DNA from: Deltaproteobacteria bacterium
GTDB taxonomy: Bacteria > Myxococcota_A > UBA9042
DNA: 64,000 nt
Reading direction: 5' to 3'
Assembly: GCA_016875335.1 (NCBI GenBank)
Contig: VGRO01000006.1
Location: 1 to 64,000, forward strand
Positions 1-64,000 of this stretch are shown piece after piece. Numbering within the stretch: position 1 is the stretch's first letter; each line of letters starts with the position of its first letter. Made by a program: the position numbers and the translations under genes. The notes under the pieces are model-generated. The model searched no databases. It saw only the letters and a program-made list of their open reading frames with translations, and had not been told where the DNA came from.

Positions 1-79
1 CTTGGTCCGCGAGCTGGCGACCCACTGAGCAAGCAAACGGGCCCAAGAAATGATTGAGTAAATCATTTCCGGGCCCTAA
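1..79 (+). repeat. Partial, diverged copy of the 138-bp structured repeat, truncated by the window edge
   Basis: cttggtccgcgagctggcgacccactgagcaagcaaacgggcccaagaaatgattgagtaaatcatttccgggccctaa matches the 3' part of the copies at 2603, 46981 and 53454. Confidence 0.9.
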
Positions 80-121
80 GATCCGCACCCCGCCGCGCCC
101 CCCGCGGCCGCAGGACCCGCC

Positions 122-2602
122 ATGCCGCCGCGCCCGCTTGTCGCCACCGTCGCCGCCGTCGCCCTGACGCTGTCGGTGGCCTGCCAATCGCCCACACCGC
201 CGCCTGGCGCTGACGCGGGCGACAGCCAATGGGCCGACCTGGGGTCAACGGACAGCGCCGCCGTTCCAGCAGACACCGCCGCCTCCCCCGACAGCGCCGA
301 AGTCGCCGCCGCGCCGTGGAATCCGACGGCGACCGTGCCGCACCAGCCGGGCCCCACGGCCTCCGGGCCGCTACAGGCCGGGCTCGGCGTCGCGCTTTTG
401 CATGGCCCCATCGGCGTCAGCATGGGCGGCTTTGCCGGGCGCTTTACCGGTGTCCACACCCGCTGGAGCGGATCGCTCAAGGGCACCGCCGGCATGTATG
501 GGCGCATGACCGCGAAAGCCTTGGCGCTGCGGGTAGGCACCGAAACCCTGGTGCTGGTCAAGGCGCCGCTCTTGACCTCGGACTCGTACCTGCTGGGCCG
601 CATCGAGGCGGCGGTGCAGGCGCGCACGGGGGTCGATTTGCGCGGCCGCATCATCACCGGCGCCGGCCACAGCCACCACGAGACGGCGCGGTTCTGGCCG
701 ATTCCGCCCGGCCTCGGCGCCATCGGCATGGACACCTTCGACTACGAGGTGGCGGAGCTGCTGGCCCACCATTTCGCGGTGGCGATCCAGCGCGCGCTCG
801 CCGACCTCGGTCCCGCCGAGTGGGCGTGGGCGGCGCACGAAAACTGGGATCCCACGGGCCTCGTGTACCGCGACCGCCGCGGCGCCAACGACCCGACCTG
901 GGGCAAAGATCCGCGCCTGACGCTGGTCGGCGTGCGGCGGCCGGGGGCGACGGCGCCTTTCGCGCTGGTGGTCAATTTCCCCATCCACGGCACGGTGCTG
1001 GGCGATGACAACGATCTACACAACGAAGACGCCCCCGGCTACGTCGAACACAAGCTGGAAGACGCGTTGGCCGACGCCACCGGCAAGCCGACGACGGTGC
1101 TCTTGCTGCAGGCCGCGGGCGGAGACGCCAGTCCGGGCGGCGACCAGCTCGGCCATCCCGGGCCGGCGCGCCTTGAACGCATTGGCGAACTGGCCGCGGG
1201 CCTCATCTTGCCCAAGGTGCCGGCGCTGACCTACAAGCCCGCCATGGACTTGGCCGTGCGCACGGTGCGGTTGGACATCGACTACGACCACTTGTACGCC
1301 GACGCCGACCTCAAGGGCGAGTTCGTCAACGAGGAGAACGTGGCCTACACCTGGGGCGGCTGGCAGTGCGTGGTGCCCGGCCTCACGCCTGGCCAGTCGA
1401 TGAAGGGCAAGCCCAAGCAGTGCCTCGACCTGTCGGTGCTTTTGCCGGCCTTTGGCGAGACGCTGCCGTTTGGCGAGTTGAACCAGGTTGTGCTGACGGC
1501 CGCCAAGCTCGGCGACCTCGGCCTTATCACCCTGCCCGGAGAGCCGACCTATTCGCTGGTGCAGTTCGCGCGGCAGCAGGTCGAGGGCAAGCTGGCCGGG
1601 CTCGGCAGCTTGATGGTGGTCGGCTATGCCCAGGACTACTTTCTGTACCTGACCGCCCCGGACGACTGGATGGTCGGCGGCTACGAGTCGCAGATGAGCG
1701 TGTGGGGGCCGGCGGCCGGGCGCTTCTTTGCGCGCGGTGGCCTCGATCTGCTGACCAACCTTTGGGCGGGCAAGACCCAGCCGACGTTCTGGCAGGCCTC
1801 GCCGTACCTGACCCAGCCGGCCGCCCAACCGCCGCGGACCGAGGAGGCCGCCGTCGACGCAGGCCAGTGGGTGCAAGCGCCGCCGTTGGACGTGTCGCGG
1901 ACGCAAGTGGCGGAGTTGGCGTTCTTGGGCGGCGACCCGGCGTTCTCGATCCCGCGGGTGTCGCTGCAGCGCCAGACGGCCGATGGGTTCGTGGCCGTGC
2001 CCGCGCGCAACCTGCGCCCCGGTGCGACCTACGACAACACCCGCTACGAGATGTTGACCCTGTACCAGCCCGACCCGCCGCCGAACGCCGACACGCAGCC
2101 CAAGCGCAAACACATCTGGCGCGTGCGCTGGGAGGTGCCGATCGACTGGCCCACCGGCACCTACCGCTGGCGCATCGCGCTATACCCGCCCGAGACCGGC
2201 CACAGTCAGGCCACACAGCAATGGGAGAGCGCCCCGTTCGCAGTCCACCCGGCCGAAAAGACGACCGTGCAGGCCGAGCGCAAGGGTTCGCAACTGCTCG
2301 TCCGCGTGGACGTCCAGGGCCAGCCGTACAGTTTGGACGGCAAGCACTCCTGGCCCAAGGCCGGCTGGCGGCTGCTCGACCGCGACGAGAAACATGGCGT
2401 GCCGGCCCGGCTGCGGGCGCCGCTGCAGGTGGTGGTGCAGGCCGGCGGTCAGAAGCTGTCGTTCCCGAGCGTCGCCTACGATGCAGCGCAGAAGGCCCAC
2501 GTCGTCGAGGTCGGGCCGGCGGCGGCGGCTCCCGGGCCGTGGCAGGTGCAGGCCGAGGTCGCCGGGTCGAGCGGGCCGCTGTGGGCGGTGCAGGTGCCGT
2601 AG
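122..2602 (+). CDS. Neutral/alkaline ceramidase-like secreted lipoprotein
   Basis: 826-aa ORF; lipobox-like LSVAC; GPIGVSMGGFAGR, ITGAGHSHHE and LQAAGGDASPGGD motifs typical of the neutral ceramidase family. Confidence 0.75.
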   Translation: MPPRPLVATVAAVALTLSVACQSPTPPPGADAGDSQWADLGSTDSAAVPADTAASPDSAEVAAAPWNPTATVPHQPGPTASGPLQAGLGVALLHGPIGVSMGGFAGRFTGVHTRWSGSLKGTAGMYGRMTAKALALRVGTETLVLVKAPLLTSDSYLLGRIEAAVQARTGVDLRGRIITGAGHSHHETARFWPIPPGLGAIGMDTFDYEVAELLAHHFAVAIQRALADLGPAEWAWAAHENWDPTGLVYRDRRGANDPTWGKDPRLTLVGVRRPGATAPFALVVNFPIHGTVLGDDNDLHNEDAPGYVEHKLEDALADATGKPTTVLLLQAAGGDASPGGDQLGHPGPARLERIGELAAGLILPKVPALTYKPAMDLAVRTVRLDIDYDHLYADADLKGEFVNEENVAYTWGGWQCVVPGLTPGQSMKGKPKQCLDLSVLLPAFGETLPFGELNQVVLTAAKLGDLGLITLPGEPTYSLVQFARQQVEGKLAGLGSLMVVGYAQDYFLYLTAPDDWMVGGYESQMSVWGPAAGRFFARGGLDLLTNLWAGKTQPTFWQASPYLTQPAAQPPRTEEAAVDAGQWVQAPPLDVSRTQVAELAFLGGDPAFSIPRVSLQRQTADGFVAVPARNLRPGATYDNTRYEMLTLYQPDPPPNADTQPKRKHIWRVRWEVPIDWPTGTYRWRIALYPPETGHSQATQQWESAPFAVHPAEKTTVQAERKGSQLLVRVDVQGQPYSLDGKHSWPKAGWRLLDRDEKHGVPARLRAPLQVVVQAGGQKLSFPSVAYDAAQKAHVVEVGPAAAAPGPWQVQAEVAGSSGPLWAVQVP

Positions 2603-2740
2603 GGGACTGGAAAATAATAAGCCGATCACTCTCACATCAGGACGGAGCCGCGAGTCGGACCTTTGGTCCGCGAGCTGGCGACCCACGGAGCAAGCAAACG
2701 GGCCCGAGAAATGATTGAGTAAATCATTTCCTGGCCCTAG
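2603..2740 (+). repeat. Single copy of the 138-bp structured repeat between convergent genes
   Basis: gggactggaaaataataagccgatcac...aaatgattgagtaaatcatttcctggccctag; nearly identical to the copies at 46981-47394 and 53454-53729. Confidence 0.95.
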
Positions 2741-2771
2741 GGGAAGATGCCGCCGGCCGCACCGATGCAGT

Positions 2772-5700
2772 TCACGGCACGGGGTAGTAGACTTCGACCT
2801 CGTCCAGGGTCCAGTCATTGTAGCCACCGGCGAGGAAGCCCTGGCACTCCGGCACATTTGGCGAGCACGGCATGGAGGTCGCCGGGCAAGTGTACGTGTG
2901 ACCGAGATTGCTGAAGCCCTTTTTCATGCCGCCGTCGAGGTGGAGGTCGTGCCCGCCACCAAAGGTCGGTCCGTAGCTTGCTTGTACGTACATCGCGAAC
3001 TTGCTGTTGCACCCCTGGACGGGCAGCTTGGCGCCTTTGTTGAGTTGAAAGAGCCAATTCTCCAAGCTGGCCACATAGGACCCGCCGCCCGCCCACGACT
3101 TGGCGGCAAATCCACCGAACAGCAAACCGCTGGTGCTGTGCATGACGACCATCGACATCGGGGCGGCGTCGCACAAGGTGTGGAACACCTTTGACGAGAA
3201 GCCATCCTTGGTCGCCTTGTAGCACAGTTGCCACTTCTGCCCGGCCTTGCCATACCACGTATTGAGCTGCTGTTGCTGTGTGAAACCCAGCAGGGTCGCC
3301 CCTGCAAACGGCATGCACACGCTGGGCGGGTCCGCTCCGCACGGCGACGGAGCGCATTTGCCCTGTGCGCAGTAGTTGCCGCCGCCGCACGGCTGCCCGT
3401 CATTGGTCGGCGCGTTGGCGCACCCCTTGACCTTGTCGCAACTATCCGCCGTGCAAGGGTTGTTGTCGTCGCAGTCCTTTGCGTTGCCACCCTTGCACGC
3501 GCTGTCGGCGCACGCCTCATTGACGGTGCATGCATCGCCGTCGTCGCACGCCCCGCCGTTGGGGATCGGCGCGTTGCTGCAAACCCCGGTCTTGCTGTCG
3601 CACTTGTCGAGCGTGCACTGCTTGCCGTCGTCGCAGTCGATGGGCGAGGCGGTGCTCTTGCGGATGCGGTAGGCGTCGTACACGTAGGCCGAGCCGACGC
3701 CAGCGATGGCGATGCCGGATGGGTATTGCCAGGTGGCCGCGGTGCCGAGGCCGTCGAGCAACGACGCGGTGCCGTTGCCGGTGTCGGTGACGACCGTGCC
3801 CTTGGTGGTCAAGCGGCGCATGCGCCGGTTGTTGTAGTCCGCGACCAGAATCTGACCTTGGGAATCGACGCCCACGGCATACGGGGCGTTGAACTTGGCA
3901 GTGGCGACTGGGCCGTCCGCGTAGCCAGCAGACCCGCCAGCGACCGTGGACACCTGGCCTGCGGCGAGCTTGCGAATGGCGTGGTTGCCGCCGTCGGCGA
4001 GGTAGAGCGCACCGTCTGGCCCAAAGGCCATGCCATACACTTGGTTGGTGAACGTGGCCGAACTCGCCGCCCCATCCTGCTTGCCGGCACTGCCGCTGCC
4101 GGCAACCGTGGTCACGGTGCCATTGGTGATCTTGCGAATGCGGTAGTTGTTGACGTCGAACACGAACACCGCACCTGCGCTGTCCACCGCCACGGCCGTT
4201 GGGTAGTTGAAGCCAGCACTCGACGCCGGCCCGTCGGCATACGATGGGCTGCCCGAGCCGGCCAGCGTCGACACCTTCTGGGTCGCAGGGTCGTAGAGCC
4301 GAATTCGGTGGTTGGCGTGGTCGGCGATGACCAGCCGCCCCAGCGAGTCGAATGCCAGGCCCCACGGGTTCTTGAACTGCGCCGTCGCCGCGTCGCCGTC
4401 GGTGTAGCCTGGCTTGGTGCACTGGCCCACCTCGCTGGTCACCTTGCCCTGCGGCGTCATCTTGCGCAGACAGTGATTGCCGCTGTCCGCGAACCACAGG
4501 TCGCCGTTCTTGTCCACGACCATGCCCCAAATCTGCCCAATCTGCGCCACCGAACCCGTTCCATCCTTGTAGCCATTGGTGCTGCCCGCGACCGTGGCCA
4601 CCACCGCCTGGTCGGTCACGCACTTGCCGCCCACGCAGGTGTCGGCCGGCGTGCAGGCGTCGCCGTCCGTGCAACTGGCGGCGGTCGGGTGGTTGTCGCA
4701 GGCGCCGGTCAGCGCGTCGCAGCCGTCCCAGGTGCAAGCGTTGCTGTCGTCGCAGTTCTTTGCCGATCCGCTGCACGCCCCTTTGCCGTCGCAGGTGGTG
4801 TTGGCGGTGCACGCCGTGAAGTCGTCGCACTTGGCGCCGGCCGACAGCGGCTTGAACACGCAATTGCCCGTCGCCTTGTCGCAAGCATCGGCGGTACACG
4901 GCTGCAAGTCGTCGCACAGCACTGCGCTTTTCGGCGTCAGCTTGCGCAGCGCGTACATGTCGCCGACCACGAGGGCCTTGTTGTCGTCCCAGGTCAACGA
5001 CATCGGGCCCAGCAGGGAAAACGCCAGGGCGTCACCGGCCTGTTTGCTGGAACCGCCGCCGGCCAGCGTCGTGACCTGGTCCTTGGCGAGCAGGCGGATC
5101 CGAGCGCCGTCGGCCAGGTACAGTTCGCCATCCGGGCCAGCTACCATGCCTTGCACATTGGTGAACTTGGCCGAACTGGCCGCGCCGTCCTGAAAGCCTG
5201 AGGCGCCGCTGCCGGCGAGCGTGGTGACGGTGCCGTCGGTTTTGATCAAGCGGATGCGGTAGTTCTCGAAGTCGTACACGGCGACGTTGCCGTCGGGCAG
5301 CAGCGCCATCGCTTCCATGTAGCCGAATTTCGCTGAACTGCACGCGCCATCGGCGTAGCCACTGGAGCCCGAGCCGCACAGCGTGACAACCTGGCCATCG
5401 GGCTTGATGGCGCGCAGGCGGCGGTTGGCGGTGTCGAGCACGTACAGCCAGCCGCTGGCCTTGTCGAATGCGAGTTCCGACACCGTCGAGAATTTTGCGT
5501 CGGCAACCGGGCCATCGAGGTATCCCGCGCCCGCTGCGCCGGACCAGGTCGTCACATACCCGTCTGGCGCGACCTTGCGAATGCGGCTGTTGCCGCGGTC
5601 CGCGACGTAGAGATAGCCCTGGCCGTCCAGCACCAACCCCGCGGGGTTGTAGAACAGCGCCTTGTCCGGCGGCCCGTCGGTCGCGCCGAAGCCAGTGCTG

Positions 5701-7151
5701 CCCACGACGGTGACGATGTCGCCCTGGGGCGTGAGCTTGCGAAGGCGGTGGACATCCGCCACCCAGATCGCCCCGTCGGCGGCGCGGGCGACACTGTAGG
5801 TCGCGACGAAAAGCGCTTGGGCCGCGGGCCCGTCGGCCGTGCCGCTCTTCTCCGCGCCCGCCAACGTCGCAATGGTGTAGCCCACCGGCGGCAGGCACTT
5901 GCCGGTCGCGCACGTTTCGCCGGTGGTGCAGCCGTCGCCGTCGTCGCACGGTCCCGAGATCGGCGCGTTGAAACAGGCGCCCGTCTGCTTGTCGCAGCCG
6001 TCGTTGGTGCAGATGTCGCTGTCGGCGCAGTCCTTGAGGCTGAAGTAGTAACACTTGACGGTCTTGTCGTCGCAGGCGTTGGAGGTGCAGGCGTCGTTGT
6101 CGTTGCACACCTGGAGATCGTAGCCGGTGGCGTCGGCCTTGCACGTCGCGACTTGCGGACCCGCGCACTTCTGGCTGCCGGGCGGCCAGCAAGCGCTCGC
6201 CGCGCACGCACCGTTGACGCACGCCTGTTTGCCCGCGCTGCAATCGACAACCTTGGTCGCGCTCAGGCCCTTGGCGTCGCACTTGTGCACCTCGAAGCCG
6301 GCGCAGAAGCTGCTGTCGGGCTTGCACACCTGATCCTTGCACTGGCCGGCGTCGCAGACCTTGTCCGTGCCGCACGCAAACTGCTGCCACGACAGGCCGT
6401 TGTCGGCACAGATGGCCAACTTGCCGGCTTGGCATTCCGTGGCCTTGGGTGTGCAGATGGGCGATTTGCACACGCCGGCCTCGCACACCTGCTTGGTCTG
6501 GTTGCAGTCGGCGATGACAACCATGTTCAGGCCCTTGGCATCGCATTGCTCGGCGACGTTGCCGTTGCAGGCCTTGGCGCCGGGCGCGCAAATGGCGGTC
6601 TTGCACAGGCCCTGGTCGCACACCTTGCCACTGACGCAATCCGTCAGATACCAGGACAGGCCGTCGTTGAGGCACAGCGCCAACTGGCCGCCCTGGCACG
6701 ACGCTGCATTGGGCGTGCACACCAGCGATTTGCAGGTGCCTTTGTCGCACACCTGGCCGGTCTTGGCGCAGTCCTGGGTGGCGGTGTAGCCCAGGCCCTT
6801 GGCGTCGCACGTCTCGACCACCTTGTCGGCACACTGCTTGTTGCCCGGCGTGCAGACGGTGTCCTTGCATTGGCCCTGGTCGCACACCTTGCCGCTCGGG
6901 CAGTCGATCTTGATCCAGTCCAGGCCGCTGTTGGTGCAGATGGCGAGCTGGCCGCCCTGGCAACTGGTGCTGTTGGGGGTGCACAGCAGCTTGACGCACC
7001 CGCCATTGCTGCACACCTCGCCCGTCTTGGCGCAGTCGGCAAGCGCGGTCTGTGCCAGGCCTTTGGCGTCGCACTGCTGGACCACCGTGCCGTTGCACGA
7101 CTTGTCGCCCGGCTTGCACAGGATCGGCTTGCACTGGCCTTGGTCGCACAC
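2772..7151 (-). CDS. C-terminal part of a giant Cys-rich repeat / NHL-repeat protein; N-terminal part separated by a 177-bp insertion
   Basis: 1459-aa ORF; repeated CxxGxxCDxGxCKxxxCxPG units, NHL propeller repeats (TVAGSGSAGKQDG...FGPDGALYLADGGNHAIRKL) and DDGDACT/CDDGKQCTLDKC motifs. Confidence 0.8.
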   Translation of the reverse strand: MCDQGQCKPILCKPGDKSCNGTVVQQCDAKGLAQTALADCAKTGEVCSNGGCVKLLCTPNSTSCQGGQLAICTNSGLDWIKIDCPSGKVCDQGQCKDTVCTPGNKQCADKVVETCDAKGLGYTATQDCAKTGQVCDKGTCKSLVCTPNAASCQGGQLALCLNDGLSWYLTDCVSGKVCDQGLCKTAICAPGAKACNGNVAEQCDAKGLNMVVIADCNQTKQVCEAGVCKSPICTPKATECQAGKLAICADNGLSWQQFACGTDKVCDAGQCKDQVCKPDSSFCAGFEVHKCDAKGLSATKVVDCSAGKQACVNGACAASACWPPGSQKCAGPQVATCKADATGYDLQVCNDNDACTSNACDDKTVKCYYFSLKDCADSDICTNDGCDKQTGACFNAPISGPCDDGDGCTTGETCATGKCLPPVGYTIATLAGAEKSGTADGPAAQALFVATYSVARAADGAIWVADVHRLRKLTPQGDIVTVVGSTGFGATDGPPDKALFYNPAGLVLDGQGYLYVADRGNSRIRKVAPDGYVTTWSGAAGAGYLDGPVADAKFSTVSELAFDKASGWLYVLDTANRRLRAIKPDGQVVTLCGSGSSGYADGACSSAKFGYMEAMALLPDGNVAVYDFENYRIRLIKTDGTVTTLAGSGASGFQDGAASSAKFTNVQGMVAGPDGELYLADGARIRLLAKDQVTTLAGGGSSKQAGDALAFSLLGPMSLTWDDNKALVVGDMYALRKLTPKSAVLCDDLQPCTADACDKATGNCVFKPLSAGAKCDDFTACTANTTCDGKGACSGSAKNCDDSNACTWDGCDALTGACDNHPTAASCTDGDACTPADTCVGGKCVTDQAVVATVAGSTNGYKDGTGSVAQIGQIWGMVVDKNGDLWFADSGNHCLRKMTPQGKVTSEVGQCTKPGYTDGDAATAQFKNPWGLAFDSLGRLVIADHANHRIRLYDPATQKVSTLAGSGSPSYADGPASSAGFNYPTAVAVDSAGAVFVFDVNNYRIRKITNGTVTTVAGSGSAGKQDGAASSATFTNQVYGMAFGPDGALYLADGGNHAIRKLAAGQVSTVAGGSAGYADGPVATAKFNAPYAVGVDSQGQILVADYNNRRMRRLTTKGTVVTDTGNGTASLLDGLGTAATWQYPSGIAIAGVGSAYVYDAYRIRKSTASPIDCDDGKQCTLDKCDSKTGVCSNAPIPNGGACDDGDACTVNEACADSACKGGNAKDCDDNNPCTADSCDKVKGCANAPTNDGQPCGGGNYCAQGKCAPSPCGADPPSVCMPFAGATLLGFTQQQQLNTWYGKAGQKWQLCYKATKDGFSSKVFHTLCDAAPMSMVVMHSTSGLLFGGFAAKSWAGGGSYVASLENWLFQLNKGAKLPVQGCNSKFAMYVQASYGPTFGGGHDLHLDGGMKKGFSNLGHTYTCPATSMPCSPNVPECQGFLAGGYNDWTLDEVEVYYPVP

Positions 7152-7171
7152 GGCCCCGCTCGCGCAATCGG

Positions 7172-7352
7172 CTAGGAGCCTGTCGGCGAAACGCCAGAAT
7201 CGGCAGATTCTGGCCGACAGGCTCCTAGGCAGGCCGCGGCTGCGGCCTGCCAGCGACCGAAACTGCCTGAATTTACTTCAGACAGTTCTTGGTCGCTGCC
7301 CCGATCGCAACCAGCACGGAGCCAGTCGGACGATAGTCCGACAGGCTCCTAG
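7172..7352. mobile_element. CTAG-bounded multi-hairpin MITE-like element (element A), 177-bp net insertion
   Basis: CTAGGAGCCTGTCGG at the left end and CCGACAGGCTCCTAG at the right end; four consecutive stem-loops; removing one CTAG-to-CTAG length restores the flanking Cys-rich ORF (GLAWT-LADCASGAVCDQGQC). Confidence 0.85.
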
Positions 7353-9704
7353 CGTCCACGCCAGGCCATTGGTGTTGCAGATGGCCAGCTTGGCGCCCTG
7401 GCACTCGGTGCTGTTGGGGGTGCAAACCACATTCTTGCACAGGCCCTGGTCGCACACCTGGCCGGTCGCGCCGCAGTTGGCCACGGTGCTGACACTGGTG
7501 CCGAGGGCGTCGCACAGCTCGATGGCGTTGCCCTTGCACGCCTTTTCGTTGGGCTTGCACACGGTCGTCTTGCAGGTCCCCTTGTCGCAGACCTGGTTGG
7601 CCGCGCAGGTGGCGCTTGCGAATGCCGTGCCGTTGCTGTTGCAGGTCAGGGTCTTGTTCGCGCCGTCGCAGGTCTTTTCGCCGGGCTTGCAGATGGGCAC
7701 GACGCACTTGCCGGCCGAACACGACAGGAAGGTCTTGGTGCAATCCTGGACGGCCTGACTGGCAGTGCCGGTCGCGTCACACTGCCGCACCACGTCGCCG
7801 TCGCAGGTGAGCGCATTGGGCTGGCACACCACCGCCTTGCAGGCCCCGGCGACACACGCCGAGTAGGCAGGGCACGCGGCTTGGGTCCAGGCCATGCCGT
7901 CGAGCGCGCACGTCGCCAACTGACCTTGTTGACATTCTGTGGCGGCCGGCTTGCACAGTGGTTTCTTGCACTGCTGCTGGTGACAGACCTCGCCGGCCGC
8001 CGCGCAGTCTTTGTTCAGCTTGGGCGCCACGCCCTTGGGGTCGCACTGCATCAACTTGTCACCCGCGCACGACAGGTCGCCCGGCTTGCAGGTCGTCGGC
8101 ACGCACAGGCCGGCATCGCACACCTGGCCAAACGGGCAGGTGATCTTGGCCCACTGGCTGCCCTTGGCTGCGCACGTCGCCAACTGGTCGCCCTGGCACT
8201 CGGTGGCGCCGAGCTTGCAGATGACCGCTGCACAGGCGTTGCCCAGACATACCTTGCCGCCGGCCGCGCAATCTTCGGCGATGGTGGCGGTCAGCCCCAC
8301 GGCGTCGCACAGGCTGACCTTCTCACCCTGGCACATCTTGGTCTTGGGTTCGCAGACCATCGGCTTGCAGGTGCCCCCACCGCACGCCTGACCCGCCGGG
8401 CAGGGCACGACATCAAAGGCCAACCCCTTGGCGTTGCACACTGCAAGGTCGGGACCCTGACACACCGCCGCGCCCGGCTTGCACACGGGCGCCTTGCATG
8501 CCCCGGCATCGCACGCCTCGCCGGTCTTGGCGCAGTCGACCAGCAGCGGATTGTTGGCACCGGTTGCGTCGCACTGGTGGACTTCGCTGCCGTTGCACGA
8601 TTTCTCGTTCGGCTTGCAAATGACCTTGACACACACCGACTTGTCACAGGTCTGGCCGCTCGGGCACGGCTCAGCGGACCAGCCGAGCGCGTCGGCGTTG
8701 CAGGTGGCCAAGAGTCCCGATTGGCACTGTGTGTCGCCGGGCGTGCATGCCTTGGCCACACAGGCACCTTTGTCGCACGCTTGTTGTTGCGCTGCGCAGT
8801 CGGTGGCAATTGCCCAGTCGGTGCCGTCGACCGAACACAATGCAGACTTGAACCCCTCGCATTTCTTGGTTCCTGGCTCGCAAATCTTGGGCTTGCAGGC
8901 TGCGCCGGCGCACACCTGGCCGGCGGGGCACGCCGCGCCCACCCATTGCAGCCCGTCGCTGGCGCAGGTGGCGAGCAGGCCCGCCTGGCATTCGACGGCG
9001 CCCGGCTTGCACACCAAGGTCTTGCATGCACCCGCCACGCAGTTCTGTGCCTTGGCGGTGCAGTCCTCCTTCTTCTGGCTGGCCGTGCCGACCGGATTGC
9101 ACTGGAACACCACATCGCCATTGCACACCGACTCTCCGGCCTTGCACACGTCGGGCACGCAGGCGTTGGCGTTGCAGAACTCCGTAGCGCCGCAATCGGC
9201 GTCGTCCTGGCAATCGACACACCCGACCCCTGGCGCGCACACAAGGCCAGATTTGGCGCAGTCCTTGCTGCTGGTGCACGCCTTGGGCTTGTCGACGCAC
9301 TGCCCAAACGCGCACGCCTGGCCGTCCGCGCAATCGGCGGCCTCGATGCAATCGGCGCAGAATCCGCTCTTGGCATCGCAGACCGCGGCGGCCGAGGTAC
9401 ATTGCTTGCTGCTGGTGCACGCCACCGGGGCTACGCATTGGTTGGCCACGCATCGGCTGTGGGCGACGGGACAGTGACCTGGCATCCGGCACTGCACGCA
9501 CTGGCCGGTGGCGGGCAGGCAAGCGGGCAACGCTTTGGGGCAATCGTCGCTGGTCGCGCAGGTGGCAGAGACTTCGGGCGCGGCGTCGGCGGTGGCCTCG
9601 GCGACTGTCCACGCGTCATCGCCCGCGGTGGCCTCGTCGGTCGCGTCGCCGCCCACCGAGGCAACGTCGCCGTCGGCCGGGCCCGCATCGACCTTCTGGG
9701 TCAG
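7278..9704 (-). pseudogene. N-terminal part of the same giant Cys-rich repeat protein; truncated inside element A and frame-shifted from its signal peptide
   Basis: Same frame as 2772-7151; same Cys-rich units; ends GLAWTLGACRTIV...RTV* inside element A. The lipoprotein signal peptide MHAARTRLAYLATLFAIACDEKP at 9701-9781 is in a different frame. Confidence 0.75.
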
Positions 9705-10068
9705 GTCGCGACGGGTTTCTCGTCGCAGGCGATGGCGAACAGGGTCGCCAGATAGGCCAGTCTGGTGCGGGCGGCGTGCATGGCGGGCCTTTCGGCCACG
9801 GCGTGTGGCCGGCGTCGATCGACGTGGCGGCTGTGTAGCAGTTCTGGGGGTTGTCGTCAAGGCGTTTTCGTCGATCCGCAGGCCGGTTGCGAGGCCGCGG
9901 ACGCCAGCCGAGACGGGCCGAACGAGGCCATGCCCGGCCCCTGCGCAAGGCGCGCGCCCACACCGGTGCGCTGCGCCAATCGTGCCAAGGCGGCCTGCGC
10001 CCCGTTTGGCACCCGCGGCAAAACCGCCTACACTGGCCGCCCTCCGACCGCCGCCGTGGAGCCGCCCC

Positions 10069-10602
10069 GTGCACGCAAGCCCCTTGGACAGCCCGCCCGA
10101 ACCCGCACTGGTCCCATTGCGGCTGGTCGTCAACGGCGAGGCCCGCGAACTGCGCGTCCAGCCGATGCGCCGCCTGCTCGACGTGTTGCGCCTCGACCTC
10201 GGCCTGACGGGCAGCAAAGAAGGCTGCGGAGAAGGCGAGTGCGGCGCCTGCACGGTGCTCGTCGATGGCAGTCCGGTCAACGCATGCCTGATTCCGGTCG
10301 TCCAGTGCGACGGCGCAACCATCGTCACCATCGAGGGGTTGGCGCAACACGGCGGCATGCGCGCCATCCAGCGGGCGTTCGTCCGCTGCGGCGGCGCCCA
10401 GTGCGGCATCTGCACGCCGGGCATGGTGGTCACGGCATCGTGGCTCGTCGATACCCACGTCGGCAAGCCGCTGCCCGAGGTCGCCATCCGCGAACACCTC
10501 GCCGGCAATCTGTGCCGCTGCACCGGCTACGGACAAATCGTCGACGCCGTGGTCGAGGCGCTCAACGAGGAGACCGCCGCCGCGGCCGGGAGCGCGCGAT
10601 GA
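10069..10602 (+). CDS. (2Fe-2S)-binding small subunit of a xanthine dehydrogenase/CO-dehydrogenase-type molybdoenzyme
   Basis: CGEGECGACTVLVDG and CGICTPGM...NLCRCTGY motifs; GTG start chosen. Confidence 0.85.
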   Translation: MHASPLDSPPEPALVPLRLVVNGEARELRVQPMRRLLDVLRLDLGLTGSKEGCGEGECGACTVLVDGSPVNACLIPVVQCDGATIVTIEGLAQHGGMRAIQRAFVRCGGAQCGICTPGMVVTASWLVDTHVGKPLPEVAIREHLAGNLCRCTGYGQIVDAVVEALNEETAAAAGSAR

Positions 10603-11468
10603 CCCCGACTGCGCCCGCCGTCGTCCGGCCCCGCGACCTGGCCGACGCCCTTGAACGGCTGCGCGTTGCGGCTGGGGATGTCCCGCTGCGGCCCATGGCG
10701 GGCTGCACCGACGTGCTCGTGGACCTGCACTTTGGCAAGCCAGCGGCCCCAGCGTACCTCGATTTGTGGGCGCTGCGCGGTGAACTCGGCGGCCTGCGCT
10801 GGACCGGCGAGGGGCTGGAGATCGGCGCGCTGTGCACCTACGCCGACGCGCTGGGCAACGCGCGCTTTCGGGCCGAACTGCCCATGCTGGCCCAGGCTTC
10901 GGCGTTGGTCGGCGCCACGCAAATCCAGTTCCGCGGCACCTTTGCCGGCAATGTCGAGAACGGTTCGCCCGCCGCCGACGCTGCCCCAGCGCTGATGGCG
11001 CTGGACGCTCGGGTGCGGCTGATGTCCGCGGCGGGAGTGCGCGACATCGCGCTCGCCGAATACTACGCGGGCTATCGGCAAACCCAGCGGCGGCCCGACG
11101 AGATCATTGGCGCGCTGGTCGTCCCCGCCGAGCGCTTGGGGTGCCAAGGCCAGTGGATGCGCAAGGTCGGCACCCGCGCCTTCCAGGCCATCACCAAGGT
11201 CGGGTTGTGCGGCGTGTTCGGTTGGCGCGACGGTCGCCTTGGCGAGGTGCGGGTCGTCGCGGTGTCGATGGCGGCGGTGATCAAGCGCTGTCCCGCTATC
11301 GAGGGCTACCTTTCAGGCAAGGCGGTGCGGGACCTCGACCCGGCCGCCCTGCGCTCCGCCCAGGCCGCGGATCTGCGCCCCATCGACGACGTGCGCTCGA
11401 CCGCCGAATACCGCGCCGAGGTGTTCGCGCGGCTGGTTGAGCAGGCCGCGCGCGAAACTGCCGCCTGA
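10599..11468 (+). CDS. FAD-binding subunit of a xanthine dehydrogenase-type molybdoenzyme
   Basis: AGCTDVLVDLHFG, GATQIQFRGTFAGNVENGSPAAD motifs; ATGA overlap with the preceding gene. Confidence 0.85.
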   Translation: MTPTAPAVVRPRDLADALERLRVAAGDVPLRPMAGCTDVLVDLHFGKPAAPAYLDLWALRGELGGLRWTGEGLEIGALCTYADALGNARFRAELPMLAQASALVGATQIQFRGTFAGNVENGSPAADAAPALMALDARVRLMSAAGVRDIALAEYYAGYRQTQRRPDEIIGALVVPAERLGCQGQWMRKVGTRAFQAITKVGLCGVFGWRDGRLGEVRVVAVSMAAVIKRCPAIEGYLSGKAVRDLDPAALRSAQAADLRPIDDVRSTAEYRAEVFARLVEQAARETAA

Positions 11469-11480
11469 GGCGCACCCCAG

Positions 11481-12569
11481 ATGCCCGCAAAGGCCGAGCC
11501 CCCGATGGACGCAGAAGGCCAGCGCTTGCTGCTGCGCCTGCCGGACTTGGTCCGACCCAACGGCAAGCCCGCGGTGCTGGTCACCGTGTTTGCGGCCCAG
11601 GGCAGCGTGCCGCGGCGCCCCGGTGCGCGGATGGTGTGCCGCGACGGGCGCCTGCTGGCCGGCACCGTCGGTGGCGGTCACTTGGAAGACCAGGCGCTGC
11701 GCGACGCCAACTGGCCGAGCCGCGACAGCACCGCCGACGCCGACGACCCGGGCCCGCTCGCCACCGAAGTCCACGAAGAGGCGACCGAAACTGGCGCGAC
11801 CCGCAAGCTCATCCGCTATCCGCTTGGCGCCAAACTCGCGCAGTGCTGCGGCGGCGCAGTGTGGCTGCACTTCGAGGAAATCGACGCAGTGCGGGCCCAG
11901 GTCCTGGCCGACCACGTCCACGCTTGCGAGCGGTCTGGCGCGGCGTTCGAGACCGTGTTCGGCGACCGCGCGCTGTACGAATCGCCACGGCCCTTGCCGG
12001 TGGTGGTCATTTTCGGCGCCGGACACGTCGCGGCGGCGCTGGCCCGCGTGCTGCAGCCGTTGCCGTGGCGGGTGCTGGTCATCGACGAGCGTCCGGCCTG
12101 GGCCGACCCCGCGCGCTTCGCCCCCGGCACCGAGGTCGTGTGCGCCCAACCGCTCGGCATCTTGGCCGCGTGGGGATGGATCGGCGACGCTGCGCGCAAC
12201 TCCGTCGTGGCCCAGCGCGTGCAGGCCCCTGGCCGGCGCCTGCCGGTCGCGCCGCCGCTCGGTGCCACCCGCGCCCTGGTGATGACCCACGACCACGCGC
12301 TGGACCGCGACGTGGTCGAGGCCCTCCTGCTCGCGCAGTTCCGCTGTGGGGCGCCCATGCCGCGGCTGGCGTTCGTGGGCATGATTGGATCCAAGTCCAA
12401 AGTCGCGGCCACCCGCCAGCGCCTCGGCCGCCGCGGCGTGCCAGAGGCCGAGTTGCAGCGGTTGGTCGCACCCATTGGTCTCTTGGTGGATGGACGCCCG
12501 CTCGGCGGCAATGCGCCCGGAGAAATCGCCATCTCAGTTGCGGCGCAATTGTTGGCCCTGCATGGCTGA
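11481..12569 (+). CDS. xdhC: XdhC/CoxI family protein
   Basis: GSVPRRPGARMVCRDGRLLAGTVGGGHLE...YPLGAKLAQCCGGAV...VVIFGAGHVAAAL...FVGMIGSKSK. Confidence 0.85.
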   Translation: MPAKAEPPMDAEGQRLLLRLPDLVRPNGKPAVLVTVFAAQGSVPRRPGARMVCRDGRLLAGTVGGGHLEDQALRDANWPSRDSTADADDPGPLATEVHEEATETGATRKLIRYPLGAKLAQCCGGAVWLHFEEIDAVRAQVLADHVHACERSGAAFETVFGDRALYESPRPLPVVVIFGAGHVAAALARVLQPLPWRVLVIDERPAWADPARFAPGTEVVCAQPLGILAAWGWIGDAARNSVVAQRVQAPGRRLPVAPPLGATRALVMTHDHALDRDVVEALLLAQFRCGAPMPRLAFVGMIGSKSKVAATRQRLGRRGVPEAELQRLVAPIGLLVDGRPLGGNAPGEIAISVAAQLLALHG

Positions 12570-13137
12570 GCCCGTGGCCGGCGTGTTGCTTGCGGCTGGC
12601 CAAGGTCGCCGCGCAGGCGGTCCGAAAGCCTTGAAAACGGTGGACGGCCAGCCGTGGTGGCGCGTCCAGGCCAGCGCGATGGTCGCCGAATTGGGCTGCG
12701 TCGTGGCGGTGCTGCACCCCGATGCGTGGCCCGAGGCCGACGGCCCGTTGCTCGGCTGCATTGCGGTGACCGGCAATCCCGAAGCGCCACAGTTGGCGTC
12801 TCTTCAGTTGGGACTCGCGTTGCTGCCGATCGGCGCGGCGCTGGTCCTGCCCATCGACTGCCCGTGGCCGGGACCCGCGGTGGCCGCTGCCCTCGCCGAC
12901 CTGTCCGCGCAGACCGATGCGCTGGCGGTGGTGCCGGCGGTCGAAAGTCACGGCCAACTGCGCCGCGGCCATCCCGTTTGGCTGTCGGGCCCGGCGGTCG
13001 CCGCCGTGCTTGCCTTGGATCCGGCCACGGACCGCCTGGACCACTGGCTGGCCGCGCAGGGCGACCAAGTGGCAACCGTGGACGTCGGCGAACCCGCCGT
13101 CCTGGCCAACTTCAATGCCGATGGGGTTGGACGGTAG
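12562..13137 (+). CDS. MocA/MobA-like molybdenum cofactor nucleotidyltransferase
   Basis: VAGVLLAAGQGRRAGGPKAL N-terminus; overlaps xdhC; within ORF 12385-13137. Confidence 0.75.
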   Translation: MAEPVAGVLLAAGQGRRAGGPKALKTVDGQPWWRVQASAMVAELGCVVAVLHPDAWPEADGPLLGCIAVTGNPEAPQLASLQLGLALLPIGAALVLPIDCPWPGPAVAAALADLSAQTDALAVVPAVESHGQLRRGHPVWLSGPAVAAVLALDPATDRLDHWLAAQGDQVATVDVGEPAVLANFNADGVGR

Positions 13138-13268
13138 CCGCCGTTGCCGCGAGCGCCGGCCATCGCGCACCCAAGTTCGCCCGCACACCTTGCCCGCGGC
13201 CTCGCAGACCTTCACAATCCGCGCCCCCCCGGGCGTCCCGTGCGCCCCGCCCATCCGCTCGGAGCGCC

Positions 13269-14201
13269 ATGCAACCCGTCGCCGTCATCGACATTGGCTC
13301 CAACTCGGTGTGCCTGTTGGTGGTGGCGCGGTTGCGCGACGGCACGCTGTCGCCCGTGGCCAAGCACAAGCATGTGGCGCGGCTGCGCGATGCGCTCGAC
13401 GGCGAGGGCAAGCTGACCGCCGACGGCCTGCAGCGCTTCTTGGCAGCCCTGCATGAATTCGCCCGCGTGTTGGAGAACTGGCAGGTCGGCCGCGTGCGGG
13501 CCGTGGCGACGGCGGCCTTGCGCGCGGCGGGCAACGGCGACGAACTGGTCGAACTCGCCGAGCGCGAAACCGGCATCCACGTCGAGATCATCAGCGGTGC
13601 CGAAGAAGCGCGGCTGGCCTACCTGGGCGTGCGGCACGGCCTCGGCGCCGCGGCCAGTGGGTCGATCCTCTGCGCCGACGTGGGCGGTGGCTCGTCCGAG
13701 CTGCTGGTCGGCGACGCTGGCGCCGTCCTCGATTCGGTCAGCACGGCGCTCGGGGCCCTGGTGGTCGCACGGACGCTGTTGGGCCCCGACCCGGTCGGCT
13801 TTGCCCAGGTTGACAGCGCCCGCGCCGCGCTCAAGACCGCGTTCGCTGAACCCACGGCCGTCGTCGGCCGTCACCGCATCGACCTGGCCGTCGCCACCTC
13901 GGGCACCATCCAGCGGGTGGCGCGCATTGCGCAAGGCCTGGGCGGCCGCACCGTGGACGATGTGCACCGGACCGTGTTGACCCTGCCGCAATTGCAAATG
14001 GTCATCGACGCCCTGGCCACGGCCGAGAACCAGGAATCGCGCCTGAAGATCCCGGCCATGGACCCGTCGCGGGCCGACAACCTGCTGGGCGGGGCACTGA
14101 TTTTCGAGGCGGTGGCGGAGTTGCTGGGGCTCAAGGCCTGGACGGTGTCGATGGACGGGCTGCGGATGGGGGTGGTGAGCGAGTTGGCAGGGGTTTGGTA
14201 G
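13269..14201 (+). CDS. Ppx/GppA exopolyphosphatase/guanosine pentaphosphatase family protein
   Basis: AVIDIGSNSVCLLV...ATAALRAA...ISGAEEARLAYLGV...CADVGGGSSELL. Confidence 0.88.
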   Translation: MQPVAVIDIGSNSVCLLVVARLRDGTLSPVAKHKHVARLRDALDGEGKLTADGLQRFLAALHEFARVLENWQVGRVRAVATAALRAAGNGDELVELAERETGIHVEIISGAEEARLAYLGVRHGLGAAASGSILCADVGGGSSELLVGDAGAVLDSVSTALGALVVARTLLGPDPVGFAQVDSARAALKTAFAEPTAVVGRHRIDLAVATSGTIQRVARIAQGLGGRTVDDVHRTVLTLPQLQMVIDALATAENQESRLKIPAMDPSRADNLLGGALIFEAVAELLGLKAWTVSMDGLRMGVVSELAGVW

Positions 14202-14283
14202 GCGGGTGCAGCCGCGACCACACGATGCGAAGGAACGGGGCTTGTGTGCGCACGAGCGTCGCAGATGTGCCGGCCTGCGCGCT

Positions 14284-14744
14284 TCAACGCCCTGCCGCCA
14301 GTTTCCTCCGCAACGCCCTCGCATCCCGCCGATCCTGCGGCCTCGCAGCCGCTTGCTTCGCCGCGATCAGGTCCTGCAAGCCGATGACCTCGATGCTCAA
14401 ACCTTCCAAGTCCAGCGTCAACCGTCGTGGCCAAGCTTGCGCGAAATCGATTCCGGGAATCGACTGCAACAGGTCGATGCGCAATGGCGGTTGGCCCAGC
14501 CACACCACATCGTCCGGACCGGCATCGCGCATGGCCGCCACCACCGCATCGGGCGCGCCAAACTCCTGCAGCGCCAGCGTGCACCGATCACGGTTCTCGG
14601 GCGTGGCGTCGATCAGCAAGTCGATGTCCTTGGTGAACCGCGGCACATCATGGGCGCCGACTGCGTACCCGCCGACCACCAGGTACTGGACGCCCTGCGC
14701 TGCGAACGCCTCCAACAGATCGGCAAAGTCCCGCGGAATCTTCA
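14284..14744 (-). CDS. Nucleotidyltransferase-fold protein (MNT/AbiEii-like)
   Basis: LLEAFAAQGVQYLVVGGYAVGAHDVPRFTKDIDLLIDATPEN...DLIAAKQAAARPQDRRDARAL; start ATGAAGATTCCG approximate. Confidence 0.75.
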
Positions 14745-14929
14745 TCCGTGCCTCGCATCGCCAGCCAATCGATCGCCGCCTGCAACGTCGCAGCGAAGCG
14801 CTGTGCGGGGTCCGCGTCGGCCCAGAAGGCAAGGTCCATCGCGCGGGCCTCGGCCCAACCGTGCGCGACGCCACCCTGCCAGTGGGCGCGGCGCTCGCGG
14901 GCAGCAGCAGAGAGTGACGAGGACGACAT
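14648..14929 (-). CDS. Small protein overlapping the nucleotidyltransferase gene; candidate partner/antitoxin
   Basis: MSSSSLSAAARERRAHWQGGVAHGWAEARAMDLAFWADADPAQRFAATLQAAIDWLAMRG; overlaps the start of the downstream ORF. Confidence 0.5.
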   Translation of the reverse strand: MSSSSLSAAARERRAHWQGGVAHGWAEARAMDLAFWADADPAQRFAATLQAAIDWLAMRGTDEDSAGLCRSVGGVRSAGRPVPGGRRVRSRRP

Positions 14930-15131
14930 GACCAGTTCCAACGCGCCGATGCGCCCTGCCATCCTATCACGAATCGCGGGCGAACCGTACTACCGCGATC
15001 GGTAGGGGGCGCGGATCGCAAAATGGGGTCTGGCTCCGACGGGCGGAGATCGCCGTCGTGCGAGGCCGCGGCCACGCAACGACGCCCTGGCGGGCGAGAC
15101 GGGCAACTGGACGGGCATGGGGTTGGGCGCG

Positions 15132-15150
15132 TCCGGCCTCGAAGGCCGGA
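15132..15150. terminator. Strong stem-loop downstream of 15204-16202
   Basis: TCCGGCCT-CGA-AGGCCGGA, 8-bp perfect stem; no clear U-tract. Confidence 0.35.
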
Positions 15151-15203
15151 CCGGGCCCTTCGTCCACTTTCCCCGCCAAATCCACCCGAAAAGTCGCCAG
15201 TCG

Positions 15204-16202
15204 CTACTTTGCACTCTTCGCCAAACAAGCCCCGCTCTGGCACACCACCACCGGCTCGCCGCCGACCACGGGCTTGCCATCCTCGGCGACCATCGGCTTG
15301 GCGAGGCAGTCACAAATGGCGGCCTGCGCAGCGCACTTGGCCTCGGCGGCGCTGAAGGTCGATAGCGAAGCCTTGGTGACGGCGGTCGCCATCTGGCTGC
15401 CGCAGCAGTCCACGGTGCGCGGGATCCACGCACAGTCGGCGTTGCTGCCGCACCACTTGAAGGGCTTGGGCTCTTGAAGCCCATTGCTGGTGCAGACCAT
15501 CTGGCCGCCGATGACGTAGGTCATGCACTTGCCGCTGGCGCACTTGACGGCGATGGGGTTGACGCCGGCGCTGTAGCCGTCTTCGGCCAGGGTCGGTTGG
15601 CCGGCGCAGCCGCACGGCGGGTATTGGTCGCCGCAGATCTTCTCGGCGGCCTCGAACGCGGCCTTGTCGGTGGTGGCGAGGCCCAGCGCAATCAACGAAC
15701 CGCAGCAGTTGACCTGGTGCTGGGCGACGAAGCAATCGCTGTCGGCGCCGCACGCCTTGCTGAAGGTGGGGAACGCGAACTCAGCCCCGGTGCACTGGAC
15801 CTTGGGCGGCGGTGCGGCGTCGGGGGCGGCGGCATCGGCGGTGGGCGCGTCGGTGGCGGCGAGGTCGGGGCCGACGGGGGCGTCGACGGTTCCGGCCTCG
15901 GCGACGGCATCGGCTGGCGGGGCGACCTCGGCCTTGACGTCGGCAGCGGCGGTTTCGGCCACGGCATCGGGTGCGCTGCCGGGGTCTTGCGCGGCGTCGG
16001 CACCAACCGCGGCATCGCCGGTGGTCGGGGCGTCGCCTACGGTGTCGGTGGCCGGCCCGCTGTCGGCGCTGGCATCGGCCTTGGCGACCGATCCACCGTC
16101 GCTGGCGGTGGCGTCGACGCCGGCAGCGGTTCCGGCCGGGGCGGCGGTGCAGGCGGCAGCGGATGCAAAGGCGAGGGCGAAGGGCAGGGCAAACGGGCGC
16201 AT
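15204..16202 (-). CDS. Cys-rich surface lipoprotein, hypothetical
   Basis: MRPFALPFALAFASAAACTAAP lipobox; Asp/Ala linker; two duplicated NCCGS/DCCGS Cys-rich modules. Confidence 0.75.
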   Translation of the reverse strand: MRPFALPFALAFASAAACTAAPAGTAAGVDATASDGGSVAKADASADSGPATDTVGDAPTTGDAAVGADAAQDPGSAPDAVAETAAADVKAEVAPPADAVAEAGTVDAPVGPDLAATDAPTADAAAPDAAPPPKVQCTGAEFAFPTFSKACGADSDCFVAQHQVNCCGSLIALGLATTDKAAFEAAEKICGDQYPPCGCAGQPTLAEDGYSAGVNPIAVKCASGKCMTYVIGGQMVCTSNGLQEPKPFKWCGSNADCAWIPRTVDCCGSQMATAVTKASLSTFSAAEAKCAAQAAICDCLAKPMVAEDGKPVVGGEPVVVCQSGACLAKSAK

Positions 16203-16380
16203 GGTGGACCTCCGATGGCGCGGGCAGTGTAGCCCTGGCCGTCGGCGGGCGCCAGCGGAGAAAACCAGGCCGTGCTCAAGTGTCCTGAAACACCTCATTG
16301 CAGAAAATAACCACACACACAGCCGGCACTGCCAAAACCAATCGCTATGCATTTCAAGACCGTGCACGCCGCACGCACAG

Positions 16381-16397
16381 TTGGCACGGCCTTTGCA
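16381..16397 (+). promoter_or_regulatory. Sigma-54 (-24/-12) promoter candidate
   Basis: TTGGCACGGCCTTTGCA matches YTGGCACGRNNNTTGCW at every position; ~90 bp upstream of the 16487 ATG. Confidence 0.65.
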
Positions 16398-16486
16398 CAC
16401 GCGCAAGCCGGCGGGCCCTGTCCTCGATTGCCGGTAGCGCCAAGGCGGCGCGCTGGCAGCCCGGGTGGGCCCGCGGGGAGGTCGCC

Positions 16487-19400
16487 ATGGCACTGTCACG
16501 CTCCAGGTTGTCGTCGTTCGGTCGCGCGGTCGCCGCGCGCGGGCCTTGGTTCGGGTTGTGGGCGCTCGGTGCCTTGGCGGTCGGCTGCGCCGACGAAGCG
16601 CCCTCGGCCGGCGGCAGTGCCGCGGGCTTCTCGCAAGGCGGGGCAGTGGGCAGCGACACGAGCGCGGGCGGGTCAAGCGGGGGCGGCGGCGACAGCAGCG
16701 CGTCGAGCGACGCCAGCTCCGGCTGGTCCAACGACAGTGGCACTGGCGCCAGCGACGCCGCGGCGGAGGAAACCAGCGCGCCATGGGCATGGGACGCCGC
16801 GACCGCCGCAGATACCGCAGTTGCGGACGTCGGCGGCCTTTGGGGCGCGGATGCAGCCGAAGCCGGCGGTGGCTTTGAACCCAGCGACGACAGCGCCGCC
16901 GCTGCAGACGCCGCGGCCGCCGACCTGCCCGCCGCGACCCCGGGCGACGTCGACGGCAACACCCTGCAAGTGTGGAGCCAACAGGTGGACTCGGCGCAGT
17001 TCGCTCAAGTTGTGTCGGGCAGCAAGAAACTGCAACTGGTGGACCTGCGCGTGACGGTCCAAGTCGAAGGGCTGCGGGTGCGCACGCTTGTCGACCACAT
17101 CTACAAGAACCCGCACCCGAACGTGACCGAGGCGACGTTCCGCTACGCGCTGCCGGCGGACTCGTCGGTGTCGTACTACGCGATGTTTGCCGGCGAGCCC
17201 AACGCGACGCCGCAGTTCTTCGGCCCCAAGTCGCCACTGTTGGGCAAGGACGACGAACAGGTCGCCGCCGCGGCCCCCGAAGAGGTCGGGCTGAATGCCG
17301 ACCCGGACCACTGGGGCAAGCTGATGGAAGCCAAGGTCGCCGAACAGGTCAAAGCGACCGTCGCCTATGAAACCGAAATCGCCAAGAAGATCGACCCGGC
17401 CCTGGGCGAGGTCGTCGGCGCCAACACCTTCCAGGCCAAGGTCTATCCGATCCCGGCCAACGGCTACAACCGGGTGCTCATCGCCTACGAGCAGACGCTG
17501 CCGCGCGTGCCCACCGGCCTGCGCTACACCTTTGCCCTGCCCAAGGCCGACCCGAACAAGCCGCAGGCGCTCGCCGGCACGTTCCAGTTCACCATGCTGG
17601 CCAAGGCTTCCGGCGTCGCCAGCCAGAAGTGGATCGGCACTGTCGAGGGCGGCGCCAGCGAAAAGTCGAGCAAGAGCGCGACTGTCACCAAGCTGGAGTT
17701 CAAGGGCGCGTCGCCCGGCGGCATGTTGGCGTGGGATTTCCAGGCGGCCCAGGGCAGCGCCGAAGCCGACGTGTTGACCGGCACCGACCCGACCGTCGGC
17801 GGCAGCACCTATGCGCTGGTGCGCATCCAGCCCAAGCTCGACGACCTCGCCAAGACCAAAGCCTACGCCAAGCGCGCGGTGGTGGTCCTGGACACCTCGC
17901 GGTCCGAAAACCTGCGCTTCAACAGCGAGGTGGCGCTTTTCAAGGCCATCCTCGAAGCGTCGCCCGCGACCGAACAGTTCAACATCGTGACCTTTGACGC
18001 CGGCGCGCGCTGGCTGCAGAGCGACTGGTTCGCCAACACCGCGCAGGGTCGACAGGCCGCACTCAACGCTCTAGACAACGTGATCCTGGAAGGCAGCACC
18101 GACTTCTCTGCGGCGCTGCGGGCGCTGGCCAAGCCGCCGGTTGCACCTCCAGCCGACAAGGCCCTCGACGTGTTCGTGTTGTCCGACGGCGACGTCAACT
18201 GGGGCGACACCACGCTGTCGTCGCTGTGGGCGCGCTATCTGGCCGAGACGCCGTGGCAAGCCCGCTTCTTCTCGTACCGCATCGGCATCGGCCCTGACAA
18301 CACGGCGCTGTACCAGACGCTGGCCCAGAGCGGCGGCGCGGTGTTCAACTGCCAGGGCGGGCTTGTCACGGGTTGTGCCACCGCCCACCAAGGGGCGGGC
18401 ATGCTGATTCAGTCGGTGGGTCTGCTGCCCAGTGGTGGCGCGCCGGCCGCGCTGGCCGATGTGGTCGTGTCGGGTCGCCAGGCGACGCTGTTTGCCGGGG
18501 CGAGCCTGCTGCTGGCGGCCCGCGTCAAGACCGCGGGTTCCGCCAAAGTGGTCGTGCAAGGCACGGTGCCCGGCCAAGGCAGCAAGACCGTCGAAATCCC
18601 GGTCGAATTGGCGCCGACCGGCCAACTGGCGGCGCGGGCCTGGGCCGAAATTGTGGTCGCGCAACTGCTCGACACCCACGACGCCAAGCTGGAGAAATAC
18701 GCCCTGGCCCTGTCGCAGCACTTCAAGATTGCCAGCGCGCTGTCGAGCTTTCTGGTGTTGGAGGGCGACGCGGCGTACAAGAAATACGGCATCACCGAAG
18801 AACTCGGCGCCCTCGGCAGCAAGGACGCCGAGACCATGATTGCGGCGTCGCTCAAGGCGGCCGGGGCGGCGTGGACGTCGTGGCACCAGATTGCCCAGGT
18901 CATCGACCTGTTCTCGCTGTGGAACCAAAACGGCAACCCAAAGGCGCTGCAAGACCTCAAGGTCAAGGTGCAAAGCCTGGTCCCCGACAGCGAATTGCAG
19001 GTGCCCGAGGCGACGCTGCAGATTCCCCTCTACTACGCCAAAGACGCACCTGAAGATTACGTCAAGCTGGCCAAGCAGACGACGGTCGATTTCAGCAACC
19101 CCAAGCCGTGGGTGGACGAGGCCGACCGCCGCCGCAACCTGGGCCAGACCGGCGCCGCCGTGCGCGCGCTATCCACGACAGTCGAGAACAAGGCCACCGA
19201 CGCCGAGGTGGCAAGGCTCGCCGGCTACCGCCTCAAGGCGTGGGGCGAAGGGCAAAGCGCCGCGGGCCTTTTCCTCGGCGTGCTCAAGAAGCGGCCGTTC
19301 GAGCCGCAGAGCTACCGCGACCTCGCCGGGTCGGTGCAGGGCAGTCGGCCCATGCTGGCGGCGCTGTTGTACGAGGCGGTGATGCTGGGTCAGTGGCAGC

Positions 19401-19906
19401 CCAAGTTCCTCAGCCTCAAGACCGTGGTCGGTGAGGAGTACGCACTGGCCATCACCGACGCGCTGACGGCTGGGGTCAAGCCTGACGCGGCCGCATTCCT
19501 CAAGGACCGCATGGCCAAGTGGAACCTGCAAGCCCCCAAGGGCAAGCTGCGCGTCACCATCACCTGGAACACCGACGCCACTGACATCGACCTGTGGGTC
19601 ACCGATCCGCTCGGCGTCAAGTGCTTCTACAGCAACAAGACCCTCCAGAGCGGCGGCAAACTCCTCGACGACCTGACCGGCGGCTACGGGCCAGAGCGCT
19701 TCCAGGCCGACAAGGTGATCACGGGCAAGTACCTGATCCAGGCTCACTATTTCGGCTCATCGGCCGTACAGGGGGTCCCAGAGACGTTCGTGAGCGCAGT
19801 GATCCTGACCGACATCGGCCTGCCCACCCAGAATACGCAGTACAGCAACGTGGTGCTCAAGGCCAAGAACGACGTCGCCACGCTCGCCGAGGTGTACTTC
19901 AAGTAG
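16487..19906 (+). CDS. VIT + vWA domain lipoprotein
   Basis: Signal peptide with LAVGC lipobox; VIT-like LRVTVQVEGLRVRTLVDHIYKNPHPNVTEATFRYALP; vWA-like RAVVVLDTSRSENLRFNSEVALFKAILEA. Confidence 0.8.
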   Translation: MALSRSRLSSFGRAVAARGPWFGLWALGALAVGCADEAPSAGGSAAGFSQGGAVGSDTSAGGSSGGGGDSSASSDASSGWSNDSGTGASDAAAEETSAPWAWDAATAADTAVADVGGLWGADAAEAGGGFEPSDDSAAAADAAAADLPAATPGDVDGNTLQVWSQQVDSAQFAQVVSGSKKLQLVDLRVTVQVEGLRVRTLVDHIYKNPHPNVTEATFRYALPADSSVSYYAMFAGEPNATPQFFGPKSPLLGKDDEQVAAAAPEEVGLNADPDHWGKLMEAKVAEQVKATVAYETEIAKKIDPALGEVVGANTFQAKVYPIPANGYNRVLIAYEQTLPRVPTGLRYTFALPKADPNKPQALAGTFQFTMLAKASGVASQKWIGTVEGGASEKSSKSATVTKLEFKGASPGGMLAWDFQAAQGSAEADVLTGTDPTVGGSTYALVRIQPKLDDLAKTKAYAKRAVVVLDTSRSENLRFNSEVALFKAILEASPATEQFNIVTFDAGARWLQSDWFANTAQGRQAALNALDNVILEGSTDFSAALRALAKPPVAPPADKALDVFVLSDGDVNWGDTTLSSLWARYLAETPWQARFFSYRIGIGPDNTALYQTLAQSGGAVFNCQGGLVTGCATAHQGAGMLIQSVGLLPSGGAPAALADVVVSGRQATLFAGASLLLAARVKTAGSAKVVVQGTVPGQGSKTVEIPVELAPTGQLAARAWAEIVVAQLLDTHDAKLEKYALALSQHFKIASALSSFLVLEGDAAYKKYGITEELGALGSKDAETMIAASLKAAGAAWTSWHQIAQVIDLFSLWNQNGNPKALQDLKVKVQSLVPDSELQVPEATLQIPLYYAKDAPEDYVKLAKQTTVDFSNPKPWVDEADRRRNLGQTGAAVRALSTTVENKATDAEVARLAGYRLKAWGEGQSAAGLFLGVLKKRPFEPQSYRDLAGSVQGSRPMLAALLYEAVMLGQWQPKFLSLKTVVGEEYALAITDALTAGVKPDAAAFLKDRMAKWNLQAPKGKLRVTITWNTDATDIDLWVTDPLGVKCFYSNKTLQSGGKLLDDLTGGYGPERFQADKVITGKYLIQAHYFGSSAVQGVPETFVSAVILTDIGLPTQNTQYSNVVLKAKNDVATLAEVYFK

Positions 19907-19980
19907 CGGTCCCTGGTTCGGGGGCGCGGCGCGCGGTCGTTGCCCCCGACCCAAGCCACACAGCCCGCAGCGAGGCCAAC

Positions 19981-21258
19981 ATGTTCGTCCTTTCGCCCAA
20001 ACACAGCGCGGTCGTCGCGGGGCTGGCCTTGCCGGCGTGCCAGGTGTTCCTGTTCAACCCGGAGCCGCGGCCACCCGACCCGGCCCCTTTCGTCCCAGAC
20101 GCGGCGGGCGGTGAGACCGCGGCCGAGACCAGTGCCGTTTTGCAAGACGTGACCAAGGAAACGGCGATCGTGCCCGGCGTGGATGTCAAGGGCAACGACC
20201 GCAAACCCGAAGTGACGTCGCCGCCCGACGTCTGGCGCAACCCGAACCAGTTTCCGCCGCTTTTCACCGCGCTCGCCATCGGCAACGCCACCTATTCGGA
20301 CCGCGTGGTGCGGGTGCGGCCGCTCAAGCCGACCGTGTCGTTGGACTGCGCAAAGGTCGCTGCGGGGCCAAGCGTTTGGCTGTCGCGTTCGCTGTTTGCG
20401 CCGGCAAAAACCTGGGTGGTGCCGGCCGGGCGGGCCTTTGCGCCGGCGGACGGCAAGACGGCTGGAGCGTGTACGGCGCTGCTCATCGACGGCGGCGGTT
20501 TGCCAATGCGGCTGGTGTTCTACACCGCCAACCAGTACCCGCCCAAGCAGATGCCGAGCACCGTCACAGGCGGCGACCCAGAGCGCTTGCTCGTGCTCGA
20601 TGTTTGGCAAGAAGGCATCGACTTTGGCAAGCACCCCGCAGTGTACACCGCGCCACCCGCTGTCAACCCAGGCGCGCCGCCCGGCTGTCCCGCGCCCTAC
20701 GAGCCCGACGCGCTGGCGTGGAGCGAGCCGATGCCCCAAGGCGATGTGACGGTGCTCGATGTGCTCAGCGCGCCCAATGGCTGCCACGCCATCGAGTGGC
20801 TGACCAAGACCGGATCGGCCAAGTCGATGCTGTGCGTGCCGCCCGGCAGCTTCCCCTTCGAGGTCGGAGACGACGTGTTCATCGCGCCGCTGCAAGGCGG
20901 CCACAACCTGGGCAAGATCAGCGGTTTCGAGTTCATCCACACCACCAAGCGGTTGCGCTTTGGCCGCGGCGCCGACATCGTCTACTACGGCAAGGGCAAG
21001 GCCGACATCGCCGCGCAGGCGGGCTGCGGCGCGGGCTACGACGCCTGCGGCAGCGTGATTGCGAACTTGCAAGTCAACGTGGCACCGACGGGTGGCACGG
21101 CGCAAGGGCTGTCGGCCGGCAAGACCGCCAAGCTGCCCGACGGCAGCAAGCTGTGGATCAACGTGGCCTTCGACGCCCCGGTCGCCGACAAGGCGTGCAC
21201 CGGCAACTTGACGGACGGCCGCCGGGTCGAATCCGTGTTCTCGCAGGGGGTTCCATGA
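19981..21258 (+). CDS. Hypothetical lipoprotein
   Basis: MFVLSPKHSAVVAGLALPACQVFLF; overlaps the next gene at ATGA. Confidence 0.7.
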   Translation: MFVLSPKHSAVVAGLALPACQVFLFNPEPRPPDPAPFVPDAAGGETAAETSAVLQDVTKETAIVPGVDVKGNDRKPEVTSPPDVWRNPNQFPPLFTALAIGNATYSDRVVRVRPLKPTVSLDCAKVAAGPSVWLSRSLFAPAKTWVVPAGRAFAPADGKTAGACTALLIDGGGLPMRLVFYTANQYPPKQMPSTVTGGDPERLLVLDVWQEGIDFGKHPAVYTAPPAVNPGAPPGCPAPYEPDALAWSEPMPQGDVTVLDVLSAPNGCHAIEWLTKTGSAKSMLCVPPGSFPFEVGDDVFIAPLQGGHNLGKISGFEFIHTTKRLRFGRGADIVYYGKGKADIAAQAGCGAGYDACGSVIANLQVNVAPTGGTAQGLSAGKTAKLPDGSKLWINVAFDAPVADKACTGNLTDGRRVESVFSQGVP

Positions 21259-23045
21259 ACACGCGTTGGGTTTTGCATTGCGTTTTTGCAGCCGTCCTCG
21301 CGGCGGCTTTTGGCGGCTGCGCCGTCAACCCGGTGCCGACGCCGTGGGACAAGAGCGCTCCGCAATCTGCCGGGGCCACTGGCCAGGCCGACTTTCAGGC
21401 CGCTGACACAGCGGCTGGGGAACGGGCCACCAAAACCGCCGACACCAGCACCGGCGGCGCGGACTCGGCGACCGGCGGCATGATGGACGTTGCCGTGTCT
21501 GGCCCCGACGACGCGGTCGCCACGAGCGACGCCGCAGGATCGGATGCGGCCGTTGGCGGCGAAACCACGGCCGCCGACCCCGACACGGCGCCCACCGGCA
21601 ACACGGGCCTGACCCAGGCCGGCGCCCAGGATTTCGGCCTTTTCCGCAAGCTGCTGGAAGAAGGCAAGATCCCGTCGCCCACGGCGCTCGACGACCTCGG
21701 CTTTTTCGCCGAGCACAAGCTCGATTACCCCGACCCCAAGTGCGGCCAGGACATGTGCATGCACGCGCTGCTCGGCATCATGGGCAACATGATCACGGGA
21801 AGTACCTGCACGCTGGTGCAGATTGGCTTGAACACGCCGATCCAGGTCGACAAGCTCAAGCGGCCGCCGCTCGATATGGTCATCGCACTGGACGTGTCCG
21901 GGTCGATGCAGGGTCAGCCGCTGCAATACGTCCAGCAGGGGCTGCAACAGATGCTCGACCACTTGCTCAAGGACGACCTGGTGTCGCTGGTGACGTTTGC
22001 CGACACCGCGTCGGTCGTGTTCCAGAGCAAGGGCCTCGCCGACAAGGCCGCCATCGAAAAGGCCATCCTGCAACTGCAAGCCAAGGGCCAGACCGACCTG
22101 TTCGGCGGACTGTTCCATGGCCTTGCGGTCGCCAGCAAGATGCAGAAGCCGGGCCGCCAGACCCGCGTGGTGTTGCTCAGCGACGGCTCTGCCACCGTGG
22201 GCCTGACCAACCCGGCCAAGCTCGTGTCGCTCGCCACCGCCTACGCCAAGCAGGGCATCGGCATCACCACCATCGGCGTCGGAAAAGGCTTTGAGGTTCC
22301 GCTGTTGCGCGACCTGGCCGAGGTCGGCGCCGGCAACTTCTACTTCCTCGACAAGCCCGCGGCGGTCAAAGAGGTGTTCACCGAAGAGGTCGAGACGTTC
22401 CTGGTGCCCGTCGCGCTCGACGTGCAAATCGACGTCCAGGTCGCCGACGGCTACTTGCTCGGCGGCGTGTACGGCACCCACGGCTGGAAGGGCGGATCGG
22501 CGGGCGGCAAGATCAGCATTGCCTCGCTTTTCCTCGCCGGGCGCACCGCGGCGACGGACCCGCTGCCGGGCATGGGCGAGGGCCGGCGCGGCGGCGGCGG
22601 AGCCATCCTGATCGAACTCATCGGCCTGCCGGGCATCGCCGCCAAGGGCGTGACCAAGCTCGGTTTGAGTTGGGTTCACCCGCTGACCAAAGCCGTCCAC
22701 AAGCAGTCGGTGCAGGTCGACGGCCCGATTGCGCCCGGCGCGGCGATTCCCGACGGCGGCGTGTTCAGCCACCCGACGGTCGAAAAGGGCTTCGTCATGC
22801 TCAACCTCTACGCCGCCTTCCAGATGGCGTGCCAGTTGGCCCTGGACGGCGACACCGGCGCGGCCCGGGGCGTGCTCGAGGCCCTGCAAGGCGAGGTCAC
22901 CAAGTGGCTCAAGAAATACGCGCCCAAGTCCGACCCTGACATCGTCGACGACGACAAGTACGTCAGCCTTTTCATCGCCAACTTGAAGAAGGCCGCGAAC
23001 CAGACCCCAGTGTCCAAGCCGCCGGAGCCGTGGCCGAAAGACTGA
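21255..23045 (+). CDS. vWA domain lipoprotein
   Basis: AAAFGGCAVNP lipobox; MIDAS-like VIALDVSGSMQGQPLQYVQQ. Confidence 0.85.
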   Translation: MNTRWVLHCVFAAVLAAAFGGCAVNPVPTPWDKSAPQSAGATGQADFQAADTAAGERATKTADTSTGGADSATGGMMDVAVSGPDDAVATSDAAGSDAAVGGETTAADPDTAPTGNTGLTQAGAQDFGLFRKLLEEGKIPSPTALDDLGFFAEHKLDYPDPKCGQDMCMHALLGIMGNMITGSTCTLVQIGLNTPIQVDKLKRPPLDMVIALDVSGSMQGQPLQYVQQGLQQMLDHLLKDDLVSLVTFADTASVVFQSKGLADKAAIEKAILQLQAKGQTDLFGGLFHGLAVASKMQKPGRQTRVVLLSDGSATVGLTNPAKLVSLATAYAKQGIGITTIGVGKGFEVPLLRDLAEVGAGNFYFLDKPAAVKEVFTEEVETFLVPVALDVQIDVQVADGYLLGGVYGTHGWKGGSAGGKISIASLFLAGRTAATDPLPGMGEGRRGGGGAILIELIGLPGIAAKGVTKLGLSWVHPLTKAVHKQSVQVDGPIAPGAAIPDGGVFSHPTVEKGFVMLNLYAAFQMACQLALDGDTGAARGVLEALQGEVTKWLKKYAPKSDPDIVDDDKYVSLFIANLKKAANQTPVSKPPEPWPKD

Positions 23046-23209
23046 CGTGCGGCGCGCAGGTGCCTCAGCCTTGCTGGACAGCGGAATAGCCCGCGCCGGC
23101 CCCGGGTTTTCCGCTTCCGCGCAAGCCCCAGGTGGCACCTTTGGCCATCTGCTGCTATCTTGCGCACCTCTGGCGGCGGGCACGGCTCGTCGCGCGCGGA
23201 ACCCGGAAC

Positions 23210-24517
23210 ATGCTGGACCTGCTCGGCAACCTCGGCTATGGCCTGCTCGGTGGCCTCGTGCTGAACGTGATGCCCTGCGTGCTGCCGGTGCTGACGATGA
23301 AGGTCTACCACGTCGTCGAGCACGCCCGGCACGGCGACGCGGCGGCGGTGCGCGTCCGGCACCTGCACGGCTTTGCCTACGCGGCTGGCGTGCTGGCGTC
23401 GTTTGCGCTGCTGGCTGGCCTGGTGGTCGTGCTCAAGGCCGCCGGATCGAGCCTGGCGTGGGGCATGCAGTTCCAGCATCCGCCGTTTGTGGCCGGCATG
23501 GCCGCGCTGATTTTTGCGTTCGGGCTCAATGCGCTGGGCGTCTTCGAGTGGTCGGTGTCGATGTCGGGCCGGCCGCAGCACCAGGGCTACCTCGGCAGCT
23601 TCGTCGGCGGCATCCTGTCGGCGGTGATGTCCACGCCGTGTTCGGCGCCGTTCCTCGGCACCGCCGCGTCGTTCATGCTGGCCGATGGCACGCCCTGGTG
23701 GCAGACGTTCGCGACGTTTCTGAGCATCGGTCTGGGCCTCGCCAGCCCGTTCCTGGCGGTGAGCTTTGTGCCCAAGCTCAGCGGCATGCTGCCCAAGCCC
23801 GGACCGTGGATGGAGACCTTCAAGCAGTTGATGGGCTTTACCCTGCTCGCCACCACGATTTGGCTGCTCGGCGCCCTGCAGGCCCAGGTCACGCCCGACG
23901 GGTTCCACGATTTCATGTGGTTCCTGCTGGTGCTGGCGATGGCGCTGTGGGGCGTTCACCAGTTCGGCGGCATCCTCTATGGCGCGGTCCGGCGCTACAC
24001 GGTGCGCGGCATCGCATTGGGGATCACCGTGGGAGCTGGCATGGGGTTGGTGCACCTCGACAAGCAGCAGCGCAACGCCGCTGGCGCCCCCATGGTCGAC
24101 GTGGCATGCAAGCCCACCGATGTGGTGTGCAAGGACAAGATCGTGTGGGCCGGCTTTGACCCCAAGCGCGTCGCCAGCGAAAACACCGCCGGCCGACCGG
24201 TGTTCGTGGACTACACCGCCGAGTGGTGCGCCAACTGCAAAGCCAACGAGAAGCTCTTCCTGGAGACAAAGCCCGTGCGCGACGCCCTGGTTGCGACCGG
24301 CGTGCTGCCGATGAAGGCCGACTTTACCAACGAAGACGAACTCATCCAGACCTGGCTCGACAAGCTCGGGCGCAAGGCGGTGCCGGCCTACGTCATCTAC
24401 TTGCCCGACGGCAGCTTTGACCTGATGCCAGAGGCCATCACCACCCAGATGGTGGTCGATCGACTGGCCGCGGCTGCCAAGAAGTTCCCGCCCAAAACCG
24501 TCGCTGGCGGCGGCTGA
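23210..24517 (+). CDS. DsbD/ScsB-like thiol:disulfide interchange protein with thioredoxin-fold C-terminus
   Basis: LNVMPCVLPVLTMKVY...STPCSAPFLGTA...FVDYTAEWCANCKANEK. Confidence 0.88.
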   Translation: MLDLLGNLGYGLLGGLVLNVMPCVLPVLTMKVYHVVEHARHGDAAAVRVRHLHGFAYAAGVLASFALLAGLVVVLKAAGSSLAWGMQFQHPPFVAGMAALIFAFGLNALGVFEWSVSMSGRPQHQGYLGSFVGGILSAVMSTPCSAPFLGTAASFMLADGTPWWQTFATFLSIGLGLASPFLAVSFVPKLSGMLPKPGPWMETFKQLMGFTLLATTIWLLGALQAQVTPDGFHDFMWFLLVLAMALWGVHQFGGILYGAVRRYTVRGIALGITVGAGMGLVHLDKQQRNAAGAPMVDVACKPTDVVCKDKIVWAGFDPKRVASENTAGRPVFVDYTAEWCANCKANEKLFLETKPVRDALVATGVLPMKADFTNEDELIQTWLDKLGRKAVPAYVIYLPDGSFDLMPEAITTQMVVDRLAAAAKKFPPKTVAGGG

Positions 24518-24539
24518 ACCACCGATCGGCAAGGGCACC

Positions 24540-25499
24540 ATGCGCATCCTGGTCACCGGCGCGGCCGGCTTTATCGGCTCGCACACGGCGGAAGCGTTGC
24601 TGCGGCGCGGCGACCGCGTGGTCGGCGTCGACAACTTCGACCCGTTCTACGACCGCGCGCTCAAACAGCGCAACCTCGACGACGTGCGGTTGGCCGGTGG
24701 CGACGGTTTCTCGTTCGTAGAGGGCGATTTGTGCGATTCCGCCGTCCTCGATGCCCTGTGGCGCCTCGGGCCCTTTGACGTCGTGGTGCACCTTGCGGCC
24801 AAAGCCGGCGTGCGGCCGTCGATCGATGACCCGGCCACCTATGTGCGCGCCAACCTCGAAGCCACGGCGCTGTTGCTGGAACGGTGCCGCCGCGACGGCC
24901 CGCGCAGGGTGGTGTTCGCGTCATCTTCGTCCGTGTACGGCGCGGACTCAGAAGCGCCTTTTGGCGAGGGCGCCCGCTGCGACCGGCCGGTGTCTCCGTA
25001 CGCAGCAACCAAGCGAGCGGGCGAGCTGCTGGCCCATACGTACGCGCACCTGCACGGTTTCGACCTGACCTGCCTGCGGTTCTTTACGGTCTATGGTCCA
25101 AGGCAGCGTCCAGAAATGGCGTTTCACAAGTTTGCGACGCTCTTGTGGCGGGGTTTGCCGGTGCCGCAGTTTGGCGATGGGTCGAGTTCGCGCGACTACA
25201 CCTACATCGACGACATCGTGGCCGGCGTCGTGGCCGCGGTGGACCGTCCGCAGGGCTACGCCGTGTTCAATCTGGGGGGTGACCGCGAAATCCGCTTGGA
25301 CGAGGTGGTGCCGCTGCTGGCCCGCGCCCTCGACAAGCCGTTGCACATCGACCGCCGCCCGGATGCCCCCGGCGATGTGCCGCGGACCTGTGCCGACCTG
25401 ACCCGCGCCCGAGCTGCGCTCGGCTACGGTCCTGAGACGTCCATTGAGGCGGGCATCGCGCGCTTTGCGGCGTGGTTCGTTCAGAAGGGTGTGCGCTGA
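24540..25499 (+). CDS. NAD-dependent epimerase/dehydratase (UDP-glucuronate/glucose epimerase-like)
   Basis: MRILVTGAAGFIGSHTAEALL...SSSSVYGAD...SPYAATKRAGE. Confidence 0.88.
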   Translation: MRILVTGAAGFIGSHTAEALLRRGDRVVGVDNFDPFYDRALKQRNLDDVRLAGGDGFSFVEGDLCDSAVLDALWRLGPFDVVVHLAAKAGVRPSIDDPATYVRANLEATALLLERCRRDGPRRVVFASSSSVYGADSEAPFGEGARCDRPVSPYAATKRAGELLAHTYAHLHGFDLTCLRFFTVYGPRQRPEMAFHKFATLLWRGLPVPQFGDGSSSRDYTYIDDIVAGVVAAVDRPQGYAVFNLGGDREIRLDEVVPLLARALDKPLHIDRRPDAPGDVPRTCADLTRARAALGYGPETSIEAGIARFAAWFVQKGVR

Positions 25500-25511
25500 C
25501 CGCCCGCGAGG

Positions 25512-26981
25512 TCACCGCATCAGCACGAACTCGTCCAACTTCTCTTTGCCGTCGCCGCTCCACGCCGTCGCGGTCAGGACCTTGGCATGGACCAACAGTT
25601 GCATATAGTTGGCCTTGCTGCCGTGGTGTGACACTTTGGTCCACCAGCCCTGGCCGTTCTTGTAGGCCGGCGCGTAGAACCCGCCCGCGACCACATAGGT
25701 GATACCCTTGTCGGGCGTGGACGCCTTGTCGTTGAGGATCGGCAGCGACCGCTCGTAGATGTGGTCGTGGCCGTTGATGACCAGATCCACGCCGTGCTTC
25801 TCGAAAAGCGGCACCAGCAGTTCCTTGACCCACGGCGTCTGGCCATGCGGCCCCGCGGAGTAGGTGGTGTGGTGGTACTGCACGATGGTGAAGTCGATGT
25901 CCTTGTCGGCGGCGGCCTGCTTGAGGTCGCTCGTCAACCACTCCAGGCTGCCCTTGACGTTGTCGCTGCTGTTGCTGTCCAGGCCGACGAAGTGCACGTT
26001 GCCGATGTCCAAGGCCCATGCGTGTTCGACCCACTCTGCCGGCAGACCAGGCATCGCCGGCAGCGCGAATTGGTTGTAGTACACGTCGCTGAACAGCTCA
26101 TGATTGCCCTGCACGGGCATCAGCGGCCGGCGGTCAAGGATGGGCTGCATGGCCTTGAACCAGTCGTTCCACTCCGCTTGGGTGCCGACCGTGTTCATGT
26201 CGCCCGAGAAGAACCACGCCAGCGCCGGAATCTGTGCATACGTCGGCGCCCGGACGGCGATGGTGGGCGCACCGCCGCGGCTGTCGCCCGCGAACACGAA
26301 CGGCATCGGCTTGCGGTCGCCCTTCTTGGGCGCGGTACGAAAGCTCCCGACTTTGCCCAGTTCAGGGCCGGTCAGCTTCTTTTTCGCGGGGTCCAGCTCG
26401 ACAAACGTGCCGGATCGAAAGACATAGTCCGTGTCGGGATCGAGGTCCTTGAGTTCGACCGTCCAGGCCACCACCGGGACCATCTTGTCGCCGACGGTGG
26501 CGTCGTAGGTGGCGCCGATGCCTGGGGCGACCTTACCGGATTTTAGCAGGAACCGGCCGTCGTCGCACATCGCCTGCGCAGGGCCGTACAGCAGCTTGGG
26601 CGCATAGCTCGCCAGGTCGGTCCATTCGGTGGTCCATGTGACCGTCAGCGTCGTCGCCGGGTCGCGCTGCCAGGTCATGTGCGGATTGCGCACCTGCTTC
26701 TTGGGGTCGCTGTGCAGCTTGGGCGCGGGCGGCGTCCCGGTGGCGGGGGCGCCGCACGGCCCATCAGGACCGACCACGAAATCGAAGCCGCTGACCAGTC
26801 CGCTGGTCGGTGTGGGCGCGCCGCTGTCGGCAGAGGGCGCGGTGTCCGCAGACGAGGGCGTGTCGGCGGTGGCGCCAACCGCCTCGGGGTCGACCTGCGT
26901 CGTGCCCCCGGAACCAGGCGGCGCCGTGCAGGCGGCCAAGGTCCCAAGCCCCAGGGCGAAAAGAGAGGTCCATCGTTTCAT
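25512..26981 (-). CDS. Metallophosphoesterase / purple acid phosphatase-like lipoprotein
   Basis: GTLAACTAPP lipobox; FAGDSRGGAPT, SGDMNTVG, VQGNHELFSD, VINGHDHIYERS motifs. Confidence 0.82.
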   Translation of the reverse strand: MKRWTSLFALGLGTLAACTAPPGSGGTTQVDPEAVGATADTPSSADTAPSADSGAPTPTSGLVSGFDFVVGPDGPCGAPATGTPPAPKLHSDPKKQVRNPHMTWQRDPATTLTVTWTTEWTDLASYAPKLLYGPAQAMCDDGRFLLKSGKVAPGIGATYDATVGDKMVPVVAWTVELKDLDPDTDYVFRSGTFVELDPAKKKLTGPELGKVGSFRTAPKKGDRKPMPFVFAGDSRGGAPTIAVRAPTYAQIPALAWFFSGDMNTVGTQAEWNDWFKAMQPILDRRPLMPVQGNHELFSDVYYNQFALPAMPGLPAEWVEHAWALDIGNVHFVGLDSNSSDNVKGSLEWLTSDLKQAAADKDIDFTIVQYHHTTYSAGPHGQTPWVKELLVPLFEKHGVDLVINGHDHIYERSLPILNDKASTPDKGITYVVAGGFYAPAYKNGQGWWTKVSHHGSKANYMQLLVHAKVLTATAWSGDGKEKLDEFVLMR

Positions 26982-28084
26982 TTGGGCGTCATCCAGCGCA
27001 GGTGTCCGGCCGAATCTGCCGCGGCACGTGCGGCGTCGAGCCATTGGCGGCGGGCCACGTGTCCACGTTCGGCCGCGAGCTGGGCGATCACCAGCGGCCG
27101 GGCCTCAGCGAGCGACAGTTTGCGCTGCGGTTTGCGCTCGCGCAACAGCAGGACGTGCATACCCCAAGCACTTTGAACAGGTCGCGTGCGCTGGCCGGGT
27201 TCGAGGGCTTGCAGCGCGGCGCGCAGGGCGACATCGAGCACGTCTTCGCCGACCCAGCCGCGATCGCCACCCCGCCCCGCATCGGGCGTCTGCGACAGCA
27301 CCTTGGCCACCGCGGCAAACGGCTCGCCGCGCTCCAGCCGTTCGTTGGCGGCAAGGACCACGGCGCGCGCATGTTCGACGTCGGCGGTGGCATCGCTGGA
27401 GAGAGGCACCGCGATTTCGCTCAACAGAGCCTGCGCGGGCACGACGAAACGCCCCCAGCGCCGTTTGTACCGGTCCGCGATGGCCTCTTCGCCGACGGCC
27501 GTCGCCCCGGCCGGAAGCTGCGCGGCGACCGCGAGGCGGGTGAGCATCATGCGCCGCCATCCAGCCGCCGACTGGCCGAGCGCAGCCAGTTGCGCCGTCC
27601 ACGCTGCACGTCCGCCTTGGTGGGCCTCGGCTTCCGCGGCCAAGGTGTCCGCGTGCGCGGCGAGTTGTTCCGCCACCGCCTTTGGCAGCCCGCGCAGGGC
27701 CAACCGCAGGTCCACGGCTTCGGCCACCGACTGGCGCAGCGCCCAGGGGTGGCCCACGTGGTCGCCGGCCAGCGCCGACTCGGCCTCGCCGCGCAGGACG
27801 CGTTCGCCGTACACGATGGCCAGGACCGCGGGTGCTTGCTTGGGACGGGCTGCGGCATGGGCAGGGGCGGGCTCCGCGAGCAAGCGGAGGCACAGGGACA
27901 GGCACAGGGCCAGCCACAGGGCCACGCACAGGGACGGGGACACGGTCGCGCGCAACACCGGCCGCGGGCAAGACGGCACCGGCGGCACACCCTCTTCGCG
28001 CGCCAGCAGCAGGGGCCGCAGGCGCCGCTGGTCCGATGCGTCCGCGTCCGATGTGCCTGGCCATGCGTGCCGCGCTCGCCTCAC
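26978..28084 (-). CDS. PpiC/SurA-type peptidyl-prolyl isomerase
   Basis: RRWGRFVVPAQALLSEIAVPLS...GEPFAAVAKVLSQTPDAGRGGDRGWVGEDVLD...WGMHVLLL. Confidence 0.75.
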   Translation of the reverse strand: MRRARHAWPGTSDADASDQRRLRPLLLAREEGVPPVPSCPRPVLRATVSPSLCVALWLALCLSLCLRLLAEPAPAHAAARPKQAPAVLAIVYGERVLRGEAESALAGDHVGHPWALRQSVAEAVDLRLALRGLPKAVAEQLAAHADTLAAEAEAHQGGRAAWTAQLAALGQSAAGWRRMMLTRLAVAAQLPAGATAVGEEAIADRYKRRWGRFVVPAQALLSEIAVPLSSDATADVEHARAVVLAANERLERGEPFAAVAKVLSQTPDAGRGGDRGWVGEDVLDVALRAALQALEPGQRTRPVQSAWGMHVLLLRERKPQRKLSLAEARPLVIAQLAAERGHVARRQWLDAARAAADSAGHLRWMTPK

Positions 28085-30717
28085 TCGTCGTCGTCCTCAG
28101 CCTCGAAAGGCGAATACCGCGTCCACGGCCACGGCGCGGGCGTGCCCTTGTACATCTCCCACAGCAACCGACCGAGCCCCGGAGCGTCGTCGAAGCTCTT
28201 GGGGCCGATGCGCAACCACTGCTTGTGCATGGCCTTGGTCCACTTCTTCTTCTTCTCGTCCTTGTTGGCGGTCGTCGGGTACAGCCGCGGCACGTGCTGG
28301 TAGGGCGTCGCATCGGGCTTGTCCCCAAAGCAGCCGTAGATGGGCGAGGCCAAGGCGTCGAGTTCGGTCAGCGGCAGGACGTCGAGCGCCCGCCGCATCG
28401 TGGCATGGATGCTGCCGATGGCGTGGTGGGTTTTGTTCAAGGTGCCGCGTTTGACCCAGGGCGAGACCACGATGAGCGGGCTGCGGTGGTACTCGACCGA
28501 GTCGCCGCCGTCCTGCGGGTCGTCCTCAAAGATGAACACCACCGTCGAGGTCCAGTCCTTGTGCAGACTGAGCGCCTCGATGATGACCCCGGTCGCCTCG
28601 TCGTTGTCGGCAATCATCGACTTGGGCGAGACGTGCTCGGGGTCGCCGCCGCAGCAGGTGTGGTTGGCCGGCACCGAAATCACCGCAAAATGGGGCAGGT
28701 CCTTGCCCTTGATGTGCTCAGCGAACCACGTGGCTTTGTCGATGTCGGGCACGCCGAGCGCAAACACCAGGCCGGGATAGCCCGACTGCAAGATGTTGGT
28801 GAGACTAAAGGCGTCAGCCATGCCGACGATCTCGCCGAAACTCGCAACCGACAGACCGTGCGCCATCAGATGTTGGAAAAAGAACCCCTTGCCCGGCCGC
28901 GAACCGAAGCCGACGCCCCAGGTGATGTCTGCGCCCTTGTCGGCCAGCTTGTAGTGCTTTTCGACGTAGTCGCTGGCCTTGCCGGCGGTGGCATAGCTGT
29001 GCCCGGTCGCCGAGTAGTCGCCGTCGGTGTAGAAGTTGTCGAGCAGGCAGTACTCTTTGGCCAAACTGTGCAGGTTCGGCGTGTATTCCTCGCCAAAGAG
29101 CGCGAGCTTGGGGTCGGCGGTGACGCCGGTGATTTCGCCGGCAAGATCACCGAGTTCGACATCGAACGTCTTGTTCTCGCGCAAAAGGTAGATGACATGC
29201 TGGATGGGGCCTGGGCCGGACTCGGGCAGGGCGACCTGCTGTGCGGCGCTGGCGGGCACGCGACCCAGGCCGCTCACGCCCAACAGGTTGTCGTACACGT
29301 CGGCCTGCCAGGCTGCCAGTTGCGCGTCGCCGGGAATGGTCACGTGGCTCAGCGTCCCCAGGTAGCCTTCGTCGAGGCTGGTGTCGGCCCAGCCCTTGGG
29401 AAAGCCGGTGCCCTTGCCGTTGACGACCACCATCGACTGGCCCTTGGCGTCCACGGCCACGCCGCTCGGGTACCAGCCGACGGGGATGCTGCCAACTACG
29501 GCCAGCGTCTTGGTGTCCACGACCACCACCTCGTTGGACATCGCGCACACGACGTACAGCCGGCCGCCGTCGGGCGACAGTCCGATGAACCCCGGGTCGC
29601 GACCCTGCGGCGCGAGGCCGGGCACCTGGCTGAGATTGAGGCTGATTTTGGCCAGCACCCCCCAGTTTTCGGCATCGATGACCGCCACGAAGTCGCCTTC
29701 GACCGACGACGCGTACAGCCGCTTGCCATCCGGGGCCAGCGCCAGGCCCTGGGCATTGAACCCGAGATGCAGCCCCTGGCTCGGCGTCGGGTCGGCCCAG
29801 GTCTGGGTGTCGATGCGGTACACGACCCCGGGCATCCACGCCACGGCATACACCCACTTGTCGGCGGACACGGCGAGGTCGTAGGGGATGTGCGGCAGGA
29901 TGGAGGTATTGATCACCTCGCCCGACACCGCATCGATCCGCCACAGGCCAGGCTTGACCTTGTCGTCAGGGTGCAGCGCGCCGGCCAGCACCGCACAGTA
30001 CACGCTCTTGCCGTCCGTGCTCGGCCGCAGCCCCAGGCAACCGTACTTGGCGGCATACGTCTTGTCTTTCTTGAGCTTGCCGTCCGCGCCAACCTGGTAG
30101 CGAAAGCTTGGACTCTTCGGCCCGCCCGATGCGTAAAGGTGCTGCTGGTCTGGCGACCACGACAGCCAGCGGTAGATGTACGCCTCGCCGACGGTCTGCA
30201 CGATTTGGCCGCTCGCCAGGTCCACGACCTGGATGGCCTTGGTCTTTCCGGTGTTGGCGACGTACGCGAACGTGCCGTTGGGGTGCAGCGCCACGCCCAT
30301 CGGATATGCACCGAGGAACACCTGCTTGCCGGCGGGCGTGACCAGGCGGCCGTTGGGCAGCACCCACACCTTTTGGCCGGTCTTGGGATCGGTGTGCTCG
30401 CCGGTCGGCGTCGTGGGGGGCAGGGCAAATCGCGAGGCGGGGCTGGCTATCGCCCATGCCGCGGGTTTCAGGTACTGACCACCCTCCGCGTTGACGTCCA
30501 CCGGCCCCGCGAAAAGAAAGTCTGGACCTCCCTGGGCGGCTTCGGGCGCTGGCTCCGCGGTTTCCGCGGTCAGTTGGCCATCGGCAACCACAGAGGTGTC
30601 CGCCAGTGCACCAGCTGCGTCGGTCGCAGCATTCTTCTTGGCAGCGGGCGTGCCGCACGCCCACGCGCCGCAGGTCCAGGCGGCGAGGGCAAGGCGAATC
30701 AGGGCGCGTGGGACCAT
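28081..30717 (-). CDS. YncE-like beta-propeller + phosphoesterase/alkaline phosphatase-like lipoprotein
   Basis: TCGAWACGTPAAK lipobox; YNVDL propeller-like repeats; HVIYLLRENKTFDVELGDL, NFYTDGDYSATGHSYA, VFIFEDDPQDGGDSVEYHRSPLIVVSPWV. Confidence 0.8.
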   Translation of the reverse strand: MVPRALIRLALAAWTCGAWACGTPAAKKNAATDAAGALADTSVVADGQLTAETAEPAPEAAQGGPDFLFAGPVDVNAEGGQYLKPAAWAIASPASRFALPPTTPTGEHTDPKTGQKVWVLPNGRLVTPAGKQVFLGAYPMGVALHPNGTFAYVANTGKTKAIQVVDLASGQIVQTVGEAYIYRWLSWSPDQQHLYASGGPKSPSFRYQVGADGKLKKDKTYAAKYGCLGLRPSTDGKSVYCAVLAGALHPDDKVKPGLWRIDAVSGEVINTSILPHIPYDLAVSADKWVYAVAWMPGVVYRIDTQTWADPTPSQGLHLGFNAQGLALAPDGKRLYASSVEGDFVAVIDAENWGVLAKISLNLSQVPGLAPQGRDPGFIGLSPDGGRLYVVCAMSNEVVVVDTKTLAVVGSIPVGWYPSGVAVDAKGQSMVVVNGKGTGFPKGWADTSLDEGYLGTLSHVTIPGDAQLAAWQADVYDNLLGVSGLGRVPASAAQQVALPESGPGPIQHVIYLLRENKTFDVELGDLAGEITGVTADPKLALFGEEYTPNLHSLAKEYCLLDNFYTDGDYSATGHSYATAGKASDYVEKHYKLADKGADITWGVGFGSRPGKGFFFQHLMAHGLSVASFGEIVGMADAFSLTNILQSGYPGLVFALGVPDIDKATWFAEHIKGKDLPHFAVISVPANHTCCGGDPEHVSPKSMIADNDEATGVIIEALSLHKDWTSTVVFIFEDDPQDGGDSVEYHRSPLIVVSPWVKRGTLNKTHHAIGSIHATMRRALDVLPLTELDALASPIYGCFGDKPDATPYQHVPRLYPTTANKDEKKKKWTKAMHKQWLRIGPKSFDDAPGLGRLLWEMYKGTPAPWPWTRYSPFEAEDDDE

Positions 30718-30765
30718 CGGGGCCGCCGGACGCAGCCAGTCGGCCGCGGCGCGCTGATTGTGCAG

Positions 30766-30814
30766 GCCGGGCCGGGGTTGGGCAAGGGCCGGGGTTGGGC
30801 AAGGGCCGGGGCTC
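30766..30814 (+). repeat. G-rich tandem repeat with G-quadruplex potential
   Basis: GGGCCGGGGTTGGGCAAGGGCCGGGGTTGGGCAAGGGCCGGGG. Confidence 0.6.
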
Positions 30815-30884
30815 AGGATCTTGGGCCGGAGCAGGACGGGGTCTTGGGCACACCCTCGTTTTGGCGCGCGCCTGGCTTGCCCGC

Positions 30885-33014
30885 CTACAGCCCAATATCC
30901 GCCGGGTAGTTCACCTCGATGACATCGCCCTGTTGCGGCGTGACCGGAAAGTAGATGGCCTCGCCGTACACCTTGCACAGGCCATCCTGGCACGCCAAGC
31001 CCGCAGGGCAGTCCTTGGTCGACTTGCAGGCCTGGCCTTGCAGGGCGCTCAGGCCCGCCTTGCCGATGAGGCAGTCCGCCGTGGCCTTGACGTAGAACGA
31101 ATCGCCGTTGGCCGCCTTGTCGCTGGGTCCGCTGACGTACTTCATCTGGATTTTGGCGGTGCCGCGCTGCCGGCTGACCTTGATGAGCGGCGCCTTGGTC
31201 GCCGGGTCGTAGCTCGGCGGGTGCGGCAGGCACACTTTGACCACGCGCGAGAGAATCAGGTCGGCGACGTTCTGCAAGGCCACCGAGAAGTCGGCGCCCT
31301 CGCAGATGTTGGCGACCAGGCCGTTGTCGCCGAACGCGTCGGCCACCTGGATGTAGCGCGACCCATAGCCCGACTCGCCGCGTTCGCCCGAGCAGATGTA
31401 CACCGACTGCACGCCGGCTGTGTTGCGCAGCACCGACCGGTAGTAGCTGGCGCGGTCCCTCTCCACCGTCCACCCGGGCACCGGGGCAGACGGCTTGAGC
31501 GCGTCGCCGGTGATGGTGGCGAAAATGACCCGCGCTGGGTCCGACTTGAGTGACTTGAAGCGGTTGACGAAGTCCGAAACCGCCGCGAAACGCCAATTGC
31601 GCAGTTGGCCCTGTGGGTTGTCCTTGAGCAACGCGGCGATGTTGGCCTCGGCCTCGGCCGTGCAGTCTTTGTATTCCTGCGACGCCTTGTCGGCGAGGTT
31701 CTCGCACTCGGCGGGGCACTTGCGCTTCTTGCCCACCGGGTCCTTGAACCTGGCGTATTCGCAGTAGCCGACCAGCAAGTCGCGGTTGCCGGCGACGCGG
31801 TCGTTGTAGCCCTGACACGAGCGCTGCAGCTCTTTGGGGAACAGCTTGAGCAGCAACGCCTTCTGGTCATCGCTGGTGATGTCGCCGAGGTAGGAGTCGA
31901 GCTCAAAAGTGATCGAGCAATCGTCGTCGTCCGATACCATCACGATGACCAGGTAGGCGTCCTGCCGCACCAGGTCGTTGTACTGGCAGGTGCCCGTGGG
32001 CTTGCCGTTCTTGTCCCGCGGGCAGTTCGGGCCGTTGGGGTCCAGGGCAATCCACGCCGAGCGCAGCCCGCCCTCGAAAAGCGCCTCAGGCTCCTGGTTC
32101 GCGCCGACCGTGGCGTTGCAGCGGAAAAGGTCGAGCTGCGTGCCCTTCTTCTTGACCCCGTCGCCGAGGTCCACCTCCGCGGCCACGGTCTGTTTGAGTA
32201 CGCCAGGCAGTTTTTCGGCCGGCGGGCAACCCGTGGTTTCCGGCTTGAACATGCACCCTGCGGGCTGCACCACCGTGTTGCAGAACACCTTGTGGGCGCC
32301 GCCGGGCGGCACCGTCGGCTCGAACATGGCGTAGCAGTCGCTGTCGGTCTTGCAGCGCAGTTGGCAACTGGTGTTGACCGAACAGTTGTCGTTGTTGTTG
32401 AAGGTGTTGATCGTCGCCGGCGGCTCGGGCGGCGAGAACTTGCAGAACCAATCGCCGGCCTTGAGCCCTGCGGGCGTCAGGCATTTTTCGCCGCCCTGCG
32501 GGCACATGCACGAATTCGTGTCGAAGTTGCTGTACACGAAGCACTTGGGCTTGAAGCAATCGCCATCGGACATGCACGGTTGCTTGGATTTCTCAATGCA
32601 GCTTGGCGGCAATGTGGTGGCAGGCGAATGCACGAACTTACCAATCTTCTTGATACTTTTTCCGTCCGGCACCTGTTGCACGGTCACGACCGCCATCTGT
32701 GCGTCGATGAAGCTCGGGTCCGTCTCCTTGACCTTGCCGTAGTCCTGCAAGCTCTTGATGAACTTTTGGAAGCCGTTGGCCAGCGCCCGTTGCTCCTGGC
32801 ACATCGACGACGAGTGGTCAATGACCCACAGAAAGTCGATCTTGACCGCCTTGTCGCGCGCCAACTGCCGGGTCACGCGGACCTCGAAGCTGTCGAGCAG
32901 GCTGTGGACGGGATAGTCGTTGCAGCCACCGGCAATCATCGCGGCCAACGCAACGATCGCGCACGCGGCGCGGGGCAAACGAAATGGGCGGGCGGCGGTG
33001 CGGTGCATGGGCAA
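30885..33014 (-). CDS. vWA-like lipoprotein with Cys-rich insert
   Basis: AAMIAGGCNDYP lipobox; KIDFLWVIDHSSSMCQEQRALANGFQKFI. Confidence 0.78.
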   Translation of the reverse strand: MPMHRTAARPFRLPRAACAIVALAAMIAGGCNDYPVHSLLDSFEVRVTRQLARDKAVKIDFLWVIDHSSSMCQEQRALANGFQKFIKSLQDYGKVKETDPSFIDAQMAVVTVQQVPDGKSIKKIGKFVHSPATTLPPSCIEKSKQPCMSDGDCFKPKCFVYSNFDTNSCMCPQGGEKCLTPAGLKAGDWFCKFSPPEPPATINTFNNNDNCSVNTSCQLRCKTDSDCYAMFEPTVPPGGAHKVFCNTVVQPAGCMFKPETTGCPPAEKLPGVLKQTVAAEVDLGDGVKKKGTQLDLFRCNATVGANQEPEALFEGGLRSAWIALDPNGPNCPRDKNGKPTGTCQYNDLVRQDAYLVIVMVSDDDDCSITFELDSYLGDITSDDQKALLLKLFPKELQRSCQGYNDRVAGNRDLLVGYCEYARFKDPVGKKRKCPAECENLADKASQEYKDCTAEAEANIAALLKDNPQGQLRNWRFAAVSDFVNRFKSLKSDPARVIFATITGDALKPSAPVPGWTVERDRASYYRSVLRNTAGVQSVYICSGERGESGYGSRYIQVADAFGDNGLVANICEGADFSVALQNVADLILSRVVKVCLPHPPSYDPATKAPLIKVSRQRGTAKIQMKYVSGPSDKAANGDSFYVKATADCLIGKAGLSALQGQACKSTKDCPAGLACQDGLCKVYGEAIYFPVTPQQGDVIEVNYPADIGL

Positions 33015-33386
33015 AGCGGGCCTCGCGGCAGGACTGCGCGCTGACCGGCACCCCGAAAAGGGGCGCGCGGGTCAGTCCAACAACCTACCACGGGTGGTTG
33101 GAAATGTCTTGCGGTGCCGTGGCCCAGAACCCGCGGGCTGTGCATCGCCTCTTGGGGTCAAAAGGGGCAGCCGCACGCTGGACGTAGGGTGGCTCCTCGG
33201 GGCCTCCGCTCCGACAGCCGCCGATGGTTGCAGTCCAAAAGGCCGCTGCGGTGGACAAGCCCACGCAGCGTTTTCCGTTTTTCGGCGTCGGAGACCTCAT
33301 GGCGGCGGTTTGAGACCGGATCCCGCCAAAGCCCGATTGCCGGAACCCCACCCAGCGGCGCGCTGCAGACGACGCACACAAGCCGC

Positions 33387-35171
33387 CTACTGCCCTCCGC
33401 CCAGCAGCGCAGCCTGCACTTTCGCGTCGCCGTGCGGCCCCTGGCCGACGACCTCGCCGTCGGCGAGCGCCACCACCCAGTCGGCGTGCGCCGCTGCCGC
33501 CGCGTGGGCGTGGGTTGCCACGACCACCAGCCGCCGTTCGCTGTGGGCGAGCGCGCGCAGCGTCGCAAAGAGGCGCGCCGTCTGGCCCGGATCCAAGGAC
33601 GCCGTCGGCTCGTCGAGCAAGAGCACGCGCGGTTCGAGCGCCAAGACCATGGCCACCAATGCCCGCTGGCGTTCACCGCCCGACAATGCGCCGACGTCGA
33701 GGTGCGCGCGGTCCGCCAGGTCCACCTGGGCCAAGGCGCGCGCCACGATCGCCTGGTCCGCGGCGGGCAGTCGCGCGCCGACCCGCCACAGCCAATGCCC
33801 GCCTATCCGGGCGTGGCGACCCAGCGCGACGAGATCGTCGGCGCTCACTCCGGACTCGACCGCACCCGCCTGCGGCAGCCAGCCGATGTCGCCGCGGCCG
33901 AGCGCCCCCAAGGGTGGCGCGCCGCCCAACAACACCGAACCCGCGTCGGCGGGCTGCACCCCGGCCAGGGCGCGCAACAACGTCGATTTGCCGCTGCCGT
34001 TTTCGCCAACGATGGCCACCAGTGCGGGGGCGGCGGCCTCCAGGTCCACGCCGTGCAACGCCCCGCGGTCGCCAAAGCGGACGCACAGGCCACGGACGGA
34101 CAGTTGCACTCCGTCGCCGAGCGCCCGACCGCTGCCATGGAGCCGCGGCAACGGTATCGCGGCGACCGCGTCGCGCAGCAGCACCACCAACAGCGGAGCG
34201 CCGCACAAGGCGGTCAAGACGCCAAGCGGCACCTCGCCTGGCGCCGCGAGCTGGCGGCTCAGGCCGTCGAGCGCCGCCAAAAGGCCTCCGCCGAACAGCG
34301 CCGAAGCCGGCAACGTCGCGCGCTGATCGCGGCCGAGCCACAGCTTGAGCGCGTTGGGCACCAGCAGGCCCACGAACCCCACGATGCCGGCAATGGAGAC
34401 CGCCACCGCCGACAGCGCGCTCGCCCACCACACCGCGCGGCGGCCCAGACGGGTGGCGTCCACGCCGAGGCCAGCGGCGCGTTCGTCTCCGAGCGTCAGC
34501 GCCTGAAGTTGGGCGAGGTGCGCGAGCGACCACAGCAGCGCACCCGCAACCACCGCGAGACCGGGAAGCGCCGCGCCCAGGTCGGGCAGCGCGACGCCGC
34601 CCATCAGCCAGTGCGTCGCTGCGCGCAATCGGGTGTCGCTCAGTTGCGTCAGCACAAATGAGGTGGCGGCGCCGGCAAACGCCGTCATCACCAGCCCGGC
34701 GACGAGGATGCGCTCTGCCGACGCCCGCCGCGCCAATCGGAAGGCCATCGACACCGCCAGCAGCGCGCCCCCAAATGCCGCGAGCGGTTGCAGCCACGGC
34801 AGCCAGCCGCCGACCTGCCAGTCCAACTGGGCGCCGAGTGCGGCCACCACCGGTACCACCGACACAGCAGCCAGCGTCGCGCCGGCACTGGTGCCGACCA
34901 GGTACGGATCGGCGATCGGGTTGTGGGTCGCGGTCTGCAGCAGCGCTCCCGCCAACGCCAGGGCCGCGCCGACCAGCCACGCTCCGAGCGTCCGCGGGGC
35001 GCGCACATCCAGCAGGATCACCTGGGCGGTGAGGTCGCCAGCCAGCGCGCCGCGCACCAGGTGGATCAGACTGTGCGGCGCCGGTCCGAGCGCGAGGCCG
35101 ACGACGCCGCCGCACGCCGTAGCCGCCAGGCCGCCGAACCACGCCCAGCGCAACGCGGTGCGCGGCGTCAA
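33387..35171 (-). CDS. btuCD: Cobalamin-type ABC importer: FecCD-family permease fused to ATPase (BtuC-BtuD fusion)
   Basis: One uninterrupted frame runs from permease (DVRAPRTLGAWLVGAALALAGALLQ...ADPYLVGTSAGA...GFVGLLVP) into ATPase (GENGSGKSTLLRALAG...LSGGERQRALVAMVLALEPRVLLLDEPTASLDPG); TTG start overlaps btuF stop. Confidence 0.82.
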   Translation of the reverse strand: MTPRTALRWAWFGGLAATACGGVVGLALGPAPHSLIHLVRGALAGDLTAQVILLDVRAPRTLGAWLVGAALALAGALLQTATHNPIADPYLVGTSAGATLAAVSVVPVVAALGAQLDWQVGGWLPWLQPLAAFGGALLAVSMAFRLARRASAERILVAGLVMTAFAGAATSFVLTQLSDTRLRAATHWLMGGVALPDLGAALPGLAVVAGALLWSLAHLAQLQALTLGDERAAGLGVDATRLGRRAVWWASALSAVAVSIAGIVGFVGLLVPNALKLWLGRDQRATLPASALFGGGLLAALDGLSRQLAAPGEVPLGVLTALCGAPLLVVLLRDAVAAIPLPRLHGSGRALGDGVQLSVRGLCVRFGDRGALHGVDLEAAAPALVAIVGENGSGKSTLLRALAGVQPADAGSVLLGGAPPLGALGRGDIGWLPQAGAVESGVSADDLVALGRHARIGGHWLWRVGARLPAADQAIVARALAQVDLADRAHLDVGALSGGERQRALVAMVLALEPRVLLLDEPTASLDPGQTARLFATLRALAHSERRLVVVATHAHAAAAAHADWVVALADGEVVGQGPHGDAKVQAALLGGGQ

Positions 35172-36079
35172 GGAGGGCCCCCGGCGCAGGCGCGAACCGC
35201 CGCGGCCATGGCCCGCAAGCCATCGACCAGCCGCGGACCCGGTCGACTGACGAGCGTGTTGGGCACCGTCGCAACGCAGCCCGCGCGAACGGCGCGCAGC
35301 GCCGCAAAACCAGTGCGCTCGCCGAGTGTTTGCCGCGATTGCGGGTTGACCGGCACATCCGCGTCGCCCAGCACGACCACGTCGGGGTCGGCGGCCAGCA
35401 ACGCCTCGACGCCCACCGCAAACCAGGCCTCGTCGCGCTCGCCGAACACGTTGTGCGCGCCCGCCGCCTCGATCAATGCGTGGCCGAACGCCCGCCGGCC
35501 GACCGTGAATGGCCGCTGCCCGTCGCCCGCATCCAGTTCGTAGAACACCCGCGGCGGCCTGGTGGGTCGCGGAAACTGCTTGCGCACCGCCGCGACCGCA
35601 TCCACGAACGCCAGGGCAGCCTGGGTGCCGCGCTCGGGCTGGCCGCACAGCCGGCCGACGACGCGGTGGGCTTGCGCAACCTGCTTGAGATCGGCGGCGG
35701 CAAGACCGAACCAAGCGATGCCGGCCGCATCGAGCACAGATTGCAGGTTGGGCGGCGGAAAGTGCAGCAGCACCAGGTCGGGCTTGTGCAGCAGCAACGC
35801 CTCAGGGCTTGGCGAGAAGCCGGGCAGTTGCGGCAGTCCACGGACCTCGGGCGGGAAGTCGCTCCACGCGTCGCGTGCCACCAACTTGCCGCAGCAGCCA
35901 ACCGCGCACAGCAGTTCGGTGGCGGCGGGCGAGAGCGACACGATGCGCTCGACCTTGGCCGGAATGCGCATGGTGTGACCGACGTCGTCGATCATCACCT
36001 CGGCCGCCGTCGGGCGGGGCGCAGCGCCCTTGCAGCCCGTGGCGGCCAGCAGGGCCAGCAAGAGCCGTGGCAAGCGCAT
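35168..36079 (-). CDS. btuF: Cobalamin-binding periplasmic/lipoprotein BtuF-like
   Basis: ATGCKG lipobox; RIVSLSPAATELLCAVGCCGKLVARDAWSDFP...PDLVLLH. Confidence 0.82.
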   Translation of the reverse strand: MRLPRLLLALLAATGCKGAAPRPTAAEVMIDDVGHTMRIPAKVERIVSLSPAATELLCAVGCCGKLVARDAWSDFPPEVRGLPQLPGFSPSPEALLLHKPDLVLLHFPPPNLQSVLDAAGIAWFGLAAADLKQVAQAHRVVGRLCGQPERGTQAALAFVDAVAAVRKQFPRPTRPPRVFYELDAGDGQRPFTVGRRAFGHALIEAAGAHNVFGERDEAWFAVGVEALLAADPDVVVLGDADVPVNPQSRQTLGERTGFAALRAVRAGCVATVPNTLVSRPGPRLVDGLRAMAAAVRACAGGPP

Positions 36080-37329
36080 CAGTATCCCCCGAGATCCAAG
36101 GCGCCCAGTCCCCGTGGGTTGCTGCGCACGGGTTTGCCTTCGCTCGCGTTGCCGTGCAGGTCCAGCGCGAAACGGCGCAGGTCGCCACCTGGGGCATTGC
36201 GTTCGCCGATCCACAGCACGCGGCGTGCGCGGTCGAACCACAAGCCAGAAAACCCGAAGGGCTGGCCAGAACTCGCGACTGGCATGCGCGTGCCGCTGGC
36301 GGCGGCGATGCGCCATAGCCGGTCGGGTCGACCCGTGGCCAGGTCGCCCAGCGAAACCGCGAACACCTGGCCTGCGGCCACCGCGATGTCCCGCGACCAC
36401 GGTCCCGTCGCAACATCAGCCTTGGCCAACGGGGTCACGGCAAAGTCAGAACCGGCCCGACGAACCGCGACCAACGCCGACTGGGCAACCTGGTCGGCGC
36501 CTTTGGCAAATGAACCCTGGCATGCCGCGACCAACCCGCCGTCGTCCAGCGGCGCGACCGTCACGCAATTGCGCGCCATGGTCACGTCCACCGCCTGGTC
36601 CACGGCCCCGCCGTCGGCGGTCAGCGCCAGCAGGCGGCCCGGTCCTACGGCCTTGAAGTCGGCCGCAAACGAACCCAGGCCCAGCCACGCGCGGCCCATC
36701 GCTTGCGCCAAACGCTGCGGCGCGGCCAGGTGACCGGCGACCGTCGCATGTGCGGCAAGCCCCATGCGCGCCTCCAACAACCCCGCACGGATCGACACCA
36801 CGTCGTCGCCGCCGTCGAGGATGCCGGTGGGGTGGGCGTTGCGGCCCATGCGCGGCACGAGCCAGCGGCCGTCGCCCAGCACCAGCGCATCTTGCGGGTT
36901 GGCGTAGAAGCCAAGGGCGACCGACACCTGCTCCACCACCGACAACGTCACCGGATCGAACACGGTCAGCACGGCGTTGGCGCGGTCGACCAGCAACGCG
37001 CGCCGCTGCCCGGGGGACGACTGCGCCAGCACCACGTCGCCCGACAGCGCTGTCGCCACCGCGCCGACTTTGCTGCCCGAGTGCAGGACGTGCGCCGCGG
37101 CGGGCGGCGTGGACGCCACATCGCCCGTGGCCAAACCGGCGAGGTCCAGCACCGACAGGGCGGTGGTCGCGTAATCGCCGCCGACGACGTACAGATAGCG
37201 CGCTGCGTCGGCCGGAAGGGAGGCCGCCCTGCCGTAGCTTGCGGCCACGACAGGCCCGGCCGGCGCCGGTGCGACATCGGTCGCGCATGCGGCGATTGCA
37301 CCCAGCAGGACGAGCCATGTGCGCGTCAT
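36079..37329 (-). CDS. Beta-propeller-like surface lipoprotein in the B12 uptake operon
   Basis: AIAACATD lipobox; YLYVVGGDYATTALSVLDLAGL...NAVLTVFDPVTLSVV repeats; ATGA overlaps with btuB and btuF. Confidence 0.75.
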   Translation of the reverse strand: MTRTWLVLLGAIAACATDVAPAPAGPVVAASYGRAASLPADAARYLYVVGGDYATTALSVLDLAGLATGDVASTPPAAAHVLHSGSKVGAVATALSGDVVLAQSSPGQRRALLVDRANAVLTVFDPVTLSVVEQVSVALGFYANPQDALVLGDGRWLVPRMGRNAHPTGILDGGDDVVSIRAGLLEARMGLAAHATVAGHLAAPQRLAQAMGRAWLGLGSFAADFKAVGPGRLLALTADGGAVDQAVDVTMARNCVTVAPLDDGGLVAACQGSFAKGADQVAQSALVAVRRAGSDFAVTPLAKADVATGPWSRDIAVAAGQVFAVSLGDLATGRPDRLWRIAAASGTRMPVASSGQPFGFSGLWFDRARRVLWIGERNAPGGDLRRFALDLHGNASEGKPVRSNPRGLGALDLGGY

Positions 37330-39362
37330 GACCCACCTGCCGCGAGGTGCCACGTGACCGTCAGCCACACGCTGCGTCCCGGCAGCGGCCAGCCCACCAG
37401 GTCAAAGTTACGGGCACCGGCCAGGTTGTCGATGCGCAGTGCCGCCGAAGCCACGCCGTCGCGGCTGGCCGCTTGGACGCCCGCCGACCACAGCGCGCGT
37501 GCTGGCAGCGCCACTTCGTTGGCCGCGTCGAGGTAGTACGCCGACTGCCAGTGCCAGGCCGCCCACAGTTCGGGCGCCAGTGGGCCTGGGGCGTCTGGTG
37601 TCCAGCGCGCCTCGGCCAGCCACTTGCTGCGCGGGCGCAAGGGCAGGGCGCGGCCGCGGTACAATTCGCGCTGGCTGTGGTCGCGGGCAATGAGCGTTGC
37701 GTGCTGCAACGTCATCTGCCACGCCGTTGCGACCGTGGCGCGCAGCGTCGCCTCGCCACCCCACGACGTTGCCGCCGCGGTGTTTTGCCAGCGCGCCCGG
37801 TGTGGGCCGACTTGCACCAGTTGAATGAGGTCGCTGGCGTGGGCTGCAAACCCGCGGGCGTCCACCGCCCAGCGCAGCCGTCCGTGATCGCTGGCCACGG
37901 TCGCGCCGAGGTCGGCCGACGCCGCGGTTTCGGGCCGCAGCGCAGGGTTGCCGGCGACGGCGCCGGTGTCGGCGAACAGCTCATGCAGGTTGGGCAGGCG
38001 TACCGCCCGGCGCGCGGCTGCGCTCACGGTCCAGGTAGCCGTCGGGCTGTAGCGCAAGTGCAGGCTGGCGTGCCACGGCAGGGCGGTGGCCGGCCCGGTA
38101 TCCGCAACGGCAGAGCGCACGGCTTGCATGCCGACCGACGGCGTTGCCTGGACCTTGCCCCCGGCGCCGACCCACCGCGCGGCCAGTTGACCGCCGCCGA
38201 GCGCCCGGGTCGAGTGCTGCCCGTCGTTGCGCGTCCGCTTTTCGCGCACCGAGACTTGGGCCGCGCCCGTTTCGACCCTGCCGAGCACCGTGGCCTCGCC
38301 ACCAGCGAGCAATTGCGCTGGCGAGGTCCACGTTGCAGCCGCCACGGCGCCCGCCGTGCGCGTGCCGTCGTGCCGCGCCGGGCCGAGCTCGCCCAAGGGG
38401 TCGGCAACGGTGTTGTCCAGCCAGGAACCGCCGATCGACCAGGCCAGCGCGTCACCCGTGGCCCAGAAGTCGTCCGCACGGCCCGCGACCACCCCAACCT
38501 GGCGGTTGCGCGCGTACCTGGCTGACCGCGCCTGCAAGAGCGCAGGCCCAGCCAACCCTTGGTCGAGCCACGCGCCGAGCCAGGTTGCTGCCCACGTCGC
38601 GCCCGACGCCGACCGGCCGTCGACGTGGGCCAGGCCGCCGACCCGCATCACGTCGTTGTTGGCGCGCACGGCCGGACGGTCGTCGCTCGGGTCGAACGCC
38701 GTGCCGGGATCCAACAGGTAGTCGAAATCGCCGCGCGACCGCAGCCAGCGCGCCCCGGCAAACCCGCGCCATCGGTCCGCTCGCCGCGAGGCCCCCGCCT
38801 CCAAACCATTGGACCCAAACGAACCGGCGTCGGCGCGCACATCGGCCTCGCTGGCCCGGCCCGGGCGCGGCACCAGGCGCAGTGCGCCGCCGATGGGCTG
38901 GCCGCCGAGGTCCGCCGATACCGCGCCGCGGTGCAGTTCGAGGCGGTCGAGCGCGAACAGCGGCACATCGGCGAGGTCGAACGCCGCGCCATCCCAGTTC
39001 GGCAGGGGCGAGTCTCCGAGAAACACAGCCATTTGGTCGGTCGTGCCGCCGCGGACGGTCAGCAGCGCCGCGCTTGCCGGACCACCCGTCTGCAACGCGT
39101 GGGCACCGGGCAATTCGGCCGCCGCCTCGGCCACGCTGCGGCTGGCGTGCCGAAGGCGGGCACCTTGCACGGTGGCGATCGGCGCGCCGTCGCCGCGCGG
39201 GTCCTCGACGAGGAGCGGCTTGGTCGCGCGCACCGACTTGGGCTTGAGTCGGACCACGGGCCCGACCGGAAGTTCCGCCGCACACACCACCGACGCGTCA
39301 CACCACGCAAGCGCGGCGACGGCCCACAGCAGGGCAGGGCGAATACGGCAACGCGACACCAC
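37326..39362 (-). CDS. btuB: TonB-dependent cobalamin receptor BtuB-like
   Basis: Plug-like LLTVRGGTTDQMAVFLGDSPLPNWDGAAFDLADVPLFALDRLELHRGAVSADLGGQPIGGALRLV; barrel; located after a cobalamin riboswitch. Confidence 0.82.
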   Translation of the reverse strand: MVSRCRIRPALLWAVAALAWCDASVVCAAELPVGPVVRLKPKSVRATKPLLVEDPRGDGAPIATVQGARLRHASRSVAEAAAELPGAHALQTGGPASAALLTVRGGTTDQMAVFLGDSPLPNWDGAAFDLADVPLFALDRLELHRGAVSADLGGQPIGGALRLVPRPGRASEADVRADAGSFGSNGLEAGASRRADRWRGFAGARWLRSRGDFDYLLDPGTAFDPSDDRPAVRANNDVMRVGGLAHVDGRSASGATWAATWLGAWLDQGLAGPALLQARSARYARNRQVGVVAGRADDFWATGDALAWSIGGSWLDNTVADPLGELGPARHDGTRTAGAVAAATWTSPAQLLAGGEATVLGRVETGAAQVSVREKRTRNDGQHSTRALGGGQLAARWVGAGGKVQATPSVGMQAVRSAVADTGPATALPWHASLHLRYSPTATWTVSAAARRAVRLPNLHELFADTGAVAGNPALRPETAASADLGATVASDHGRLRWAVDARGFAAHASDLIQLVQVGPHRARWQNTAAATSWGGEATLRATVATAWQMTLQHATLIARDHSQRELYRGRALPLRPRSKWLAEARWTPDAPGPLAPELWAAWHWQSAYYLDAANEVALPARALWSAGVQAASRDGVASAALRIDNLAGARNFDLVGWPLPGRSVWLTVTWHLAAGGS

Positions 39363-39409
39363 GGCAGCTCCCGCGCGCCCGTGGCCCGGGGCGTGCGTCG
39401 GTCGGCGGC

Positions 39410-39592
39410 TCGCGGCCGGTCTCCTGGCTGGCAGCCCGCGGCGTCGGCCTTCCCGGCGGTGGTCGCCAGTGGCCTTGTGGGCGCATGCGCCCGACGCGGT
39501 GGTTCGGTCACCGACTGCGGCGACCGATGCTGCATACAGTGGCGGGTCCGCGCCGGCTTTGCACCGGCTTCCCTCTGGCGCGCGACGCGGCT
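39410..39592 (-). ncRNA. Cobalamin riboswitch upstream of btuB
   Basis: Minus strand reads GGGAAGCCGGTGCAAAGCCGGCGCGGACCCGCCACTGTA ... GCCAGGAGACCGG, hallmark B12-box elements. Confidence 0.9.
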
Positions 39593-39767
39593 GAACGCGG
39601 CGGGCGCCGGCACCCCGGATGTTGGGGGCGCCGCGAGCGGTGCGGATTGGAACGCGGGCAGTGGGGCGATGTCAAATCTGCCGGTGCGCGTGCGCCACCA
39701 CCCCTTGCCCCGACCGCCGCGCCCGCCTATCGTCCGCCCCGCGCCACCCTGGCGCCCGGAGCCCCGG

Positions 39768-40517
39768 ATGGACCTGCGCGAAACCGGCGACGGCCCCCGC
39801 CACCCTTGGGAACTGGCCCGCGCCCGGTTTCTCATCGGCCAACTGCGCGCCCACAAGGTCACCGCCACCGCCCACCGCGTGCTCGACGGCGGCGCGGGCG
39901 ATGCCTGGTTTGCAAGGCAGTTGCTCGGGGCGCTCGGCCCGCAGGCTCGCGTGACCTGCTGGGACGCCGAATACGACGCGGAGACCGCCCAGCGCATCGA
40001 AGCAGCCGGCGACGGCAGAATCGCCTGTGCCACCGCACTTCCGGCCGGCCCGTTTGACCTGGTCACCCTGCTCGATGTCGCGGAGCATGTCGAGGATGAC
40101 CACACCTTCGTGCGGCGCATCGTCGTCGACGCGTTGCGCCCGGCCGGTTGGCTGCTCTTGACGGTGCCGGCGTGGCAGGGGCTCTACACGAGCCACGACG
40201 TCTTTTTGAGGCACCACCGCCGCTATTCCATGGACCAAGGGCGGGCGTTGCTGACCGGCGCGGGCCTGGAGTTGGTGGCGTCGGGCGGGCTTTTCCACAG
40301 CCTGCTTGCGCCGCGCGCGCTGCAAAAGCTCAAGGAGTCAGTGACTGAAGTCGATCCAGCGCGCCACAAGCCCGGCATCACCTGGTCGGCCGGACCGCGG
40401 GTCACGGCGGCGGTGCGCAGGGCGCTGGCGGTCGACAATGCGCTGTCGGCGGCGGCAAGTGCGGTCGGAGTGTCGCTGCCGGGCCTGTCGTTCTGGGCGT
40501 TGGCGCGCAAGCCGTAG
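39768..40517 (+). CDS. Class I SAM-dependent methyltransferase
   Basis: VLDGGAGDAWFARQLL...FDLVTLLDVAEHVEDDHTFVRRI...LLLTVPAWQGLYTSHDVFLRHHRRY. Confidence 0.82.
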   Translation: MDLRETGDGPRHPWELARARFLIGQLRAHKVTATAHRVLDGGAGDAWFARQLLGALGPQARVTCWDAEYDAETAQRIEAAGDGRIACATALPAGPFDLVTLLDVAEHVEDDHTFVRRIVVDALRPAGWLLLTVPAWQGLYTSHDVFLRHHRRYSMDQGRALLTGAGLELVASGGLFHSLLAPRALQKLKESVTEVDPARHKPGITWSAGPRVTAAVRRALAVDNALSAAASAVGVSLPGLSFWALARKP

Positions 40518-40531
40518 TCCAAGTTTGGACT
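40516..40531. terminator. Palindromic stem-loop overlapping the methyltransferase stop codon
   Basis: AGTCCAAGTTTGGACT. Confidence 0.35.
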
Positions 40532-40751
40532 GGGTGGGTGCTGACCCCAACGGCATTGCGGACGCGACGGTGAAACGGATTCTTGCGACGCGCCTGTGTT
40601 CGCACACAAGGTCACCGACAACAGCCACCGCCCCCGCGCGGGCAACGGTCCCCGCAAGCGGACAGCGGGGTGACAGCCGCGGGTTTCAACCTGTCGGACT
40701 CCCGCACCGCGGGTTCAACCCGTCGCACGGATCACTCAGCCCCGGCCCCCC

Positions 40752-41093
40752 TCAATCCACTCCGCGCTCGATCTGCATCCGCGCCCAACTCCACGCGGCG
40801 ACGGTGCGCGGAAAGCCGAGCGTGTTCATGGCCAGGATCACCGCCTGTTCGATTTCGGCCTCGGTGGCGCCGTGCTGCATGGCGCGCCGCACGTGGCTGC
40901 GCACCGCCGATTCGAGCCCGGCGCCGACTGACAGGCCGATCTTGATGAGCTCGCACGTCTTGCGGTCCAGTGGCCCGGCGTCGTCCACGGCCTTGGCGAC
41001 CGACTCGTGGGCCTTGCCCAGTTCGGGGAATTTCTCGATGAAGCGCAGGTAGGTGCCCGGCAGCTTGCCCGGTTTGGGTCCGTCGTTGGACAT
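40752..41093 (-). CDS. Carboxymuconolactone decarboxylase/AhpD-like family protein
   Basis: LDRKTCELIKIGLSVGAGLESAVRSHVRRAMQHGATEAEIEQAVILAMNTLGFPRTVAA; no CxxC motif. Confidence 0.8.
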   Translation of the reverse strand: MSNDGPKPGKLPGTYLRFIEKFPELGKAHESVAKAVDDAGPLDRKTCELIKIGLSVGAGLESAVRSHVRRAMQHGATEAEIEQAVILAMNTLGFPRTVAAWSWARMQIERGVD

Positions 41094-41540
41094 GGTCGCT
41101 CCGTGTCGTTGCGGCGTCGGCGGACGCCTCGTTTGGGGTGCCCGCACATGGCGCCCCCGACGATTGTGGTCCAGGCGCGGCGCTGGCGCTACCCGGCGGG
41201 TCATCCGGGTGTCACGGTGCGCAACGGGTCTCTGTGTAGCCGATGGCCGCCCGTGCCGCCAGCGTGTCGGTCGCGCCCGCCGGGCCGGGCGACGCTGCCC
41301 AAGCTGAACCCGCGCGCCTGCGCGCCGCACTGGGCTTCGGCGGCGAACCTGGAAGGCGGTCGCCCGGAGGTCGCCTGTCTCCCGGGACCGCGCGGGAACG
41401 GCGGGGCACTTCGGGTATGCCGCTCAGCCGGATTGCGGTTGCTCCCGAATGGGCGACTGCGCGCCCGTGTGCACCGCGCCCGCATCCCGTGCTACGCTCC
41501 CTGGGCACGCGCACCCCCGCGCGCGGCGCACGAGGCGGCC

Positions 41541-42737
41541 ATGGCCGGCGACAACGATCCCCGGGGGGGCGACGACCCCACCGACAAACTGCGCCAACAA
41601 CTCGAAGAGCGCCTCAAGCAATCCAAGGGCTTCCGCTTCTCGCGCTGGATTCTGCCGGTCCTGGCCCTGCTGGTGGTGATGTTCGGCCTTGGTTCGGGCG
41701 GTGCGGGCTTGGTCGAAATCGAACCCGGTGAAGTCGCGGTCATCTACAACACCACCGGCCTGTCGCTTTTCGGCGCTGAACGCCGCGTCATCCGCGAGCA
41801 GGGCACGGTCAGCTACGTTCCGTGGTTCCAGCGCGTCGAGACCCTGGATATCCGCCCTCAAATCCTGACCATGGAGGGCGACCGCGACCCCGGGGACGAC
41901 AAGTCCGGCGAGGGCCGCGCCCCGAACAAGGTGCGCCGGCTGACCGTGCGCGCCAACGACGGCAGCAACTTCTGGTTCGGCAAGCTCGAAATCCACTACC
42001 AGCTCGATCCTGCGAAAGCCGACGTCATCATCGAGACCCACGGCAGCGGCGACGCCTACAAGTCGCGGGCGGTCCTGACCCACTCGCGCGAAATCCTGCG
42101 CGACGAGTTCGGCCGCTACTCCTTCCTGCAAGCCGCCGATCCCTCGACGTACAGCAAGGCCACGTCGCTGTCCAAGAACACGCTGAACGCGCGACTCAAG
42201 CCCACCGGCATCGAGATCAGCCAGATCCTGACCCCCAAGCCGAGCTTCGACCAGAAAGTGGAGACGGCCATCAAGGACCGCCAGACCGCCGAGCAGGCCG
42301 TGCTGGTCAACGCCAAGCAGCGCGAGCGGCTGGTCAAGGAAAAGGACCGCAAGATCCAAGAGATTCGCGAATCCAAGAACGCTGAGTTCCAGACGCTATT
42401 GGCCGAACTGGCCGCGCAGCAGCAGCAAGCCCAGAATCAACTGGTCAGCGTGCAACGCGAGGCAGACAAGTACAGCATCGGCCGGGTCGCGGAGGGCAAG
42501 GCCGTCCACGCCGAGAAGACCACCCGCGCCGCCGCTGCCGCGGAAGCTGCCCGCGAACGCGCCCAAGGCCTGGCCGCCAAGATCAATTCCGTGGGCGCCG
42601 CAGGGCCCGACGTGCTCAACCTGGAGATCGCCAAGAGTGTTTTCCCGCAGTTGGAGAAGATCTCCGCGGTCCCCTTTGCCCGCCCGGTTTCGACCGCGCT
42701 CGACGTCCGTCAGGTGCCGGCCGTCAAGGGGGAGTGA
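41541..42737 (+). CDS. SPFH/band-7 domain membrane protein
   Basis: N-terminal TM then LVEIEPGEVAVIYNTTG...; KAERERVKEKDRK-type coiled coil with EAARERAQGLAAKINS. Confidence 0.72.
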   Translation: MAGDNDPRGGDDPTDKLRQQLEERLKQSKGFRFSRWILPVLALLVVMFGLGSGGAGLVEIEPGEVAVIYNTTGLSLFGAERRVIREQGTVSYVPWFQRVETLDIRPQILTMEGDRDPGDDKSGEGRAPNKVRRLTVRANDGSNFWFGKLEIHYQLDPAKADVIIETHGSGDAYKSRAVLTHSREILRDEFGRYSFLQAADPSTYSKATSLSKNTLNARLKPTGIEISQILTPKPSFDQKVETAIKDRQTAEQAVLVNAKQRERLVKEKDRKIQEIRESKNAEFQTLLAELAAQQQQAQNQLVSVQREADKYSIGRVAEGKAVHAEKTTRAAAAAEAARERAQGLAAKINSVGAAGPDVLNLEIAKSVFPQLEKISAVPFARPVSTALDVRQVPAVKGE

Positions 42738-42740
42738 GCC

Positions 42741-43778
42741 ATGCTCGGACGCATCGTGAACCTGCAGACCGTCAGCCTGTGCATCATCGGGCTGTGGCTG
42801 GTGCCGGCGTTTCTCACCACCTACATCCATCCCGACGAGATCGGCGTGCGTCGGTCGCTGACCAGTGGCATCGACAGCGAAGATTTCGGCCAGGGCCGGC
42901 ACTTCGACCTCGCGCTTGTGCACAGTTGGTATCGGTTGCCGCACACGCTGCAATATGTCGAGTTCAGCGGCACGCAGACGCTGGACCTGCGCACCCGCGA
43001 GAACAACGTGGTTCACGTCGACGTCGCCGTCATCTACCGCATCGTGCCCGGAGAGGCCCACAAGGTGGTGCGCGAGGGCTTCGCCGATTCGTACCACGCC
43101 AAGGTGCAGTCGGTCTGCGAGGGCTTCTTGCGCGAGCACCTGGCGCAACTGTCCAACCAGACCGTGCAGGTGAGCGAAGAGCGCGAGAAGGTGGCCAAAA
43201 GCGCCATCAAGCCGCTCAACCAGCAGTTGCGGCAGTACCACATGCAGGTGGTGGAGTCGGGCGTGGTCATCCGCGCCATCCAGTTCGATCCGCCCTACGA
43301 GGCGCAGTTGCAGGCCAAGCAGCAGTTCGCGGTACAGGCCGAACTCGACATGGCCGTGCAGAACGAATCCAAGGCCAAGCAAGAGACCGACACCGTCCAG
43401 AAAGGCATCGACAAGGACGTGGCGATCGAGCGCGAGCAGTGGAACAACAAGATTGAAGAGAAGCGCAAGGAAATCGAGGTCGCCATCGCCACCATCAAGG
43501 CCCAGGCGCTGGAGTACGACAAGAAGGTGCGGTCCGAGGCTGACGCCGGATACGAAAAACTGGTCGCCCAAGGCGAACGTGCCGAAGCCGAGGCCGAAGC
43601 CTTGGGCAAGAAACTGGAAGCGGACGCCCTGGCCTCCAAGGCCGGCAAGACGTTCAGCGCCATCGAGGCGGTGCGCGCCTTCAAGCTCGGCGCCATCGAG
43701 CTGAACTCGAGCGATCCGCACTTCTTGAACGCGTTCGGCTCCATGTCCGCATGGCGGCGCTTCTTCCTGGCAGACTGA
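42741..43778 (+). CDS. SPFH/prohibitin-like membrane protein
   Basis: TM then TTYIHPDEIGVRRSLTSG...TLDLRTRENNVVHVDVAVIYRI; long coiled coil. Confidence 0.75.
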   Translation: MLGRIVNLQTVSLCIIGLWLVPAFLTTYIHPDEIGVRRSLTSGIDSEDFGQGRHFDLALVHSWYRLPHTLQYVEFSGTQTLDLRTRENNVVHVDVAVIYRIVPGEAHKVVREGFADSYHAKVQSVCEGFLREHLAQLSNQTVQVSEEREKVAKSAIKPLNQQLRQYHMQVVESGVVIRAIQFDPPYEAQLQAKQQFAVQAELDMAVQNESKAKQETDTVQKGIDKDVAIEREQWNNKIEEKRKEIEVAIATIKAQALEYDKKVRSEADAGYEKLVAQGERAEAEAEALGKKLEADALASKAGKTFSAIEAVRAFKLGAIELNSSDPHFLNAFGSMSAWRRFFLAD

Positions 43779-43781
43779 CCC

Positions 43782-44324
43782 GTGCTGCTCGAACGCCTGC
43801 TGCTGTGGGGGCTGCGCGTCGCCGTCGTCGTCGCCGCACTGTGGCTGTTGCGCCGCGCGGTGCGCAACCTGCCGCCATGGCCGTGGCTGTGGTGGGGACT
43901 GCGCAGTGCGCGCATGCGCCGCGTGTTGGCCACCCGCGGCCAGATTGCGCGCCTGGCCCACGACAAGGCCGGCACACCCGATGCCATCGGCCTGTTGTGC
44001 GACGTCGACGCCCTCGTCGATTCGGTGGTCGAGATGCTCCAGGTGCGCGCCGATCTCGGGCCGCGCGACGGCATGACCACGTCGGGCGACGTCAGCGCGC
44101 GCTTGCAGGCCGCGTTGCGCAAGGTGGACGCCCACCTCGACACCGCACAGCGGCGACTCGACGACATCCGGGCGACGCTGCTGGAGTTTGCCGCCGACCG
44201 CCTGCACGACGCCTTGGCGGACGCCCGCACGCGCTTTCACGAGCGCGCCGAGCAGTTGGGGTACACCGTGGATGCCCACAAGGAGCTTCAGGAAGAACTC
44301 GAGAAGCTGCGCAGTTCGGGCTGA
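43782..44324 (+). CDS. Hypothetical membrane-anchored protein in the SPFH operon
   Basis: N-terminal hydrophobic helix; immediately follows the SPFH gene. Confidence 0.65.
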   Translation: MLLERLLLWGLRVAVVVAALWLLRRAVRNLPPWPWLWWGLRSARMRRVLATRGQIARLAHDKAGTPDAIGLLCDVDALVDSVVEMLQVRADLGPRDGMTTSGDVSARLQAALRKVDAHLDTAQRRLDDIRATLLEFAADRLHDALADARTRFHERAEQLGYTVDAHKELQEELEKLRSSG

Positions 44325-44381
44325 GCGGCCGCGCCCTGCCAAAGCACCGGTCAACCCCAGCACTGGCGGGCGGTCGAGAGG

Positions 44382-46067
44382 TCACTGTCGGGGCGCCACC
44401 CAGAAGGGCCCCAGAATCAACGCATCGAGCCCACCGGTCCGAAACGCCGCGATGCCATCCTCCGGCGTGCATACGATGGGCTCGCTGTGCAGGTTGAACG
44501 AGGTATTGACCAGCGTGGGCGTCCCGGTCAGTTCGGCGTAGCGCCGCAGGATCGCGTAGTAGCCGGGGTTGTCCTGCTCGCGAAGCAACTGCGGCCGCGC
44601 CGTGCCGTCGAGGTGGACGACGCCAGCCGACTGGGCGCGCAGCGCGTCGGTGACGCCAAAGGTCATGGTCATGAAGCGCGCGGCGTCTTCGCCCCCCTGC
44701 AAGCCGAGGTAACCCTCGTGGCGGTGCTGCCACAACGTCACCGGCGCGAACGGCATGAATTCGCTGCGCCGCAGCCGGGCGTTGAGCCACTGGTTGATGC
44801 GCGGGTCGTGGGCAGGGGCCAGGATCGATCGGTTGCCGAGCGCACGCGGGCCGTACTCCAGGCGGCCGGCAAAGCGCGCAACCACCTTGCCCGCCGCCAG
44901 GGCCTGCGCCGCACGCTCGCTCAATTCGGCCGGCCGTTCGAAGCGCAGTTGCGCCGCCTCCAACGCCGCACCCATCGCCGACTCAGCGGGTTCGGGACCC
45001 AAGAACACATGGTCCATGGGCATGCCGGCGACGCCGTGGGCATCGCGCAGGTGCAGCAGACCGGCGCCCATGCTGATGCCCTGGTCGGTCATCGCCGGGT
45101 GGACCCACACCGCCTCGACCTCGGGCAGGGCCAGGATGCGCTGATTGACCACCACGTTGGCGAACACCCCGCCAGCGAGCGCGACCCTGCGCTGGCCGGT
45201 CTCGCGCACCGCTGTCTGGACGTAGCGCACCATCACGTCTTCGAGGCGGCGCTGGGCCGCCGCGGCGACGTTGGCGGGCTGGTGGTGGGCCAACGCGCGG
45301 TAGGCGCCGAGGTGCTTGTGGCGCCACCACAGCCCGGGAGACGTGAATGCGCGGCCGGCGTCGTCCAGGCCAAAGAGCGACGCGACCAGTGCATAGGCCA
45401 CCGCCGGGTCGCCGTGGGCCGCGAGCCCGGTCACCTTGCCCGCGAGCAGGTTGTGGAAGCCGAGCAACTGGGCGATTTCGCCATAGAACTGACCGGGTGA
45501 ATGTCGCGCGGTGCTTCCGTACTGGAACTGCAATCCCTGTGGACCGGCGGTGAACACCTTGCTCGACCAACCATCGCCCATGTTGTCCGCGGTGACACAC
45601 AGGCACTGGTCCCAGCCGCTGGTCAGCCACGCGCTGGCCGCGTGCGCGGTGTGGTGGTCCACGGTGTCGAGCAACCGCGGCAGCTTCTTGCGCTGCAACA
45701 GCGAATTGGACAGTGCAGCGGTCGCCCACGCCACCGCCGGGTTGCGCGCCATCAAGTGCTGGAAGTAGAGCCAGGCCTTGTGCTTGGGGCCGAAGAAGTC
45801 GTGTTCCTCGCCGGTAATGAGCTGCGGCGCCAACCGCGGCAGGAAGTGGTGGCGGTTGGCCGGCAGCACCGCATCGACGTCCGCCAGTTCGATGCCCGCG
45901 AAGGCCAGCGCCGCCTGCACCGCCTGCGCTGGGAAGCCTCCGGCGAAGCGGTCGCGGGTCAGGCGCTCCTCGGCCAGGGCGAACACCACCCGACCGTCGC
46001 GGAAAAGCGTGGCATTGGCGTTGGTGTCTTCATGGACGGCCAGCAGCCAGCGCGGGGGCGGCGTCAC
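44382..46067 (-). CDS. NodU/CmcH-family carbamoyltransferase
   Basis: HEDTNANATLFRDGRVVFALAEERLTRDRF...VDHHTAHAASAW...ALAGGVFANVVVNQRI...EYGPRALGNRSILA. Confidence 0.85.
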   Translation of the reverse strand: MTPPPRWLLAVHEDTNANATLFRDGRVVFALAEERLTRDRFAGGFPAQAVQAALAFAGIELADVDAVLPANRHHFLPRLAPQLITGEEHDFFGPKHKAWLYFQHLMARNPAVAWATAALSNSLLQRKKLPRLLDTVDHHTAHAASAWLTSGWDQCLCVTADNMGDGWSSKVFTAGPQGLQFQYGSTARHSPGQFYGEIAQLLGFHNLLAGKVTGLAAHGDPAVAYALVASLFGLDDAGRAFTSPGLWWRHKHLGAYRALAHHQPANVAAAAQRRLEDVMVRYVQTAVRETGQRRVALAGGVFANVVVNQRILALPEVEAVWVHPAMTDQGISMGAGLLHLRDAHGVAGMPMDHVFLGPEPAESAMGAALEAAQLRFERPAELSERAAQALAAGKVVARFAGRLEYGPRALGNRSILAPAHDPRINQWLNARLRRSEFMPFAPVTLWQHRHEGYLGLQGGEDAARFMTMTFGVTDALRAQSAGVVHLDGTARPQLLREQDNPGYYAILRRYAELTGTPTLVNTSFNLHSEPIVCTPEDGIAAFRTGGLDALILGPFWVAPRQ

Positions 46068-46348
46068 GCGTTGCCTTTGGGTCGCAGCCGGTCGATTCCG
46101 CCGACCGCGAAACCCAGGCCGCACAGCGCCGCGGACGCGCCGATCAGCAGACCTTGGGTCAGGTGGGTGCGCAGGACCGTCGCTGCGACATACGCCAGGG
46201 TTGGCACGCCGAACAGGCCGACGACCAAGCCGACCGCCCACAAGGCCAAGGCGTCACCGTCGAACCAAGCGGTCGCGCGCAGGCCCAGCACCGGCCCGCA
46301 CAGGCACACGGCATACAAGGCGAGGTCGATGACGAAGCCGCCGTCCAT
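46064..46348 (-). CDS. Small membrane protein, hypothetical
   Basis: MDGGFVIDLALYAVCLCGPVLGLRA; overlaps the start of the carbamoyltransferase gene. Confidence 0.6.
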   Translation of the reverse strand: MDGGFVIDLALYAVCLCGPVLGLRATAWFDGDALALWAVGLVVGLFGVPTLAYVAATVLRTHLTQGLLIGASAALCGLGFAVGGIDRLRPKGNA

Positions 46349-46392
46349 GCGGCAATTGTGGCACGCGGCGGTTGCGCGCGGCAAATTCGCCC

Positions 46393-47007
46393 TCAGCAGA
46401 AGTTCTGCGTCACCAACACCTGCCCGTCGGCCGTCACCGAGAGGCCAATGGCTTGACTGTGCCACGCCGGCTGTAACAGGTTGGCCTTGTGGCCCGGCGA
46501 GTTCCACCAGCCCTGCACGGTCTCTTCGGCGAGTTCGCCCGCGCTGCGCACGGTTTCGGCTTCGCGGCGACCGTCGGACCACACCCGCCAGCGCGGTACG
46601 CGGTGCACGAGCGCCAGATTTTCGCCGCCGGTCAGGAACCGGCCGGGTCCGTTGGGCACGCGGCACACGTAGCCGGCCCGGCTGTAGCGATCGGTGACCT
46701 GGGCGCCATCGGGCGCGTCGTGGGCAAAATAGCGTTGCCTGCGCATGTCGGCGCTGTGGGCGGTGGCGATGCGCGCGAGATCCGGGTTCCAGGCCAACTG
46801 CGACAGCCCCTCGCGGGCGCGGATGGCGTTGACGCGCACATGGATCTGCTGGGCGAGGTCACCCACATCGAGCGGACCCAGGGCGTCGACCACGGCCGCG
46901 GCCGCCGGGTCAGCCTCAGGCAGCGGCTTGGCACAACCTGCAACGACGGCAAACGCGGCGGCGAGGCAGACGCTCGGTAAGGGACTGGAAAATAACAAGT
47001 CGATCAC
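46393..47007 (-). CDS. CAP/SCP-domain lipoprotein whose apparent start lies inside the 138-bp repeat
   Basis: VNAIRAREGLSQLAWNPDLARIATAHSADMRRQRYFAHDAPDG...GENLALVHR...WWNSPGHKANLLQPAW; signal CLAAAFAVVAGC with no ATG outside the repeat. Confidence 0.7.
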   Translation of the reverse strand: MIDLLFSSPLPSVCLAAAFAVVAGCAKPLPEADPAAAAVVDALGPLDVGDLAQQIHVRVNAIRAREGLSQLAWNPDLARIATAHSADMRRQRYFAHDAPDGAQVTDRYSRAGYVCRVPNGPGRFLTGGENLALVHRVPRWRVWSDGRREAETVRSAGELAEETVQGWWNSPGHKANLLQPAWHSQAIGLSVTADGQVLVTQNFC

Positions 47008-47394
47008 GCTCACATCAGGACGGAGCCGCGAGTCGGACCTTTGGTCCGCGAGCTGGCGACCCACGGAGCAAGCAAACGGGCCCGAGAAATGATTGAGTAA
47101 ATCATTTCCTGGCCCTAAGGGACTGGAAAATAACAAGTCGATCACGCTCACATCAGGACGGAGCCGCGAGTCGGACCTTTGGTCCGCGAGCTGGCGACCC
47201 ACGGAGCAAGCAAACGGGCCCGAGAAATGATTGAGTAAATCATTTCCTGGCCCTAAGGGACTGGAAAATAACAAGTCGATCACGCTCACATCAGGACGGA
47301 GCCGCGAGTCGGACCTTTGGTCCGCGAGCTGGCGACCCACGGAGCAAGCAAACGGGCCCGAGAAATGATTGAGTAAATCATTTCCTGGCCCTAA
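46981..47394 (+). repeat. Three tandem copies of the 138-bp structured repeat (46981, 47119, 47257)
   Basis: Direct alignment: starts at 46981, 47119 and 47257; each 138 bp, identical by eye. Confidence 0.97.
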
Positions 47395-47435
47395 ACCCAA
47401 GCCTTGGCGCAGGTGGCGTCGACCGGTTGGCGAGG

Positions 47436-48749
47436 TCATGGCGCAGGCTCCCGCGGTTCGGCCGGCTCGACGGGCCACAGGCGCAGTTCGACGATCTGGC
47501 CCGCCGTTTGTTTGATCACTTCGAATTCGCAGGCGTCCTCTGCAATCTCGATGCGATCGCCGACCTCGGGGATGCGGCCCGAGCGGGCGATGACCAGGCC
47601 GGCCACCGTGCTCCACTGCTGCGATTCAGGCAAGTCGCGGCCGTAGTCGCGGTTGACGTCGCGCACAGGCGCGTTGCCGTACAGGATCAGCCCGCCGTCG
47701 GGGCAACTGTCGATGAGCCACGATTCGCCGCCGTCGTCCTCGTGGATTTCGCCGACCAGTTCTTCCAGCAGGTCCTCGAGCGTCACCAGGCCGACCAGGC
47801 CGCCATGTTCGTCCACCACCGCCGCCATCGGGCAGTGGTCGTTCAGCAGTTTCTCCAACAACTCGGGTGCCGGCATCTTCCAGGGCGCCACCACGAGCGG
47901 GCGCACCAGGGCCTTCAGGGCTGGCGGTTGGGCCTTGAGGCGCGCCACCAGGATGTCGCGGGTGCGCACGTAGCCCACCGGCTGGTCCAGGGTGCCGCGG
48001 TATGCCACCAGCCGGGTGTGCTGTGTGGCCAGCGCGGCCGCCACGGCGGTGTCCAGGTCGCCGTCGATGTCCAGCGCGTCGATGCGCTTGCGCGGCACGA
48101 CCACGGACTTGGCGGTCAGCTCGGCGAGTTCGAGCGCTCGGCCGGCGATGCGGCCGCTGGTGGCCTCCACCGCACCGGCGCTGGACGCCTCCTCCAGCAG
48201 GATGCGCAGTTCCTCGCCCGACAGCCGCGCCTCGGCGAAGTTGGTCTTGTCTTGGACCAGTCCCAGGACCAGGTTCGAGGTCTTGGTCAGCAGCCAACTG
48301 GCCGGTCGCAGGAATTTGCTCAGGACCAGCAGCCAAGGACCCATGGCGATGGACAGCGTCTCTGCGGAACGAAGCGCCAACGACTTGGGCACCAGCTCGC
48401 CAAAGACCAGCGACACGAAGCTGATGACCGCGACCACGACCCCAAACGCCAGCCATTGGGACCAATCCGCGGCGATCCTCGAGGCCACCAGCCACGCCGA
48501 CAGCCGCTCGACGTATTGCTCGCCGCTGTATGCCGCCGCCGCCGCGCTGACGCCTGTGATGCAGATTTGGACCGTCGCCAGAAAAAGCTCAGGATTGCCG
48601 CGGAGGTTCTGAACGGCGCGGGCCCGGCGGCTGCCGGCCTCGGCCAACTCGCGCAGTCGCGCGCGGCGCACCGACAACACTGCAATCTCGGCGGCGGCGA
48701 AGAGGCCGTTGGCGAGGACCAGGGCGACGATGAGAATGAGTTCGGTCAT
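47436..48749 (-). CDS. CorC/HlyC-type hemolysin family protein (CNNM + CBS domains)
   Basis: [40 protein letters not shown]...[28 protein letters not shown]-like. Confidence 0.87.
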   Translation of the reverse strand: [437 protein letters not shown]

Positions 48750-48858
48750 GGGGTGCGGACACCTGCGTCGCCCACATCGAGCCTAGCGCACTTTGCGCGC
48801 GGGGTCAGTCGGCCGTGCCGAGCCATGCCGCAAGCGAATGCAGACGGCGTGCAGTGCC

Positions 48859-49902
<1,044 letters not shown>

Positions 49903-49909
49903 GGGATGG

Positions 49910-50413
49910 TCAACCGACCTGCCGCAGCGACCGGGTCGGGTAGGCGCGCATGATGATGCGCAACTCCTCGGCGAACACGGCAAGGGCGCCGCGGGTGCAC
50001 ACAAAGCGCAGCCCCTCGAAGCCGTCGCGGTGGGTCAGGCGGTCGCCGCGCCAGTGATCCAGCACATCGTGCGGCGGCGGCCCGGTGATCGGCGACAATA
50101 GCGCAGTGACGGAGATCAGGTCGGCGCGGTCGTTGGTGCGCCGCAGCCACAGGTGCAGCCCCGAATCAAAGAAGCGAGGCATCCACAACGCGCGCTGGTT
50201 GCAGGCAAGTTGGTCGAGGTGGGCGGCCATGCCCAACAACTCCCAGGTCGCAAGCCGCGTGCGCACCACCCGGCCGGGGTGACCAGGCGACACCAAGCGG
50301 GCCACCACGACCACCCAGTTCAGGTCGTAGAGGTTGTCCGCGTTGCCGAATTGGTAGCGCTGCGGCAGCAGCACCAGGCGGCCGCGCAAATCGAGGCTGG
50401 TCAGCGTGGCCAT
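49910..50413 (-). CDS. Hypothetical protein
   Basis: ORF-consistent spacing in a minus-strand gene series; MATLTSLDLRGRLVLLPQRYQFGNADNLYDLNWVVVVARL. Confidence 0.6.
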   Translation of the reverse strand: MATLTSLDLRGRLVLLPQRYQFGNADNLYDLNWVVVVARLVSPGHPGRVVRTRLATWELLGMAAHLDQLACNQRALWMPRFFDSGLHLWLRRTNDRADLISVTALLSPITGPPPHDVLDHWRGDRLTHRDGFEGLRFVCTRGALAVFAEELRIIMRAYPTRSLRQVG

Positions 50414-50429
50414 CGCATCACCCGCCGGT

Positions 50430-51212
50430 TCACGCCGCCCTCCACTCGGTGCGCACCCATTGGCCCGCACCGACAGCCCCAATCATCGCCTCGACCGCAT
50501 CGCGCACCTGGCCCCGGTCGTCGTGCTCGAAGGTCAGCCGCAGCTTGTAGTCCGGCGCGTCGAACACCGGGTAGCTGCCGATCTCGACCTCGGGGTGGTC
50601 GGCCACCACGCGGTCGATGTGGGCGACAGCGTGCCATTCTTCGACCGTGAAGTATGCTGTGGCAAGGTGACCGGGTCGCGCCCCGCCCGCGGCCTGCACC
50701 AGGGTCGCGATCTGCCGCAGGTTGCGCTCGACCAGGCTCGGCACCCCGGGCAGCACGTACACGTTGCGCATGCGCACCAGCGGCCAGCGGCCCTCGACCG
50801 GCACCAGTTCGGCGCCTTCGGGCAGCAGCGCCAGCCGCTCTTGCTCGGGGGTCAGCGGCGCACCCAGGTGGGCAGCGACCTTGCGCGCCAGCTCCGCGTG
50901 CAACCTCATCGGTGCGCCGAACGCCTGCCCGACCGCGTGCCAGGTGCAATCGTCGTGGGTCGGCCCGACGCCCCCCGTGGTCACCACCAGATCGAAGCGC
51001 GCCGCGAACGCGCCGACCACCTCGGCGATGCGGTCGCGGTCGTCGGCCAGCACGGACAGTTCGCCCACCCGGACGCCGATATCTGCGAATCGCCGCAGGA
51101 TCTGTGGGCCGTTGCCGTCGGCGATTTTTGCGGACAGGACTTCGTTGCCGATGACGACCACCCCCGCCGTGGTGCGGCGCGCTCGCGCGGGCGTTGGGGT
51201 CGCCGTCGCCAT
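50430..51212 (-). CDS. CinA/MoaB-like molybdopterin-binding domain protein
   Basis: AGVVVIGNEVLSAKIADGNGPQILRRFADIGVRVGELSVLADDRDRI...VVTTGGVGPTHDD. Confidence 0.85.
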   Translation of the reverse strand: MATATPTPARARRTTAGVVVIGNEVLSAKIADGNGPQILRRFADIGVRVGELSVLADDRDRIAEVVGAFAARFDLVVTTGGVGPTHDDCTWHAVGQAFGAPMRLHAELARKVAAHLGAPLTPEQERLALLPEGAELVPVEGRWPLVRMRNVYVLPGVPSLVERNLRQIATLVQAAGGARPGHLATAYFTVEEWHAVAHIDRVVADHPEVEIGSYPVFDAPDYKLRLTFEHDDRGQVRDAVEAMIGAVGAGQWVRTEWRAA

Positions 51213-51617
51213 TCAGCCCTCTCCGGGCAGCAGACACCGCACATCCGCGAACTTGCCCGTGGCCTGGATGGCCCCGGCCGACCGGGCAAAGCCGAGCACC
51301 CAACTGCCATCGAATCGCCGGGTGCCGAACGGCAGCAAGCCGAGCTTCTTGAGGTAGCCCCAGTCGTGCAACTGTGCCCACGACCTTGCCTCTTCATAGC
51401 TGGGCCAGGGCGTGCCCTCGCGGCGGCCGCAGTGCGGGCAGTAGTCGATGGGGTCGGCGGCGAGGACGTAGTAGCCATGCACGCACGAATAGCACGACAT
51501 GTCGACCACTTCGACCTTGCGGCCCTGGCGGTCCACGTAGCCGCCGCGCTCGTAGTCGATTTCGACGGTGCGCGTCTTGCCGATGGCCGTGGTTTCGATG
51601 CCGCGCAAAAGCGCCAT
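51213..51617 (-). CDS. Hypothetical zinc-ribbon-like protein
   Basis: MSCYSCVHGYYVLAADPIDYCPHCGRREG: paired CxxC motifs. Confidence 0.65.
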   Translation of the reverse strand: MALLRGIETTAIGKTRTVEIDYERGGYVDRQGRKVEVVDMSCYSCVHGYYVLAADPIDYCPHCGRREGTPWPSYEEARSWAQLHDWGYLKKLGLLPFGTRRFDGSWVLGFARSAGAIQATGKFADVRCLLPGEG

Positions 51618-51713
51618 GCCGCACCTGCCCGGCGGCCGGGGCGCCGCCTGCGGCCAGTCTAGCCCAAGGCGTGACGCGAGGGCCAATTGGCGGTGCCGCC
51701 ACGCGAAATCGGT

Positions 51714-52649
51714 TCAGATTTCTTGGGTTTGGCGGGCGCGCCTGTCCAGGACTGCGAGCAGCGCGACCGCGCCGAGGAAGAGGATGTTCGCGTAGAAAAG
51801 CCACAGCATGAGCGCGAGCACGCCGGTCAGGGCCCCGTACACCGCATCCATCTTCACCACGGTCGTGACGTAGAGCGTGAACAGGCGCTGGCCGAGCGCC
51901 CACACCAACCCAAAGCCCATGCCGACCAGCGCGGCCCGCCGCCGCTTGTGCAACCGTGCCGACCACCGCACCATCAGGTAGAACACGACCGCGACCGGGA
52001 ATGCCTGCGAGGCTGCTGCGATCGCGTCCATCGCGCTCAGCCACCCAAAGCTGAGCGTATTGACCGCGGTATTGGCGACGTGCACGCCCCACATCAGGAG
52101 CGGCCCGAAAAGGTTGATGAGCAGGGCCAGGACCATGGCCACCGCGACCAGCAGCGCCATCACGCCCGTCGCACGCACCGTGTGCCGCCGCTTGCGCCCG
52201 AAGATGTCGCGGATGGCATCGTCGATGCGCCCGAACACGCCGAGGCCCAGCCACACCGCCGCCACGAACCCGACGACGCCGTGGGCGGTGCGGTGCTTGA
52301 CCATCGCGTTGGCGAACTCGACCGGGTTCCAGGTCACCCCCGGCAGCGACTGCTTGAGCCACAGCGACACCTGCGCCAGCGCCTTGCCCCTGACGTGCAG
52401 GTCCACGCCGGTCGCCGACCCTGCGCTGTCGACCGCTGCCAGCACGAACCCGAGCACGCTGAAGCCGGCGAACAGCGACGGCACGGCAGCCAGGATGGCG
52501 AAAAACGTCAGCGACCCGGCGCGGTCGAAAATCGAGATGCGCTCCGCGACCTCCAGGGTGTCGGCCAGCACCGGCCACCGCCAGCGCAGCCACGCCCGCC
52601 CGAACTCGGTCAGGTTCGACAGGGCAGGCAGCGGCGGAGGCGGCGTCAT
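51714..52649 (-). CDS. YihY/virulence factor BrkB family membrane protein
   Basis: RAGSLTFFAILAAVPSLFAGFSVLGFV...WLGLGVFGRIDDAIRDIFG...LLMWLFYANILFLGA-like. Confidence 0.85.
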   Translation of the reverse strand: MTPPPPLPALSNLTEFGRAWLRWRWPVLADTLEVAERISIFDRAGSLTFFAILAAVPSLFAGFSVLGFVLAAVDSAGSATGVDLHVRGKALAQVSLWLKQSLPGVTWNPVEFANAMVKHRTAHGVVGFVAAVWLGLGVFGRIDDAIRDIFGRKRRHTVRATGVMALLVAVAMVLALLINLFGPLLMWGVHVANTAVNTLSFGWLSAMDAIAAASQAFPVAVVFYLMVRWSARLHKRRRAALVGMGFGLVWALGQRLFTLYVTTVVKMDAVYGALTGVLALMLWLFYANILFLGAVALLAVLDRRARQTQEI

Positions 52650-52719
52650 GGGCCGAGCGTAGCACGGGGCGGGCGGGGCCGGCACCTGTGGTTGCTTTTT
52701 CCCGTTCCTTCGCGCGTCC

Positions 52720-52792
52720 CTGTGCCGCGTCTGCGCCTGTGCCCGTGCGTATGCCTGCGCCTGAACCTGGGCCTGCGCCTGTCCAGCGCAGC
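52720..52792 (+). repeat. Degenerate hexameric GCCTGY low-complexity tract
   Basis: cgcctgtgcccgtgcgtatgcctgcgcctgaacctgggcctgcgcctg. Confidence 0.55.
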
Positions 52793-53453
52793 CGGCAGTC
52801 CAAGAAGGCCCCGCTGGGTCGCGGTGTTCGTGGTACTGCGGGACCGCCAGAACTGGGTCGCCGTCCGAGCGGGCCAACAGCGACCGCGCAGGACCTTGCC
52901 TCCCCAGGTCTTCAGGCGGTTTTGAACAAGTGGTCGCCCGCTTCGACCGACACCTGGGTCTGCAGTTCAATGGCGATGTAGGCGCGCGCGTCGGGCAGCT
53001 TGAACGCATCGCCCCACGTGCCCTTGAGGTGCGGCAGAAGGCAGACGTCGATGGCGTGTCTTTTCTCGATGTATTCGGCACTGGCGCTGCTGCCGGGGCC
53101 GGGTTGCATGGCGCAGTCCTCCTGGGTTCGCGTTCGAGTGGGTCGCTGCGTTGGCTTTGCGCGGCGGGCAAGCCGGCGGCTGGCCAGCAGGGAACGTCGG
53201 GGGGGCCGCGCGCGAGTCGAAGGGAGTTTCCCTCAAAGCCCGCTTGCGCGCCGCCGGACCGTCTGCCGCTACTGCGCGGGCGGGTGGGGCGGCGAGGTTG
53301 CGATGCTGCGGCGGCCAATCCGGCGGTGTCAAGCCGCAGTTCATGGCGAATTTCTGCCGCGGCGCCCAAACGGCCAAATGGCGTCCGCAGGCCCGCGTCG
53401 CGCTCCCATCGTCGCCTCAGCCCATGCCGCCGTGAAGGACCAGCGGTGCGCAA

Positions 53454-53729
53454 GGGGCTGGAAAATAATAAGTCGATCACGCTCACATCAGGACGGAGCC
53501 GCGAGTCGGACCTTTGGTCCGCGAGCTGGCGACCCACGGAGCAAGCAATCGGGCCCGAGAAATGATTGAGTAAATCATTTCCTGGCCCTAAGGGGCTGGA
53601 AAATAATAAGTCGATCACGCTCACATCAGGACGGAGCCGCGAGTCGGACCCTTGGTCCGCGAGCTGGCGACCCACGGAGCAAGCAATCGGGCCCGAGAAA
53701 TGATTGAGTAAATCATTTCCTGGCCCTAA
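53454..53729 (+). repeat. Two tandem copies of the 138-bp structured repeat (53454, 53592)
   Basis: ggggctggaaaataataagtcgatcac...ccctaa twice, 138-bp period. Confidence 0.97.
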
Positions 53730-54344
53730 CTATCCCGGACCGCCGCCATCGGGCGCCGGCTTGCCACCTTCCGCGGCCGTCTTGCGCTTGCGCCCGCCGA
53801 CGAACACCCGCGGCTTGAGCCCGAACTCGATGGGTTTGTCGCTGCCGTACCCGAAAAAGCGCAGCACCAGTTCGCGCAGCCGCCGCCGGATCTCCAGCGT
53901 GCGCCGCTCGAAGGCCGCCGTGGCCCGCGACTGCCCAGAGCGCTTGTCGCCGGTGGTCTCGCGGGTGTGCAACGCGGCCGAGACCGCTTCGCCCAACTCC
54001 ATGAGGCCGCCCGCGGTCAGCCCTGCCGGCAGCGGCGGCCGCTGGCGCTTGGCGATGCCCTTGCCGAGCGCGACCAGCAGCTCGCCGAGGTCCGGGTCCG
54101 TGTTGTCGGTCGGGAAGTAGTCCGCCCGCCCGACCGCGCCCGGCGGCGTCGACGCATTGACAAGGCCAAGCACCTGCGTGTGTACGGCCGAGGCCCTCTT
54201 GACCAGCGCCGTCTTCTTCTCGACCGCACCCTTGACCGCAATGCGCGCCGTCCCGAGCTTGCAGGACAAGGTTGCAGTGCGCTGCCCCGCAGCCGGCGCT
54301 CGCTTGGCGACGAATGCCGTCCGCAAAACCCTTGAAATGCACAA
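53730..54344 (-). CDS. Hypothetical protein, 204 aa
   Basis: MCISRVLRTAFVAKR...ADYFPTDNTDPDLGELLVALGKGIA...RELVLRFFGYGSDKPIEFGLKPRVFVGGRKRK; stop abuts the 138-bp repeat. Confidence 0.6.
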   Translation of the reverse strand: MCISRVLRTAFVAKRAPAAGQRTATLSCKLGTARIAVKGAVEKKTALVKRASAVHTQVLGLVNASTPPGAVGRADYFPTDNTDPDLGELLVALGKGIAKRQRPPLPAGLTAGGLMELGEAVSAALHTRETTGDKRSGQSRATAAFERRTLEIRRRLRELVLRFFGYGSDKPIEFGLKPRVFVGGRKRKTAAEGGKPAPDGGGPG

Positions 54345-54537
54345 ACCTGTACATGCCGCGCCTCGGGGAAGCCGATGCTACACCAACGCCCCGGCCGACA
54401 AGACCACTGCGCGACCACCTGGCGCGCCGCCAGACCGGGGTCACCGCGTGCGAGCCCGCCAAAGCACCGGCGCCGCACCGAAAGCCCGCTCGCACTGCAC
54501 GTCGTTTCATCTCCTTGCATCGTCCGAGAAATCCCGT

Positions 54538-54747
54538 TGATTGTCCTCCGCTGTCCCAGAATTGTCCGCAACACTTCCCGGATGGACCGCGACGGTCCCT
54601 GAAACATCCGCGCCAGCCTCTGTTTTGACCGCAGCAAGCTCCGAAATATCCGCTGTCACTTCGGAATTGCCCTCAGTGGCCTTCGAATTATGCGCCAGGC
54701 GCGCCGAACTGTCCCCACCCGCAACCAAAACCTCCGCGCACATCCGC
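54538..54747. repeat. 21-bp periodic degenerate tandem array (~10 units), heptad-coding potential
   Basis: Units gaattgtccgcaacacttccc / ggatggaccgcgacggtccct / gaaacatccgcgccagcctct / gttttgaccgcagcaagctcc / gaaatatccgctgtcacttcg / gaattgccctcagtggccttc ... Confidence 0.7.
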
Positions 54748-55013
54748 GATGGGTTGCGCCACCAACCCCCGGCAGGCCCGCCGCTGTCCCAGCAACGGCC
54801 CCGGTTCCAGGCCCTGACCGGCGCAGCCGGCTGAATTCCCGCCCACGCACGCGCCGACCAAGCCTCCGCCGGGAGAAAACCCGCCCGTCCATCGCCCGCC
54901 CGAACCCGCGCCCGCCCAAAAACCGCAGTACGCAGCCCCTTGATCGATCCCGTAACCCCCGCTACCCTCGGCGCCCCGACCCAGGCGGCCGACCGCCGCT
55001 CCGCGGAGCACCG

Positions 55014-56351
55014 ATGGCCCACGACCCGCACGCCGCACTCCCTCGCCGCACCGCGGCGACCGCCTTGCCCGAGGATCGCGGCGAGTCGCCGTTCAGCGAC
55101 TACAAGGTCGCGTACACGCCGACGCAGGCCGTCGCCGAGGCCAACCGCTGCCTGTTTTGCAGCGACGCTCCGTGCATGAACGCCTGCCCGACCCACATCG
55201 ACGTCGCGCAGTTCATCCGCAAAATCGGCAGCGGCAACGACCGGGGCTCGGCCAAGACGATTCTGGACGCCAACATCTTGGGCATGTCGTGCGCGCGGGT
55301 GTGCCCGGTCGAGACGTTGTGCGTCGGCGCTTGCGTGTACAACACCTTGGGCCACCCGCCGATCCAGATTGGCCGCTTGCAGCGCTACGTCACCGACCGC
55401 GCGCTGCACGAGAACTGGCAGTTCTACAAGGCTGGCCCGGACAGCGGCAAGAAGGTCGCCTTGATTGGCGCCGGACCGGCCAGCTTGGCGTGCGCGCACA
55501 ACCTGCGGCGCTTCGGCCACGCGTGCACCATCTTCGAGAAGCGCGAGGTCGTCGGCGGGCTGAACACGACGGGCGTCGCGCCGTACAAGATGAAATCCGA
55601 CGCAAGTCTGCACGAGGTCGAGTGGTTGTTGCAGATCGGCGGCATCGACGTCCGCACCGGTGTCGAGGCCGGGCGCGACATCACGCTTGAGCAGCTTGAG
55701 GCTGAATACGACGCAGTTTTCTTCGGCGCAGGGCTTGGCGCTGACAGCCGCCTTGGCGTGGCAGGCGAGGACCTGCCTGGGGTCGACGGCGCTGTGGCCT
55801 GGATCGAGCGCATGAAACTGGCGCCGGTGGACCTGTCGGGGGTGCGCCATGCGTTGGTCATCGGCGGCGGCAACACGGCGATGGACTGCATGCGCGAGCT
55901 GCTTGGGCTCAAGGTGCCCAACGTGACGTTGGTGTACCGCGGCACCCAAGCCGGCATGCCCGGCTACGCCCACGAGTGGAAGGCCGCGCAGGTGCTGGGC
56001 GCCAAAGCGCACTGGCAGGCGGTGCCCGTGGCGTTCGAGGGCCAGGGGCGGGTGCAGCGCGCGGTGCTTGGCTTGCTGGACGCGAACAAGCAACCGACCG
56101 GCGAGAGGGTCACCGTGGATGCGGATCTGGTGCTCATGGCCATTGGCCAGGGCAAAATCGGCGACATGCTGGCGAGCCTGTCCGGCATCCGCATCGCCAA
56201 AGGTGTGGTGCAGGCCGACGAGCGCGGCTACACCGGCCGGCCCAAGTGGTACGTCGGCGGCGACGCGCGCAACGGCGGCAAAGAGGTCGTCAACGCAGCG
56301 GCAGAAGGCCAGCAGGCGGCGCACGCCATCCACGAAAGCTTCGGCAAATAG
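55014..56351 (+). CDS. preT: NAD-dependent dihydropyrimidine dehydrogenase subunit PreT-like
   Basis: CLFCSDAPCMNACPTHIDVAQFIRKI...CARVCPVETLCVGACVYN...VALIGAGPASLACAHNLRRFG. Confidence 0.88.
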   Translation: MAHDPHAALPRRTAATALPEDRGESPFSDYKVAYTPTQAVAEANRCLFCSDAPCMNACPTHIDVAQFIRKIGSGNDRGSAKTILDANILGMSCARVCPVETLCVGACVYNTLGHPPIQIGRLQRYVTDRALHENWQFYKAGPDSGKKVALIGAGPASLACAHNLRRFGHACTIFEKREVVGGLNTTGVAPYKMKSDASLHEVEWLLQIGGIDVRTGVEAGRDITLEQLEAEYDAVFFGAGLGADSRLGVAGEDLPGVDGAVAWIERMKLAPVDLSGVRHALVIGGGNTAMDCMRELLGLKVPNVTLVYRGTQAGMPGYAHEWKAAQVLGAKAHWQAVPVAFEGQGRVQRAVLGLLDANKQPTGERVTVDADLVLMAIGQGKIGDMLASLSGIRIAKGVVQADERGYTGRPKWYVGGDARNGGKEVVNAAAEGQQAAHAIHESFGK

Positions 56352-56372
56352 CCGCGTTGCAAGGAGAACGTC

Positions 56373-57641
56373 ATGGCGGACTTGACCACCAATTGCGCCG
56401 GCATCATCAGCCCCAACCCGTTTTGGTTGGCTTCGGCCCCGCCGGCCAATAGCGGCGCCCAGGTGCAGCGGGCGTTCGAGGCAGGCTGGGGCGGCGCGGT
56501 GTGGAAGACGCTCGGCCAGCCCATCCAAAACGTGTCGAGCCGTTTCGGCGGCCACACCATTGGCGGTGTGCGCGGCGCGGGCTTCAACAACATCGAACTC
56601 ATCACCGACCGGCCGCTCGAGGTCAACTTTCGCGAAATCTACGAGACCAAGAAAAAGTTCCCCAAGCACGCCGTCATCGTGTCGCTGATGGTCGAAACCG
56701 AAGACGAGTGGCGCGACATCATCGCCCGCAGCATCGACGCCGGCGCCGACGGTCTGGAGCTCAACTTTGGCTGCCCGCACGGCATGTGCGAGCGCGGCAT
56801 GGGCTCGGCGGTCGGCCAAGAGCCGCGCATCAACGAGCGCATCACCTCGTGGGCGGTCAAGTATTCGACGGTGCCGGTGCTGGTCAAGCTCACGCCCAAC
56901 GTCGGCGACATCAACCCGCACGGTCTGGCGGCCAAGCACGGCGGCGCCCACGGCGTGTCGCTCATCAACACCATCAAGTCGATCATCGGCGTGGACATCG
57001 ACCGCTTTGTGCCCGAACCGCGCGTCGGCACCCAGTCGTCGAACGGCGGCTACTGCGGCGCGGCCGTCAAGCCGATTGCCCTGCACATGACGGCGCAGTT
57101 GGCGCGCAACCCGGGCTTTCGCTTGCCCATCAGTGGCATCGGCGGCGTGTGCAACTGGCGCGACGCGGTCGAGTTCATCCTGCTCGGCGCGACCAGTGTG
57201 CAGGTGTGCACCGAGGTCATGCTCAAGGGCTACCGCATCGTCGAGGACATGATCGACGGCCTCAACCACTACATGGACAGCCACGGCTTTGCGACCATCG
57301 ACCAGATGGTGGGCAAGGCGGTGCCGGCGTACAGCGAATGGGGCGACCTCGACCTGAACTACGAGACAGTGGCCAAGATCGACGCCACCAAGTGCATCGG
57401 CTGCCAGGTCTGCGTGGCCGCCTGCCACGACGGCGCCCACCAGTGCCTGCACCCGCAGGCCGGCACCCGCGTGCCGCGCGTGGACGAGTCCGAGTGCGTC
57501 GGCTGCAATCTGTGCAAGATCGTCTGCCCGGTGCCCGACTGCATCACCATGACCCAGGTGGACAACGGCTGGGCGCCAGCGACCTGGAACGAACACACCA
57601 CGGGTCAGGGCAAGCTGCGGCCCAAGAAAGGCGCGCACTGA
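56373..57641 (+). CDS. preA: NAD-dependent dihydropyrimidine dehydrogenase subunit PreA-like
   Basis: CAGIISPNPFWLASAPPANSGAQVQRAFEAGWGGAVWKTLG...ELNFGCPHGM; C-terminal 4Fe-4S CIGCQVCVAAC / CVGCNLCKIVCPV. Confidence 0.9.
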   Translation: MADLTTNCAGIISPNPFWLASAPPANSGAQVQRAFEAGWGGAVWKTLGQPIQNVSSRFGGHTIGGVRGAGFNNIELITDRPLEVNFREIYETKKKFPKHAVIVSLMVETEDEWRDIIARSIDAGADGLELNFGCPHGMCERGMGSAVGQEPRINERITSWAVKYSTVPVLVKLTPNVGDINPHGLAAKHGGAHGVSLINTIKSIIGVDIDRFVPEPRVGTQSSNGGYCGAAVKPIALHMTAQLARNPGFRLPISGIGGVCNWRDAVEFILLGATSVQVCTEVMLKGYRIVEDMIDGLNHYMDSHGFATIDQMVGKAVPAYSEWGDLDLNYETVAKIDATKCIGCQVCVAACHDGAHQCLHPQAGTRVPRVDESECVGCNLCKIVCPVPDCITMTQVDNGWAPATWNEHTTGQGKLRPKKGAH

Positions 57642-57678
57642 GCCCCGAACACACCCCATCCACCCCGGAGTTCGCGCC

Positions 57679-58560
57679 ATGATGTCCAAAGTCGTCCGCT
57701 GCGGCCTCATCCAGTTGGCCAACCCCATCAACGACGAGTCGGTGCCGGTCGCCACCATCCAGCAGGCAATGCTCGACAAGCACCTGCCGTACATCGAAGA
57801 GGCCGGCAAGCGCGGCGTGCAAATCCTGTGCATGCAAGAGATTTTCAACGGCCCGTATTTCTGCCCCGGCCAGGACAAGCGTTGGTACGACGCAGCGGAG
57901 CCCATCCCCGACGGCCCGACCACGCGCCTCATGCAGGACCTGGCCAAGAAGCACCAGATGGTCATCGTCGTGCCGCTCTACGAAAAGGAGATGCGCGGCG
58001 TCTTCTACAACTCGGCGGCCGTCATCGACGCCGACGGCACCTACCTCGGCAAGTACCGCAAGCAGCACATTCCGCAGACCTCGGGCTTTTGGGAGAAGTA
58101 CTTCTTCAAGCCGGGCAACGGCGGCTACCCGGTGTTCGACACCAAATACGCCCGCGTCGGCGTGTACATCTGCTACGACCGCCACTTTCCCGAGGGCTGG
58201 CGCGCGCTCGGGCTGCACGGCGCTGACATCGTCTTCAACCCCTCGGCCACCGTCGCCGGGTTGTCGCAATACCTGTGGAAACTGGAGCAGCCGGCCGCCG
58301 CCGTCGCCAACACCTACTTCGTCGGCGCCATCAATCGCGTCGGCACCGAGGCGCCGTGGAACATCGGCAAGTTCTATGGCAGCAGCTACTTCGTCAACCC
58401 GCGCGGACAGATTCAGGCGTGCGGCAGCGAAGACGGCGACGAATTGGTGGTGGCCGACCTCGACCTCGGGCAGATCGACGAGGTGCGCAAGACCTGGCAG
58501 TTCTACCGCGACCGCCGGCCCGATGCCTACCAGGATCTGACGGATCCCGGGTTGGCCTAG
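57679..58560 (+). CDS. Carbon-nitrogen hydrolase, probable beta-ureidopropionase
   Basis: MQEIFNGPYFCP...YRKQHIPQTSGFWEKYFFKPG...VYICYDRHFPEGWRALGLHGADIVFNPSAT. Confidence 0.88.
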   Translation: MMSKVVRCGLIQLANPINDESVPVATIQQAMLDKHLPYIEEAGKRGVQILCMQEIFNGPYFCPGQDKRWYDAAEPIPDGPTTRLMQDLAKKHQMVIVVPLYEKEMRGVFYNSAAVIDADGTYLGKYRKQHIPQTSGFWEKYFFKPGNGGYPVFDTKYARVGVYICYDRHFPEGWRALGLHGADIVFNPSATVAGLSQYLWKLEQPAAAVANTYFVGAINRVGTEAPWNIGKFYGSSYFVNPRGQIQACGSEDGDELVVADLDLGQIDEVRKTWQFYRDRRPDAYQDLTDPGLA

Positions 58561-58780
58561 TAGGCGAAACCCCGAATTCGCGTCGGGATACTGGGCGTCA
58601 TGCCGCAACAAATCCTCAATCGGTTTCGCCTACTAGCTGCTTGTTGCGTGAAGGGGGCTCGCAGCCCCCTCGCGCGCCCATGCGCGCTCACCCCCGCGTC
58701 CGGCCGCAGCCGCGGCCGGAAGTACCTCAGCCCTGTTGCGCGCCGGAACCCGGCGCGAATTTCGGGCCTGAGGTACTAGC
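58557..58780. mobile_element. CTAG-bounded multi-hairpin element (element B)
   Basis: CTAGTAGGCGAAACC...GGTTTCGCCTACTAG arm pair, then AGGGGGCT-CGC-AGCCCCCT, GCGCGC-CCAT-GCGCGC, CCGGCCGC-AGCC-GCGGCCGG and AGTACCTCAG...CTGAGGTACTAG hairpins. Confidence 0.75.
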
Positions 58781-58850
58781 AGGGAGCCGGGGTTGAGCGA
58801 CTTCGGCGGGCGAATTCAGGCCCCTGGAAGGACCGACTGCCGCGCTGTCG

Positions 58851-60164
58851 CTACTTGACGAACGTCAGGATGCCCACCACCAGGCTCAGGACCCGCGTGC
58901 CTTGGGTCTCCCACAGCTCGGCGCCAAAGCCGCGCAACCCAAGGCCATCGGGCTTGCTGCCCACCCACAGGCCCATGCGCAACTGGTCGGCGGCCGTCAG
59001 CGTCGGGCTGCCCTTGGTTCTGCTCGCCGTCAGCGGCACCCAACTGGGTTCGAACCACGCCAGCACCTGCCGATCACCCACCTCGGTGTGGAACTGCAAC
59101 CGTGCCGGGAACTCCAGAGCGAACGGCACCATGTCGCCCGCTTCGGAGGTCACGCCAGAGGCGCCCAGACCGACCTGCGCCGCGATGCCTGTGGTCTTGC
59201 TGCCCAGTTGCAGTCCGATCAGCCAGTCCACCGCATAGCGCAACCCTGCCGGATAGGCCGCGGCGAGTTCGATGCGGCTGGTGGACATGAACCCGGTCTG
59301 CCGCGAACTCCACACCGCGGAGCCGCCCAACTGTCCGCGCAGCTTGGAGCCGCCGCCGGCAAACGCCAGACCGCCCTCGAACGCCAGGAAGCCCAGCACC
59401 TTGCCGGCGCTCGGGAACACCAGGTCGGGATCGGTCAGCGACCCCGGCTTGCCGAGCCAAGTCGCTGAGCACTGCGCCTCGACGTGGTCGCGGATCTCGG
59501 CAGACACGGCGGCCTTGTGGTCGCACAATTCGCCTTTGCCGACACCGGCCTTTTGCAACATCCATAGACTGCCACCGGCAAAGTCTGGCTCTGGCAAATC
59601 TCCCAGCCAGTCGGTGGCGCCGGCCGGCGTAGGCTTCTCGACGTCGATGGGACGGTCGGGCTTGCGCACCAGCTTGACAGCCAGCCACACCTTGCCGTTG
59701 AGCGTACCGACGGGCACGACGGTTCCCACCCAGTCGCGGCTGCGTTCGACGACTCCGGCGTCTTGGGTGCGACCATCGGGCCAGCGCCACGAGCGGGATA
59801 CGTCACCGGTCTGGGCCACCTGCAGATTGCTGCCGTCGTCCACGCCGGTCAGGCCCGCTTCCGGCAACGCCTCGGCCGCAAGAGCGCGCACCTGATCGTG
59901 CGGCCGGTCGGGCAGTGGGCCCAGCCACACCACCGCCGAACTGCCGGACGGGGGCGGGGTCAGCGCAGTGCTGCCGGCCGGCGGCGGTAGAGAACTGCCT
60001 CCCGCGCTGCCACCACCGGCGCTGCCACCACTGCCAGGGGGCCGAGCCCCGCCGCTTGAAGGCGTGCCAGGAGGCGGTGGCCGGCTGCCCGGGCCCGTCG
60101 CCTGCGCGGTGACGGCAAGGAGAGGAACGACCAGAGCCCATGCCAAGACAAAGCGAACTGCCAT
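58851..60164 (-). CDS. Secreted hypothetical protein with Gly/Pro/Ser-rich N-terminal linker
   Basis: Signal peptide MAVRFVLAWALVVPLLAVTAQA; 437 aa; ATGA overlap with ldcA. Confidence 0.65.
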   Translation of the reverse strand: MAVRFVLAWALVVPLLAVTAQATGPGSRPPPPGTPSSGGARPPGSGGSAGGGSAGGSSLPPPAGSTALTPPPSGSSAVVWLGPLPDRPHDQVRALAAEALPEAGLTGVDDGSNLQVAQTGDVSRSWRWPDGRTQDAGVVERSRDWVGTVVPVGTLNGKVWLAVKLVRKPDRPIDVEKPTPAGATDWLGDLPEPDFAGGSLWMLQKAGVGKGELCDHKAAVSAEIRDHVEAQCSATWLGKPGSLTDPDLVFPSAGKVLGFLAFEGGLAFAGGGSKLRGQLGGSAVWSSRQTGFMSTSRIELAAAYPAGLRYAVDWLIGLQLGSKTTGIAAQVGLGASGVTSEAGDMVPFALEFPARLQFHTEVGDRQVLAWFEPSWVPLTASRTKGSPTLTAADQLRMGLWVGSKPDGLGLRGFGAELWETQGTRVLSLVVGILTFVK

Positions 60165-61102
60165 CACCCCTCCCCAAAAGCCCACGAGATTCCGGCGTCG
60201 GTCAAGACACCGCGCCGGCCTACCGGCCACGGCAAGTTGCGCGGCCCGTGACCCACGGGCAGGTCGCACAACACGGGCACGCCGAGGGGGGCCAGCCGGT
60301 CGCGCAAGACATCGAGCGGCCCGTAGTCCAGGCCGTCGGGATCGGTGGCCGCCCCGTCCAGGAACTGGCCAAGAGCGATGCCAGCGCAGTCGTCGAGACA
60401 TCCGGCCTGGGCCAGTTGGGTCAGCATTCGGTCCAACCTGTACGGTGCCTCGCCCACGTCTTCGAGCACCACGATGCAACCAGCGCCCTGCAGTTGCCAC
60501 GGCGTGCCACACAGGCTCGCAAGCACGGTCAGGTTGCCGCCGACCACCGGACCGTCGCGGCGACCGGGTGGACCGCACAGGTGGCGACCCGGCAGCGGCA
60601 CCGGTCGGCCGGCGAAAACCTCCCGCAGGGCCGACCTTGTCTCATGGTCCACCAACACCGGCGAGGACGAGCCGTGCGGCGGGGCAGGCGCCAGGCTCTG
60701 CACCACGGGTCCGTGGATGAGCGCGCCGCCGGGCGCCGTGGTCCAGCCAGCCTGCCAAAGCGCGGTGTGCAGCGCCGAGCCGTCCGAAAAGCCGATGAGC
60801 GGCCGAGCGACCATGCGCTCCCAGGGCAGGTGCGGCAGCAGGTGGGCACAGCCAAAGCCGCCGCGGGCGAGCCAGATGGCGTCGATGCCCGGGTCGGTGG
60901 CAGCCCACACCAGGTCCGCAAGGCGCTCGGCGGCCGTGCCGGCGTGGTAGCGGTCGGCGGCAAACAAGTTGGGGCCGAACACGGGCCGGTATCCCCAGGC
61001 GCGCAAAGTGTCGGCGCCGCCCAGCAGCCGCTCTTTGGAGAAGCGCCCAGCCGGGGCGATGACGGCCACGCGCGCGTCGCCGGGTAGCGTCAATCCGGGC
61101 AT
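60164..61102 (-). CDS. ldcA: LD-carboxypeptidase (LdcA/MccF family)
   Basis: VAVIAPAGRFSKERLLGGADTLRAWGYRPVFG...IWLARGGFGCAHLLPHL...GFSDGSALHTAL...GGNLTVLASLCGTPW. Confidence 0.85.
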   Translation of the reverse strand: MPGLTLPGDARVAVIAPAGRFSKERLLGGADTLRAWGYRPVFGPNLFAADRYHAGTAAERLADLVWAATDPGIDAIWLARGGFGCAHLLPHLPWERMVARPLIGFSDGSALHTALWQAGWTTAPGGALIHGPVVQSLAPAPPHGSSSPVLVDHETRSALREVFAGRPVPLPGRHLCGPPGRRDGPVVGGNLTVLASLCGTPWQLQGAGCIVVLEDVGEAPYRLDRMLTQLAQAGCLDDCAGIALGQFLDGAATDPDGLDYGPLDVLRDRLAPLGVPVLCDLPVGHGPRNLPWPVGRRGVLTDAGISWAFGEG

Positions 61103-63435
61103 CTGGCCCTCGCGAGGCGCCACGGTACGGTGTCGCCCGGATAGCTGTGGAATTCGCCGGGCAGCCCCTGCGCCATGGTGCCGGACCACGGACGCACGAA
61201 GCCCGAGCGGGCCGGTTGGCTGGCGTCCAGCAGCGGTGCGAGTTCGGCGCAAGGCGTCGCCAGCCCCGGCAAGTCGATGGCCTCGCATGCCGGCCCCAGC
61301 CACACCCATGCGGGCGAAGGCGGACGCCCGGCGGCACAAGCAGCGCGGTACTCGTCGGTGCTGACGCGGTGCGACACCGGGCCAGCGCGTGTCCAGGCCC
61401 CGACCGGGACATCCATGACGACGTGGCGGCGTTCTCCCGGCTCGCGTTCTGGGGCGAGCAGCCACAGGTCGCCTGTCTCCTGCCCGAGTTCGCGGCGCAA
61501 GATGGCGTAGCCCTGGCCCTGCGCGTCGAGCGCGTCGGCACCGAACGGCGACCACAAGCACTGCAGCACACCAATCCCCAACGCCGCAAGCACCGCCAAG
61601 CCCAGCCATGGCCGCACGCGGTCGCTGGCCAGCTCGGCCATGCGGGGGGCAAACGCGATGACGACGACCCACGCCGCCGCCATCGGAGCCTGGTAGCGCA
61701 CGGCGTCCGTCACGCACGCCACCACCAGCAGGCCGGCGATGCCGAGCGCCACCAGCCCCGCCAGCATCGCCGCCAGCGACCAACGCGCAACCGCCCGGCC
61801 GTGCACCAATCGCTGTGCGTACAGACCACCCAGCCCCGCCAGGGCCCCGGCTGTCGTCAGCGCCGCTGGTGCCCATGCGCGGTTCCACCACAGCTCATAC
61901 AGCCAGAAACCGCGCGGCACGGGCAGCCATCCGGTGGCCGCGAGGCGGCTGCCGACCAATTCAGCCTGCCCGGCCATTCGCCACGCGACAAGGCCGGCGA
62001 CCAAGCCGAACCCGGCCGCCAGAGCCAGCAGGTTGTTGCCGGAGGGGAGGGCCGCACGCAGGCCTGCGGCAGATTGGGGCTGAGCCGAATGATGTTGCGG
62101 GGTTGAACGATCCCCCCCTTCATTCAAGTGTGCGAAATTGCTGGAAGTGCTCGGCTTCCCGCTCGGCCGCAGCACTGCGAGCGCACCGGGATTCGGGAAC
62201 GTTCCATCATTTCGGGCAGTTGAACGATCCCCCCCTTCATTCAAGTCCCCGAAATTACTAGAAACGTCGATCTGCCGTGGTGAAGGCGGAGGCGGCTCAG
62301 CGCCAGGATGCAGGATTTCTCCGTCATTCCAGACAGTTGAATGATCCCCCCCTCTGTTCAAGTCCCTGAAAACACGAGAACTGGTGGCGCCGTGCGGCCG
62401 AATCGACAGGGCCCAGGCACACAGACCCGCGCCCACAGCGAACACGGGCCCCAGCGGGTGCCCCGAGGCGAGCAAGCCCAGCGCGGCCAACACGCCCACG
62501 GTGTCCCAGCGCCCAGAGCGCGCCTCATAGGGCGGCGACGCCAGCCACAAGGCCGCGGCCACCAGGAACTGCGCGACCACCAGCGTGCTCTCGCTGTTGC
62601 CGACGCGCACCGCGAGCGGGGACCACACCATCAGCGCCCCGGCGGCCAGCGCCGGCAACCAACGGGTTGTCGCCCGTCGCGCTGCGAGCACGGCGAGTAC
62701 GGTGGCCAGCGCCCCCAGAGCCGCGGCCCACCGACCCAGTGCCTCGTGGTCGTTGCCCCACAGGGGCGCGGTCCAGCGCTGCAGTTGCCACCAGGCCGGA
62801 CCGTACTCTGTCAGAAGGCGGTGCGCGCCAGTGTCTGCCCCCGGCAGCCCAAGACCCACGGCGATTTCGAGCCACGCATGGTCATCGGCGTGCAGTGGCG
62901 TGAACGGCGCAGCCCGACGCGCGGCGGCCGCCACGACGAGCAGCACGCCGCCAAACACCAGCGCGCTCCACGTGCGCGGTCGGCGCAGGGCCTTGGCCAC
63001 CATTGCCGCCGCGAGCACGACCCACAGGCCCGCCGTCAGATAGCCGAGCGGCGTCGCGAATTCGGGCGCGGGCCCGGCCGGAGCCGCAGAAGCTGCGGTC
63101 ACCGTCGTCGGTCCAGACGTAGCGTGGCGAAAGAAGCTGCCGTCGTCGTTGCGCGCGATGGCGGCGGCCACCAGATCCGTGGCCAGGCCGAGTCTATCCG
63201 GTGCTGAAGGGGCCTGGACCGAAAAGGCCTTTGGGCCGCCGGCCAGGGCAGGGCGCAAGGTCACCGTCGCCGATTGCCCCGCAGCGTCTCGCAAATCGAC
63301 TGCGACGCTATCCGCGCCGATGCGCACGTTGTCCAGCACGACGCCCGTGTCGGCCACGGGTTGGCCGTCGCGAAACGGCGCCAGCAGTCGCAGGACGTCG
63401 GCCTCGCGGCCGCGGGCAATCACGAGGCTGGGCAT
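61090..63435 (-). CDS. Polytopic membrane protein, glycosyltransferase-39/PMT-like
   Basis: Many hydrophobic helices with RLLTEYGPAWWQLQRWTAPLWGNDHEALGRWAAALGALATVLAVLAARR; contains the 117-bp repeat insertion. Confidence 0.65.
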   Translation of the reverse strand: MPSLVIARGREADVLRLLAPFRDGQPVADTGVVLDNVRIGADSVAVDLRDAAGQSATVTLRPALAGGPKAFSVQAPSAPDRLGLATDLVAAAIARNDDGSFFRHATSGPTTVTAASAAPAGPAPEFATPLGYLTAGLWVVLAAAMVAKALRRPRTWSALVFGGVLLVVAAAARRAAPFTPLHADDHAWLEIAVGLGLPGADTGAHRLLTEYGPAWWQLQRWTAPLWGNDHEALGRWAAALGALATVLAVLAARRATTRWLPALAAGALMVWSPLAVRVGNSESTLVVAQFLVAAALWLASPPYEARSGRWDTVGVLAALGLLASGHPLGPVFAVGAGLCAWALSIRPHGATSSRVFRDLNRGGDHSTVWNDGEILHPGAEPPPPSPRQIDVSSNFGDLNEGGDRSTARNDGTFPNPGALAVLRPSGKPSTSSNFAHLNEGGDRSTPQHHSAQPQSAAGLRAALPSGNNLLALAAGFGLVAGLVAWRMAGQAELVGSRLAATGWLPVPRGFWLYELWWNRAWAPAALTTAGALAGLGGLYAQRLVHGRAVARWSLAAMLAGLVALGIAGLLVVACVTDAVRYQAPMAAAWVVVIAFAPRMAELASDRVRPWLGLAVLAALGIGVLQCLWSPFGADALDAQGQGYAILRRELGQETGDLWLLAPEREPGERRHVVMDVPVGAWTRAGPVSHRVSTDEYRAACAAGRPPSPAWVWLGPACEAIDLPGLATPCAELAPLLDASQPARSGFVRPWSGTMAQGLPGEFHSYPGDTVPWRLARARCPD
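62083..62395. repeat. 117-bp intragenic tandem repeat, three cores at 62103, 62220 and 62337
   Basis: TTGAACGATCCCCCCTTCATTCAAG at 62103 and 62220, TTGAATGATCCCCCCCTCTGTTCAAG at 62337; exactly 117 bp apart. Confidence 0.9.
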
Positions 63436-63441
63436 CTCGCC

Positions 63442-63954
63442 CTACGGCGCGGCGTCGACCGGCGGCGGCAGCGGTTCCAACAACAGCAGCCCGGCCGGCG
63501 CGAAGTACACGCCGTCGGCACTGGCGCTCGCGAAGCCACCCTGCGCGGCGATCTGCTGGCCGACCTTCCAGCCGCGGCGGTCGAGGTCGCGTTCGCCGCC
63601 CACCAGTAGGCGCCGGCCAGTGCCCTTTTCCTCGTCCGACAGGTACAAGTGCGGCGCGGGTTTGCAGGCTTGTTCGGTCAACGGGCATGCGTTCAGTGCC
63701 GCCACGTAGCCGCGGACTTGCAGCGACGGCGGCAGCGTCTTGCGGTCGGTCGCCAGCAGCCCGTGCACAGACCATGCGCCGTCGGGATACTTGTCTGGCA
63801 CCAGCGGCGGCGACAAGTCGGGAACGCCGGGCAGGTCGGCCTTGCCCGGCTTGGGCGTGCGCTTGGCGTGGGCCGGCGGGTCGGGCACGCCGCAGCCGAG
63901 CGCCGCCATGCACACCACAACGGCGGTCGAATGCAAGAGCGTCTGCGCGTTCAT
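63442..63954 (-). CDS. Hypothetical lipoprotein
   Basis: MNAQTLLHSTAVVVCMAALGCGVPDPP lipobox. Confidence 0.65.
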   Translation of the reverse strand: MNAQTLLHSTAVVVCMAALGCGVPDPPAHAKRTPKPGKADLPGVPDLSPPLVPDKYPDGAWSVHGLLATDRKTLPPSLQVRGYVAALNACPLTEQACKPAPHLYLSDEEKGTGRRLLVGGERDLDRRGWKVGQQIAAQGGFASASADGVYFAPAGLLLLEPLPPPVDAAP

Positions 63955-64000
63955 TTGCTGAGCACCGGAATGCGGCCGGGCAGCGACACGATCATCAGCG

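Follow-up and report, generated by a model that had tools for sequence, protein, structure and literature searches.

The repeat and its copies in the window

The window, which is the whole stretch of 64,000 nt that was analysed and begins at base 1 of contig C6, carries a short repeated element at seven places: 1–79 (partial), 2603–2740, 46981, 47119, 47257, 53454 and 53592. All were correctly located in an earlier examination of the same DNA (the sequence-only reading). Alignment of copies together with their flanks showed the element to be 135 bp long (GGGACTGG...CTGGCCC) and to be accompanied by a 3-bp target duplication, TAA or TTA in most cases; the three bases after the 135-bp unit (GGGACTGGAAAATAAT...AATCATTTCCTGGCCC) are the same as the three in front of it. 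Its terminal inverted repeats are imperfect (GGGACTGGAAAATAAT / GGGCCAGGAAATGATT) and are better matched in relatives (12/12 in L247) than in the window element. The element is devoid of genes, as was originally noted. The features are as follows.

1–76, + strand: partial element, cut by the contig start; TAA follows at 77–79
2603–2737, + strand: single element; TAG duplication at 2600–2602 and 2738–2740, TAG also being the stop codon of ORF 122–2602
46981–47115, + strand: triple array, copy 1; TAA at 46978–46980 and 47116–47118
46981–46996, + strand: left terminal inverted repeat of copy 1, GGGACTGGAAAATAAC
47022–47060, + strand: conserved core hairpin, GGAGCCGCGAGTCGG...CCGCGAGCTGGCGAC, with the CGAG/CGAG tandem G.A motif; includes the small hairpin 47034–47048
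47061–47075, + strand: conserved tail after the core, CCCAC..AGCAAGCAA
47078–47115, + strand: right-end hairpin, formed by an inner inverted copy of the right end and the right end itself
47100–47115, + strand: right terminal inverted repeat of copy 1, reverse complement GGGCCAGGAAATGATT
47119–47253, + strand: triple array, copy 2, same sequence as copy 1; TAA at 47254–47256
47257–47391, + strand: triple array, copy 3, same sequence as copy 1; TAA at 47392–47394
53454–53588, + strand: double array, copy 1; CAA at left, shared TAA at 53589–53591
53592–53726, + strand: double array, copy 2; TAA at 53727–53729

A strict 138-bp period had been described, and TRF does report period 138 in the window (3.0 copies, 100% match; 2.0 copies, 99%), but the unit is 135 bp, since the arrays consist of 135-bp elements plus one shared target triplet. 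Both hairpins of the sequence-only reading exist, although the right one stops 3 bp before the boundary, the last TAA or TAG being target duplication. The single orientation it reported holds for the window, where all copies are on the + strand, but not genome-wide, where both orientations occur.

A predicted CAP-domain gene (PF00188; 46393–46980, − strand) has the triple array (46981–47394) at its 5′ end, and gene prediction on the empty site of the array reads through the target. Elsewhere in the window, a − strand gene (2772–7151) specifies a 1459-aa protein with NHL, TLDc and Dictyostelium-type repeats and includes an imperfect 264-bp DNA repeat (6600–7151). A different palindromic repeat (~7173–7350), with GGAGCCTGTCGG ends at CTAG, occurs many times in the genome, and on contig C350 an IS1182-like transposase gene is bounded by these ends. 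The sole Rfam match in the window is a Cobalamin riboswitch (39418–39573, − strand).

Target duplications, empty site and arrays

A 940-kb sample of the genome contains 40 near-complete copies, 34 of them flanked by an exact 3-bp duplication. The sequence TNA accounts for 30 of these 34 (TAA 16, TTA 12, TCA 2), the rest being TAG (2), GAA (1) and TTG (1). The three bases are part of the target, as they differ between copies that have the same interior. TAA and TTA are rare in this genome (67% G+C), numbering 551 in the ~940-kb sample with sites near copies left out. On contig C289, one copy splits an IS5-type transposase gene at GA/TTA/CGAG; joining the flanks restores the reading frame (...RYRRLSKDYEQSARSSYAW...), with the uninterrupted C-terminus ...RTFGWLGRYRRLSKDYEQSARSSYAWVQIALISLL..., and the two halves match NCBIfam transpos_IS5_3 with E-values of 4e-26 and 6e-29, slightly under its cut-off. 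Short, without a gene, bounded by terminal inverted repeats and dispersed in many copies with an empty site in this IS5-type gene, the element has the features of a MITE.

The sequence-only reading had suggested selection on, or mobility through, an RNA or single-stranded DNA structure. Mobility is borne out by the duplications, empty site and copy number, and selection on structure is supported by covariation (see below), but the single-strand route (RAYT, TnpB, IscB) is not, and the element, with its inverted repeats and TNA duplication, appears to move by ordinary DDE-type DNA transposition. Single-strand transposition of the REP/RAYT or IS200/IS605 kind, with the hairpins as enzyme targets, would suit the stable hairpin at one end and the palindromic layout, but the variable 3-bp target duplications and the two inverted ends make it very unlikely. 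No target duplication accompanies the insertion of HUH/Y1 elements belonging to these families, and membership was rejected on the duplications found in 34/40 copies.

The three copies of the triple array are identical and share a private variant (AACAAG with CACGCTC), which indicates local amplification or assembly inflation, and the copies of the double array (53454–53726) likewise have private variants in common. In the L024 array two subfamilies stand side by side, so there the second copy inserted beside the first. Adjacent copies are exclusively head-to-tail, but this orientation was left out as evidence because inverted neighbours would form long palindromes and may be lost. A rival reading, that the repeat is only a dispersed satellite whose arrays stem from simple slippage or from faulty assembly, could draw on the fragmented state of the MAG (G000; 6.66 Mb, 479 contigs, 92% complete), in which contigs end in copies, and on the identity of the three copies at 46981. 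We regard this as highly improbable in view of the individual duplications of dispersed copies, the empty site, the array members of different subfamilies (L024) and the copies in other assemblies that lie close together or have several cores. The artefact objection raised at the outset fails for the entire family, since copies are present in several other species.

Copy number and distribution

Exact matches to the right hairpin number 153 in the 6.66 Mb of G000, compared with 0 for a reversed control pattern, and the genome-wide count that had been proposed as a check returned at least 150 covariance-model matches on both strands. Some 26 identical copies and six diverged copies in this genome show recent and old bursts of activity. 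The covariance model of the element (R1) found relatives in 13 of the 22 genomes of a family-level group of freshwater/groundwater Myxococcota, with at least 150 copies in each of G000 and two congeners (G003, G005); subfamilies are present in sister species, and copy number among close relatives ranges from 0 to at least 150. A core-only model (R2), searched under stricter filters by which weak matches may be lost, detected the core in 16/22 genomes of the group and in 0/30 genomes of the other families of the class. When named genomes were scanned with a pattern, matches came only from MAGs labelled Myxococcales, Deltaproteobacteria or Proteobacteria, with sources including Lake Erken, Lake Baikal and groundwater. 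The repeat breaks the assemblies of genomes carrying it.

No match to the element was found in the plasmid and phage collections searched, and matches in viral contigs were unrelated (L031, which is AT-rich, and L201, without the element). The possibility that the repeat is a known Rfam family was discounted, as Rfam gave no match to the element at the gathering threshold, its HEARO/IscB and IS605 RNA models included, and in permissive mode the best E-value at the window locus exceeded 1.

Relatives with other ends

Relatives in five genomes (G001, G002, G004, G006, G008) have other inverted-repeat sequences but an equal layout and TNA duplications. All GGG-type members, with a left-end consensus of about GGGNCTGTNAAANAATAA(G/C)TCGATC, consist of a left end, a core and a hairpin right end, and their duplications are mostly TNA. 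The right inverted repeat has an inverted copy of itself on its inner side, which makes this end a hairpin. The core, a hairpin of ~40 nt, is common to elements with differing ends and may be present two or three times per element: L168 and L195 are two-core elements of ~265 bp, and L184 has three tandem cores. In genus g6 the same core lies between different ends (TAAACATGCCTGC..., called by eye). A core-bearing element of this genus occupies apparently one site in two species (L242 in G010, L250 in G014), where the matching left flanks indicate an old shared insertion. Two further arrangements were seen in G000. At L249 (1–290, contig C171) two core variants alternate with a period of ~143 bp, the usual right-end hairpin being absent between units, and at L233 (59–112, contig C196) a core copy lies beside an apparent tRNA/tmRNA 3′ end, on the opposite strand.

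Folded structure of the core

Covariation, a check proposed at the outset, supports both the core and the right-end hairpins. The share of cells that pair is 88.8% in a set of 12 sequences drawn from five species, compared with 78.2% in shuffled and at most 47.5% in slid alignments, and 8 pairs change on both sides, a number matched by 0/500 shuffles; none of five pairing measures was reached by any of the 500 shuffles, and the slid controls were all lower. The 37 core sequences form a long imperfect hairpin with 6 pairs changed on both sides (0/500 shuffles), one being C-G at columns 8/31, which is replaced by T-A. On the inner side the tandem G.A motif CGAG/CGAG is conserved; further out, several genomes have Watson-Crick GTC/GAC in place of GGA/GAC. 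The G-U pairs seen at columns 6/34 speak for the written strand being single-stranded, either as RNA or as ssDNA. The RNAalifold fold of the core alignment differs from the hairpin pairing, and the exact pairing given here is a proposal supported by covariation rather than a prediction.

Insertion sites and the role of the core

Compensatory changes in a conserved core, together with G-U pairs confined to one strand, could also be expected of a structured host RNA or regulatory element (3′-UTR hairpin, insulator or small RNA) employed by the host at many loci, for which mobility is only a means of spread. The position of insertions might be read in the same way, as 10/47 fall exactly on a stop codon, compared with 3.3% of TAA/TTA sites (binomial p ~3e-6). 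This enrichment, however, can be explained by survival bias, since duplication of the triplet restores the stop codon and renders such insertions harmless. Moreover, 14/47 insertions lie within predicted genes, and other copies besides that on C289 interrupt long predicted genes. Orientation relative to neighbouring genes, which had been suggested as a check, shows no bias at 33 classified non-genic sites. Together with the range of copy number among close relatives (0 to at least 150) and the loss of the core stem in old copies, these results make a primary role as host RNA or regulatory element unlikely.

The decay of the stem can be followed in the divergence values. Comparison of active subfamilies gives 7.8% divergence for the conserved stem and tail and 34.3% for the remaining sequence, whereas in six old copies from G000 (found with a core-containing query and compared against the modern consensus) the stem has diverged by 20.6% and the rest by 33.1%. 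The stem values of old copies and of active subfamilies differ significantly (Fisher p = 0.0008), although old copies retain some excess stem conservation (p = 0.001). The core is thus kept in moving lineages and decays in dead copies, a pattern that points to selection for mobility, in which the core would act in cis, and away from use by the host at the individual sites.

Search for a transposase

Neither G000 (92% complete) nor its relatives yielded, in pattern and profile searches, an autonomous element or partner transposase with the ends of the MITE, a partner that the sequence-only reading had proposed looking for. In G000 the left end GGGRCTGGAAAA occurs in MITE copies only, besides two chance matches, and a looser left-end pattern run on eight genomes gave no autonomous element, the core-less matches being due to chance (for example, inside uvrB). 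The DDE_Tnp_1 matches with ends that were examined have other ends than the MITE, and none of the PF01609 matches examined has its ends; we take the latter to be IS1182-, ISAs1-, IS1634- and IS5-like, the IS5 call being backed by NCBIfam transpos_IS5_3. One PF13586 match passed the cut-off, but elsewhere, and the ISAzo13 transposase (PF07592) had no match in the genome, nor did its controls. PF13359 (DDE_Tnp_4) was found in 0/22 family genomes, and PIF/Harbinger membership was ruled out on this count. The autonomous partner may have been lost, may be missing from the incomplete assembly, or may act across diverged ends.

A second repeat family (L118, 9450–9649; L123, 9036–9235; L051, up to 1708; L220), with GAGGGTGT ends and TWA duplications, comprises ~200-bp palindromic MITEs and IS5-type IS elements (L051, L220), which shows that enzymes of this kind have been present in the host group. 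Its members often adjoin the 135-bp element. At L208 (530–690, G006), a MITE with good ends and a degenerate core adjoins a truncated IS5-type transposase gene.

Discussion

The analysis confirms a high-copy MITE family with an ordinary mechanism and an unusual core that is conserved, modular and covarying. It is matched in none of the libraries searched, and its kind is ordinary save for a core that is kept across genera while the ends change. We consider it very probable that the repeat is a non-autonomous DNA transposon of 135 bp with a TNA duplication, moved in trans by what is probably an IS5-family, IS1031-like transposase, with the core and right-end hairpin as a putative cis-acting signal and arrays formed through shared TAA/TTA. 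The MITE would insert with a 3-bp TNA duplication, mostly TAA/TTA, using a transposase supplied in trans, probably of the IS1031-like group of the IS5 family. The two hairpins would be kept since only elements having them go on being copied. Insertion beside an existing copy would yield the period-138 arrays, in which copies share one duplicated TAA/TTA, and local amplification may follow, as in the identical triple array.

An IS5/IS1031-type transposase is suggested by the TNA duplication and the GGGCCTGT-like ends. Members of the IS1031 group of IS5 have exclusively 3-bp TNA duplications, and one of them, ISLrh, has the end GAACCTGTCTAG (PMC12016507), which is close to the ends found in the MITE family (including GGGCCTGT, GGAGCTGTCTAA and GGAACTGTGACA) and resembles their GGRNCTGT(C) form. 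IS1031 elements carry a transposase, whereas none with these ends was found here, and the likeness is given as a resemblance in duplication and end sequence, with no claim of membership.

IS5-family MITEs of the Correia/NEMIS type and BrickBuilt of Porphyromonas are similarly small and geneless, with inverted ends and stem-loops; their mobilisation in trans by IS5-family transposases has been proposed, and BrickBuilt has internal tandem units (PMC4596501). The present family differs in its strict 3-bp TNA duplication, in having no partner IS with the same ends among those found, and in its module, which is unrelated in sequence and recurs across genera whose ends differ. BOX elements of Streptococcus pneumoniae are also composite mobile repeats with terminal modules and a multi-copy structured centre, often nested with other repeats (PMC3049150), but no sequence relation is claimed, and the present elements belong to another phylum, have a clear target duplication and show compensatory core changes between genera. 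The eukaryotic PIF/Harbinger 'Tourist' MITEs share the TWA duplication, short length and high copy number (PMC4482050), whereas the element described here is bacterial and its family genomes lack a DDE_Tnp_4 gene.

A further suggestion, which we put forward as a doubtful but possible one, is that the ~40-nt core hairpin, with its tandem G.A motif, and the conserved tail are a family-specific RNA or ssDNA module, needed in cis for mobilisation or copy control, and that MITEs whose ends are unrelated have carried it (ends GGG.../TNA in most genera, TAAACATGCCTGC... in one other). If this were true, the module would be a parasitic signal that outlives transposon ends. MITEs are usually defined by their ends and the interior is treated as filler; in this family the ends diverge, and of all parts the interior hairpin is under the strongest constraint across genera. 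To our knowledge, no bacterial MITE has been established to depend on such a folded module. The family makes it possible to test whether an internal folded module aids a transposon in being recognised or in escaping host control.
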